This document shows positions 1 to 38,148 of a stretch of DNA of 38,148 nt, piece after piece. Position 1 is the first letter of the stretch, and every line of letters starts with the position of its first letter. A model generated the notes under the pieces. The model was not told the origin of the DNA, made no database searches, and was given only the letters and a program-made list of their open reading frames with translations. Source of the DNA: a virus; the IMG/VR virus record IMGVR_UViG_3300031227_003885, positions 1-38,148 of that record; one strand, written 5' to 3'. Made by a program: the position numbers and the translations under genes.

Positions 1-60
1 TAACCGACCCCCGCCTTCGCGCCAGTATACCAAGCGCCACCGGAGAAGAGAATACTCGTT
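1..60 (-). repeat. DGR variable repeat (VR), start only
   Basis: These 60 bp align without gaps to template positions 2596-2655. Twelve positions differ (5, 9, 12, 15, 25, 29, 34, 35, 45, 47, 57, 58), and at every one the template coding strand has adenine. This is the signature of adenine-directed mutagenic retrohoming. The rest of the VR, including its terminal homing sequence, lies beyond the window edge. Confidence 0.95.
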
Positions 61-1232
61 TCCCCCGTGTTATGCGAGTACCAGTAATCCGTGATATACG
101 TACTCTCAAGTCCTCCTGTATCTCGTGATAAGAATAAATAATCAAATCCGTCTTCAAACAACGTATATTTGCTATGACCATCTAATAATATTGGAGTTGC
201 TGTTGAACTATAATATGTGTCTGCTGCCATTTCTGCACTGAGAGTTGTATAATTATACTTTGTTATTCTATATTCTGCATCAACAGCATTATAACCAATA
301 ACATAAGTACACGCATTACCCCAAGGATTCTCTATTCCTCTCCAGACAACAGGTGTAAAACCATCGGTGCCATCACCAGTTCCCGTTCCATTGGTAGCAA
401 TATTTATATCAGCATTATCATCACCTGTGTTACTTCCGGCAAAACCCACACCAGCCACTTTATCAACAATTCCCCTACCAAGCCCCGTCTGTGAATCAAG
501 AGTGCCAAGATCCATTTTTACAAGTGTGGATAACAAACCATGTGAATAAACATTTTCATTTCCCCAACCAGTTCCTTTATTATTTGCATAATCTTCAGAA
601 TCATCTTCAGTTAATCTACCAGTATTTGGAAGATCGGTATAAGAGACTCCACCCGTAACTGGTTGAACACCCGTTTTAGAGTATAATTTAAAAGTAGTAT
701 CATCTAATGCACCAGACGCGTCATACGCTCCAAAATACATCGCTCCTTTAAGAGTTCCACCACGCATATAAAAATCATCAAATACTTCATATCCAGCGCG
801 CTCAATTGGCGATACCCAAAATGTAAGATTTCCAGACGTATTAAGAGTTTTATACCACGCAATTGGAATATGTACCATTACATCTCCAGCAGAACCATTA
901 AGTGTTAATCCATCACCACGAGCGTTTGTACCATATGTAACTACACCGGCTTCTGTAACTGTGCACCTCCAAATATTTCCAAAAAGTGTACTATTATCTA
1001 AATCTGGTTTGGATATATCTGTTCCATCAGCATCTACATAATGAAGTGTTGGTGATGAATCCAATGTATTCCAAGTAAAACCATAAGCAGAATTATCTGT
1101 CGCTCCAGATGTAGGATTATTTTTATATACAATATCTCCTGCTGACACTGGTGCAACTAATAATAATGCTACCATTATCAGTACAATAGGTATCAAATAT
1201 TTTAATTTTAAATGTTTTTTATTCAATTTCAT
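1..1232 (-). CDS. DGR target: secreted protein with C-terminal variable C-type-lectin/FGE-like domain (partial)
   Basis: The frame is open from an ATG at 1232 to the window edge (about 410 codons, C-terminus missing). The N-terminus is a clear signal peptide: basic MKLNKKHLK, a hydrophobic stretch (YLIPIVLIMVALLLV), then a VSA-type cleavage site near residue 31. Near the visible C-terminus, WRGIENPWGNA resembles the RGxENPWGN motif common in DGR targets with a formylglycine-generating-enzyme/C-type-lectin fold. It is followed by LFSGGAWYTGAKAGVGY, the start of the variable repeat. A GTGAT ribosome site lies at 1239-1243. The gene is downstream of the reverse transcriptase on the same strand. 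By analogy with known DGR targets it is probably a surface or receptor-binding protein whose ligand-facing residues are diversified. The signal peptide implies export from the host cell or display on its surface, which is notable if this is a virus. The ligand cannot be inferred. Confidence 0.85.
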   Translation of the reverse strand, partial: MKLNKKHLKLKYLIPIVLIMVALLLVAPVSAGDIVYKNNPTSGATDNSAYGFTWNTLDSSPTLHYVDADGTDISKPDLDNSTLFGNIWRCTVTEAGVVTYGTNARGDGLTLNGSAGDVMVHIPIAWYKTLNTSGNLTFWVSPIERAGYEVFDDFYMRGGTLKGAMYFGAYDASGALDDTTFKLYSKTGVQPVTGGVSYTDLPNTGRLTEDDSEDYANNKGTGWGNENVYSHGLLSTLVKMDLGTLDSQTGLGRGIVDKVAGVGFAGSNTGDDNADINIATNGTGTGDGTDGFTPVVWRGIENPWGNACTYVIGYNAVDAEYRITKYNYTTLSAEMAADTYYSSTATPILLDGHSKYTLFEDGFDYLFLSRDTGGLESTYITDYWYSHNTGETSILFSGGAWYTGAKAGVG

Positions 1233-1293
1233 TTATATATCACAACATATAATCTCAATATTATATATTATAATATATAAGATTTTCTATCAC

Positions 1294-2358
1294 TCAATCA
1301 AAATATATTTTTTGTCCAACCCCCAAATTTTTTATAACATCCAAATATATATCATAAATATCAGTATTATAAAACAAAAATTTCTTTAAATTATATGAAT
1401 TACAATGTTTAATCCAACCATTATATGACATAATACAACTCAAAATATAATCATCTGTGTACAATCCACGATTGTTTTCTATATGTTTTATTTTTCTTTT
1501 TAACTTTCGTGCAGATGATTTTCTGAGTAGTGTATAATTTCTAAAATGCTTATAACCAAGAAAATCTATATTACATTTATCAACAGAAAATATTTGTGTT
1601 TTGGAATTTAATGTTAACTCTAAATTATCAAATAAATATTCTTCTATTTCCAAAAGTAGTTTTTTCAAAAAATTTTTATTATTGTGTAATATAACTGCAT
1701 CATCACAATATCTAATATAATATTTCATATGTTTTTCTTCTTTAATCCAATGATCAAATTGATTTAAATATAAATTACTTAAATACTGTGATAAATAATT
1801 TCCAATTGGTAAATTTTTATTTCCACCCGGCGAATATATTAATTCTTTTAAAAGCCATAATGTATCTTTACATTTTATATTTCTTTTAACTATTTCAAAT
1901 AATATATCGTGATTAATATTGGGATAATATTTTGTTATATCAAATTTTAAACAATATTTAGTATTATATTCATCCCTTAAAAAATACCGTAATCTATTAG
2001 AGCCGGAATGCAATCCTTTTCCGGGGATTGCCGAATACAAATCATAAATAAAGATATTATCCCATATTGGTTGTAACACCTGCATTGTAGCATGGTGTAC
2101 AATTCTATCTGGATAATATGGAAGTTTATATATAAATCTCTCCTTTGGTTCATATATTTTCTTTATTGTATATTCAGACGTAATATAAATCTTATTTTTC
2201 AACATTTCACTTATATTATTTATATACAAATCTACATCTTTATTAACCATTTTAACACCAGAATAATTAAATTTTCCTTTTCTAGCATTATTATGAGCCG
2301 TTTTTAAATTATTTATGTCACAAATATCAGAATATAAATTACCATATTTTTTAACCAT
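1294..2358 (-). CDS. DGR-type reverse transcriptase
   Basis: A 354-aa reverse transcriptase that makes mutagenised cDNA from the template repeat for transfer into the target gene. Visible motifs are the palm motif with D140 (FDITKYYPNI), IGNYLSQ at about 185-191, and catalytic YCDD at 217-220, followed by a FLGY-like motif at about 266. The SQ in IGNYLSQ, where group II intron enzymes usually have QG, is the diagnostic feature of DGR reverse transcriptases. There is no maturase or endonuclease domain, which fits a DGR. I chose the ATG at 2358 over the in-frame GTG at 2370 because GAGGT sits 5 nt before it, inside what would otherwise be the coding start. The template repeat is upstream and the target downstream on the same strand. 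No avd-like accessory gene is recognisable nearby; it may lie outside the window or be absent. Confidence 0.95.
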   Translation of the reverse strand: MVKKYGNLYSDICDINNLKTAHNNARKGKFNYSGVKMVNKDVDLYINNISEMLKNKIYITSEYTIKKIYEPKERFIYKLPYYPDRIVHHATMQVLQPIWDNIFIYDLYSAIPGKGLHSGSNRLRYFLRDEYNTKYCLKFDITKYYPNINHDILFEIVKRNIKCKDTLWLLKELIYSPGGNKNLPIGNYLSQYLSNLYLNQFDHWIKEEKHMKYYIRYCDDAVILHNNKNFLKKLLLEIEEYLFDNLELTLNSKTQIFSVDKCNIDFLGYKHFRNYTLLRKSSARKLKRKIKHIENNRGLYTDDYILSCIMSYNGWIKHCNSYNLKKFLFYNTDIYDIYLDVIKNLGVGQKIYFD

Positions 2359-2510
2359 TATATACCTCACAAAATTATTAAAAACATTAGCTCTTCCATA
2401 TAATATGAATTCTCACAATTTTAACATCATTACTAACACATATTAATGGGTGTTGCTAATTATTTGGCAAAATGCTACTATATAACATTTCACTCTGGTT
2501 ATAATGCTGT

Positions 2511-2655
2511 TCAGAGCCGCCCAAAAACAACGTCCTGAGCTAGGTGCGCACCGATATTCCGATTGGATTTCGAGGCAACATTATTCGAATTCAGATAACT
2601 GACTCCTGCTTTCGCGCCATTATTCCAATTGCCACCGGATATGAGAATACTTTTT
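2511..2655 (-). ncRNA. DGR template repeat (TR) and presumed template RNA
   Basis: Non-coding in context, but when read in the VR frame it encodes SGGNWNNGAKAGVSY followed by further AAT-rich codons, and the frame runs to a TGA at 2511-2513. AAT codons mark the diversified positions, because adenine mutation in AAY can reach many residues without giving stops. The part homologous to the visible VR is 2596-2655. The remainder should pair with VR sequence beyond the window edge, so the left boundary is an inference. It lies upstream of the reverse transcriptase, so TR and RT are probably co-transcribed. Confidence 0.88.
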
Positions 2656-2680
2656 ACACACTATAACCATACTAACATAT

Positions 2681-2989
2681 TTATTCAAAAGTATAATACT
2701 TCTGGTATTTAACTATCTTTGCAACAAAAGGAATTTCATGTTTATTTCTATCAACTTGATCCAATAATACACCAGAACCCGTCATTATTATATATTTATC
2801 ATCATCTTCGGAATTATAAAACTTAAATTGTAATATTATATATTCACCTTCATACTTACTTGGACGTATAATATATTTTAAAATGATTATATTCATTCCT
2901 AAAATATCATCAATCCGTTTTTTAACTCCAGACAAACTCTTATTTCCACTATCAAAATCAGAAAATTTATGAATATTTACATCACCCAT
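2681..2989 (-). CDS. Hypothetical protein, possible OB-fold ssDNA-binding type
   Basis: 102 aa, mixed alpha/beta. The pattern IDDILGMNIIIL...TGSGVLLDQVDR...IPFVAKIV resembles small phage single-stranded-DNA-binding-like OB-fold proteins, in which a GS.VL.DQ stretch is followed by a (L/I)PV.A.I segment. This is a weak resemblance, not an identification. It lies immediately upstream of the TR and could share its transcript. It does not look like the DGR accessory protein Avd, which is a helical bundle. A weak TATA-like TTATTT lies about 29 nt upstream. Confidence 0.6.
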   Translation of the reverse strand: MGDVNIHKFSDFDSGNKSLSGVKKRIDDILGMNIIILKYIIRPSKYEGEYIILQFKFYNSEDDDKYIIMTGSGVLLDQVDRNKHEIPFVAKIVKYQKYYTFE

Positions 2990-3031
2990 TTATAATATTA
3001 ATTATTTGCTCTCCCAAATAAGTTTCGGATA

Positions 3032-4534
3032 TTAAACATTATTTCCAACACACTTATATATAATATTATTATTAACAAAACAACAACCTTTCATAACGTT
3101 TTTACAATCAACAATACCAATAACACCACTCTCTAACAACTTTTCAACATCAATACCAAAATATTCATCGTGATCTACAACAACAATTATAATATCAGAA
3201 AACTTCAAAACATCATCGATCATCCTTGTCACATTAATATTATTTTGCAACCCACCATTTTTCTTAGCATCTTCAAAATTAACATAAGAATCATGCACCA
3301 TTATATTATTACATCCCAGAGCAATTCCACGTTCAGCAATACAATAACACTTATTTAAAATTTCATTAATGATCATCTGTGTGGGTGTCTCTCTAAAATC
3401 TCCACTGTTTTTTATAAAAGAATACCCAAGAATACCTATTTTAACACCATTACTATCAAAACATTTACCATCATCTCTCTCATATAATTTACAAATGATA
3501 TTATCAACCTTATCAACAACAAACACGCACATATTATCATTAAATTCTCTAGCTTTTAAAAACATTGATTCATCACTATTTTTACAAACATACCCCCCAA
3601 CACCCTCTCCATTCAAAAGCAAATAAGTATCTTTAGTTAAACAATGACCACCAACACCTACACCGGGAAGCAATAAATTTCTTGCAATACCTTCTCCTTT
3701 TAAAGAGTTCACACCTTCTCTCACCTTATAAAAATCTGCACCGTGTAAATCACAAATTATAGCCAACTCATTCGCCATCGCTATCTGCACATCACGTATT
3801 GCATTCTCAGATGTTTTTGTGATCTCTGCTTCGGTTGATGTCATTGTTATAAATCTAAATTTGTCTCCCGATAATTTTTGATATAATCTTTCAGTAAGTA
3901 ATGTTGATGCATCTGATGCTCCACCAATAATACGTGGAAGAAGGGTTATGTTCTCGATAAGTTTTCCCACCATTACTCTTTCGGGAGCGTGAGCGAGGTA
4001 ATAGTCTATATCAAGATGTTTATTATGGTGGGATGTAATATAATTCGTGATGAAATTTGATGTGAATGTTGGAAAAACTGTTGATTCAATGATGATAAGT
4101 GGTTTCTCTTTTGAATGAGTGAAAATATTATCTACAATTGATAAAATGTTTTTGGTTTCCATCCGCTTTGTTCCACGAGAGACTGGTGTTTGAATGCAGA
4201 TAATAAATACATCTGATTCTTTCGTTTCTGACCAATCTGATGTAACTTTAAATTTCTTCTGTGCATAAATATTTCTAGATGTATAATATGGTTCTATTAA
4301 TTGTTTATCACATGTCTTTAAACTATTAAGAATTGTTTGAATATGTGGTTCATCTTTATCGAGTGGATTTTCATAATTATTCAACTTGTCAATTTTATTT
4401 TTTGACAATTGTGAATCTGATCTTTGAATACCAATAACAGATTCTATTTCTGAAGATTTAGCAAAAGAGAGAGCACATGGAACGCCAACATAACCCATGC
4501 CAATGACAGTTATATTTTTAAGGTTGTTAATCAT
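3032..4534 (-). CDS. UDP-N-acetyl-sugar 6-dehydrogenase (WecC/WbpA-like)
   Basis: 500 aa, longer than the usual 420-440 aa of the family. It is an NAD-dependent enzyme that oxidises C6 of a nucleotide sugar to a uronic acid. Visible are the Rossmann motif GMGYVG (12-17), the IIESTVFP stretch near 148-155, APERVMVGK near 183-191, the likely catalytic lysine in EITKTSENA (K240), and the catalytic cysteine in GVGVGGHCLTKD (C298). All key residues are present, so it should be active. The extra length comes partly from an insertion near residues 40-100. A TATA box is centred 27.5 nt upstream and there is no ribosome site, so its mRNA is probably leaderless. The likely pathway is UDP-GlcNAc or UDP-ManNAc uronic acid, acting with the Gfo/Idh and DegT genes at 11610-13877 in glycan synthesis. 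UDP-Glc dehydrogenase is less likely. Confidence 0.9.
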   Translation of the reverse strand: MINNLKNITVIGMGYVGVPCALSFAKSSEIESVIGIQRSDSQLSKNKIDKLNNYENPLDKDEPHIQTILNSLKTCDKQLIEPYYTSRNIYAQKKFKVTSDWSETKESDVFIICIQTPVSRGTKRMETKNILSIVDNIFTHSKEKPLIIIESTVFPTFTSNFITNYITSHHNKHLDIDYYLAHAPERVMVGKLIENITLLPRIIGGASDASTLLTERLYQKLSGDKFRFITMTSTEAEITKTSENAIRDVQIAMANELAIICDLHGADFYKVREGVNSLKGEGIARNLLLPGVGVGGHCLTKDTYLLLNGEGVGGYVCKNSDESMFLKAREFNDNMCVFVVDKVDNIICKLYERDDGKCFDSNGVKIGILGYSFIKNSGDFRETPTQMIINEILNKCYCIAERGIALGCNNIMVHDSYVNFEDAKKNGGLQNNINVTRMIDDVLKFSDIIIVVVDHDEYFGIDVEKLLESGVIGIVDCKNVMKGCCFVNNNIIYKCVGNNV

Positions 4535-4557
4535 TATATATTATTTAGTTATTATAA

Positions 4558-4565
4558 TATATAAA
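4558..4565 (-). promoter_or_regulatory. TATA box of the sugar-dehydrogenase gene
   Basis: TTTATATA on the minus strand, centred 27.5 nt before the ATG at 4534, with no ribosome site between. This matches the archaeal leaderless layout and is shared with four other genes in the window. Confidence 0.65.
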
Positions 4566-4579
4566 ATGAAAGGAATGTT

Positions 4580-4819
4580 TTAATCTTCGATGTAAGAGCC
4601 ATATTCATCATGCACATCTTTATTATCTCCTATAAAACATTGAGCTTCAAGATGAATAGGATCTTCTCCATTGTAAAATTGATCTATTTCTATCCATTCT
4701 ATATGTTCCCCAACAAGATGAACCCACTTATTATTACACCGATAATCCTTAATAAATACTTCATCATCTTCACAAAAATTAAGTTTGAAATGTTCTATCA
4801 ATACTCCAACAGTCATCAT
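4580..4819 (-). CDS. Hypothetical acidic protein
   Basis: 79 aa, acidic, one domain. The N-terminus (TVGVLIEHF...DDEVFIKDY) looks like a small beta-rich module, and the tail is rich in D and E. No family recognised. The frame opposite, 4610-4825 on the plus strand, is a shadow with no ribosome site. The gene is followed by the sugar dehydrogenase, which has its own promoter. Confidence 0.65.
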   Translation of the reverse strand: MMTVGVLIEHFKLNFCEDDEVFIKDYRCNNKWVHLVGEHIEWIEIDQFYNGEDPIHLEAQCFIGDNKDVHDEYGSYIED

Positions 4820-4921
4820 GATTGATTACCGACTTTACAATGCGTCTCATAAATTACATTCATAATATAATAATTATAAAACACATAATACTTTTTAGTA
4901 ATTTCTTTTGATATTATTCAC

Positions 4922-5425
4922 TCACCGTTTATATCTATAATATGGACTCTTCTCAGACTCTTCATAATATTCACACTTTCTCCAATCAAATCCAACCATA
5001 ATAGTTTCACGAAGATTTTTTATATGTTCAACTCTAATCTTATTTATACATTTTCCAATATTTACAATATCTTCAGATTCTTTAAAATATTTACAATACC
5101 CACAGCAATTTTCAAATGGATATTCACCATTCTTCTTTATATCATAAACATTTTTACATGATTCTATAACATATCCCATCTCCACATCACACGGTTCCCC
5201 AGCATATGGATTAGATTCAATCATCCAATAGTATCCATCAACCATATATATGCCATATTCTTCAGGTAAGTTTTTAAAATAAATATCTTTTAATTCATTT
5301 CCATTTACACCAATATCTTCAGTTAAAACTTTGATATCAAAATCAAGTTCAAGTGGAAAATCCAAAAGATAGTTTCCAAACCTAGTCACGGCAATAAGCA
5401 TGTCACTAAAATAGTATTTGTTCAT
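4922..5425 (-). CDS. Hypothetical protein with C-terminal cysteine cluster
   Basis: 167 aa. Start supported by GGTGA 7 nt before the ATG at 5425. The C-terminal third carries CCGYCKYF, a later GKC and then RKCEYYEES, a spacing compatible with one zinc or iron-sulfur site. The N-terminal two thirds are alpha/beta without a recognised fold. The CxxC..GxC..CxYYE layout is echoed in Cys-rich proteins at 20-37 kb, which suggests a shared small metal-binding module. Confidence 0.7.
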   Translation of the reverse strand: MNKYYFSDMLIAVTRFGNYLLDFPLELDFDIKVLTEDIGVNGNELKDIYFKNLPEEYGIYMVDGYYWMIESNPYAGEPCDVEMGYVIESCKNVYDIKKNGEYPFENCCGYCKYFKESEDIVNIGKCINKIRVEHIKNLRETIMVGFDWRKCEYYEESEKSPYYRYKR

Positions 5426-5481
5426 TTTTATTTCACCATATAATATAATTAGCTTCTAAACTATTTAATAATTATGCTATT

Positions 5482-6180
5482 TCAACACTTCTCATCAATA
5501 TATTCGTTAATATTATCAATCACAAAATCCGAAGCATTAATTATATCATATTCAACTGAATTACTATTTGTCTCAAAACAATGCATTAAAATTTTACACA
5601 TATCTTTAATATAATATTTACATTCATATTCTTCCCATTCAAAATAATAACCAAGACTCATTGCAAGATTATTCATATCATTATCCACAAAATCATAAAT
5701 ATCAACTTCAAAATGATATATGAATGATTGAACATCTTCTGGAACGTTATTTTTTAAATCATTTAACTCTCTTTCGTAATCATCATAATCATCAAAATCG
5801 TGCACACTTAAGAATGGGAAATCATATTCATCTTCTTCAACTAAATAAACGTATTGTTTCCCATTATAATCAACAGTTACAGCATACTCCTCCCATTCAT
5901 AATCGTCAACATTATACTTCTTAAAAAGCTGCCTGATTTTCCAAGCTTCATATTCCATTAGCCACTCCCATCGTTTACAGATAGTTTCTATATCTTTCTT
6001 AACCTCTTCTTCCGTCTTTGGTTTAAACACTTCGTATCGTTCATCATCAACACAAACAACACCGTATCCACCACAGATTTCACAATTTACAAATGTAGGA
6101 AAATCATCTTCACATTTTACGATATATCTACCTTCGCCTTTACATTTTTTACATCTAAAATATACTTTTTCATTTTTCAT
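5482..6180 (-). CDS. DnaJ-type CxxCxGxG zinc-finger protein
   Basis: 232 aa. Two CxxCxGxG-like motifs, CKKCKGEG (10-17) and CEICGGYG (about 34-41), form a DnaJ-type cysteine-rich zinc finger at the N-terminus. The rest is acidic and rich in aromatic residues, with no J domain, so it is not a DnaJ chaperone. The start has GTGAT 5 nt upstream. It is a diverged tandem paralogue of the next gene (6195-6962): both share the zinc finger, a WxxLxE.AW.xRQ segment and a YYFEWE motif near the C-terminus. Role unknown; the finger could bind protein or nucleic acid. Confidence 0.75.
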   Translation of the reverse strand: MKNEKVYFRCKKCKGEGRYIVKCEDDFPTFVNCEICGGYGVVCVDDERYEVFKPKTEEEVKKDIETICKRWEWLMEYEAWKIRQLFKKYNVDDYEWEEYAVTVDYNGKQYVYLVEEDEYDFPFLSVHDFDDYDDYERELNDLKNNVPEDVQSFIYHFEVDIYDFVDNDMNNLAMSLGYYFEWEEYECKYYIKDMCKILMHCFETNSNSVEYDIINASDFVIDNINEYIDEKC

Positions 6181-6194
6181 TTTTAATCACTCCA

Positions 6195-6962
6195 TTATCT
6201 ATCTCTAAGATTTCCCGCATGAATTTCTTTCAACAAATCAGTTACTGTAACACACGATTCAAAGATGTATTCAATTTCAACATTATTTATATCAGTATTG
6301 TAACAAGACATTTCAATTTTATATGCATCCCCAAGATAATAACACGAACAATCTTCCCACTCGAAATAATACCCCAAAGTGTCAGCGTAATCAGACATTC
6401 CTCCATATACATACTCACTAATTCCGATTATATAATCTGCGAAATCTTTTACATTTTGTGGGATATAAGTCATGTAATGTTCATAGTTTTCATAATCAAT
6501 GTAAACCTTATCTTTTCCATCAAACAAATATTTATCACTGTTTGTAAAATTATCAAAAGTTTCATTACCAGTATCATAACAATATATTTCTCCACCGAAT
6601 TTTATTTCAAGGGTATAATCATCTCTTTCATAAGCTTCAATATTACACTTCTTCTTCGCTTGTCTTTGTCTCCACACTGCTTGTTCCGTTAAGATTTTCC
6701 AAAGATTGCATATCTTCTTTACATCTTCCAAAACATTTACATATGATTTCATTGCGCAGATTGAAATAGTTGGATCATCAATACAAACAGTGCCCACACC
6801 ATTACACACTTCACATTTCTTAAGGTGGTGATGTTTATAATTATCCTCTTCAACCCAACACGTTCCACTACCGTTACACTTATTGCATTTAAGAATGATT
6901 TTATTGTCATTTACTGATACATTTTTTAATACATTTTCTAATACGTATTTAATATCTGACAT
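6195..6962 (-). CDS. DnaJ-type zinc-finger protein, paralogue of the gene at 5482
   Basis: 255 aa. It carries CNKCNGSG and CEVCNGVG near residues 25-62, then the shared WxxLTEQAVWRQRQ segment and LGYYFEWEDCSCYY toward the C-terminus. The two genes are 14 nt apart and clearly arose by tandem duplication followed by strong divergence. This copy has no ribosome site; a TATA box is centred 26.5 nt before the ATG, so it probably heads a two-gene leaderless transcript. No enzymatic motif is seen. Confidence 0.75.
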   Translation of the reverse strand: MSDIKYVLENVLKNVSVNDNKIILKCNKCNGSGTCWVEEDNYKHHHLKKCEVCNGVGTVCIDDPTISICAMKSYVNVLEDVKKICNLWKILTEQAVWRQRQAKKKCNIEAYERDDYTLEIKFGGEIYCYDTGNETFDNFTNSDKYLFDGKDKVYIDYENYEHYMTYIPQNVKDFADYIIGISEYVYGGMSDYADTLGYYFEWEDCSCYYLGDAYKIEMSCYNTDINNVEIEYIFESCVTVTDLLKEIHAGNLRDR

Positions 6963-6984
6963 GTGTAATAATTAGTGTTAATAG

Positions 6985-6992
6985 TATATAAA
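6985..6992 (-). promoter_or_regulatory. TATA box upstream of the zinc-finger pair
   Basis: TTTATATA centred 26.5 nt before the ATG at 6962, with no Shine-Dalgarno in the interval. It probably drives both zinc-finger genes. Confidence 0.65.
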
Positions 6993-7013
6993 AATAGTGC
7001 TTTTATATGTGAT

Positions 7014-7361
7014 TTAAATAAGCTTGCCCTCTTCAACAAGTTCATTAACAATTTTAATAGTTAACTTCAAATCCATATTCAAAGCATACGCAACATCAGA
7101 TGGATAATTTTCGACATTTTCTTTATAAAAATTTAAGATGGTTTCTTTCTGATCATTATAAATAAGATTTTCTGTAGTCTTTGTATATTTCTTAATTTGA
7201 TCTTTAGTAAAAACTTCATATATACATTTCCCACAATGAGGACATGTAATTGATCTATAAGAATGTGGTTTAGCCCCCCATGATTTGCCACACCAAGGAC
7301 ATACACACATTTCAAGACCAATTGTTTTCAAACCTTCTGTATAATATTCATTTTTTTTCAT
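7014..7361 (-). CDS. Zinc-ribbon plus winged-helix putative DNA-binding regulator
   Basis: 115 aa. The N-terminal zinc ribbon has CPWCGK and CPHCGK (about residues 20-45). The C-terminal ~50 aa (NYPSDVAYALNMDLKLTIKIV, then a short wing) read as a winged helix-turn-helix. A ribbon plus wHTH is a common archaeal regulator layout. GGTGA precedes the ATG at 7361 and overlaps the stop of the 55-aa gene upstream, so the two are translationally coupled. The C-terminus is nearly identical to that of the gene at 8607. Operator unknown. Confidence 0.75.
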   Translation of the reverse strand: MKKNEYYTEGLKTIGLEMCVCPWCGKSWGAKPHSYRSITCPHCGKCIYEVFTKDQIKKYTKTTENLIYNDQKETILNFYKENVENYPSDVAYALNMDLKLTIKIVNELVEEGKLI

Positions 7362-7369
7362 ATTTTATT

Positions 7370-7537
7370 TCACCAATAATCTGTTCCTCTTTCTTTATCT
7401 TTTCTAAGAACTTCACCAAACTTTTCAAAAAACTGTTTCTCCTTTTTTCTAAAATGTCTGTTTCCAATTCTCCTTACGCATGATGGAGAATGTCTGTACC
7501 AATCTTTATACTTTAACAATCGGTTTGTTCTTGACAT
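7370..7537 (-). CDS. Small basic protein, 55 aa (copy 1)
   Basis: A short gene of 55 codons beginning MSRTNRLLKYKDWYRHSPSC and ending GTDYW. It is rich in R and K and could bind nucleic acid. A second copy at 8890-9057 differs at only six residues (L8/T, D12/N, R22/K, T52/R, D53/E and few others), while the DNA differs at many silent sites. That pattern shows selection on this frame rather than on the overlapping frames. A TATA-like box is centred 29.5 nt upstream. Its TGA overlaps the GGTGA ribosome site of the next gene. Confidence 0.8.
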   Translation of the reverse strand: MSRTNRLLKYKDWYRHSPSCVRRIGNRHFRKKEKQFFEKFGEVLRKDKERGTDYW

Positions 7538-7562
7538 GACACATAGGTATTTGATTTATTCT

Positions 7563-7570
7563 GATATAAA
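7563..7570 (-). promoter_or_regulatory. TATA-like box of the 55-aa gene (copy 1)
   Basis: TTTATATC centred 29.5 nt before the ATG at 7537. The same sequence at the same distance precedes the second copy (9083-9090), so the promoter was duplicated and kept. Confidence 0.5.
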
Positions 7571-7582
7571 AGTTTTGATTTA

Positions 7583-7816
7583 TCACCCTGCACGAAAATC
7601 ACGAATTATAATTTCTTCTTCTCCATCAGATTTTAAAACTTCACAACTTGAGTATTTAGAGTCCAGCCACATTTCTTTCCCTTCATCACCATACAACTCC
7701 TTTATTACAATTAAGTTTCTTGCACGTTTTTCTGTTGACGCTCTAACTACAAATGCATCTGCCGCATCATATTCTCCACTAGATTGATTCAAATCTTTTA
7801 AAACCCACAACTTCAT
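7583..7816 (-). CDS. Conserved phage/plasmid-type hypothetical protein (VVRA...GDEG...IIRDFRAG)
   Basis: 77 aa. The pattern MKLWVL...AFVVRASTEKRARNL...GDEG...W.....SSCEVL...IIRDFRAG matches, as I recall it, a widespread uncharacterised family found in phages and mobile elements, complete from first strand to the terminal RDF. The start overlaps the stop of the preceding gene (ATGA), with GGTGG upstream, so it is coupled to the genes at 7813 and 8040. Function unknown even in the family. Confidence 0.75.
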   Translation of the reverse strand: MKLWVLKDLNQSSGEYDAADAFVVRASTEKRARNLIVIKELYGDEGKEMWLDSKYSSCEVLKSDGEEEIIIRDFRAG

Positions 7817-8043
7817 TCTTTATCCACCGCAAGTCTCCCATTCCCATCAGTTCTCAGTCCACAAATTCCATGTCCTGTTGGTGCAATAACTTTTCCACTC
7901 TTATCGAATATTAAAAGTTTGCAAATTCTTTCATCATCATATCCCATCAGAAATACATTATCTTTATCGTTTGGATCAGTATCCAACCACAATGTTACTG
8001 TATTTTCTGTATCTAATTTGTTTCTAATTATTAGTTTCGTCAT
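7813..8043 (-). CDS. Hypothetical beta-rich protein
   Basis: 76 aa from the ATG at 8043, chosen over the upstream GTG at 8055 because this ATG overlaps the previous stop as ATGA and has GGTGG 8 nt before it. Contains alternating short strands (TLWLDTD, VFLMGYDDE, LLIFDKSGKVI). No family recognised. It is the middle gene of a three-gene coupled unit (8282 to 7583). Confidence 0.65.
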   Translation of the reverse strand: MTKLIIRNKLDTENTVTLWLDTDPNDKDNVFLMGYDDERICKLLIFDKSGKVIAPTGHGICGLRTDGNGRLAVDKE

Positions 8044-8282
8044 TCTTTTTTCCACCCACGTTTTTTTCTTTGAACATAATTTTCTGCTAACATTTTGGGA
8101 TGCTTGGGATCTGAAGTTTCTCTGAACAAAGCAGCATAACGTTTTTGTTTTTCAAGTTTCGTCAATTCATCACGTGCATCATCCCACGAAGTAAACGATT
8201 TTTGTGATATGTGTTTACACGAAGTTTCATCTATATATTCCCGAACATAGTATCGCTGAATATGCTCTTTCCTTTTTTTCAT
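8040..8282 (-). CDS. Hypothetical basic protein
   Basis: 80 aa from the ATG at 8282; a GTG at 8327 would add 15 residues and neither start has a strong ribosome site. It is Lys/Arg-rich at both ends (MKKRKEH, RKKRGWKKE), with a helical centre (SWDDARDELTKLEKQKRY). It might bind nucleic acid. Its TGA overlaps the next ATG. Confidence 0.6.
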   Translation of the reverse strand: MKKRKEHIQRYYVREYIDETSCKHISQKSFTSWDDARDELTKLEKQKRYAALFRETSDPKHPKMLAENYVQRKKRGWKKE

Positions 8283-8363
8283 GCTATACCAATTATACAA
8301 AACAGAACTAAACAAACGAACATACACATACTATAATCGATTTCATAATCAGTCATATTTAAT

Positions 8364-8555
8364 TCACCACATCTCAACCTTATTATCCACAGCTCTCGGA
8401 TGAATATTTTTGCCACATTTTGGACATACAATTGCTCCGCAAAATATTAAAGAACCAACAAATTTATGTCCACATCGATTACAAATATATTCTGTTTTAT
8501 TTCCACCTTTACCAAGTGATGCATCATTAAATATACCGTTACATTTCATACACAT
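8364..8555 (-). CDS. Small zinc-ribbon protein
   Basis: 63 aa with MCMKCNG, CNRCGHKF and CPKCGKNI, which is three CxxC pairs and enough for one or two zinc ribbons. GTGA lies upstream of the ATG. The first 13 residues reappear in the shorter gene at 9253-9363. Probably part of a duplicated block whose other members are the wHTH and 55-aa genes. Confidence 0.65.
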   Translation of the reverse strand: MCMKCNGIFNDASLGKGGNKTEYICNRCGHKFVGSLIFCGAIVCPKCGKNIHPRAVDNKVEMW

Positions 8556-8606
8556 ATATTTTCACACATATTTAATATGTATTTAATAGTATTTATTTTT
8601 TGTGAT

Positions 8607-8882
8607 TTAAATAAACTTACCTTCTTCAACAAGTTCATTAACAATTTTGATAGTTAACTTCAAATCCATATTCAAAACATACGCGACATCAGATGGGTAA
8701 TTTTCACCGCATTCTTCATAATGTTTCAAAACAATAGCTTTTTCATTATTATATTTAATTACCTTCATAATTTTAGTATACTTTTCAAGTTCTTCTTCTG
8801 TTATAACAACATCTCCACAACTATTATTACAATTCGATATTTCGTCTAGCACATTATAACAACATAAGCGCAATTTAGTCAT
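8607..8882 (-). CDS. Winged-helix protein, paralogue of the gene at 7014 with degenerate ribbon
   Basis: 91 aa from the ATG at 8882, which has GGTGAT 6 nt upstream. A longer TTG-started frame (8987) only re-reads the 55-aa gene in another frame and is rejected. The C-terminal ~48 residues match the wHTH at 7014 almost exactly (YPSDVAYVLNMDLKLTIKIV). The N-terminus keeps scattered cysteines (LRLCC, NCNNSCG) but not the paired CPxCG motifs, so the zinc ribbon looks degenerate. The conserved wHTH with a changed N-terminus suggests related DNA targets with different control. Confidence 0.7.
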   Translation of the reverse strand: MTKLRLCCYNVLDEISNCNNSCGDVVITEEELEKYTKIMKVIKYNNEKAIVLKHYEECGENYPSDVAYVLNMDLKLTIKIVNELVEEGKFI

Positions 8883-8889
8883 CTTTTTA

Positions 8890-9057
8890 TCACCAATATT
8901 CCCGCCCTCTTTCTTTATCTTTTCTAAGAACTTCGCCAAACTTTTCAAAAAATTGTTTTTCCTTTTTTCTAAAATGTCTGTTTCCAATTCTCTTTACGCA
9001 TGATGGAGAATGTCGGTACCAATTTTTATACTTTGTCAATCGGTTTGTTCTGGACAT
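8890..9057 (-). CDS. Small basic protein, 55 aa (copy 2)
   Basis: Second copy of the gene at 7370-7537, starting MSRTNRLTKYKNWYRHSPSC and ending GREYW. Length, neighbours and upstream TATA-like box (9083-9090, centred 29.5 nt away) are all preserved. The stop overlaps the ribosome site of the wHTH gene at 8882, as in copy 1. Basic and probably nucleic-acid binding; no family recognised. Confidence 0.8.
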   Translation of the reverse strand: MSRTNRLTKYKNWYRHSPSCVKRIGNRHFRKKEKQFFEKFGEVLRKDKERGREYW

Positions 9058-9082
9058 GACACACAGGTATTTGATTTATTTT

Positions 9083-9090
9083 GATATAAA
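9083..9090 (-). promoter_or_regulatory. TATA-like box of the 55-aa gene (copy 2)
   Basis: TTTATATC, identical in sequence and distance to the box at 7563-7570. Confidence 0.5.
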
Positions 9091-9252
9091 AGTTTTAATT
9101 TGTTTATTGATCAACTTTAATAAAATAGTTTAAATCCAAAACATATTTTTTATAATAATAAATGATATTAGATAGTTTTATATATTTATAAGTCTAATTA
9201 TAGTTAGTATAATATAACAATTATTAAAAGAAGAGGAACTATTACAAATGCA

Positions 9253-9363
9253 TTATAACAAGCATTGAAATAAAACATAACCACAATGTTTACATGTATA
9301 CACCATTTCTTTTCTGCCTGTTATACTTGCTTCATTGAAAATCCCATTACATTTCATACACAT
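9253..9363 (-). CDS. Short zinc-ribbon protein, truncated paralogue
   Basis: 36 aa beginning MCMKCNGIFNEAS, nearly the same as the protein at 8364, then CKHCGYV and an early stop. Two CxxC pairs remain. GTGA precedes the ATG. It may be a working one-ribbon protein or a decaying duplicate; the shared N-terminus and block order favour common origin. The stretch 9091-9252 between it and the 55-aa gene is very A+T-rich and shows no gene. Confidence 0.5.
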   Translation of the reverse strand: MCMKCNGIFNEASITGRKEMVYTCKHCGYVLFQCLL

Positions 9364-9406
9364 TCTTTTTCACAACAATATAATATGTTGTTAATTATAT
9401 ATAAAA

Positions 9407-9778
9407 CTACCCAGTATCATGCACAATTAAACTCTGCACATCTTCAACAACACAACCTATTTCGCCACACTCCCCACCAAGATAAATATAAAAATGACCA
9501 TAATATTCATCTTCTGGAACATAACCACGCTCTTGATGAATAGTTTCCCACACCGCTATGAAATGATCCGGTGTTAAACAACCTTCACATTTATAAAGAT
9601 ATTTCGACACTATATGTAATGGGATCTTCTGGACAGTTATCAGTTTAATATATTCATCATGATTCTTAATCTTTAAAACATCGCCATTGTTTCCGTAACG
9701 TTTTGGTCTAAGTGTATGAATCTTATTATGATTTCTTGTTTGGTTCAACATGATTTGGGTGAATGGTATTTCTTTCAT
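9407..9778 (-). CDS. ASCH-domain-like (PUA fold) protein
   Basis: 123 aa. The pattern IHTLRPKRYGNNGDVLKI, then YIKLITVQKIPLHIVS, EGCLTPDHFIAVWETIH and a final HFYIY strand follows the ASCH/PUA-like layout: a basic loop, a GD turn, a strand with V..pL, and an EG....F...W helix. Members bind RNA or modified nucleosides. It ends in TAG (9407-9409), rare in this window, with TAA four codons later. Its ATG overlaps the TGA of the following gene's frame at 9775-9778. Confidence 0.65.
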   Translation of the reverse strand: MKEIPFTQIMLNQTRNHNKIHTLRPKRYGNNGDVLKIKNHDEYIKLITVQKIPLHIVSKYLYKCEGCLTPDHFIAVWETIHQERGYVPEDEYYGHFYIYLGGECGEIGCVVEDVQSLIVHDTG

Positions 9779-10011
9779 AGATGTTGTGCTAGGTTTCGAG
9801 CTGTATCTTCGATGTAAATCATAAGACAGTAAAAGAAATAAAGAGCAAAGAATGGTGATATAATAATGATAAGTAAAAATATTGTGATGTCTGCATTGTT
9901 CGTAAATAAACCAATAAATAATGAAATGATTGTGGAAATAACGACAGTATTGCGTAGTGAATTCTTTTTTCTAATGAACTTCTTAAACTTGTATTGTATA
10001 TTTTCTAACAT
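9775..10011 (-). CDS. Small membrane protein, two TM segments
   Basis: 78 aa. A basic N-terminus (KFKKFIRKK) precedes two hydrophobic stretches at about 24-37 (VVISTIISLFIGLF) and 43-66 (ITIFLLIIIISPFFALYFFY). It is in frame with the gene at 10024, separated only by a TAG and four codons. Any ribosome site (AGGGG, 10 nt away) is poor. First of a run of five small membrane proteins. Confidence 0.6.
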   Translation of the reverse strand: MLENIQYKFKKFIRKKNSLRNTVVISTIISLFIGLFTNNADITIFLLIIIISPFFALYFFYCLMIYIEDTARNLAQHL

Positions 10012-10023
10012 TATATATTGCCC

Positions 10024-10236
10024 CTAATTATAAATACTTAAATTAATTGCAACCGCACCAACACAAGTCACCATTACACCAATTAATATCGTCAATGTCC
10101 AATCTCCGAAATCAAAAAGATCAAACAATTCAATTGCCATGATAACAGATACAATAATTACCAAAATGATATTTAATATTTCAAATAATCTAAGATGTTT
10201 TCTACACAACTCTATAAATTTATTATACAAAATCAT
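10024..10236 (-). CDS. Small membrane protein, two TM segments
   Basis: 70 aa with hydrophobic segments at about 19-38 (FEILNIILVIIVSVIMAIEL) and 48-66. The ATG follows the TAG of the gene at 10237 directly, with GGTGAT overlapping that stop. The same GGTGGTGAT-stop-ATG arrangement, but with TAA, starts the gene at 21600. It ends in TAG, after which the frame stays open into the next gene. Confidence 0.6.
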   Translation of the reverse strand: MILYNKFIELCRKHLRLFEILNIILVIIVSVIMAIELFDLFDFGDWTLTILIGVMVTCVGAVAINLSIYN

Positions 10237-10680
10237 CTAATCACCACCAACAACATATCTGCAATTCTCAGACCATGCCACATTCTCTCCACGCATAACA
10301 CCGCGATAAATCTTCATATCATATTCAGTGCCAATTTGTAATAAATCCAAGTTAGTTCCGACAGTCTCCCCGGTTTCTAACTCTATAATTATACCAATGT
10401 CTGATACTGGATATTTGTATTCCTTCACTCTATTATCAGTGTAACAAATCCTATCGTTAACGTAATCGATAGATGGTATATATTCTATATTTAATACAGT
10501 GTGACGTTCCCAAGAAAATATGGCGTTGTCGAAGCATCTGTCAGAATCTTCTTTGTATGTGAACGAGTCGGCGCTATTATATTGATCTGATTTTAAACAA
10601 ACAGCTCCATATAAACCAAGTGCAATTGCTATAATTACAACTATAAGAAGGATATCAAAAGGGTTAACATAATCTGACAT
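10237..10680 (-). CDS. Membrane-anchored protein with soluble C-terminal domain
   Basis: 147 aa. One N-terminal TM segment at about 8-29 (FDILLIVVIIAIALGLYGAV) is followed by a ~115-aa soluble domain with three or four cysteines (DRCFDN, RICYTD, SENCRY), plausibly outside the cell and disulfide-bonded. No family recognised. It ends GGD-TAG and adjoins the next ATG. It lies in an operon-like run of membrane proteins (9775-11126). Confidence 0.65.
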   Translation of the reverse strand: MSDYVNPFDILLIVVIIAIALGLYGAVCLKSDQYNSADSFTYKEDSDRCFDNAIFSWERHTVLNIEYIPSIDYVNDRICYTDNRVKEYKYPVSDIGIIIELETGETVGTNLDLLQIGTEYDMKIYRGVMRGENVAWSENCRYVVGGD

Positions 10681-10857
10681 TTATACATTACCCCTGATAA
10701 ACAATACAATAAACACAATATAAAAAGCAAATACAGGAATGCCAATAAATACATTACCAACAAAATATGCACCACTAAAAGATATTAAAGCTGTCAACAC
10801 CATCATTATGATTGTAACCTTTACATGATGCCAATTATTTTTTAACCAATTTCTCAT
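10681..10857 (-). CDS. Small membrane protein, two TM segments
   Basis: 58 aa from the ATG at 10857, which has GGAGAT 6 nt upstream; the GTG at 10872 lies before that site and is rejected. Two hydrophobic segments span most of the length (ITIIMMVLTALISFSGAYFV and FIGIPVFAFYIVFIVLF). Stop TAA adjoins the next ATG. Confidence 0.6.
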   Translation of the reverse strand: MRNWLKNNWHHVKVTIIMMVLTALISFSGAYFVGNVFIGIPVFAFYIVFIVLFIRGNV

Positions 10858-10874
10858 TTTAAATCTCCACAATT

Positions 10875-11126
10875 TTATATATATTTATTACGTTTAAATA
10901 TTATATCTGTAGAAAATGCAATGATAATAACATAAACAATACCAATCAACCAACAAATACTTATCACGCCGCAAATATTTATCAAAATTAAATTTTCATA
11001 AACACACCCAACAAGTCCAACAATAGCAACCACCACACCTGTAATGAAAAATATTGGATTCAAATGTTTAATAAATTTTCTTTTAAAGGGTTCTGCAATT
11101 TTCTTTTTAATAATATTTTCACTCAT
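10875..11126 (-). CDS. Small membrane protein, two TM segments
   Basis: 83 aa. A basic N-terminus (KKKIAEPFKRKFIKH) precedes two TM segments, IFFITGVVVAIVGLVGC and ILINICGVISICWLIGIVYV. First gene of the membrane run in transcription order. Holin-like or virion-membrane roles are possible, but nothing specific is seen. Confidence 0.6.
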   Translation of the reverse strand: MSENIIKKKIAEPFKRKFIKHLNPIFFITGVVVAIVGLVGCVYENLILINICGVISICWLIGIVYVIIIAFSTDIIFKRNKYI

Positions 11127-11145
11127 TTTAATTTACCGCCACACT

Positions 11146-11526
11146 TCATCTATATTCTTTTTCTTCTCCAAACTCTTTCCGAATCTCACCAAATATTACA
11201 CCTTTAGTTATTCCATCCATTTCAAGTCTTTTAATTCCTGTTGGTGAAAAATTAAGCCTGTCACCATCTCCAAACACCCAAATATATTTTCCTACGAGTT
11301 CACTAAAATCATTTACACCAAACTCTAAAAGAATTCTACGTATAACCTCACATCCATATGCTGTCCCAACACGGCACTCTTTTTCCTTATCATATATATC
11401 CAACGCCAAGCCACCAATTCCTTGTGAGCCGCCTTCCTCGTAGTCTACATGTATCCAAAAATTTAAAACTCCACGTTCCTGAATTTCAAATTTTGCACTT
11501 CTAATTTTTGCAAGTTTTTTATTCAT
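11146..11526 (-). CDS. Conserved phage-type hypothetical protein
   Basis: 126 aa. GGTGA precedes the ATG at 11526 by 7 nt. The pattern GVLNFWIHVDYE...GIGGLALD...GTAYGCEVIRRILLEFGV..FSELVGKYIWV resembles an uncharacterised family common in phages and proviruses (beta-rich first half, then an I..lL..fgV..weeL.Gk helix-strand). Function unknown. Confidence 0.65.
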   Translation of the reverse strand: MNKKLAKIRSAKFEIQERGVLNFWIHVDYEEGGSQGIGGLALDIYDKEKECRVGTAYGCEVIRRILLEFGVNDFSELVGKYIWVFGDGDRLNFSPTGIKRLEMDGITKGVIFGEIRKEFGEEKEYR

Positions 11527-11609
11527 TTATAATTCACCAAATATAATAATATATTAGTTTAAATATTATATATAATTATTGTTTTGCAACACATATAAAT
11601 TTAAGATGC

Positions 11610-12629
11610 TTACCACTCAATTCCCAAATATGTACACAATTCACAAGACATATCATAATCATTTTGAAGTTGCATAAATACTTCTTTTTCCTTTTCTACT
11701 TCACCAATCTCCAGATACTTTTTCGCCAACTGTATTATATCCTTGAGTTCTAAATACAAAGATTCTTCGCCATTTATATTTTTTATTATTGTTTCATATT
11801 CTTCAGTGTAAATATTCCCATCATGAGAATATAGGTTGCCTTCTTTCTTAGATATGATTTCAATTTCGTGCGCAAGAAGGTTTGTAATATATGTTTTCTT
11901 TTCAGTTTCAATATATATTTGCCGAACTTTTTTCATAGCACCACGGCTCGTAGCTATATTTGACAAAAAGAATTTACCACCAATATAAACATCTATTAGA
12001 TAAACTGCGTGATCTTTACTTATGTTTTTACTAATATAACAAGTGTCATCGTAACTATCTATTTTAAACTTATTACACAATCCAACAACAATATAATTGA
12101 GAAGGTTTGCATCATGAATTGAAAGATCATATTCAATCGCACCACTTATTCTTTTTGATGCTGGATTAAATCTTTTAAATTCTACATATGTTGGAATATC
12201 ATCAATTACTTTAATTAACTCATTAACGGTTGGATTATATCTCTCTATATAACCACATTTAATATTCTTAATGCACTCTGGATATGTTCTTTTAAAATCT
12301 TTAAATTCACGCTCTTCCAAAAATAATGGCTTCTCTACAAGATAAAAATTTGATTTATCATAAAGTTCTAACATATTTTGATAATGATATTCTGATGGTG
12401 AACATACAGATATGAGGTTTGCTTTTGATCTTAAATCTTTTAAAGATGATGTTTGAATTATTTTATCTGAGATTGATTTTAAATATTCATCTGATTTGAA
12501 AATGGATCTGTTGATATCATAAACGTAGATGGATTTGATATCATCTTGCTTTAAATAATTTCGGATGTGATTCTTTCCCATAAAACCACAACCACATACG
12601 CCGGGAACAATTGAATTATATTGTGACAT
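11610..12629 (-). CDS. Gfo/Idh/MocA-family oxidoreductase (WlbA/WbpB-like)
   Basis: 339 aa, normal length. It has an N-terminal Rossmann domain with GVCGCGFMGKNH (10-21) and the family motif EKP at 99-101, which contributes the catalytic lysine; the C-terminal half is the beta-sheet substrate domain. In 3-amino-uronic-acid pathways such an enzyme oxidises C3 of UDP-GlcNAcA to the 3-keto sugar, which the DegT aminotransferase then aminates. The DegT gene lies directly upstream, 39 nt away. TTTAAATA is centred 27.5 nt before the ATG with no ribosome site, so this gene has its own leaderless promoter. The specific substrate is inferred from context. Confidence 0.85.
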   Translation of the reverse strand: MSQYNSIVPGVCGCGFMGKNHIRNYLKQDDIKSIYVYDINRSIFKSDEYLKSISDKIIQTSSLKDLRSKANLISVCSPSEYHYQNMLELYDKSNFYLVEKPLFLEEREFKDFKRTYPECIKNIKCGYIERYNPTVNELIKVIDDIPTYVEFKRFNPASKRISGAIEYDLSIHDANLLNYIVVGLCNKFKIDSYDDTCYISKNISKDHAVYLIDVYIGGKFFLSNIATSRGAMKKVRQIYIETEKKTYITNLLAHEIEIISKKEGNLYSHDGNIYTEEYETIIKNINGEESLYLELKDIIQLAKKYLEIGEVEKEKEVFMQLQNDYDMSCELCTYLGIEW

Positions 12630-12652
12630 GATATATTAATTGGTTGTTTTAT

Positions 12653-12660
12653 TATTTAAA
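12653..12660 (-). promoter_or_regulatory. TATA box of the Gfo/Idh gene
   Basis: TTTAAATA centred 27.5 nt before the ATG at 12629. It lies in the 39-nt gap after the DegT gene. Confidence 0.6.
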
Positions 12661-12668
12661 TGGTTGTT

Positions 12669-13877
12669 TTATTTTTGTTCCCACAACTCATTCCCAAAAT
12701 AATAATCATATTCATTAATTTTAGATATAATATAATATAAATTATCCAAAGACAATGTGGGATGAACAGGAATACTTATAACAGTTTGAGATAGTTTTTG
12801 TGCATTTTTATAACAGTGATAAACATCAACACCAGTTTTATAATATTGTTCTAAACCATATTTAATATAATATTTTAGTAATGGAAGTGGTTCAGGATAA
12901 TAAATTTCAGATTGAATGCCACATGTATCAAGATAGTTTTTAAATTTAGAATTCAAAAATCTATCACCATTCTCTTTTATCCTAAGAGTGTATTGGTGAA
13001 ATACATGTTCATTACAAACAGTTGGTTTAATAAACATATCATTATTTATTTTTTCATCATAAATTGTTGCATGTGTATACCTAATACTATTCAAACAATC
13101 TAAAACATCAAGTTGTTGCATACCAATTACCGCATTAATCTCACACATACGATAATTATATCCAAAATACGGCTGGTTATATTTCATTGATTGTAAACTG
13201 CCACACACATTCGAATTATCAATACCATGATTTCTTAATTGCTTTATATATATTGCATCGTCTTCATCAGATAATACCATTCCTCCTTCACCAGTTGTCA
13301 TATTCTTCGTTGAATAGAATGAAAAGCACCCATAATCACCAATTGTTCCAACATGTTTATCACCAACTCTAAGACCAGCAGCTTGTGCACAATCTTCTAT
13401 TATATATAGTGTGGGAAACTCATTTTTTATTTTCTCGACATCAAAACAATTGCCATATAGATGAACACCAATGATAGCAACGACATTTAGATGTTCATTG
13501 TATTCCAACACTTCTTTAATTGTCTCCACTGTTATAAGACCATCATCGTCAACATCTGCAAATAAAGGTTTAAATCCCGCCATTAAGATAACATTGGCAG
13601 TTGCATTAAATGAGAATGAAGGTGCGATGATATAACAGTCATCAATTTCTCCTTTCAATTTTCTCTTAACACATTCACACGCAAGATGAAGTGCTGCCGT
13701 CCCACTGTTAACGGTGGAAGTACATTTCCTTCTACCAGTATATAAATCTAACCCACGCTCAAACCCCTTTACATATTTCCCCGTTGTTAGTTCGCCAGAT
13801 TCTATTATATTCAAGATTTTACCACCAATTTCAGATGTTAATTTTATGTGTGGATTTGCTATTTTAATGACGCTCAT
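12669..13877 (-). CDS. DegT/DnrJ/EryC1-family sugar aminotransferase (WlbC/WbpE-like)
   Basis: 402 aa, normal length. A PLP-dependent aminotransferase acting on keto-sugar nucleotides. The PLP lysine is K191 in FYSTKNMTTGEGG. Also visible are NSGTAALHLA (58-67), IAPSFSFNATANV (84-96), IIEDCAQAAG (159-168) and NYRMCEINAVIG. All core residues are intact. Together with the adjacent Gfo/Idh gene and the 6-dehydrogenase at 3032 it forms three consecutive steps toward UDP-2-acetamido-3-amino-uronic acid; an acetyltransferase step is not seen. TTATAA centred 26.5 nt upstream and no ribosome site point to a leaderless mRNA. Confidence 0.9.
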   Translation of the reverse strand: MSVIKIANPHIKLTSEIGGKILNIIESGELTTGKYVKGFERGLDLYTGRRKCTSTVNSGTAALHLACECVKRKLKGEIDDCYIIAPSFSFNATANVILMAGFKPLFADVDDDGLITVETIKEVLEYNEHLNVVAIIGVHLYGNCFDVEKIKNEFPTLYIIEDCAQAAGLRVGDKHVGTIGDYGCFSFYSTKNMTTGEGGMVLSDEDDAIYIKQLRNHGIDNSNVCGSLQSMKYNQPYFGYNYRMCEINAVIGMQQLDVLDCLNSIRYTHATIYDEKINNDMFIKPTVCNEHVFHQYTLRIKENGDRFLNSKFKNYLDTCGIQSEIYYPEPLPLLKYYIKYGLEQYYKTGVDVYHCYKNAQKLSQTVISIPVHPTLSLDNLYYIISKINEYDYYFGNELWEQK

Positions 13878-13900
13878 ATGTAAATATGCACACTATTACA

Positions 13901-13906
13901 TTATAA
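13901..13906 (-). promoter_or_regulatory. TATA box of the DegT gene
   Basis: TTATAA centred 26.5 nt before the ATG at 13877, at the edge of the gene-free region. Confidence 0.55.
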
Positions 13907-14188
13907 GCATATCGTTCATATCATTTCAATCACTTTTTGGTCCGTGATCGAGAAACGCAATTTCGGCATCATTTTGTATACAATATAGATATCCAAATAC
14001 GTATTGCGCTTAAAGCTCTTTTTTGGTAACACGTTTGTACATATTCGTGTTACTAAGTGCTACGAACGTGATATTCGAAAATCCACTATTTTAAATAATC
14101 GCTATATGGTCTTGAATCATAAATAACAATATTCTATGAGAATGAATCTGTAATTTAAAGCCCACACATCATTTGTTTAAAAAGCACC
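13907..14188. other. Intergenic region left of the inverted repeat, with a small palindrome
   Basis: No gene seen. It contains GTAACACG (14026-14033) and its inverse CGTGTTAC (14046-14053) around a 12-nt spacer, a perfect 8-bp dyad that could be a protein-binding site. Composition is less A+T-rich than the flanking genes. Confidence 0.5.
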
Positions 14189-14861
14189 CAAAATGCACGT
14201 TTTTGGCAAATCTATTTTTTCGAATATTTTTTGATCGAAAATCGGGCAAAGTTGTGCCACTTGGGGTAAATGGATAGTAATCAACGAATCCAGAAAGATA
14301 TCCTGAATGAATCAGGTTTTTACAACCATATTAGTGCTGTTTTTAACTCAATTTTATGGGCTTTAAAATGCCAAAAAGTGACTGTTTACCCCAACTGGAT
14401 CAAATGGCGCAAATGCCCGGTCATTTTCAAGAACTTTTTTTTGAATGTGTTTGAGTCATGAGATAGTTCATCATAAGTACACCTTGGCTTTTTTTTTTCC
14501 TGTACTCTTTACTACAGTAAAATAATATAAAAGGACCATAGGGAAGTAGTGGCACATAAAAAAAGCCAGCGCGCATATCCCAAGATCACGATCAAAAAAA
14601 AGTTCTTGAAAATGACCGGGCATTTGCGCCATTTGATCCAGTTGGGGTAAACGCTCACTTTTCAGCAAATTAAAGCCCGTAAAATTGAGCTGAAAACGAT
14701 ACCAAAATGACGCTATTTTTAAGTTCTACATGGAATATCTCTCTGGATTTGCCAATTACTATCCATTTACCCCAACTGGCACAACTTTGCCAATTTTTCG
14801 ATCAAAAAATACTCGAAAAAATAGATTCCCCGATTTCGTTCATTTTGATACACTTTTTATT
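14189..14861. repeat. Large imperfect inverted repeat with four copies of a 14-bp box
   Basis: The left arm (about 14189-14444) and right arm (about 14591-14861) are inverted copies around a ~146-bp centre. Outer and inner parts match closely and the middle is diverged. Each arm holds an inverted pair of the box CCAGTTGGGGTAAA, at 14257 (one mismatch), 14385, 14638 and 14766; the members of each pair start exactly 128 bp apart. The longest conserved block runs from GTTTACCCC (14384) to the T-tract near 14442 and its inverse at 14593-14652. No reading frame is convincing in either arm. Possible roles are a replication origin or hairpin, a non-autonomous transposon, or a regulator-binding region between divergent genes. 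Confidence 0.85.
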
Positions 14862-15000
14862 TTTGACCCAATTTTTGTGATATGTATATGAGACTGATTA
14901 CAATCATACGATAAAACTACAATAGTATATCATAATCAGAAAATATTAAGTTAAATAAATATTTTTTTACAATATTATACCTTTAACATTCATTACAGAA
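14862..15000. other. Short intergenic stretch before the PHP gene
   Basis: A+T-rich, no gene. It leads into the TATA box of the only plus-strand gene. Confidence 0.4.
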
Positions 15001-15008
15001 TATATAAA
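15001..15008 (+). promoter_or_regulatory. TATA box of the PHP gene
   Basis: TATATAAA centred 26.5 nt before the ATG at 15031, the same spacing as on the minus-strand leaderless genes. It supports 15031 as the start rather than the second ATG at 15043. Confidence 0.6.
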
Positions 15009-15030
15009 TATAATAAAGTTTATATGTTAT

Positions 15031-15663
15031 ATGTGTTTTATAATGCAACAAGTATTCGATAGTCACATTCATACAAAATATTCTAAAGATGCAGGAATGG
15101 AACCCTACAAACTGATGAAGCGTGCTAAGAAAGTTGGTTTAACATCTATAGCAATAACAGATCATAATCAAATTAAAGGTGCACTCGAAGCAAAAAAGTA
15201 TGAGAAAGAGTTTAACATCGAAGTGATTCCCGGTGTTGAAAGGAATACTGATATTGGTGATGTGATTGGGTTATTCATTAATGAAAGAATAAAGTCAAAG
15301 CAATTCTTAGATGTCGTAGATGAAATTAAAAATCTTGGTGGGTTAGTAGTTTTGCCACATCCATATAGAAGTCATTTTTTTAAACACATTGCTGAAGTAG
15401 AAGAGCATTTTGATTTTATAGAAGTATGGAATGCTCGCTCATCACCTAAACAAAATAAAATGTTTGAAAAACATATTATGGATTTTCATGAATTAAAAAC
15501 AATAACGATGGGGAGTGATTCTCATTTTTACAATGAACTTGGTAATGTAAAAATAAAGTTTGAAACAGACATAGATAATTTTGCTTTTGTAGATGCTATT
15601 GAATTGACATATAGTAAAAAATATAATATTCTTAGATCGATATTCAAAAGTTTTAAAAATTAA
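15031..15663 (+). CDS. PHP-domain metal-dependent phosphoesterase
   Basis: 210 aa and the only convincing plus-strand gene. The PHP motifs are all present: DSHIHTKYS (I), ITDHNQI (II), PGVERN (the acidic ligand), LPHPYR (III) and MGSDSH (IV). These bind two or three metal ions and hydrolyse phosphoesters; stand-alone PHP proteins of this size include nucleases and nucleotide or histidinol-type phosphatases. The start at 15031 fits a leaderless promoter. Its 3' end meets the convergent RNase H gene only 4 bp away. Substrate unknown. The neighbouring repair genes hint at nucleic-acid metabolism. Confidence 0.88.
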   Translation: MCFIMQQVFDSHIHTKYSKDAGMEPYKLMKRAKKVGLTSIAITDHNQIKGALEAKKYEKEFNIEVIPGVERNTDIGDVIGLFINERIKSKQFLDVVDEIKNLGGLVVLPHPYRSHFFKHIAEVEEHFDFIEVWNARSSPKQNKMFEKHIMDFHELKTITMGSDSHFYNELGNVKIKFETDIDNFAFVDAIELTYSKKYNILRSIFKSFKN

Positions 15664-15667
15664 ATGA

Positions 15668-16108
15668 TTATCCTTTCCTATAACTTCTCTTCCTAGAACC
15701 CACTTCACGATCACACAATCCATCCGTCAATCCAATATAAACATTATTTCGTCCAGCATGATTGAATTGTATATTCCTGCCATTGATAAGTTCTTTGATA
15801 TTTTTGTGATGGTTTTTAACTTGTTTTGATTTAACCTTAGCACGTCCATACATTTGTTCAACAATAGATTCGCTATCTGTATTGATCATAGCATTACTCA
15901 CACCATTATCAACAGCATATTTTACAGCTTCTTCAATGGCAATGTATTCAGCCTCTCCACTTGTAACACCGATTGGTAGCTGTTCACTCACCATATCAAC
16001 GACTTCTCCATTCTTAATACATACGAAGCTATATGATGAGCCATACTTTCCACGTGACGCACCATCCGTATAAAATTCAATGAAAGGTATTGGTTCAGTC
16101 ATAATCAT
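15668..16108 (-). CDS. RNase HI-like ribonuclease
   Basis: About 146 aa. The catalytic acidic residues are placed as in RNase HI: FYTDGASRG (first D), SGEAEYIAIEEA (E), INTDSESIV (second D) and a final D in the LTDGLCDREV stretch. It would cut the RNA of RNA-DNA hybrids, removing primers or R-loops. The gene begins inside the 3' end of the SNF2 helicase gene; GGAG precedes the ATG at 16108 by 4 nt and a second ATG is at 16102. The 14-bp overlap suggests coupled synthesis with the helicase. Longer starts add a basic stretch that only re-reads helicase sequence. Confidence 0.85.
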   Translation of the reverse strand: MIMTEPIPFIEFYTDGASRGKYGSSYSFVCIKNGEVVDMVSEQLPIGVTSGEAEYIAIEEAVKYAVDNGVSNAMINTDSESIVEQMYGRAKVKSKQVKNHHKNIKELINGRNIQFNHAGRNNVYIGLTDGLCDREVGSRKRSYRKG

Positions 16109-18596
16109 ACCACTCCTTTTTTCCTTCCATCTTTTCACCCATATCATCACCAGCAAACAGAATACCTTTTACAAATTCACTGATGTCTTCATTCTTATCA
16201 ACAATATAATCAGCCACAGACTTCTTATTATGTAGTGCACTCATAACACTTTCATCGATTGTTCCTTCAGCAAGCAGGTGAATGTATGTGCATTTATTAT
16301 CCTGACCAATCCTGTGTATTCTGGCTTTGGCTTGCTCATAATTTGCAAATGAATAATCATATGAATAGAATATAGCTGTATCTGCTCGTGTTAATGTAAT
16401 ACCAAGACCACCAGTTTGCAGTTGAATAATAATCACATTTGGATTGGTATCTTCCTGAAACGATTCAATTAGTTTCTCTCTGTTCTTTGTTTTACCAACG
16501 AGTGATTTAACTGTTCTTCCGAGTTCAATCATCATCTTTTCAATAGCGTTTATTTCTGGAATAAATCTGCAAAAGATAACAAGCTTTTTATCAACCGGGA
16601 AATCTTCAACAAGTTCTCTTAATACATCAAGTTTTTCTGTTCCGACTTGTGTAGCAGTGATGTTTGTTTTTCCATGATCAATTTCTACAATTGAACCATC
16701 TTCTTTTAATTCGTAGTTATTTGATAAGAATCCACCAGTGATTTGTGATAAGCGTAGTAGTTTTGTAATAGCTATAAAGTTTGCGTTATTTGATTTGTCA
16801 CTCTCATCATATATTTCTTTGATACATTCTTTACATAATGCATCATATATCTTTTTACTTTTCTTAAGCTCACAATACACATTCATGTCAACTGTTTCAG
16901 GGAGATCTAAAGCATCGTCTTTTGTAACCCGATATCCAATTGAATGTGTACGCTTTTGTAAGTCATCGATGTTTTTATAGCCAACAACTTCTTTATTTTT
17001 ATAACCACCCATCAATGTATATTTACCTCTGAATGCATAGAAATCAACTCCGAAGATATTTGAATTTAAGAACCTGTATTGTGAGAATATATCCAATGGG
17101 TTTTGTGTAATCGGAGTTCCTGTTAGAATGTTTTTATATTTACACAAATCTCCAATCTTGTGAATCGATTTCGCTCTGTTTGAATTCCTGTTTTTAATCC
17201 GTTGTGATTCATCAAGAATTACAAGTGTTTCATCTCCACCTTCTTCACCAATCCAATCCAGAATGTCACCATAGATTCCACCAGTAGAAGTAACCCGCTC
17301 TTTTCCATCGACAATAGTTTTCTTTTTCCTCGATGAAATTCCGTCATAACTTACAATCATAATATTGAGTTTGTTAGCTTCTGTCTTTTGATTACGTAGT
17401 AACTTTCTTCTTTTTAGTGTTGTTCCATTGATAACAGTGATGTTTGTCTCAATCGTTGACATTGTTTTAAATTCTTTTCGCCATACACCAAGAACACTGA
17501 GTGGAGCAATGATAAGACACTTTTTAATTTCACCTTTTAAGAATCGTGTCCCGGCAATCGCAACCTCTGTAAGAGTTTTCCCACAACCCATTTCCATTAA
17601 TAGTGTGGTTGAGTGTGTAGCCATACCAATATTATATCCAACAATCTGATGCTCGAATGGTGTAATTGAATTTATAATGGGAAGATTGCGTTTTAAAACA
17701 ACCTTTCCATTTTTAATATCCCCAATCTTTTTAATTGCGGCTTCTAAGTCAATTTTTTCAGTGGTGTAATTGTCTATGAATTTTTTACATTTATCAGACA
17801 GTGTTACCAGATGTTTATTTCTGATGGTGTCGTTATTCAGTATTTCAATAATATTATTGGTTATTTTATTATTGTTGGTTACACATTCAAAGCATGAAAG
17901 ATCCCAATTCCAAAATGTATGAGGGTATCTTCCGATATTTTTTGTGATATCTTTGAAGTCATATTGTGTGAACCATCTGAAGTGTAATGCATCTTCAACC
18001 ATAGCAATGTCCAGATGATTAGATTTAAGCGTTGATTCCATTCCAGATTTGCTCGATGTGTTTTTAACAACGTCTTTATTCTTTGTTATATAATCGCGTG
18101 TTTCATCATCCATTGTTACAATATGTCTTTCTAATACTTCTTCATTTGTAATTAGTTCATATAGTGATTTTAAAGAGTCTTCACGGATTGGATATAACCA
18201 AACCTTTTCATCTGGATTCCAACTTCTGCCGGGGATAGATTTTGCAAAATCTTTAAATCCATATTGCGAGTTTAATTTTATTCCTGTGATACGTCCCGTT
18301 GTTGCTTTGTTTAAAAATAATCTGTTTACACCTTTTTCTTTTTTATTAAATACACTCTTGTCTATGTCAAACGTCTTTTCAAATTTAAGTTCTTCCCACT
18401 TTTCATCATACTGCCGTGTATATTTTTTAAGCATATCATATACATCGTTTTGGTGAACTTCAGTCCATTGTGGGAATGAAGCTATCCAGTGTGCGTAACC
18501 AGTGTCGGGCTTGTTAAATCCCACACCGTTTAATTCTTTAGCATAATCATAATCGTTTGATAGTATTCTGTTTAAAACCTGTCTTACTGTTGTCAA
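16095..18596 (-). CDS. SNF2-family ATPase, SMARCAL1-like with HARP-like repeats
   Basis: 833 aa from a TTG at 18596 that has a perfect GGAGGT 7 nt upstream; an ATG at 18635 overlaps the previous stop but lacks such a site. Helicase motifs: MEMGCGKT (Walker A), VILDESQRIKN (DExx box), LTGTPITQN (III), LQTGGLGITLTRA (V), and ARIHRIGQ (VI). Ahead of the motor lie two related segments (GFKDFAKSIPGRSWNPDEKVW and a diverged YDFKDITKNIGRYPHTFW), which resemble HARP domains of SMARCAL1-type annealing helicases. Such enzymes rewind RPA-coated DNA and remodel stalled forks. The neighbours SprT-like and RNase H support a replication-repair role. Confidence 0.9.
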   Translation of the reverse strand: MTTVRQVLNRILSNDYDYAKELNGVGFNKPDTGYAHWIASFPQWTEVHQNDVYDMLKKYTRQYDEKWEELKFEKTFDIDKSVFNKKEKGVNRLFLNKATTGRITGIKLNSQYGFKDFAKSIPGRSWNPDEKVWLYPIREDSLKSLYELITNEEVLERHIVTMDDETRDYITKNKDVVKNTSSKSGMESTLKSNHLDIAMVEDALHFRWFTQYDFKDITKNIGRYPHTFWNWDLSCFECVTNNNKITNNIIEILNNDTIRNKHLVTLSDKCKKFIDNYTTEKIDLEAAIKKIGDIKNGKVVLKRNLPIINSITPFEHQIVGYNIGMATHSTTLLMEMGCGKTLTEVAIAGTRFLKGEIKKCLIIAPLSVLGVWRKEFKTMSTIETNITVINGTTLKRRKLLRNQKTEANKLNIMIVSYDGISSRKKKTIVDGKERVTSTGGIYGDILDWIGEEGGDETLVILDESQRIKNRNSNRAKSIHKIGDLCKYKNILTGTPITQNPLDIFSQYRFLNSNIFGVDFYAFRGKYTLMGGYKNKEVVGYKNIDDLQKRTHSIGYRVTKDDALDLPETVDMNVYCELKKSKKIYDALCKECIKEIYDESDKSNNANFIAITKLLRLSQITGGFLSNNYELKEDGSIVEIDHGKTNITATQVGTEKLDVLRELVEDFPVDKKLVIFCRFIPEINAIEKMMIELGRTVKSLVGKTKNREKLIESFQEDTNPNVIIIQLQTGGLGITLTRADTAIFYSYDYSFANYEQAKARIHRIGQDNKCTYIHLLAEGTIDESVMSALHNKKSVADYIVDKNEDISEFVKGILFAGDDMGEKMEGKKEWYDYD

Positions 18597-18634
18597 TTTT
18601 ATAACCTCCTTTGAAATAATTGTAATTGTGTGCA

Positions 18635-18916
18635 TTAATTTCTAAAATAAATATACCACTTATTTGGTTTGTTCTCTACTATCTTAATATGTGCACCAAC
18701 CTTTTGTAAAAATCTAGCTTCATTATTAGCAGCCAATTCTGTATTAAATGATTTAAATAGCTTTTTATACCAAAGCATTTCTCCTGTCTCTTTACAATAG
18801 AATTTTCTTGCGAAATAAATATCATTCATGGTTGTTTTTATCCTATTATTATATCGTTCTTGTTGTTTAAATAATTTTGTGTTAAAATCTTCTACCAAGT
18901 AACTGGTATAAATCAT
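18635..18916 (-). CDS. Hypothetical basic protein
   Basis: 93 aa from an ATG at 18916. The frame is open to 18970, but that would overlap the previous gene further, and a third ATG lies at about 18830. It contains helical basic segments and DIYFARKFYCKETGE, then a compact alpha/beta tail ending NKWYIYFRN. No family recognised. Stop overlaps the possible ATG of the helicase (TAATG). Confidence 0.55.
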   Translation of the reverse strand: MIYTSYLVEDFNTKLFKQQERYNNRIKTTMNDIYFARKFYCKETGEMLWYKKLFKSFNTELAANNEARFLQKVGAHIKIVENKPNKWYIYFRN

Positions 18917-19157
18917 TCCACATTTTATTTCTTTTTGTTTTAAATTCCTGTTCGTATGCTCTGATTTCATTAATGTGTGGTATTGCTTTTGCTAAACAAT
19001 CGCTGCACATAATATAGTTACTTTCACGAGTCATACAATTATTACATAATACTTTTCCACAATAATAACAAAATTTAGTATATTGATAATCACCACTGTA
19101 TACAATATCTTTGCCACACATTTCACATTTTTTAATCATTTTTTTAATTCTCTCCAT
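18882..19157 (-). CDS. Multi-CxxC zinc protein, RING/FYVE-like spacing
   Basis: 91 aa. Four Cys pairs, CEMCGKDI, FCYYCGK, LCNNCMTRE and MCSDCLAK, spaced so that a cross-brace two-zinc fold like FYVE or RING is possible. A helical, basic tail follows (EQEFKTKRNKMW). The start is uncertain; ATGs at 19157 and 19142 both precede the first cysteine. It sits between the SprT-like protease and the SNF2 helicase, where adapter proteins are plausible. Confidence 0.65.
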   Translation of the reverse strand: MERIKKMIKKCEMCGKDIVYSGDYQYTKFCYYCGKVLCNNCMTRESNYIMCSDCLAKAIPHINEIRAYEQEFKTKRNKMWNDLYQLLGRRF

Positions 19158-19191
19158 TTTTAATTTCAAAGTTGTGACCAAAGTAGTCTAC

Positions 19192-19809
19192 TTAGTCAAC
19201 AACTTTGCATTCAATTTCATAAACCGGATTTACCTTGTCAACAAATGAAATCCAGTTAAAACATGTATCGACACCTTCCATTTTGATAACTTCTCTCGTT
19301 CTCCCATCATATCTACAGGGCACGTAAGATTGTTCTCCACAGGAAGCGCATTTTAATTTCCTATAATGTTGTGGTATTTTTATAGATGGTTTCGTAATAC
19401 TTCCACAACTTTCACACCTCATAAATTTGTTCGCGGCTGGCTGTATGATTTCACTGTCATCATCTGCATCGAATCCAAACCGTTTCATGTTATCTTTGAA
19501 AGGTTTGCCATGAGTGTGATCAACGAAGTGTGATAGTTCATGGATGATTAAATTATCAAGTCCACGTTTATTGGTTTTATTAAGGTCAACAAAGTGTCTT
19601 CCGTAAAAGATAGTTCTGTTATTGTAAAAACATTCTCCCATTCTTTTTGATGTTTTAGGATTGAATCCAACTATTACATCAGTAACATTGCCATTAGAAA
19701 CAACTGAAGCAAGTTCTTTGGTTTTTGTGAACATATATTCAGTTGCCTTTTCGAAATCATTGGTGTAGTCATTATCGTTGTAATCATTATGGCTATAATC
19801 ATTCTTCAT
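19192..19809 (-). CDS. SprT-like zinc metalloprotease
   Basis: 205 aa. The active site is HELSHFVDHTHG, with HExxH at 90-94 and a third ligand near H100, followed by GKPFKDNMKRFG as in SprT/SPRTN. A C-terminal zinc ribbon has CESCGS and CASCGEQ. SPRTN-type proteases digest proteins cross-linked to DNA. The first ~20 residues are a low-complexity Asn/Asp/Tyr run. The gene opens the repair block: SprT, CxxC protein, SNF2, RNase H. Confidence 0.85.
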   Translation of the reverse strand: MKNDYSHNDYNDNDYTNDFEKATEYMFTKTKELASVVSNGNVTDVIVGFNPKTSKRMGECFYNNRTIFYGRHFVDLNKTNKRGLDNLIIHELSHFVDHTHGKPFKDNMKRFGFDADDDSEIIQPAANKFMRCESCGSITKPSIKIPQHYRKLKCASCGEQSYVPCRYDGRTREVIKMEGVDTCFNWISFVDKVNPVYEIECKVVD

Positions 19810-19815
19810 TTTTAA

Positions 19816-20145
19816 TTACCAGTCTTTATTTGATCTGTCTTTTATTCCGTTAAATTTTGTTCCGTTAATACTGCAATCTCTTAATTTTAATTCTTCTCTT
19901 AATTTAATAGCTGAATCACAATTATCAAATCGACCCCTGAATAAATATTCTCTTATTAAATCACCTTCATCTAAAAGAGCATCATTTTTATGTTTATTCA
20001 TATGTTTAAGAATTTTGGTGAACTCTTTTTCTATATCACCATTTTTATTTGATTTATAATATAAAATATGTGTATCGTATCGTAGCCATTCATGATATTC
20101 ATCTTTGTTATATTTTGTTACGATATATGACATTGCTTTAGACAT
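19816..20145 (-). CDS. Hypothetical protein
   Basis: 109 aa. GAGGT lies 7 nt before the ATG at 20145. Mixed alpha/beta; a C-terminal GRFDNCDSAIKLREELKLRD segment could be a DNA-contact element, but I recognise no family. A plus-strand frame at 20105-20428 crosses this gene and the next and is a shadow. Confidence 0.6.
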   Translation of the reverse strand: MSKAMSYIVTKYNKDEYHEWLRYDTHILYYKSNKNGDIEKEFTKILKHMNKHKNDALLDEGDLIREYLFRGRFDNCDSAIKLREELKLRDCSINGTKFNGIKDRSNKDW

Positions 20146-20160
20146 TATTATTACCTCATT

Positions 20161-20340
20161 TTATAACATCTTTAAAAAATCTTCGTGGTCTAACATTATT
20201 CTTTCAACAAGTGCTTCGAATTCATTGCTTTCTAAACATATTGTTTTTCCATGTTTCTTTGGAGCAACATTTGGATTGAAAATGATTTTGATTAATCCTT
20301 TAGATTTTACTATGGCTACATTGGTTGGTTTAATTGTCAT
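20161..20340 (-). CDS. Small hypothetical protein, 59 aa
   Basis: A short gene with GGTGA 6 nt before its ATG. Begins MTIKPTNVAIVKSKGLIKI and ends HEDFLKML. A strand-rich N-terminus, then a helix (NEFEALVERIM). The upstream neighbour's stop is embedded in its ribosome site. No family. Confidence 0.6.
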   Translation of the reverse strand: MTIKPTNVAIVKSKGLIKIIFNPNVAPKKHGKTICLESNEFEALVERIMLDHEDFLKML

Positions 20341-20346
20341 TTCTTT

Positions 20347-20517
20347 TCACCACTCTTTTAATACCCATTTTAATGTGTCTCTAATATGTATATACTTTTT
20401 CTTAATGTCTTTTGGATTTGCTTGGTAATTATTTGAACAATCTATACGTAACATTTCACTGCGTTCTTCTCTCTCTAAATTATTTAATTTGTGTTTAATT
20501 TCTTCTTTGGATCTCAT
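20347..20517 (-). CDS. Small helical protein, paralogue trio member 3
   Basis: 56 aa, starting MRSKEEIKHKLNNLE and ending TLKWVLKEW. It shares an MRxxEEI start and a C-terminal L(K/E)WV(L/I/M) motif with the two genes upstream. Start and upstream stop overlap as ATGA. All helical; perhaps a small DNA- or protein-binding module. Confidence 0.6.
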   Translation of the reverse strand: MRSKEEIKHKLNNLEREERSEMLRIDCSNNYQANPKDIKKKYIHIRDTLKWVLKEW

Positions 20518-20678
20518 TTCTCAATTACCCACTCCAATGATTTTATTCTCCCATTTACTACATTTATAATATCACCAAGATAATTCCACGATTTATCTTT
20601 ATCTGCTGCGTTAATCATCTTTGAAGCATATTTTTTAAGCTCTATATTTTTTTCAATAATTTCTTCTTCAGTTCTCAT
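20514..20678 (-). CDS. Small helical protein, paralogue trio member 2
   Basis: 54 aa, starting MRTEEEIIEKNIELKKYA and ending SLEWVIEK. Overlaps both neighbours by ATGA, a sign of translational coupling. Same MRxxEEI and LxWV signatures as members 1 and 3, but the middle differs. Confidence 0.6.
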   Translation of the reverse strand: MRTEEEIIEKNIELKKYASKMINAADKDKSWNYLGDIINVVNGRIKSLEWVIEK

Positions 20679-20854
20679 TGTTCCATCACCCATTTTAAAA
20701 TATTTAAATCTGCTTTATGTTTTGCAATGTTTTCGTAAATTTTCATCACTCTTTTGGAATCGAGTGTATCACAAATTTTCAAATCATCATTGTATGCTTT
20801 TATTAACAACTCTTTAATGATGATGTTGTGTTCAATTTCTTCTTCATCTCTCAC
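20675..20854 (-). CDS. Small helical protein, paralogue trio member 1
   Basis: 59 aa from a GTG at 20854 with GTGAT 5 nt upstream. Starts MRDEEEIEHNIIIKELL and ends NILKWVMEQ. First of three overlapping paralogues, each too short to be found by ordinary length cut-offs. The repeated ends argue strongly that all three frames are real. Confidence 0.6.
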   Translation of the reverse strand: MRDEEEIEHNIIIKELLIKAYNDDLKICDTLDSKRVMKIYENIAKHKADLNILKWVMEQ

Positions 20855-20860
20855 CCTTTA

Positions 20861-21136
20861 TCACTTCCTATAGTAACCATACGCTTCTTCAAGATATAAC
20901 ATAATATCTTCTTCTTTTTTAATAACCCCTTCACATGATTTTGGTAATACTGTTATAGAGCCAGTGTCTACAACATATTCAACTATCACTTCTTTATATT
21001 TATTTCCACCTATACACACAAATATATGCTTTCGTTTATGTCCTATTGCGGCTACGAATCCATCACCTATTTTGTAGATTTCAGTTTTGTATGTAATGTA
21101 TGGTTCGTTAGGATGTTTAAATGTAGTTTCAAACAA
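20861..21136 (-). CDS. Hypothetical protein, 91 aa
   Basis: Start is TTG at 21136 with GGTGAT 6 nt upstream. Beta-rich (IYKIGDGFVAAIGHKRKHIFV, with further strands), with a short acidic helix at the end. No family recognised. Confidence 0.55.
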   Translation of the reverse strand: MFETTFKHPNEPYITYKTEIYKIGDGFVAAIGHKRKHIFVCIGGNKYKEVIVEYVVDTGSITVLPKSCEGVIKKEEDIMLYLEEAYGYYRK

Positions 21137-21139
21137 ATT

Positions 21140-21421
21140 TTAATCACCAGAATTTTTTGGATTTTTGATAATAAATGTAACCTTGATATTATTATGATCA
21201 ATATATTCTTTGGTGTACATCATTCTTACATTATGTGCTTTAGAAATGTTAATCATTAGCTCTTTAAACCACATTGTTTCTACCGGAGATGGTAACGATT
21301 TTAGGTGAAAAGAAACTGCGTCATCGGTTGTTTTTACTTCTGAATTTGTGTGCTTTGCATATGTTTTGATAATGTTTGTGAGACCATTCATTGCATTTTG
21401 TAAGTTGTATAGTTCTGTCAT
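21140..21421 (-). CDS. Hypothetical protein, 93 aa
   Basis: I prefer the ATG at 21421 because GGTGAC lies 8 nt upstream, within what would be the first codons of the longer 21436 start. Helical first half (ELYNLQNAMNGLTNIIKTY), then an alpha/beta half ending IKVTFIIKNPKNSGD. No family. Confidence 0.55.
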   Translation of the reverse strand: MTELYNLQNAMNGLTNIIKTYAKHTNSEVKTTDDAVSFHLKSLPSPVETMWFKELMINISKAHNVRMMYTKEYIDHNNIKVTFIIKNPKNSGD

Positions 21422-21438
21422 GTTGTTTGTCACCATTT

Positions 21439-21600
21439 TTATTTGTTGCTATATCTTTCTTTAATATATGTTGGTAGTTTGTTATCTTCCACTATTGTTT
21501 TCAGTTCATCAATCTGTTTTTGTAAATCTCCAACTGTTGATTGGAGAACTTTAATTTCATTGCTGAGATTTCTTGCCCAACAATACATTTCTTCTGACAT
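21439..21600 (-). CDS. Small coiled-coil protein, 53 aa
   Basis: Short gene directly after the stop of its upstream neighbour; GGTGAT overlaps that stop. Residues 10-40 (NLSNEIKVLQSTVGDLQKQ and on) have the heptad pattern of a coiled coil, so it probably forms oligomers. No further function visible. Confidence 0.6.
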   Translation of the reverse strand: MSEEMYCWARNLSNEIKVLQSTVGDLQKQIDELKTIVEDNKLPTYIKERYSNK

Positions 21601-21786
21601 TTAATCACCACCTTCAATAAACTTCTGAACTTCTTTTGCCAATTCATATAACATGTTTTCTGTGAGAGGGATAGTTGTATTTACTTTACCTTCATCATTA
21701 TGTGCGCTTATTTCAGCAACATATCCTTCATGTTTCATCCATTCATATGTTGGTTTCTGTATTTTAATTTCTTGTTCTGTTGCCAT
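21601..21786 (-). CDS. Small hypothetical protein, 61 aa
   Basis: GAGGT lies 8 nt before the ATG. One alpha/beta unit: YVAEISAHNDEGKVNTTIPL, then a helix NMLYELAKEVQKF. Ends GGD-TAA-ATG, embedding the next gene's ribosome site. Confidence 0.55.
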   Translation of the reverse strand: MATEQEIKIQKPTYEWMKHEGYVAEISAHNDEGKVNTTIPLTENMLYELAKEVQKFIEGGD

Positions 21787-21801
21787 ATATTCTTACCTCA
21801 T

Positions 21802-22254
21802 TTAATCCATACCATTGCGTTTATATTGTACACATATAACATTTCCATTATCATCATACATCTTTTCAATATATTCAAGATGGAGTTCTAATTTTTTACA
21901 ATATGGTTTATCTTCATATTGTTCTGGACGTAACATACACAAGTCATTTGGATCAATTATTTGCTGTGGAGTGATATCGTAGAAATCACAATATTTACAA
22001 AACTTTTCTTCCATTGGATTAGTATATTTTGGTCTGTTAGATAATAATTCATTTAACAATTTTTGTGCTCTTGTTAATTCCAAACCACCCAATCCATTAC
22101 AACTATCAGTGGTTTGTCTTGCAAAATCATCTTCTTTGTAACATCCAATACGATCTCTTAAACCGTAATAACAAATTCCTGTTATGTTGAATTTACATTC
22201 CATATCATTACACTCATCAAGGTGGTGTTCTGCGCGCTCAATTTCTTTAGTCAT
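21802..22254 (-). CDS. Cys-rich hypothetical protein, 150 aa
   Basis: Ten or more cysteines in two clusters: CNDMECKFNITGICYYG with a later GCYKED, and FCKYCDFYD followed by DLCMLRP and PYCKKLE. The first cluster matches the recurrent C.xxCxFx..xxxC layout of this region. It probably binds zinc or an iron-sulfur cluster. First codon adjoins the stop of the gene at 22255. Function unknown. Confidence 0.6.
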   Translation of the reverse strand: MTKEIERAEHHLDECNDMECKFNITGICYYGLRDRIGCYKEDDFARQTTDSCNGLGGLELTRAQKLLNELLSNRPKYTNPMEEKFCKYCDFYDITPQQIIDPNDLCMLRPEQYEDKPYCKKLELHLEYIEKMYDDNGNVICVQYKRNGMD

Positions 22255-22533
22255 TCAATCATTTCCATTTTCAATAATATCTTTTGTATCTACTTGTAAC
22301 AACGGACACCATGATGGAAACATGGCTTTATAATCAGATACATAATCTATTTTATATTCTGTGCTAACGTAATCATCATATGTTAAATTATATATTTCAA
22401 GCACTTTTAGTTCATCGTCAAAGTGTGTGCACATATCTACATAACCATCTGTGTATTTTTTACGTTTGAAGAATGGACATAATAATCCACAATTTGGGAT
22501 TTTTAGTATACGAATTATATCGATCATGATCAT
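22255..22533 (-). CDS. Cys-rich hypothetical protein, 92 aa
   Basis: Starts with ATGA overlap of the previous stop. NCGLLCPFFKR, then DMCTHFDDE and SWCPLLQ form a possible single metal site. Middle part is rich in Tyr and Asp. A member of the small Cys-rich set. Confidence 0.55.
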   Translation of the reverse strand: MIMIDIIRILKIPNCGLLCPFFKRKKYTDGYVDMCTHFDDELKVLEIYNLTYDDYVSTEYKIDYVSDYKAMFPSWCPLLQVDTKDIIENGND

Positions 22534-23078
22534 TTATTTATAGGAAATTTCTCAAGTTCTTTCATTTGTGGAACTGTTAAATTATAACACTCACAATCAT
22601 CATCATCAAGATTAGGACACATGCGTTCATAAGTATCTTGGAAAGAGCACCCACCGTTTTCATCTAAAAATTTACATTTATTTTTTGTATACAGCTTTAC
22701 ATATTTTGCATCTTGTCTACTCCATTTTCCACCAATAAAATAACCTAAAACCATAAGTTCATTTATACTTAAATTTTTCTGGTGTTCACACATATTGATA
22801 AATACTTCAGATGTAGAATTCGATTTCATAATAATGTCATTAGCGATTGATAAACACTTTTCAATGCGCTCTATTGGCATATTAATATTTTTTAATTTGG
22901 AGATTGGTAAGAATGATAAATCAATCTTTTCTTTAATATAGTTTAACATTTCTTCTGTATATTCACCAGATTCTAACAAGTCATCGAGGTGCATTTTGCA
23001 CAACGTTTCATTTTTATCGAATCTATAAATTGTTTCTTTAGTTGTTTCATCACATTTATCTTTATCGTTTTGTTTCAT
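22530..23078 (-). CDS. Hypothetical protein with C-terminal Cys cluster, 182 aa
   Basis: GAGGT precedes the ATG at 23078. The N-terminal ~110 residues are helical; the C-terminal part has CKFLDENGGCSFQDTYERMC followed by CECYN, another version of the C..GxC.F....xC module. A 16-codon frame (about 23085-23135) between this gene and the one at 23133 has a possible ribosome site but is too short to call. Confidence 0.6.
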   Translation of the reverse strand: MKQNDKDKCDETTKETIYRFDKNETLCKMHLDDLLESGEYTEEMLNYIKEKIDLSFLPISKLKNINMPIERIEKCLSIANDIIMKSNSTSEVFINMCEHQKNLSINELMVLGYFIGGKWSRQDAKYVKLYTKNKCKFLDENGGCSFQDTYERMCPNLDDDDCECYNLTVPQMKELEKFPINK

Positions 23079-23132
23079 TTAATTAATACCTCGTTTGTTT
23101 TTTTAATATGTCAGTTACTTGTTTGAGTCGCA

Positions 23133-23315
23133 TTAATCTTCCCACCAGTATTCGAATTTATCAAGTTTCACTCGTAAACCATTTGTTTTCATAGCAGCCA
23201 CTATCTTATCAGTATCTGCATATAGAAACCTTGATTTTTTGAGTTTTTCTTTGAACACTGTCTCTGTTGTATCTTGAGTGTGCCCATCAAATTGTTCATG
23301 TTTAAGGAATGGCAT
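23133..23315 (-). CDS. Small hypothetical protein, 60 aa
   Basis: Starts at the TAATG junction with the previous gene. Lys-rich with a short alpha/beta core (SRFLYADTDKIVAAMKTNGL) and an aromatic tail, YWWED. No family recognised. Confidence 0.5.
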   Translation of the reverse strand: MPFLKHEQFDGHTQDTTETVFKEKLKKSRFLYADTDKIVAAMKTNGLRVKLDKFEYWWED

Positions 23316-23728
23316 TAATGTTTACTCCCATATTTGTCGTGGTTTATTACTTTATAGCTACGAGTAACTGTTTTTATATAATTTTCACTCACAACAAATA
23401 CAGATAGTTTTTTTCCATGTAAACTTTCAATGTTTTCAATTGTTGTTTTTCTAATTGCTTTACAGATTTCAACCATCTTATTTCCTGTTTTCTTCACCCC
23501 ATATACATCTGTTGACATACGCTCATATATAAAATGATAAAATCCATCTACACTATACCCAATTTCAATATAATCTTCACCGGATAGACCTCTTGATGTT
23601 TTAATAAATGCTGAAATAATTTCTGCATTATACCACCCATTTTCTCTAATTCTTTTGCGCTCTTGTTCATCTGCATATTTATTACAGTCAAAGAATGGTT
23701 CGCTGTTTATATTTTCTTCATCATCCAT
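23315..23728 (-). CDS. Hypothetical protein, possible DUF669/SSB-like OB fold
   Basis: 137 aa. The layout ENGWYNAEIISAFIKTSRGL, then DYIEIGYSVDG, VYGVKKTGNKMVEICKAI and a closing strand pair resembles phage DUF669-type proteins, which pair with recombination genes and are thought to bind ssDNA. The match is by pattern only. An acidic N-terminus precedes it. Confidence 0.55.
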   Translation of the reverse strand: MDDEENINSEPFFDCNKYADEQERKRIRENGWYNAEIISAFIKTSRGLSGEDYIEIGYSVDGFYHFIYERMSTDVYGVKKTGNKMVEICKAIRKTTIENIESLHGKKLSVFVVSENYIKTVTRSYKVINHDKYGSKH

Positions 23729-23745
23729 TTAATTATCCATCTCAT

Positions 23746-23907
23746 TTATTTTTTTTCAAAATCATTTCTGTTGTTCCATTCTCCACACCAGTCATCACAA
23801 CTTTTATTTATGGATTCTGGAAACCTTCGACATATAAAACTACATGCACACCCTCTCGATATTCTCAACCCATAATAACAATTCTCACAGCTCTTTTTAT
23901 CATCCAT
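23746..23907 (-). CDS. Small Cys-rich protein, 53 aa
   Basis: A short gene with GGTGA before the ATG at 23907. Eight cysteines: SCENCYYG, RGCACSFICRR, then SCDDWCGEW. The spacing is typical of a compact metal-binding knot. One of the shortest members of the local Cys-rich set. Confidence 0.6.
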   Translation of the reverse strand: MDDKKSCENCYYGLRISRGCACSFICRRFPESINKSCDDWCGEWNNRNDFEKK

Positions 23908-23936
23908 TTAGCAGTCACCTCAAAAAATTAAAATGA

Positions 23937-24065
23937 TTAATCGTCAAACATTTCATCGTCTGAAGGGTCTGCCACATTTTCAACTGGTCTTTTGTAAACC
24001 ATTTTTTCAATGTTCTTTACCAATGTTTCTGGATTGATTAGCAACCCATTAAGATCAAATCTCAT
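23937..24065 (-). CDS. Short protein with MxLN...VKNIE motif, 42 aa
   Basis: Starts MRFDLNGLLINPETLVKNIE and ends DDEMFDD. The start is repeated exactly in the chimeric gene at 24317. Its left end marks the left edge of the 479-bp tandem duplication, so this is the original, unfused version of that N-terminus. Confidence 0.6.
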   Translation of the reverse strand: MRFDLNGLLINPETLVKNIEKMVYKRPVENVADPSDDEMFDD

Positions 24066-24071
24066 TTCACA

Positions 24072-24311
24072 TCACTCAATAATAATAGTTTCAGTTCCTT
24101 CTTCTTCACACTCTGAATCATACTCTGGTTTCACATCATATGATTCGACAACAGGTTCAGGCTCTTCTACAACAATTGGTTTGGGTTCTACGACTTCTAC
24201 AACTTCTACAGGCTCTTCAATGATTTCAGCTTTTTTGCAGCTAAGCATATTCTCAATGTTCTTTACATACTTATCTGGATTAATTAATAGATTTTCAACA
24301 TTTAGTTTCAT
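24072..24311 (-). CDS. Acidic MKLN...VKNIE protein (duplicate 1)
   Basis: 79 aa from the ATG at 24311 with GTGAT 4 nt upstream; the GTG start at 24320 is rejected. N-terminus MKLNVENLLINPDKYVKNIE, then a long acidic, low-complexity tail of alternating V, E and P (VEVVEVVEPKP and similar). The tail is likely disordered. Identical to the copy at 24551. Confidence 0.65.
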   Translation of the reverse strand: MKLNVENLLINPDKYVKNIENMLSCKKAEIIEEPVEVVEVVEPKPIVVEEPEPVVESYDVKPEYDSECEEEGTETIIIE

Positions 24312-24316
24312 TTGTA

Positions 24317-24544
24317 TCACTTCTTTATTTGTTTGTAATTGTTTATAATACTTTTCAACACTTTACGTCTTTCATCAGCTTCGATTGTTTCAAAACTATC
24401 ATGTGCAACTTTTAAGCAATCGTCAAACATTTCATCGTCTGAAGGGTCTGCCACATTTTCAACTGGTCTTTTGTAAACCATTTTTTCAATGTTCTTTACC
24501 AATGTTTCTGGATTGATTAGCAACCCATTAAGATCAAATCTCAT
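24317..24544 (-). CDS. Chimeric protein made by the duplication
   Basis: 75 aa. The first 42 residues equal the protein at 23937 and the remaining 33 (CLKVAHDSFETIEADERRKV and on) equal the C-terminus of the protein at 24796. The junction falls at the AATC point of the 479-bp duplication, so the frame arose by the duplication itself. Whether it is made or functional is unknown. Confidence 0.7.
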   Translation of the reverse strand: MRFDLNGLLINPETLVKNIEKMVYKRPVENVADPSDDEMFDDCLKVAHDSFETIEADERRKVLKSIINNYKQIKK

Positions 24545-24550
24545 TTCACA

Positions 24551-24790
24551 TCACTCAATAATAATAGTTTCAGTTCCTTCTTCTTCACACTCTGAATCAT
24601 ACTCTGGTTTCACATCATATGATTCGACAACAGGTTCAGGCTCTTCTACAACAATTGGTTTGGGTTCTACGACTTCTACAACTTCTACAGGCTCTTCAAT
24701 GATTTCAGCTTTTTTGCAGCTAAGCATATTCTCAATGTTCTTTACATACTTATCTGGATTAATTAATAGATTTTCAACATTTAGTTTCAT
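24551..24790 (-). CDS. Acidic MKLN...VKNIE protein (duplicate 2)
   Basis: 79 aa, identical to the protein at 24072, including the GTGAT ribosome site. Begins MKLNVENLLINPDKYVKNIE. Gene dosage may have doubled through the tandem duplication. Confidence 0.65.
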   Translation of the reverse strand: MKLNVENLLINPDKYVKNIENMLSCKKAEIIEEPVEVVEVVEPKPIVVEEPEPVVESYDVKPEYDSECEEEGTETIIIE

Positions 24791-24795
24791 TTGTA

Positions 24796-25086
24796 TCACT
24801 TCTTTATTTGTTTGTAATTGTTTATAATACTTTTCAACACTTTACGTCTTTCATCAGCTTCGATTGTTTCAAAACTATCATGTGCAACTTTTAAGCAATC
24901 TTCAATTTCATTTATAATACACGCATCTTTGTATAATTGGAATGGACACGTATAACCATCTTTGCGCTCACAATTATTATCACATACATCATTTACTATA
25001 CATGCGTTGTTGATTTGTTCTACGAGTTCAGAAATTTTTTCAAGTCTGTCTACAATATATTTATCGGAGAATTGTTTATTTTCCAT
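24796..25086 (-). CDS. Cys-rich module protein, 96 aa
   Basis: ATG at 25086 with GTGAT 5 nt upstream. A helical start, then the cysteine module CIVNDVCDNNCERKDGYTC PFQ...DAC: the C..xxxCxxxC..xxxxTCPFQ.....C pattern shared with the next gene. The C-terminal helix (CLKVAHDSFETIEADERR) was copied into the chimera at 24317. Likely metal-binding; function unknown. Confidence 0.65.
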   Translation of the reverse strand: MENKQFSDKYIVDRLEKISELVEQINNACIVNDVCDNNCERKDGYTCPFQLYKDACIINEIEDCLKVAHDSFETIEADERRKVLKSIINNYKQIKK

Positions 25087-25092
25087 CTTCAA

Positions 25093-25362
25093 TCACTTCT
25101 CAATTGGATGCACATCATTGTAATTTGTATCATTCATAATTTTTTTAATTTTTTCTTGTGCTTCAATAAGTTTAATATTCATCTTTTTAATCATACAGTG
25201 GTCGGTATATACTTGAAATGGACATGTGTAATTGTCTTCTCTTTCACACTCGTTTTCACAATCTCCACTATACTTACACGCTTCTTCAAGTTCTTCTATA
25301 AGTTCAATCATGTTATTAACTATACACAATGTCCATTCATCACAGCTTCGTCTGTCTACCAT
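25093..25362 (-). CDS. Cys-rich module protein, 89 aa (paralogue)
   Basis: GAGGTG lies 6 nt before the ATG at 25362, and the start overlaps the 3' end of the gene at 25340 by 23 bp. Module CKYSGDCENECEREDNYTCPFQVYTDHC matches the gene at 24796 closely in spacing, with similar flanking helices. Tandem paralogues of unknown role. Confidence 0.65.
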   Translation of the reverse strand: MVDRRSCDEWTLCIVNNMIELIEELEEACKYSGDCENECEREDNYTCPFQVYTDHCMIKKMNIKLIEAQEKIKKIMNDTNYNDVHPIEK

Positions 25363-26080
25363 TTAAACACCTCACATCATTACCGTTTTCATCTACCATT
25401 TTGTAATCGCAATTGTAGTCATCATTTTCTTTACACATTTCTTCATCATTCTCATCTGTTTGATAAGTGACATCACACATCTCAAGTTTAATAATTGGTT
25501 TACATACTAATACACATAATCTTTCTATATCATCACTCCATTCGTCGTTACATGCTCTTTCTCTTTCTTCACTAAGTAATTTATTTGCATGTAATAGAGC
25601 ACTTTTCTTACCATCATATTTCTCACAATTATACAGGTGTAAATATTGTTCAGTGTCAATAACTAAATACTGTAGATCATTTTTATATTTTTCAAAGGTT
25701 TGTTTGTCTCCATTCAAATCTATAACCATGTGTCTTTGTGTAATGAGATTTGTATTGAGATCATTTTCTACAACGATAAATTTGTAATTGCATATTTCAT
25801 CAAAACCTCTATGCCAACAATTACCTTCTTTATCATAACCATTTTCATCTATCTCTGATTCATCTGGTTTGTGAACAACATCACACTGTTCCAACATTCT
25901 AATCGGATAACATTCTAATACACACATTTCTTCAGTGTTTTCATGCCATCCTTCCCACGCACACCACCTTTCATGTTCAAGCTAATCATGTAGAATCTCG
26001 CACGCCACATTCTTCGAGTATTCAAGTTCTCTTTCACCATCTAATCCAACTACAACATACACCGGATCATACTTCTTCAT
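25340..26080 (-). CDS. Repeat-containing Cys protein with in-frame TAG
   Basis: Read through a TAG at 25982-25984, the frame runs 247 codons from an ATG at 26080 with GAGGT upstream. The best start after the TAG (25927) has no good ribosome site. Two halves of the protein are related: EHERWCAW...EEMCVLECYPIRMLEQCDV matches RERACNDEW...ERLCVLVCKPIIKLEMCDV. The similarity extends leftward across the TAG, which aligns with a leucine without gaps. So the TAG interrupts a coding region. It may be a nonsense mutation, a sequencing error, or a sense codon. If terminating, the product is a 195-aa protein from 25927 plus a 32-aa peptide. Confidence 0.65.
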
Positions 26081-26081
26081 C

Positions 26082-26118
26082 ATCAACCTCTTTATTCATC
26101 ATCAACCTCTTTATTCAT
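26082..26118. repeat. 19-bp tandem repeat at a gene junction
   Basis: The unit beginning ATCAACCTCTTTATTCAT occurs twice in a row. On the coding strand it duplicates the stop and GAGGT site between the genes at 26111 and 26080, a replication-slippage pattern. Confidence 0.7.
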
Positions 26119-26368
26119 TATCAACATTTCTCTCACTCACAATCCCATTAATATTATTACGTATCTTGTTTAAACTATCATAAATTATATCGAGATGACA
26201 GTAATCTTTGTTCATTTCAAAAGGGCAGGGAGTTCCGTCACCCATTTTACATTTATTATCACGCACATTATTTTCTAAACAAATACTGTCTAACCAACCA
26301 ACAGTATCAATAAGTTCGTCCACTCTTTTTAGCATTTCTTCATCTGCCATATCTCTTACAATTGTCAT
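26111..26368 (-). CDS. Cys-rich module protein, 85 aa
   Basis: Start overlaps the previous stop as ATGA. Carries CLENNVRDNKCKMGDGTPCPFE...DYC, a further version of the CPFQ module. Helical flanks. Third clear paralogue of the genes at 24796 and 25093. Confidence 0.6.
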   Translation of the reverse strand: MTIVRDMADEEMLKRVDELIDTVGWLDSICLENNVRDNKCKMGDGTPCPFEMNKDYCHLDIIYDSLNKIRNNINGIVSERNVDNE

Positions 26369-26640
26369 GGGTTCATCCTTGTTCTCTCATCCATATCGTT
26401 CTTAAGATCTTCAAACAAATTTGTAATTTTTAATATATTGCAATGCTCAAGTTGTTTTGTATAAACTTCATTCGTATTATTAAAAATACAATCTTTGCAA
26501 CCGTTCTTAGCCAACGTTTCACATTCAAGCCAATAGTCATCAAAGAATTGTATGGTTTGTTTTCCTAACCTTTTGATTTCTTCTTTGGCTTGTTTTGACA
26601 TTATGTATTGTTCTTTTGTTGCGTCTTCTTGTTTTGTCAT
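26365..26640 (-). CDS. Cys-rich module protein, 91 aa
   Basis: Helical N-terminus (SKQAKEEIKRLGKQTIQF), then CETLAKNGCKDCIFNNTNEV and EHCNIL, a shortened form of the module. Possible single metal site. Confidence 0.55.
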   Translation of the reverse strand: MTKQEDATKEQYIMSKQAKEEIKRLGKQTIQFFDDYWLECETLAKNGCKDCIFNNTNEVYTKQLEHCNILKITNLFEDLKNDMDERTRMNP

Positions 26641-26656
26641 TTTTGATTTACCACAT

Positions 26657-27028
26657 TTAAATTATTGAACTGATTGATCTAAGTGTTTCTTGAATTGCAT
26701 AATAATCGGGGTTTGTGATATGTAGATAAAGAGAACCAAGTGCCATGAACACTATAAATGATATTATAATTACTAATACCATAGTAAAGACTAAAAGCAT
26801 GAAATCCTCGTCCTCAAGTTTATCTCCAATTTCCATTTCTTTATTTGATTTTAATATCCGTTTGTATACAAGATATAAGGTTACACATGTGGTTATAACT
26901 ACGAGAAATACTGTAACAGTTAGTGTTATCGATTGAGTTACACAAAATTTAGCATTAATACTTGTAATTTCAGTAAGTGCGATTCCTAATTTATCTGCGA
27001 GTGTGATAGCTGCGTCTCCGAGTTCCAT
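26657..27028 (-). CDS. Membrane protein, two TM segments, holin-like size
   Basis: 123 aa. TM segments at about 33-52 (SITLTVTVFLVVITTCVTLY) and 78-102 (LLVFTMVLVIIISFIVFMAL), a charged loop between them, and a C-terminal NPDYYAIQETL. Similar phage membrane proteins end in a comparable YYAIxxxL motif; as a holin this would be unproven. Confidence 0.65.
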   Translation of the reverse strand: MELGDAAITLADKLGIALTEITSINAKFCVTQSITLTVTVFLVVITTCVTLYLVYKRILKSNKEMEIGDKLEDEDFMLLVFTMVLVIIISFIVFMALGSLYLHITNPDYYAIQETLRSISSII

Positions 27029-27030
27029 AA

Positions 27031-27954
27031 TTAATCTACCTCTTTTATCTTATCTTTGGGAGTAACACTACACCCATCCAAATCACCAACAATCCAAAAT
27101 GATTTTGAATTGTAATGTTCTGATTCATATGCATCACAAATATCTTCTTCGATATTTATGTTATTTAAATCAATCTCATTATCTTTTCCAAATATATTAT
27201 CTATAATTAGTTTGCATAGACCTTCTTCATCAACATCTTCAACTAATTCTTCATCTGTGTGCAAACCATATCCGCCATCAACATCATATAATACATATTT
27301 GTCAAGCTCTTTATTCCAAACATTTATGCAATAAGATACAGAGCATAATAACATATCATTAAAACAATCCCAATTCTGTATAAAGAACACGTGTGGAGAA
27401 GAGAAACCACCACGAGCATCAGCGCCATTATGTGTTTGAATGATTAAATATTCATGTCCACCTGTATGATCTACGAATAATGTATATAACCAATTACCAT
27501 TTAAAAGATGTTCATAATTATATGTGTAACCGTGTGATTCACATTCAAGATCAATTTTGTATGATTCGTCTTCTTCTTCATCATAAAATATAAATCCATT
27601 TTTAACAATTGCTTTGCGCCATTCTTCTACATTATCCCGGTATGATTCTTTGTTGTTGTTAATATCGTTCCACAAGTCTTGTTCCATCTGTTTTGATACT
27701 TCATTTATATCTAAAAATGCATTGAAGAAATGAAATAGACTTTTTGAAATTATTAGATTTTCATCATTTGAGATTTCGAGTTTTGATTCTGGTTCGTTAA
27801 TTAATGTAACATCTGCTAACCTTTGCCATCTCCTATTAGATTCACCACCTGAGTCTAACATACTTGTACCTGTGTTTTCTTTTATGATCATTGAAAGTGC
27901 ATTATCTTTGTGCCCTTCAAGGATTTCTTTTGTTATGTCTTCTTGATATGTCAT
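27031..27954 (-). CDS. Large conserved phage-type hypothetical protein
   Basis: 307 aa from the ATG at 27954, which has GGAGTGA upstream; the GTG at 27966 is less likely. Motifs TSMLDSGG...RRWQR (about residues 30-46) and HNGADARGGFSSP resemble motifs I recall from an uncharacterised family in large-genome phages. Longest protein of the small-gene block. No catalytic motif is recognised, but the conserved HNGAD and DSGG stretches suggest an active or binding site. Confidence 0.7.
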   Translation of the reverse strand: MTYQEDITKEILEGHKDNALSMIIKENTGTSMLDSGGESNRRWQRLADVTLINEPESKLEISNDENLIISKSLFHFFNAFLDINEVSKQMEQDLWNDINNNKESYRDNVEEWRKAIVKNGFIFYDEEEDESYKIDLECESHGYTYNYEHLLNGNWLYTLFVDHTGGHEYLIIQTHNGADARGGFSSPHVFFIQNWDCFNDMLLCSVSYCINVWNKELDKYVLYDVDGGYGLHTDEELVEDVDEEGLCKLIIDNIFGKDNEIDLNNINIEEDICDAYESEHYNSKSFWIVGDLDGCSVTPKDKIKEVD

Positions 27955-27962
27955 CTTTTGTT

Positions 27963-28238
27963 TCACTCCTGTTTTACCACGTTTGGATTATATACAAATA
28001 TAAATCCGTGGAAAATAATTGTTTCTTCTGCAAGTGTTTGGTTTCCACAATTGTTAATTTCATATCTTTTTAAAAGTTTTCCTACTTTTTCATCAGATTT
28101 GGAATTAATTATATCGTAACCAAATCCCAATTCATCTGGTGAAACTTTATAATTTTCATTTGTAAATTCTCTTGTTACATTTATAATGTTGTGTTCTACT
28201 TCATTAATTTCTTCAATTGTGTCAATTTTAATTAACAT
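27963..28238 (-). CDS. Hypothetical protein, 91 aa
   Basis: Start at 28238 chosen for the GAGGTGA upstream; a GTG at 28250 lies within it. Alpha/beta, with a central YDIINSKSDEKVGKLLKRY. No family. Confidence 0.55.
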   Translation of the reverse strand: MLIKIDTIEEINEVEHNIINVTREFTNENYKVSPDELGFGYDIINSKSDEKVGKLLKRYEINNCGNQTLAEETIIFHGFIFVYNPNVVKQE

Positions 28239-28246
28239 TTTTCTTT

Positions 28247-28501
28247 TCACCTCATTTTCTCTATTTCAATTGCTTCACGATATTTTCTTTTAATAGTGTT
28301 GATTGCATCGAATACACAATCAATCTCTTCATTTGCAGGCGGTGTCATTTTGTCTTTGTGATAATCGCTACCAGAACAATTCAAACAATTCTGATCACAT
28401 TCTAAAATAATTGCGTTGTAATAATTTTCAAGTTCATCAAGATGCACACCGAGTTCTTTGAAATTCGGCTCGTTTATATGAAGTTCATCAACGTGTTTCA
28501 T
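28247..28501 (-). CDS. Cys-rich module protein, 84 aa
   Basis: ATG at 28501 inside the end of the upstream gene. Carries CDQNCLNCSGSDYHKDK...IDC, another variant of the region's cysteine module, then a basic helix. Member of the Cys-rich set. Confidence 0.55.
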   Translation of the reverse strand: MKHVDELHINEPNFKELGVHLDELENYYNAIILECDQNCLNCSGSDYHKDKMTPPANEEIDCVFDAINTIKRKYREAIEIEKMR

Positions 28502-28757
28502 TTTTCCTTTCCTCTCCTCTCTCTTTACAACTTTCATACCATTCTTCTAAGAATTCGTTGTTATACATATCTGTTACCGAAATTGAGCTATCTATTGTTT
28601 TACCGACTCGAACTGCTCCACTTTTTCCCAAATATCTGTAACCATCTTTTCTTGCATGACTCATTCTGATATATTTTGAGCTGCTGTAATGTTCGTCAAC
28701 TTTCCATTCAAGCGCTTCAAAATATAAGATGAGAAGGTCTTTTCTTTTTAGTTTCAT
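28488..28757 (-). CDS. Hypothetical protein, 89 aa
   Basis: ATGA overlap with the stop of the gene at 28754. A helical start, then a basic mid-part (SHARKDGYRYLGKSGAVRVG) and a strongly charged C-terminus. The plus- and minus-strand frames at 28717-28923 are shadows. Confidence 0.55.
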   Translation of the reverse strand: MKLKRKDLLILYFEALEWKVDEHYSSSKYIRMSHARKDGYRYLGKSGAVRVGKTIDSSISVTDMYNNEFLEEWYESCKERGEERKNETR

Positions 28758-29038
28758 ACTTGTTCCCATATATCATAATCTCTGTTGTAATATTCAATCG
28801 AAGTGCAGCCCGAACTTCCTCTCCCGAAATCATCAAGCGGTTCAAAATATTTATGTTCCCATCCTTTATCACACAACAATCTGCCATAATAGTAAAGGTA
28901 ATCATCACCATCAAGGAGTTTGAAAGCTATGTGTGGATAAGAGTTCCAAACTATCTCATCATAATCTTCTGATAAGATGGTAAATTTGGGTTCTTTATCA
29001 TTGAGAAAATTAAATACATTAAAGTCAATTTTGAACAT
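28754..29038 (-). CDS. Hypothetical protein, 94 aa
   Basis: Aromatic-rich alpha/beta protein, with AFKLLDGDDYLYYYGRLL and a C-terminal SSGCTSIEYYN segment. Stop overlaps the next ATG. A distant role in nucleotide metabolism or ligand binding cannot be argued; no family. Confidence 0.55.
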   Translation of the reverse strand: MFKIDFNVFNFLNDKEPKFTILSEDYDEIVWNSYPHIAFKLLDGDDYLYYYGRLLCDKGWEHKYFEPLDDFGRGSSGCTSIEYYNRDYDIWEQV

Positions 29039-29045
29039 GTTTTAG

Positions 29046-29642
29046 TTAGTCCTCTGTTCTTTCACCGTTATTTTTTTGTGAATTTTCTAGATATCTTTTC
29101 CATGTGTATTCACCGTCTTCTTCTTTATCATCTTCTTCTCCACTGTCTTCATCTTCTTCTTCATTTACAAGTTCTTCAATATAATTTGCAATGATATTAA
29201 TCATCACATTGATTCTGTAGTATTGTCCAATTTGTAGTTTTATAAAGATATCAGTTTCATTTGGGTCGATCCATCCATTTTCAATTGCTTCGTTAATATT
29301 AAAAAGTCGATTTGTGTTATCACGATACCATCCAAGTTGGTTGTAGGTTGAATCATCTGTTTCTGAGTCGGCAATTTCATAACCAATATCGTGTGCATCA
29401 TCCCATGTTGTTATATCCCAACTTGTCAGATGCTCAAGAATATTAATGATTGTTCTGTAAGACCAGCCGTTTGGAATCTCTTCATCGTGACATTCATAAA
29501 TCATGTTGCGCAGATTTTCATCATCTTGAAATTCTCGTTTTACTCTGTAATATTTACCTTTGCAGTCATCTTCATCTACATAATCTCTTGTTGCTTCTTC
29601 AAATTTGTTAAGCACATCTTTTACTGCTTCGTTAAAGCTCAT
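29046..29642 (-). CDS. Acidic hypothetical protein, 198 aa
   Basis: Start supported by GTGA 8 nt upstream. The C-terminal part is a run rich in D and E (NEEEDEDSGEEDDKEEDG) and the whole protein is acidic. Helical in the first part with GWSYRTIINILEHL. A DNA-mimic or chaperone-like role is possible, but only from composition. Confidence 0.6.
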   Translation of the reverse strand: MSFNEAVKDVLNKFEEATRDYVDEDDCKGKYYRVKREFQDDENLRNMIYECHDEEIPNGWSYRTIINILEHLTSWDITTWDDAHDIGYEIADSETDDSTYNQLGWYRDNTNRLFNINEAIENGWIDPNETDIFIKLQIGQYYRINVMINIIANYIEELVNEEEDEDSGEEDDKEEDGEYTWKRYLENSQKNNGERTED

Positions 29643-29655
29643 AATTTATTTCACT

Positions 29656-30246
29656 TCATACTTTGTCTAATAGTTCTTGTAGCTCATCGTTTATAGTGTT
29701 TTCGCTATATTTCACAATTACATAATCATATTTTGCACAATTGACCATGTCCTGAACAATTTCATCAAGAGTCATTTCTTCGTAATTAGATGGTAAATCT
29801 TCTTCTCCATTATAATACCATTCCCAAAAATCCCATATGCCCATATTCTCCACACATGATAAGTTGTCAATAAGATCATAAACACGTTCATCTAATTCCC
29901 AAGTTGCGCGATCATTAAACTGTCCGATGTAGCTGCTTCCATTCCACTTTTCGCACCAATGGTTTAATAGTTGTTCAAGCATTTCTTTTATATTAGAATT
30001 CTCCCATTCATCCTGAAATCTTATCACATTAATATCACCGGGAAGATTATAATATGATTCAAAACCGAGATGACTTCTCATTGAATAAGTGCCATCTTTA
30101 TATTTTGTTATAATATCGGCGGTTGCATTTTCCCAATCAACAACAAGATAAATCAGAGCCTGTTGATAATTGTTGTATGGATCTTGTTCAACAACATCCA
30201 TTTCATTCTCATATTTAGATATAAGTTTTAACTTTTTCATTGTCAT
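29656..30246 (-). CDS. Acidic hypothetical protein, 196 aa
   Basis: I prefer the ATG at 30246 (GGAGAAG 11 nt upstream); an ATG at 30264 overlaps the previous stop. Acidic and aromatic. Contains YLVVDWENATADIITKYKDG early on and a WDFWEWYYNGEEDLP segment. Similar length and charge to the preceding gene, without clear homology. Confidence 0.6.
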   Translation of the reverse strand: MTMKKLKLISKYENEMDVVEQDPYNNYQQALIYLVVDWENATADIITKYKDGTYSMRSHLGFESYYNLPGDINVIRFQDEWENSNIKEMLEQLLNHWCEKWNGSSYIGQFNDRATWELDERVYDLIDNLSCVENMGIWDFWEWYYNGEEDLPSNYEEMTLDEIVQDMVNCAKYDYVIVKYSENTINDELQELLDKV

Positions 30247-30260
30247 AATTTGTCTTCTCC

Positions 30261-30449
30261 TCATTCAAAATAATAAATGCACCAATAATCTGTTCCCATG
30301 TGGCTTGTAAATAGTGTGCCAGCTTTCATCATATCAAGAATTTCAACCACATTTTTCCAATGGTCTTCAATGAAATCAATCACTCTATCTAATGTTGTTT
30401 CTTCTGTTACTCCATCACTAAATGCTCTGTAGTATTTGTATCCTATCAT
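30261..30449 (-). CDS. Small hypothetical protein, 62 aa
   Basis: GAGGT lies 4 nt before the ATG at 30449, within the end of the next gene upstream. Contains YRAFSDGVTEETTLDRVIDF, then an aromatic tail. No family. Confidence 0.5.
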   Translation of the reverse strand: MIGYKYYRAFSDGVTEETTLDRVIDFIEDHWKNVVEILDMMKAGTLFTSHMGTDYWCIYYFE

Positions 30450-30796
30450 CAAAACCTCTCAAATTCCTGCTTCATTAACCAATTAGCGAATTCATACCAC
30501 ATTGGAACATCTATATCCCCACCAAGATATGTTTTATGATGATCTTCGCGCTCATTTTCTGGTTTTTCGTTGTATAACTTCTCAGAATGTTCGTAGTGTT
30601 CAATCGCATTTACAACTCTACTTTCGATAATACTTTTTGTGCCTTCATCAAGATTATTCCAATGTGTTTTAATAATATTTACGATAGTATGTGGTAGATA
30701 TGTCATCCTTCCAATAGAATGATCAAGCGCCGATGTTAATACAAGTTTGGCTTCTTCTTGATTTAAAATAATTTGTGGTTGTTCATCTGGCATCAT
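30449..30796 (-). CDS. Hypothetical protein, 115 aa
   Basis: Two adjacent ATGs follow the TAG of the 37-codon gene in frame, with a weak GAGG 8 nt upstream. Helical (EEAKLVLTSALDHSIG, NAIEHYEHSEKLYNEK). No family recognised. Confidence 0.55.
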   Translation of the reverse strand: MMPDEQPQIILNQEEAKLVLTSALDHSIGRMTYLPHTIVNIIKTHWNNLDEGTKSIIESRVVNAIEHYEHSEKLYNEKPENEREDHHKTYLGGDIDVPMWYEFANWLMKQEFERF

Positions 30797-30799
30797 TAT

Positions 30800-30913
30800 C
30801 TAATCCTCATCATATTCATCAAGAATGTCATCATCATCATAATATCCACATATATCACTGATGTTATCTACAATCTCTTCACGTCTGTTTTCTGATAATA
30901 AAAATCGTCCCAT
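30800..30913 (-). CDS. Small acidic protein, 37 aa, ending in TAG
   Basis: GTGA lies before the ATG at 30913. Starts MGRFLLSENRREEIVDNIS and ends DEYDED-TAG. The frame continues through the TAG into the gene at 30449, so it could also be the first part of a 153-aa readthrough product. Confidence 0.5.
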   Translation of the reverse strand: MGRFLLSENRREEIVDNISDICGYYDDDDILDEYDED

Positions 30914-30918
30914 GTTAT

Positions 30919-31257
30919 TCACTCACTGTTTTCGTTTGCATAGTATTCGTTAATTTCGTCAAGCGATTCTACAGTGAAATCACAATTGCCAACAAGACAA
31001 TCGTTATCAATATCCATAGCCCAAATTGGATATAATTCTAATCCTTCAGGAATAGTGTATGATGGTAGGTTACATATATCAACTCCAAACGTAGTCAAAC
31101 AATAGTCACAATAATATTCTCCACATAGGATATTAATGTTATTGTTTAGTTCATTTAATAGATCGCGCAATTTACCCACATTTTGTTTGTTCCAGTGCGT
31201 AATATCATATGCGAGTTCGTTACAAGAAATTTCCAGTTGATCTTTTTTTGATGTCAT
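30919..31257 (-). CDS. Hypothetical protein, 112 aa
   Basis: Helical start (ISCNELAYDITHWNKQNVG), then CGEYYCDYCLTTFGVDIC and a DNDCLVGNC stretch, so one zinc site is possible. AGGT lies upstream of the ATG. No family. Confidence 0.55.
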   Translation of the reverse strand: MTSKKDQLEISCNELAYDITHWNKQNVGKLRDLLNELNNNINILCGEYYCDYCLTTFGVDICNLPSYTIPEGLELYPIWAMDIDNDCLVGNCDFTVESLDEINEYYANENSE

Positions 31258-31264
31258 TTAATGT

Positions 31265-31570
31265 TTACCTGCTTTTGTATTTTGAGAATGCTTTGTCTTT
31301 TCCGTGGATGTCAAAGATATATTTGAGTTGTAACATTTCAGAATTGATAACATCATACACTTCAGATTCTATAAGATATTTTAAGATTTTGTTTAAAATA
31401 AACATAACTTGTACGTCATTTAATGATAGGACAAAATCTATGAATTCTGTGTTTTCGTCTTGTATCTCACTTAAAATTTCATAACCAGAAATGTAAGCTG
31501 TTTGTTCAGTGGATAATTCAATAAATACGTTTGTTAGTTTCTCTCTTCTTAGTTCTTCATTTGTTTGCAT
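31265..31570 (-). CDS. Helical protein, paralogue set member 3
   Basis: 101 aa. Shares with the two upstream genes a T.YI.G..IL..L segment, then a DDEI-like helix (VLSLNDVQVMFILNKILKYL). GAGG lies before the ATG. This is the most diverged of the three. Function unknown. Confidence 0.55.
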   Translation of the reverse strand: MQTNEELRREKLTNVFIELSTEQTAYISGYEILSEIQDENTEFIDFVLSLNDVQVMFILNKILKYLIESEVYDVINSEMLQLKYIFDIHGKDKAFSKYKSR

Positions 31571-31572
31571 AA

Positions 31573-31881
31573 TTAACAGCCTCTTACATATTCTTTTTTA
31601 TAGAAGTCAATATCATCATCCATCATTACAATTGTATGTTCAATTTCTTTTTGCACTCGTTCACATTCAAATAGTGCTCTTAAGATTTCATTTTGCATTA
31701 CTGATTCTATTTCATCATCTGTCATTGATAATATTAATTTATCAATATCCCATCCACGTCTCTCTGCTAACGACCATAACAAATCATCTCCGGTAATACA
31801 CATTGTTCTCGTTACAGATATGTTACTAAATCTTTTCACAATTTCTTTGTCGAATTTATTTACTAAATATGAATCAAGCAT
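31573..31881 (-). CDS. Helical protein, paralogue set member 2
   Basis: 102 aa. Pattern KRFSNISVTRTMCITGDDLLW, later MTDDEIESVMQNEILRALFE. Homologous to the next gene across its length (FSNI.....T....G.D.L..LA.R.......I..M.DDEI...MQN). The start overlaps that gene and has GGTGA. Small helical protein, unknown role. Confidence 0.6.
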   Translation of the reverse strand: MLDSYLVNKFDKEIVKRFSNISVTRTMCITGDDLLWSLAERRGWDIDKLILSMTDDEIESVMQNEILRALFECERVQKEIEHTIVMMDDDIDFYKKEYVRGC

Positions 31882-32164
31882 AATTATTCACCTTATCAAT
31901 GTCATCTTCCATCTGATCAATTGTTAATTCTATCTCTGGAATTATCTGTTCTTCAAAGAATGCACATAGAATGTTTTGTAACAAGTTTTTGATTTCATCA
32001 TCACCCATTAATATAATTGATTCTGTAACTTTTCCATGTCCTCTTTTTGCGAGACATACTAATATATCCGTACCATTTAAATAAAGAGTATCATTTGCAG
32101 TTATGTTACTGAATCTCCCGACAGTTTCATTGCCAAATTCTTTACTCAATTCTTTATGAAACAT
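31874..32164 (-). CDS. Helical protein, paralogue set member 1
   Basis: 96 aa. GRFSNITANDTLYLNGTDIL and MGDDEIKNLLQNILCAFFEE mark it as a paralogue of the next two genes. Members share a C-terminal acidic stretch (MEDDIDKV / MDDDIDFY). Confidence 0.6.
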   Translation of the reverse strand: MFHKELSKEFGNETVGRFSNITANDTLYLNGTDILVCLAKRGHGKVTESIILMGDDEIKNLLQNILCAFFEEQIIPEIELTIDQMEDDIDKVNNYA

Positions 32165-32167
32165 AAT

Positions 32168-32389
32168 TTAATCATCATCCTTTTCTTCTTCAAAAATTTC
32201 ATCTCCACATTCATCAATTTTCGTGATTATATATATTTCTGTTTGAAGATCCTCAACAACTCCTTGATCTAATAGTTCATCGAGATTTTCATTACTCACA
32301 AATTCTTCTACTTCATCTTCATTTTCCAAATCACTATACTTTTTTGTGATAAAAAATGATACCTTTGTACAAACTTCACAATCTGTCAT
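32168..32389 (-). CDS. Small acidic protein, paralogue of the next upstream gene
   Basis: 73 aa from the ATG at 32389; a longer start adds a basic segment that re-reads the previous gene. MTDCEVCTKVSFFITKKYSD matches MMDCRAVAEVTFTLEKEYNG in the gene at 32392, and both continue with an acidic helix and a closing strand. Stop and upstream region repeat the same GATTAATTATG junction. Confidence 0.6.
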   Translation of the reverse strand: MTDCEVCTKVSFFITKKYSDLENEDEVEEFVSNENLDELLDQGVVEDLQTEIYIITKIDECGDEIFEEEKDDD

Positions 32390-32391
32390 AA

Positions 32392-32607
32392 TTAATCGTC
32401 TTCTCCTTCCTCTTTTTCTTCCTCCCATGTTTTTGTTACAAGAACTTCAGTTACTTCTACGTTAAAATTTTTAACTGTTTCCTGATACAATAGTTCTTCG
32501 AGTTCTTCACGGCTCATAATCATATCTGCTTCTTCTTCGTTTTCTACACCATTATACTCTTTTTCTAAGGTGAAAGTTACTTCTGCAACTGCTCTACAGT
32601 CCATCAT
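32392..32607 (-). CDS. Small acidic protein, paralogue
   Basis: 71 aa. Homologous to the protein at 32168 over its whole length and acidic at the C-terminus (TWEEEKEEGEDD). Beta-alpha-beta layout. Unknown role. Confidence 0.6.
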   Translation of the reverse strand: MMDCRAVAEVTFTLEKEYNGVENEEEADMIMSREELEELLYQETVKNFNVEVTEVLVTKTWEEEKEEGEDD

Positions 32608-32609
32608 AA

Positions 32610-32879
32610 TTAATTGTCTTCCTCATTAGTTGCATCAAGAATCTTTTTGATTTCAATATATTTTCTTTCCACATCATCAACTTTATAAAGTAGTTCTTTT
32701 AAATAACATGATTTTTCATAATCATTGTAGAATATGCACTCTTCATCATGGCAATTATTTTCACAATCTTCAATTACATTTTCAAGAAACCATATGTAAT
32801 CAGATACTGTATTTTCTCTAAAGTTTTCAAACAATTCTATAAATTCGTGTTTTTCATTTTCATTAAATTTTTCGTCCAT
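32610..32879 (-). CDS. Cys-rich module protein, 89 aa
   Basis: GATGAT precedes the ATG. Contains CENNCHDEECIFYNDYEKSC, the clear C.xxCxxxxCxFxNxxxxxC form of the module, between two helices. Spacing matches the CPFQ-type proteins at 24.8-26.4 kb. Confidence 0.6.
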   Translation of the reverse strand: MDEKFNENEKHEFIELFENFRENTVSDYIWFLENVIEDCENNCHDEECIFYNDYEKSCYLKELLYKVDDVERKYIEIKKILDATNEEDN

Positions 32880-32898
32880 TTTTAATCATCTCCATTAT

Positions 32899-33261
32899 TC
32901 ACATTTCAAATCCACACTTGAGACATTTGTAACCATCGAAGCACCATTCGTTACGTTCAACATACCCAAATACATTCTTCTCTTCAAGTTCTTCTCCACA
33001 ATTTTCACAGAATAATTTACCTCTATATTTTCCAGAACAATCCATGTTTATTAAAGTTTTTCCATTTGAAACTCTGTAATCTCTGAAATTGATTTTGTGT
33101 TTTCCATATTCAATAGACCAGATTCCACCATTAATAAATACTTTCTCTCCTTTCTCAAAAACTTCGTCAACAATATCATCTATACGTTGTCCACAATCCA
33201 TGCAATAATCAAGGTCGTTATTTTTAACTTGTTTTTTTGTAAGTTTTATAAGCTTTTCCAT
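32899..33261 (-). CDS. Zinc-ribbon protein, 120 aa
   Basis: ATG at 33261 preceded by GTGATC, 4 nt away, and chosen over a TTG at 33279. Cysteine pairs CMDCGQRID, LFCENCGEELEE and YKCLKCGFEM give two possible zinc sites, the first N-terminal and the others C-terminal, on either side of a beta-rich core. No family. Confidence 0.6.
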   Translation of the reverse strand: MEKLIKLTKKQVKNNDLDYCMDCGQRIDDIVDEVFEKGEKVFINGGIWSIEYGKHKINFRDYRVSNGKTLINMDCSGKYRGKLFCENCGEELEEKNVFGYVERNEWCFDGYKCLKCGFEM

Positions 33262-33271
33262 TTCGATCACA

Positions 33272-33433
33272 TCATTCAAGATAACTTATTTCTTCTGCTA
33301 TTTCTGCAAGCTCATCAGATATCATGATTTGACAGTCTATTAATTTTTCTTCGGGAAGATTTAATTTAAATAAATTGTCGAATTCTTTAAGTAACATTTC
33401 TCGTCTGTTTTCAAGGGTGTTGAGTTTTGACAT
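33272..33433 (-). CDS. Small helical protein, 53 aa
   Basis: Short gene starting MSKLNTLENRREMLLKEF and ending EEISYLE. Helical with acidic C-terminus. Its position between coding genes, in the same direction and with a 10-bp gap, supports it; no ribosome site is outstanding. Confidence 0.5.
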   Translation of the reverse strand: MSKLNTLENRREMLLKEFDNLFKLNLPEEKLIDCQIMISDELAEIAEEISYLE

Positions 33434-33457
33434 TTTAATCACGTTTAATAATTTATT

Positions 33458-33748
33458 TTATCTGGTATCAAAAATGAGATTTTTATCAACTACTTTTAAG
33501 AATGCACAGAGATCAGCTTTACAACTGATATCCACTGCACCATTACGAATCATTTCAACTGTTTTAACAAAATCATCAAAGTTATCTTCACATTGTTTAA
33601 CCCAACCTTTCATTTTACATGTTTTACAAGGTGAGTCAAAATCATTGATGTGTGGTTCAAGAAATTTTTGAATTTCACCAGATTCGCGGTGTATTTCTGT
33701 TTCGAGAGAGAAGATATGACCACCGGGACATATCCATTTAATTACCAT
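33458..33748 (-). CDS. Hypothetical Cys-containing protein, 96 aa
   Basis: ATG at 33748 with GGAGA 6 nt upstream; longer starts re-read the previous gene. KWICPGGHIFSLE and SPCKTCKMKGW give a possible split zinc site, followed by an acidic helix (KQCEDNFDDFVKT). No family. Confidence 0.55.
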   Translation of the reverse strand: MVIKWICPGGHIFSLETEIHRESGEIQKFLEPHINDFDSPCKTCKMKGWVKQCEDNFDDFVKTVEMIRNGAVDISCKADLCAFLKVVDKNLIFDTR

Positions 33749-33750
33749 TT

Positions 33751-33936
33751 TTATTCTCCTTTGCATTCATAGATAGGATGATTCTCTTCTTTTCTCTCAT
33801 CAATTAAACTGGTTCCACATTTTCTACAATAGCCACCATTCGGTTTTGTTCCAAGATTCATGTTTCTACTATCCCAACAAATGATTCCACATTTGGGACA
33901 GATTAATACTGTATATTTATCTTTCATAATTTTCAT
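33751..33936 (-). CDS. Small zinc-ribbon protein, 61 aa
   Basis: Two CxxC pairs, LICPKCGIICWD and GGYCRKCGTSLID, with the typical zinc-ribbon turn. The first ATG at 33936 or the second at 33927 may be used. Zinc-ribbon proteins of this size often bind nucleic acid. Confidence 0.6.
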   Translation of the reverse strand: MKIMKDKYTVLICPKCGIICWDSRNMNLGTKPNGGYCRKCGTSLIDERKEENHPIYECKGE

Positions 33937-34114
33937 ATTAAACTTTAAAGTTTTCCACCATCAATACACATCGCCATATATCACCGTCACACAACTTTGC
34001 AACACGCTCCCTTGTGTTTATACATTGATGCGCACGATGCTTGTAGGGGGGCTGTGTGTTAACATTTAAAAAATAGTTGTGTTGTTGTGTTTAATTTCAT
34101 ATCCATTTTCTTCT
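33937..34114. other. Gap with unusual, more G+C-rich stretch and no clear gene
   Basis: Between about 33960 and 34060 the composition shifts upward in G+C. A minus-strand frame ending in TAA at 33938-33940 is open for ~43 codons (including QCINTRERVAKLCDGDIWRC) but has no usable start and is preceded by TAA. It may be a frameshifted remnant or chance. Confidence 0.4.
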
Positions 34115-34240
34115 TTATTTGATTACACCATTACCTTGCATTATCTGTTTTAACATTTCTTTTCTGACATTTTCTGTTATCACATTTCTTTCTGATCCGA
34201 TTGTGTGTATGATGTCATTTTGTTTATCGTTAATTTTCAT
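34115..34240 (-). CDS. Possible small protein, 41 aa
   Basis: Starts MKINDKQNDIIHTIGSERNV and ends GNGVIK-TAA; another ATG lies at 34246. Composition fits the neighbouring genes, but the ribosome site is weak. Low certainty. Confidence 0.35.
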   Translation of the reverse strand: MKINDKQNDIIHTIGSERNVITENVRKEMLKQIMQGNGVIK

Positions 34241-34296
34241 CTTCATCTTCGAGCATAATATTCACACTCTATAATTATTCTCAATATTATTTAAAA

Positions 34297-34815
34297 TTAT
34301 TTATTTTTAAGTCTAATAGCTTCAGCACTTCGTATAGCATCGCCGTGTTCTCTCATTAGATCTTCATCATTTACTGAAAGATATGATGAATATTTGTTTC
34401 TAATACCTGTTTCTGTTTCAACAACTAAACAATCGCCATCTGTTTCCATGATGTCGTCTTTACAATCTTTAGATTTAATAATAAACAATCCTTTTTTATC
34501 AATAACAAATACATAGTCAGGATTAAAAGCCACCGAGAGGGGATAACTTGGGATTTCCATGACATTCAAACCGACTTTATCTTCGTGAATTCCAAGCAGC
34601 CGTCCATATTTCTTGTTGTAATCTTTTCTGAGTTTAACCAATTCATTAAACTGTCTGCATACAATATTTGCGTCTTGTTTGTCCCACCCTCTGATTAATT
34701 TAGTAAGCATCTGTCCACGTTTTACAATGACATCTTCTGCTGATGTTTTGTTGTACGTGATGTTCTCGACGTTCTTTACGATGTTGCTGTGATCTGTTTT
34801 TACATTTAGTTTCAT
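34297..34815 (-). CDS. Hypothetical protein with MKLN...VKNVE N-terminus, 172 aa
   Basis: Begins MKLNVKTDHSNIVKNVENI, like the duplicated proteins at 24.0-24.8 kb (MKLNVENLL...VKNIENM). The remaining ~140 residues are different: an alpha-helical part (FNELVKLRKDYNKKYGRLLG) and a beta-rich part (YVFVIDKKGLFIIKSKD). The shared N-terminus may be a sorting or interaction tag. No family for the rest. Confidence 0.65.
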   Translation of the reverse strand: MKLNVKTDHSNIVKNVENITYNKTSAEDVIVKRGQMLTKLIRGWDKQDANIVCRQFNELVKLRKDYNKKYGRLLGIHEDKVGLNVMEIPSYPLSVAFNPDYVFVIDKKGLFIIKSKDCKDDIMETDGDCLVVETETGIRNKYSSYLSVNDEDLMREHGDAIRSAEAIRLKNK

Positions 34816-34857
34816 TTTGTTTTCCTCGATAGTAGTTTATTCTTATGTGTATTAAAG

Positions 34858-35070
34858 TTATTTGTTTGTAGGTTCTTCGTTTGTGATTTCTTCAATTTCA
34901 CTATACTTTATATTAACCACGCCGGTATATTCTTTGGGGGTGGCATCGATGATTTTATTGTGTATAATATCACGGATTTTTTCTGCTCCCTCTGCGTTAT
35001 CTGCTTTGAATTTTATCTCTCCATCAAAAGAGACTTCACATTTTGTTTTGTATGTTTTCATTTTAGTCAT
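34858..35070 (-). CDS. DpnD/PcfM-like small protein, array member 4
   Basis: 70 aa, starting MTKMKTYKTKCEVSFDGEIK (ATG at 35070) and overlapping the previous gene by 8 nt. One beta-alpha-beta unit: two strands, then an Ala-Glu helix, then a strand. Matches its three upstream neighbours and, by pattern, DpnD/PcfM-like proteins of mobile elements. Confidence 0.55.
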   Translation of the reverse strand: MTKMKTYKTKCEVSFDGEIKFKADNAEGAEKIRDIIHNKIIDATPKEYTGVVNIKYSEIEEITNEEPTNK

Positions 35071-35254
35071 CTTGTTTACCTTTAACTTCTTCAATTTCGT
35101 CAATCCAAGAGTCTTCACAATATATATCAGTTGGTTCTTCTTCAATTAGTTTTTCCCACTTTTTTCTTGCTTCGTCCTCATTTTTTGCATTTAAATCTAC
35201 ATCTCCTTCAAAAACCATTTTATATTTGATTCTATATGTTTTCATTTTAGTCAT
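35063..35254 (-). CDS. DpnD/PcfM-like small protein, array member 3
   Basis: 63 aa, starting MTKMKTYRIKYKMVFEGDVD with GAGGG 6 nt upstream. Contains LNAKNEDEARKKWEKL, the A.s.eeA...w helix of the family, and ends DEIEEVKGKQDD, nearly as in the next gene. Tandem duplication is evident. Confidence 0.6.
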   Translation of the reverse strand: MTKMKTYRIKYKMVFEGDVDLNAKNEDEARKKWEKLIEEEPTDIYCEDSWIDEIEEVKGKQDD

Positions 35255-35444
35255 CTTGTCCCTCTTTAACTTCTTCAATTTCGTCAATGTAAGAATCTAC
35301 ACATTGTTCAGTTTCATCATTGTAAGCCGGGTCATCATTCCAGTCTCTAATTGCATCTTCTTTTGATTCAGCTTCGATTGTAACGTTACCTTCGTGCACA
35401 ATGTGGTAGAATATTTTATACTCTTTTAATTCAATTTTAGACAT
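35247..35444 (-). CDS. DpnD/PcfM-like small protein, array member 2
   Basis: 65 aa. GTGAT lies 5 nt before the ATG. YKIFYHIVHEGNVTIEAESK, then EDAIRDWNDD and a C-terminal DEIEEVKEGQDD shared with member 3. The fold is probably a small beta-alpha-beta module. Confidence 0.6.
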   Translation of the reverse strand: MSKIELKEYKIFYHIVHEGNVTIEAESKEDAIRDWNDDPAYNDETEQCVDSYIDEIEEVKEGQDD

Positions 35445-35450
35445 CTTTAA

Positions 35451-35639
35451 TCACAACTTTTTAATTTTTATTTCTTTTGTTTTCAATTTATATTTTATCT
35501 CACACGCTCCATTTTTATATGCAGTTGGGGATTTTAAGAAAATACGTTCTGCTTCATCCTCACTTTTAGCTTCTATAAAAGTTTTTCCTTCTGTTACACA
35601 CTCCCAGCATAATTTGAATAATTTAATTTTGTTTGTCAT
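35451..35639 (-). CDS. DpnD/PcfM-like small protein, array member 1
   Basis: 62 aa. GTGAT precedes the ATG. KLCWECVTEGKTFIEAKSED, then EAERIFLKSP aligns with the other three members; the C-terminus is basic here (KTKEIKIKKL). First in transcription order of the four-gene array. Confidence 0.6.
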   Translation of the reverse strand: MTNKIKLFKLCWECVTEGKTFIEAKSEDEAERIFLKSPTAYKNGACEIKYKLKTKEIKIKKL

Positions 35640-35653
35640 TTTTAATCACACTC

Positions 35654-36031
35654 TTAAAATTCATATCCGAACGATTCAATGTATTCCATTTCGTTTATAC
35701 AACACTGACTTTTATTATCTTTATCTAAAGGTTCACCACAATAAGAGCACAGGTAATGATTTGGATCTATTGGTTTTTGGCAAACTTCACAGAACATAAG
35801 AGATCCTTCGAGAAAGAAATCTAAAACATCTAATCGTTCAAGATCGTAATCATCATAATCTTTTATTTCAGATTTTAAACATTCGAGACATATAACACTG
35901 CCATCATCGAACATTGCATAACAATTTCCGTTGTAAAAAATTCTTCCATTGATGTCGTTATCTTTTTCCCACTGTTCAAAATTTGATTTAAGAGCTTGTT
36001 TATCTTCATCTGTTAATACAATATGCATCAT
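35654..36031 (-). CDS. Zinc-ribbon protein, 125 aa
   Basis: A near-perfect ribosome site (GGAGGTGATT) precedes the ATG at 36031, so it is likely well expressed. Cysteines: VICLECLKSE, MFCEVCQKPI, LCSYCGEPL and QCCINE. The C-terminal half forms a zinc ribbon. Helical N-terminus (DKQALKSNFEQWEKD). No family. Confidence 0.6.
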   Translation of the reverse strand: MMHIVLTDEDKQALKSNFEQWEKDNDINGRIFYNGNCYAMFDDGSVICLECLKSEIKDYDDYDLERLDVLDFFLEGSLMFCEVCQKPIDPNHYLCSYCGEPLDKDNKSQCCINEMEYIESFGYEF

Positions 36032-36553
36032 TTAATTAATCACCTCCGAACTATATTCTTCAACAAATTTGGCAATCGTATAGAGTATTTCTTTTACCGC
36101 TTTTAGATAACCATCGTCGAGGATTGTGATAATACTTTTTGGATAATTATTTCGTATATAACCATCTAAAGCATCATCTGCATACCAAATTCTACATTTA
36201 TCTTTTGAAAACATGCCTTTTGAATACCATTTGAAGATATTGAGTTGTTCTCCGTAAAAAACATCCTTTAAGCACTCATCAATATAATAAATGTCTTCTA
36301 CATACTCTGGATTAATTTCAATGATCATATTGAGAAGCTTAACGGTTATCTCTGTATCCCAATCATCCCAATCATAATTATCATGTATCCGTGTTAATAA
36401 TTCTACAACATCTTCTTTTATATATCCATCACCTAAATATTCACACCCACCGATTTCTAATGCGATTTCATGTGTATATTCTTTTGCACTCCACCCATTA
36501 AATCCAAATTCAAATTCGTTTCTTAGATATTTTACCAATTCCATATGATTCAT
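36032..36553 (-). CDS. Hypothetical protein, 173 aa
   Basis: Helical protein with a polar Trp/Asp middle (DNYDWDDWDTEITVKLLNMI) and a C-terminal helix. GGTGG lies upstream of the ATG. No motif recognised. Confidence 0.6.
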   Translation of the reverse strand: MNHMELVKYLRNEFEFGFNGWSAKEYTHEIALEIGGCEYLGDGYIKEDVVELLTRIHDNYDWDDWDTEITVKLLNMIIEINPEYVEDIYYIDECLKDVFYGEQLNIFKWYSKGMFSKDKCRIWYADDALDGYIRNNYPKSIITILDDGYLKAVKEILYTIAKFVEEYSSEVIN

Positions 36554-36580
36554 TTTAATTTACCACCGTTAATATTCTCA

Positions 36581-36889
36581 TTATACTAACACGAGTCTTA
36601 ATTCTTCATTGGTTAATTCTTCGCAGCAAAAGTCAGAGATTTCATTCTTGGCTCGCATTGTTTCTAATATACAAATTTTACCTGTATCTCGTTCAAAGAT
36701 ACACTCACCGTCTTCTGCGTAGTATGGACATATATGTTCCTTTGCATTAATTAAATCGATCACCTCATTATTAAGAAGCTCACTAACAGCTTCATAAACT
36801 TCTGGTAAATCAATAATTTCAGATACTTTCATATCACGAATCAGTTCAAAGAGTTCAGCATCAAATTCTTCTTGTGTAATTTTCGTCAT
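36581..36889 (-). CDS. Cys-rich module protein, 102 aa
   Basis: ATG overlaps the stop of the gene at 36886 as ATGA. Acidic helix (DLPEVYEAVSELLNNEVIDL), then CPYYAEDGECIFERDTGKIC, a version of the C..GxCxF....xC module, and CCEELTNEELRLVLV. The last motif recurs as CETLTTEESRLIK in the next gene, so the two are related at their ends. Confidence 0.6.
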   Translation of the reverse strand: MTKITQEEFDAELFELIRDMKVSEIIDLPEVYEAVSELLNNEVIDLINAKEHICPYYAEDGECIFERDTGKICILETMRAKNEISDFCCEELTNEELRLVLV

Positions 36890-37224
36890 TTAGTTATCTC
36901 CAAATTTTTAATAAGTCTCGATTCTTCAGTCGTAAGAGTTTCACATCCCCAATAATCAACAAGATAATCACCAACGGGACTTTTTATTGGACATGGCGTG
37001 TTTAAATTTTTCAGTTTACAGTTTTTGGCAGCAATAAAATGGGGGCAAACAATGCGCTCCCAATAGAAATCTTTTTCATTGTCTATATATATTTTATAGT
37101 CTGATGTATATCTATTTGGAATGTGGTTTTTACATCTGTCACACCACCATTTAATGCCACCTTTATAAACATAATGTCGAATAAAACCCTTCTCATTACA
37201 AAAGGGACATTCTTTATCTTTCAT
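36886..37224 (-). CDS. Zinc-ribbon/Cys-rich protein, 112 aa
   Basis: CPFCNEKG and WWCDRCKNHI form an N-terminal ribbon; then VCPHFIAAKNCKLKNLNTPC and GCETLTTEESRL give a second Cys cluster. Coupled by ATGA to the gene at 36581, with which it shares a C-terminal motif. Confidence 0.6.
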   Translation of the reverse strand: MKDKECPFCNEKGFIRHYVYKGGIKWWCDRCKNHIPNRYTSDYKIYIDNEKDFYWERIVCPHFIAAKNCKLKNLNTPCPIKSPVGDYLVDYWGCETLTTEESRLIKNLEITK

Positions 37225-37227
37225 AAT

Positions 37228-37584
37228 TCATCGGTGGCTCATATACAATTCTCTTTCGCTGCAACTTTCGATAACTTTGTCGCAAAAGGTTTTCATATCT
37301 TCGTTTCTTCCATCAAAATATCTGTCACCATTACATTCATTAACGTGTTTAATTAATTTAATTACAATACCTCTAAAGAAAGACTCTTGTAATGTTCTAT
37401 GCGCTCCTTTCCAAATTGGTATAAAATCTTTTTCAAAATCAGTGCCGGAGATGTTGTTTATATAATCAAACAGATCTTTAAAAAGCTCTTGATTTAAAGC
37501 TGACATGCTTTGGTTGTATGTTGACCAGTCTCCTGTCTCATGATATTTTGTAGCAAGCTCATATTTTTTATCTCTGTAGTTCAT
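37228..37584 (-). CDS. Hypothetical helical protein, 118 aa
   Basis: GGAGG lies 7 nt before the ATG, which also overlaps the previous stop as ATGA. Helical throughout (YNQSMSALNQELFKDLFDY). No family. Confidence 0.6.
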   Translation of the reverse strand: MNYRDKKYELATKYHETGDWSTYNQSMSALNQELFKDLFDYINNISGTDFEKDFIPIWKGAHRTLQESFFRGIVIKLIKHVNECNGDRYFDGRNEDMKTFCDKVIESCSERELYMSHR

Positions 37585-37862
37585 GGATGTGCCTCCTCAT
37601 AATTTTTAATTTCATCTGGAATCATATCGTCATCATCAAGAGATTCGTAAATGAAATCTCCAATTGATGCATTATCACTTATTAAACATGATATATTATC
37701 AGCGATTCTTTGCATATTAGCATCTGTTAATTTATTAACAACTTTTTTAAGGAATTCTGTGTCTTCAATTTCAAAACGATCTCCAAGAACTTCCATGATA
37801 GTTTCTCTGTCAATTGCTACACATGAGAAAATTTTGTAGAGTGGGTTATCTTGCATTTTCAT
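37581..37862 (-). CDS. Hypothetical acidic protein, 93 aa
   Basis: AGGT precedes the ATG. All-helical with an acidic tail (SLDDDDMIPDEIKNYEEAHP). No family recognised. Confidence 0.55.
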   Translation of the reverse strand: MKMQDNPLYKIFSCVAIDRETIMEVLGDRFEIEDTEFLKKVVNKLTDANMQRIADNISCLISDNASIGDFIYESLDDDDMIPDEIKNYEEAHP

Positions 37863-37868
37863 TTATTG

Positions 37869-38087
37869 TTACCTATTTTTAACAAACTCTTTAATCATAT
37901 GATAACGAAGAATACCTGAGATCGTATCATACAAACCAAGTAATTCAATCATATTTTCTGGTTGTGTAGAATCATATAATTCTTTTAGCCACCCGTCATA
38001 TTTGAAAAATTCTGCTACGTCATTTCCAAGCATGTCATAAACATCATTACTTAAGAATCCATCTTCGGTTATTACACCATCTTTCAT
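37869..38087 (-). CDS. Hypothetical helical protein, 72 aa
   Basis: Starts with ATGA overlap of the partial gene at the window edge. Helical: DVYDMLGNDVAEFFKYDG, then GLYDTISGILRYHMIKEF. No family. Confidence 0.55.
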   Translation of the reverse strand: MKDGVITEDGFLSNDVYDMLGNDVAEFFKYDGWLKELYDSTQPENMIELLGLYDTISGILRYHMIKEFVKNR

Positions 38088-38148
38088 TTCTCAATCACAT
38101 TTTTAATGTTATCAAGTGCTGTATCTGTATATCCAATTAATTCAGCAA
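38084..38148 (-). CDS. Partial gene at right edge (C-terminus only)
   Basis: Only the last 20 codons are present, ending in GYTDTALDNIKNVIEK and TGA, which overlaps the next ATG. The minus-strand operon continues beyond the window. Confidence 0.5.
   Translation of the reverse strand, partial: AELIGYTDTALDNIKNVIEK

Follow-up and report, generated by a model that had tools for sequence, protein, structure and literature searches.

The sequence studied is a viral DNA of 38,148 nucleotides (IMG/VR record IMGVR_UViG_3300031227_003885), and the whole of this stretch is referred to here as the window. Its largest gap, if chance open reading frames (ORFs) on the repeat described below are discounted, separates two divergent genes, and no credible ORF was found within it; the second-largest gap of the window is 360 bp. 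The gap contains a nested inverted repeat, in which each of two arms carries a pair of 14-bp boxes. The features are as follows.

12669–13877, minus strand: flanking gene, DegT/DnrJ/EryC1 aminotransferase (PF01041, E 2e-79)
13878–15030, no strand: intergenic region between the divergent genes, 1153 bp
14189–14449, plus strand: left arm of the inverted repeat, 261 bp
14209–14281, no strand: outer conserved block (mirror 14755–14827), box 1 and its flanks, with identical runs of 15, 17, 15 and 21 bases
14257–14270, plus strand: box 1, CCACTTGGGGTAAA, one mismatch
14282–14383, no strand: diverged inter-box part of the arm, of equal length in both arms
14384–14444, no strand: perfectly identical block of 61 bp (mirror 14592–14652), box 2 and its centre-facing flank; the longest identical run
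14385–14398, minus strand: box 2, CCAGTTGGGGTAAA, starting 128 bp past box 1
14450–14586, no strand: centre between the arms, 137 bp
14587–14847, minus strand: right arm of the inverted repeat, 261 bp
14638–14651, plus strand: box 3, CCAGTTGGGGTAAA
14766–14779, minus strand: box 4, CCAGTTGGGGTAAA, starting 128 bp past box 3
15031–15663, plus strand: flanking gene, PHP-domain protein (PF02811, E 1e-12)

The repeat is upstream of both flanking genes. A first-pass annotation of this DNA had placed it between the minus-strand block and the only plus-strand gene. It does lie between the minus-strand gene 12669–13877 and the plus-strand gene 15031–15663, but the minus-strand block resumes past the latter. 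The segment adjoining the repeat, 14848–15030, has a GC content of 18%, and the window has further stretches just as rich in AT. As read from the sequence, the centre holds a GGCTTTTTTT/AAAAAAAGCC pair, which is out of the arm register, and a TTTACT/AGTAAA dyad; a degraded extension of the arms with one indel reaches to about 14176–14861; and more short inverted repeats, such as GTAACACG/CGTGTTAC and CGCAAT/ATTGCG, occur at 13970–14060 in the same intergenic region.

The left arm and the reverse complement of 14587–14847 are identical at 209 of 261 positions in a single register with no indels, and the 52 mismatches amount to 20% of positions. Cross-axis identity at 14450–14499 is 28%, indicating that the centre is not part of the arms. 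Arms and centre together span 659 bp. Thus, the earlier description of two inverted arms facing each other across a centre holds, but its sizes (about 255 and 146 bp) are corrected to 261 and 137 bp, and the term kilobase-scale was an overstatement. This is by far the longest inverted pair of the window (the runner-up has 37 nt at 73%), and folding of the repeat as single-stranded DNA gave a z of −25. In 133 other loci compared (1.3 Mb), no inverted pair of at least 80 bp within 3 kb was found at E 1e-10. A comparable nearby inverted repeat is also absent from ANMV-1 and from the examined stretches of vir525 and MetMV.

The boxes form two inward-facing pairs, one in each arm, and the reported 128-bp offset of their starts is exact in both arms (14257/14385 and 14638/14766). 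The four boxes had been called identical; three of them are CCAGTTGGGGTAAA, but the one at 14257–14270 is CCACTTGGGGTAAA, with one mismatch. A search for the box elsewhere in the virus genome, which the first-pass annotation had proposed, found no further copy at up to two mismatches in the 38,148-base window, suggesting one site and not a regulon. When the halves of an arm (Q1 and Q2) were compared, the box was the only significant similarity, and the flanks upstream and downstream of it were no better than shuffles. A deeper duplication inside the arm was rejected because the two halves have only the box in common. The boxes are therefore not just what is left of a longer internal duplication, and this speaks for viewing them as putative sites.

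Identity between the arms is mosaic. None of 20,000 shuffles of the 52 mismatches gave an identical run as long as the 61-bp one, and the outer block at about 14209–14281 is near 90% identical. The earlier remark that some blocks are nearly identical while others have diverged is correct. These conserved outer blocks surround an arm middle at about 60% identity. Inter-box identity is 57% at 14271–14326 and 76% at 14327–14384, with no indels and with the length kept to the base, and thus the 128-bp spacing has been preserved. The suggestion that selected sites sit in an older duplication agrees with three observations: the box is the sole significant similarity within an arm, the outer blocks are conserved, and the spacing is free of indels.

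A coding function was rejected, since none of the reading frames stays open in both arms and the mismatches are even over the codon positions (16, 19, and 17). The repeat matched no Rfam family, and G-U-type arm mismatches number 12 and 17 on the two strands, with no lean to wobble on either. Given these two negative results and a location upstream of each flanking gene, a terminator or RNA hairpin is unlikely, and the DNA itself, not a folded transcript, appears to be the relevant form. A chimera from multiple displacement amplification (MDA) or assembly is unlikely, because the arms have diverged in a mosaic of 52 mismatches that does not resemble an amplification copy. Both circumstances that the first-pass annotation had named as arguing against its reading are thus answered: arms that differ this much are not an amplification chimera, and no scattered copies were found in the following searches.

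We scanned 2.9 million viral contigs (IMG/VR) and 84,980 species genomes for the box pair, as an exact pattern at a spacing of 100–130 bp, a scan that very diverged copies could escape. No homologous box pair was present in either set. By inspection, the matches lacked arm homology or were in coding DNA, and those in genomes were chance matches that had nothing in common with the arms. No outward-facing box pair was found in the viral contigs, and blastn against phage and plasmid collections gave no homologue. The single box has more than 100 exact matches in the viral contigs. By our own estimate, a 14-base sequence would turn up roughly this often by chance in a collection of that size, and no match comes with a convincing partner. 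The left arm had no match in 194 Thermoplasmatota, in 300 genomes of the phylum of a Bathyarchaeota MAG, or in 196 genomes of the phylum of a Micrarchaeota MAG. No close virus relatives were found via the SNF2, DegT, SprT-like, or PHP proteins. The most promising of the genome matches has a box pair of the same 134-bp extent upstream of a dnaA-like gene, and we consider it a coincidence: the pair is present in none of 10 family relatives, which conserve the inter-box DNA. Another candidate locus was rejected because it has only an 11-bp match to the repeat, in an apparently coding stretch. Since the viral contigs, species genomes, phages, and plasmids contain no homologue, the repeat is unlikely to be a common MITE. 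The nested inverted repeat is real, unusual, and an orphan.

Two other arrangements were seen during this work. In Ruminococcaceae YAD3003, four loci on several contigs have arrays of alternating TTTACCCCAA/TTGGGGTAAA units, about 40 bp apart; the units are palindromic and appear unrelated to the window. In Bacillus massilionigeriensis, two inverse copies of a 128-bp element, bounded by TTGGGGTAAA and with an internal palindrome, are about 1.2 kb apart by locus coordinates.

The window also encodes a diversity-generating retroelement, with the reverse transcriptase at 1294–2370 and a secreted target protein at 3–1232, both on the minus strand. Its repeat pair is at 1–56, where it is cut by the contig end, and at 2596–2651 (82% identity), and the contig breaks off within what is presumably the variable region. 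For the reverse transcriptase, the top match (47%) is Caudoviricetes vir525 from Methanosarcinales; Methanosarcina virus MetMV gives a weak match to the target protein, and GGTGA-type ribosome-binding sites precede several genes. From these observations, the host is likely to be a methanogen- or ANME-type archaeon.

We tentatively favour, as possible rather than probable, that the repeat acts in cis as a DNA site bound by a protein, in an archaeal virus of the methanogen or ANME type; its likeliest role would be that of a replication origin or a partition-like site. The protein, encoded by the virus or by its host, would occupy the boxes in two pairs that face each other, the arms would set these pairs symmetrically around the 137-bp core, and the bound complex might open the DNA in the core or in the adjoining AT-rich stretch 14848–15030. 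This is consistent with the retention of the boxes while the inter-box DNA has gone down to about 60% identity without an indel, and with a location that is upstream of both divergent genes, within the window's longest non-coding stretch, and beside an AT-rich neighbour. Against it, no relative was found that would show conservation between viruses, and the 61-bp identical block adjoins the centre, which is also expected from gene conversion or template switching. The role as a replication origin is the least certain step. An origin had been among the earlier suggestions; the anatomy is compatible with one, but GC skew has no sign change at the repeat, and no initiator gene (Orc1/Cdc6 or Rep) was recognised in Pfam or PHROGs scans of most of the larger ORFs. 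Nearly all genes of the window point one way, and the record may be a fragment. The more specific claim, that an archaeal virus of the methanogen or ANME type here uses a novel kind of replication origin or partition site, with two mirror-image 261-bp modules whose face-to-face 14-bp initiator boxes, 128 bp apart, serve an as yet unrecognised initiator, is in our judgement unlikely. A hairpin for resolution, also proposed before, is conceivable, but the families searched yielded no recognisable recombinase.

The boxes might instead be the terminal inverted repeats of a MITE or fold-back, a transposon-like element that is non-autonomous and has decayed. This would be either a unit that was inserted and then inversely duplicated or two insertion-sequence ends lying head to head. 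Such elements usually show long inverted repeats in intergenic DNA, and the short common tip followed by unrelated subterminal sequence resembles left and right insertion-sequence ends. However, there is no second copy in the window, only the two arms, and the box pair is without a homologue in the 84,980 species genomes, in IMG/VR, or in the phage and plasmid collections. Moreover, at nine candidate boundaries no flanking direct repeat is above chance (the longest exact one has 4 nt, within the null), and the supposed interior has diverged, with conservation seen outside the boxes instead. The label transposon-derived, which the first-pass annotation also offered, therefore describes something conceivable but somewhat unlikely, having neither a target-site duplication above chance nor a second copy in any collection searched. 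Such an element would be of little importance.

The arms might also come from a neutral inverted duplication by fork stalling and template switching, with later switching across the centre re-copying parts of one arm onto the other to give the mosaic identity. Quasi-palindrome correction would act close to the centre, and it is there that the perfect 61-bp block lies; the virus also has other recent duplications (a 479-bp tandem copy; 7003–7581 and 8596–9101). Left unexplained by this process are the 14-bp inverted pair in each arm with its unrelated flanks and equal spacing, and the second conserved block on the outer side, beyond the middle at about 60%; we regard it as distinctly unlikely. 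Finally, the repeat could be an upstream operator of the divergent DegT and PHP genes between which it lies, where a regulator on box pairs 128 bp apart would control both promoters by DNA looping. Reading the sequence, we noted a promoter-like site at 13929–13900 before DegT and a TATA-like stretch before the PHP gene. The promoter scan, however, gave 6 sites compared with 7.2 in shuffles, which is no excess, the boxes are missing from all other promoters of the window, and at about 250–520 bp from the nearer gene start they are far away for an operator. An operator is thus very doubtful.

If the repeat is a protein-bound origin, as we tentatively favour, known systems offer partial parallels. 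Archaeal origins with inverted origin recognition boxes (ORB), the Orc1/Cdc6 origins, have been reviewed (PMC4010727), and like the repeat they have short conserved boxes with G runs, in inverted pairs, in non-coding DNA with adjacent AT-rich DNA. The window has this arrangement in its two inward-facing box pairs 128 bp apart, in non-coding DNA beside the 18%-GC segment 14848–15030. Unlike at ORB origins, no cdc6/orc1 was recognised in the window, the repeat is flanked by DegT and PHP genes, and its arms, at 261 bp, have a much greater length. The 14-bp box also does not appear to match the published ORB consensus. Archaeal viruses with Rep-Arvir, such as SNJ2, have origins with a hairpin and inverted repeats of tens of bp at most beside the rep gene (PMC13107129), and the repeat resembles these as an intergenic inverted repeat or hairpin in an archaeal virus. 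In contrast to them, its arms are 261 bp long and no Rep gene was recognised. Since no initiator was recognised and GC skew is silent, we did not assign the repeat to either the archaeal ORB origins or the hairpin origins of archaeal viruses. Herpesvirus oriL/oriS and the dyad symmetry of EBV oriP combine a palindrome and inverted initiator sites between divergent genes. The analogy is one of layout only, as the viruses, initiators, and box sequences are unrelated. Bacterial and archaeal MITEs and small non-autonomous elements (e.g. PMC2229807) are likewise non-coding and inverted with short identical ends, but for the repeat no other copies or target-site duplication were detected. Little is known about the replication origins of viruses that infect methanogens and methane-oxidising archaea. 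Should the repeat be such an origin, it would provide a defined 0.7-kb fragment for autonomous-replication testing and a bait for the initiator.

Other features of the window concern its duplications and gene content. At 23939–24905 there is a 479-bp tandem duplication with 99% identity, within which an 82-aa minus-strand ORF with acidic repeats occurs twice in identical form; this could be a recent event or an assembly effect. The segments 7003–7581 and 8596–9101 are diverged direct duplications (82–91%) that encode two small related proteins (115 and 126 aa) whose C-terminal halves resemble each other. Nucleotide-sugar genes are found at 3032–4534, 11610–12629, and 12669–13877 (UDP-glucose/GDP-mannose dehydrogenase, Gfo/Idh oxidoreductase, and DegT aminotransferase, respectively), which suggests that the virus may remodel a surface glycan.
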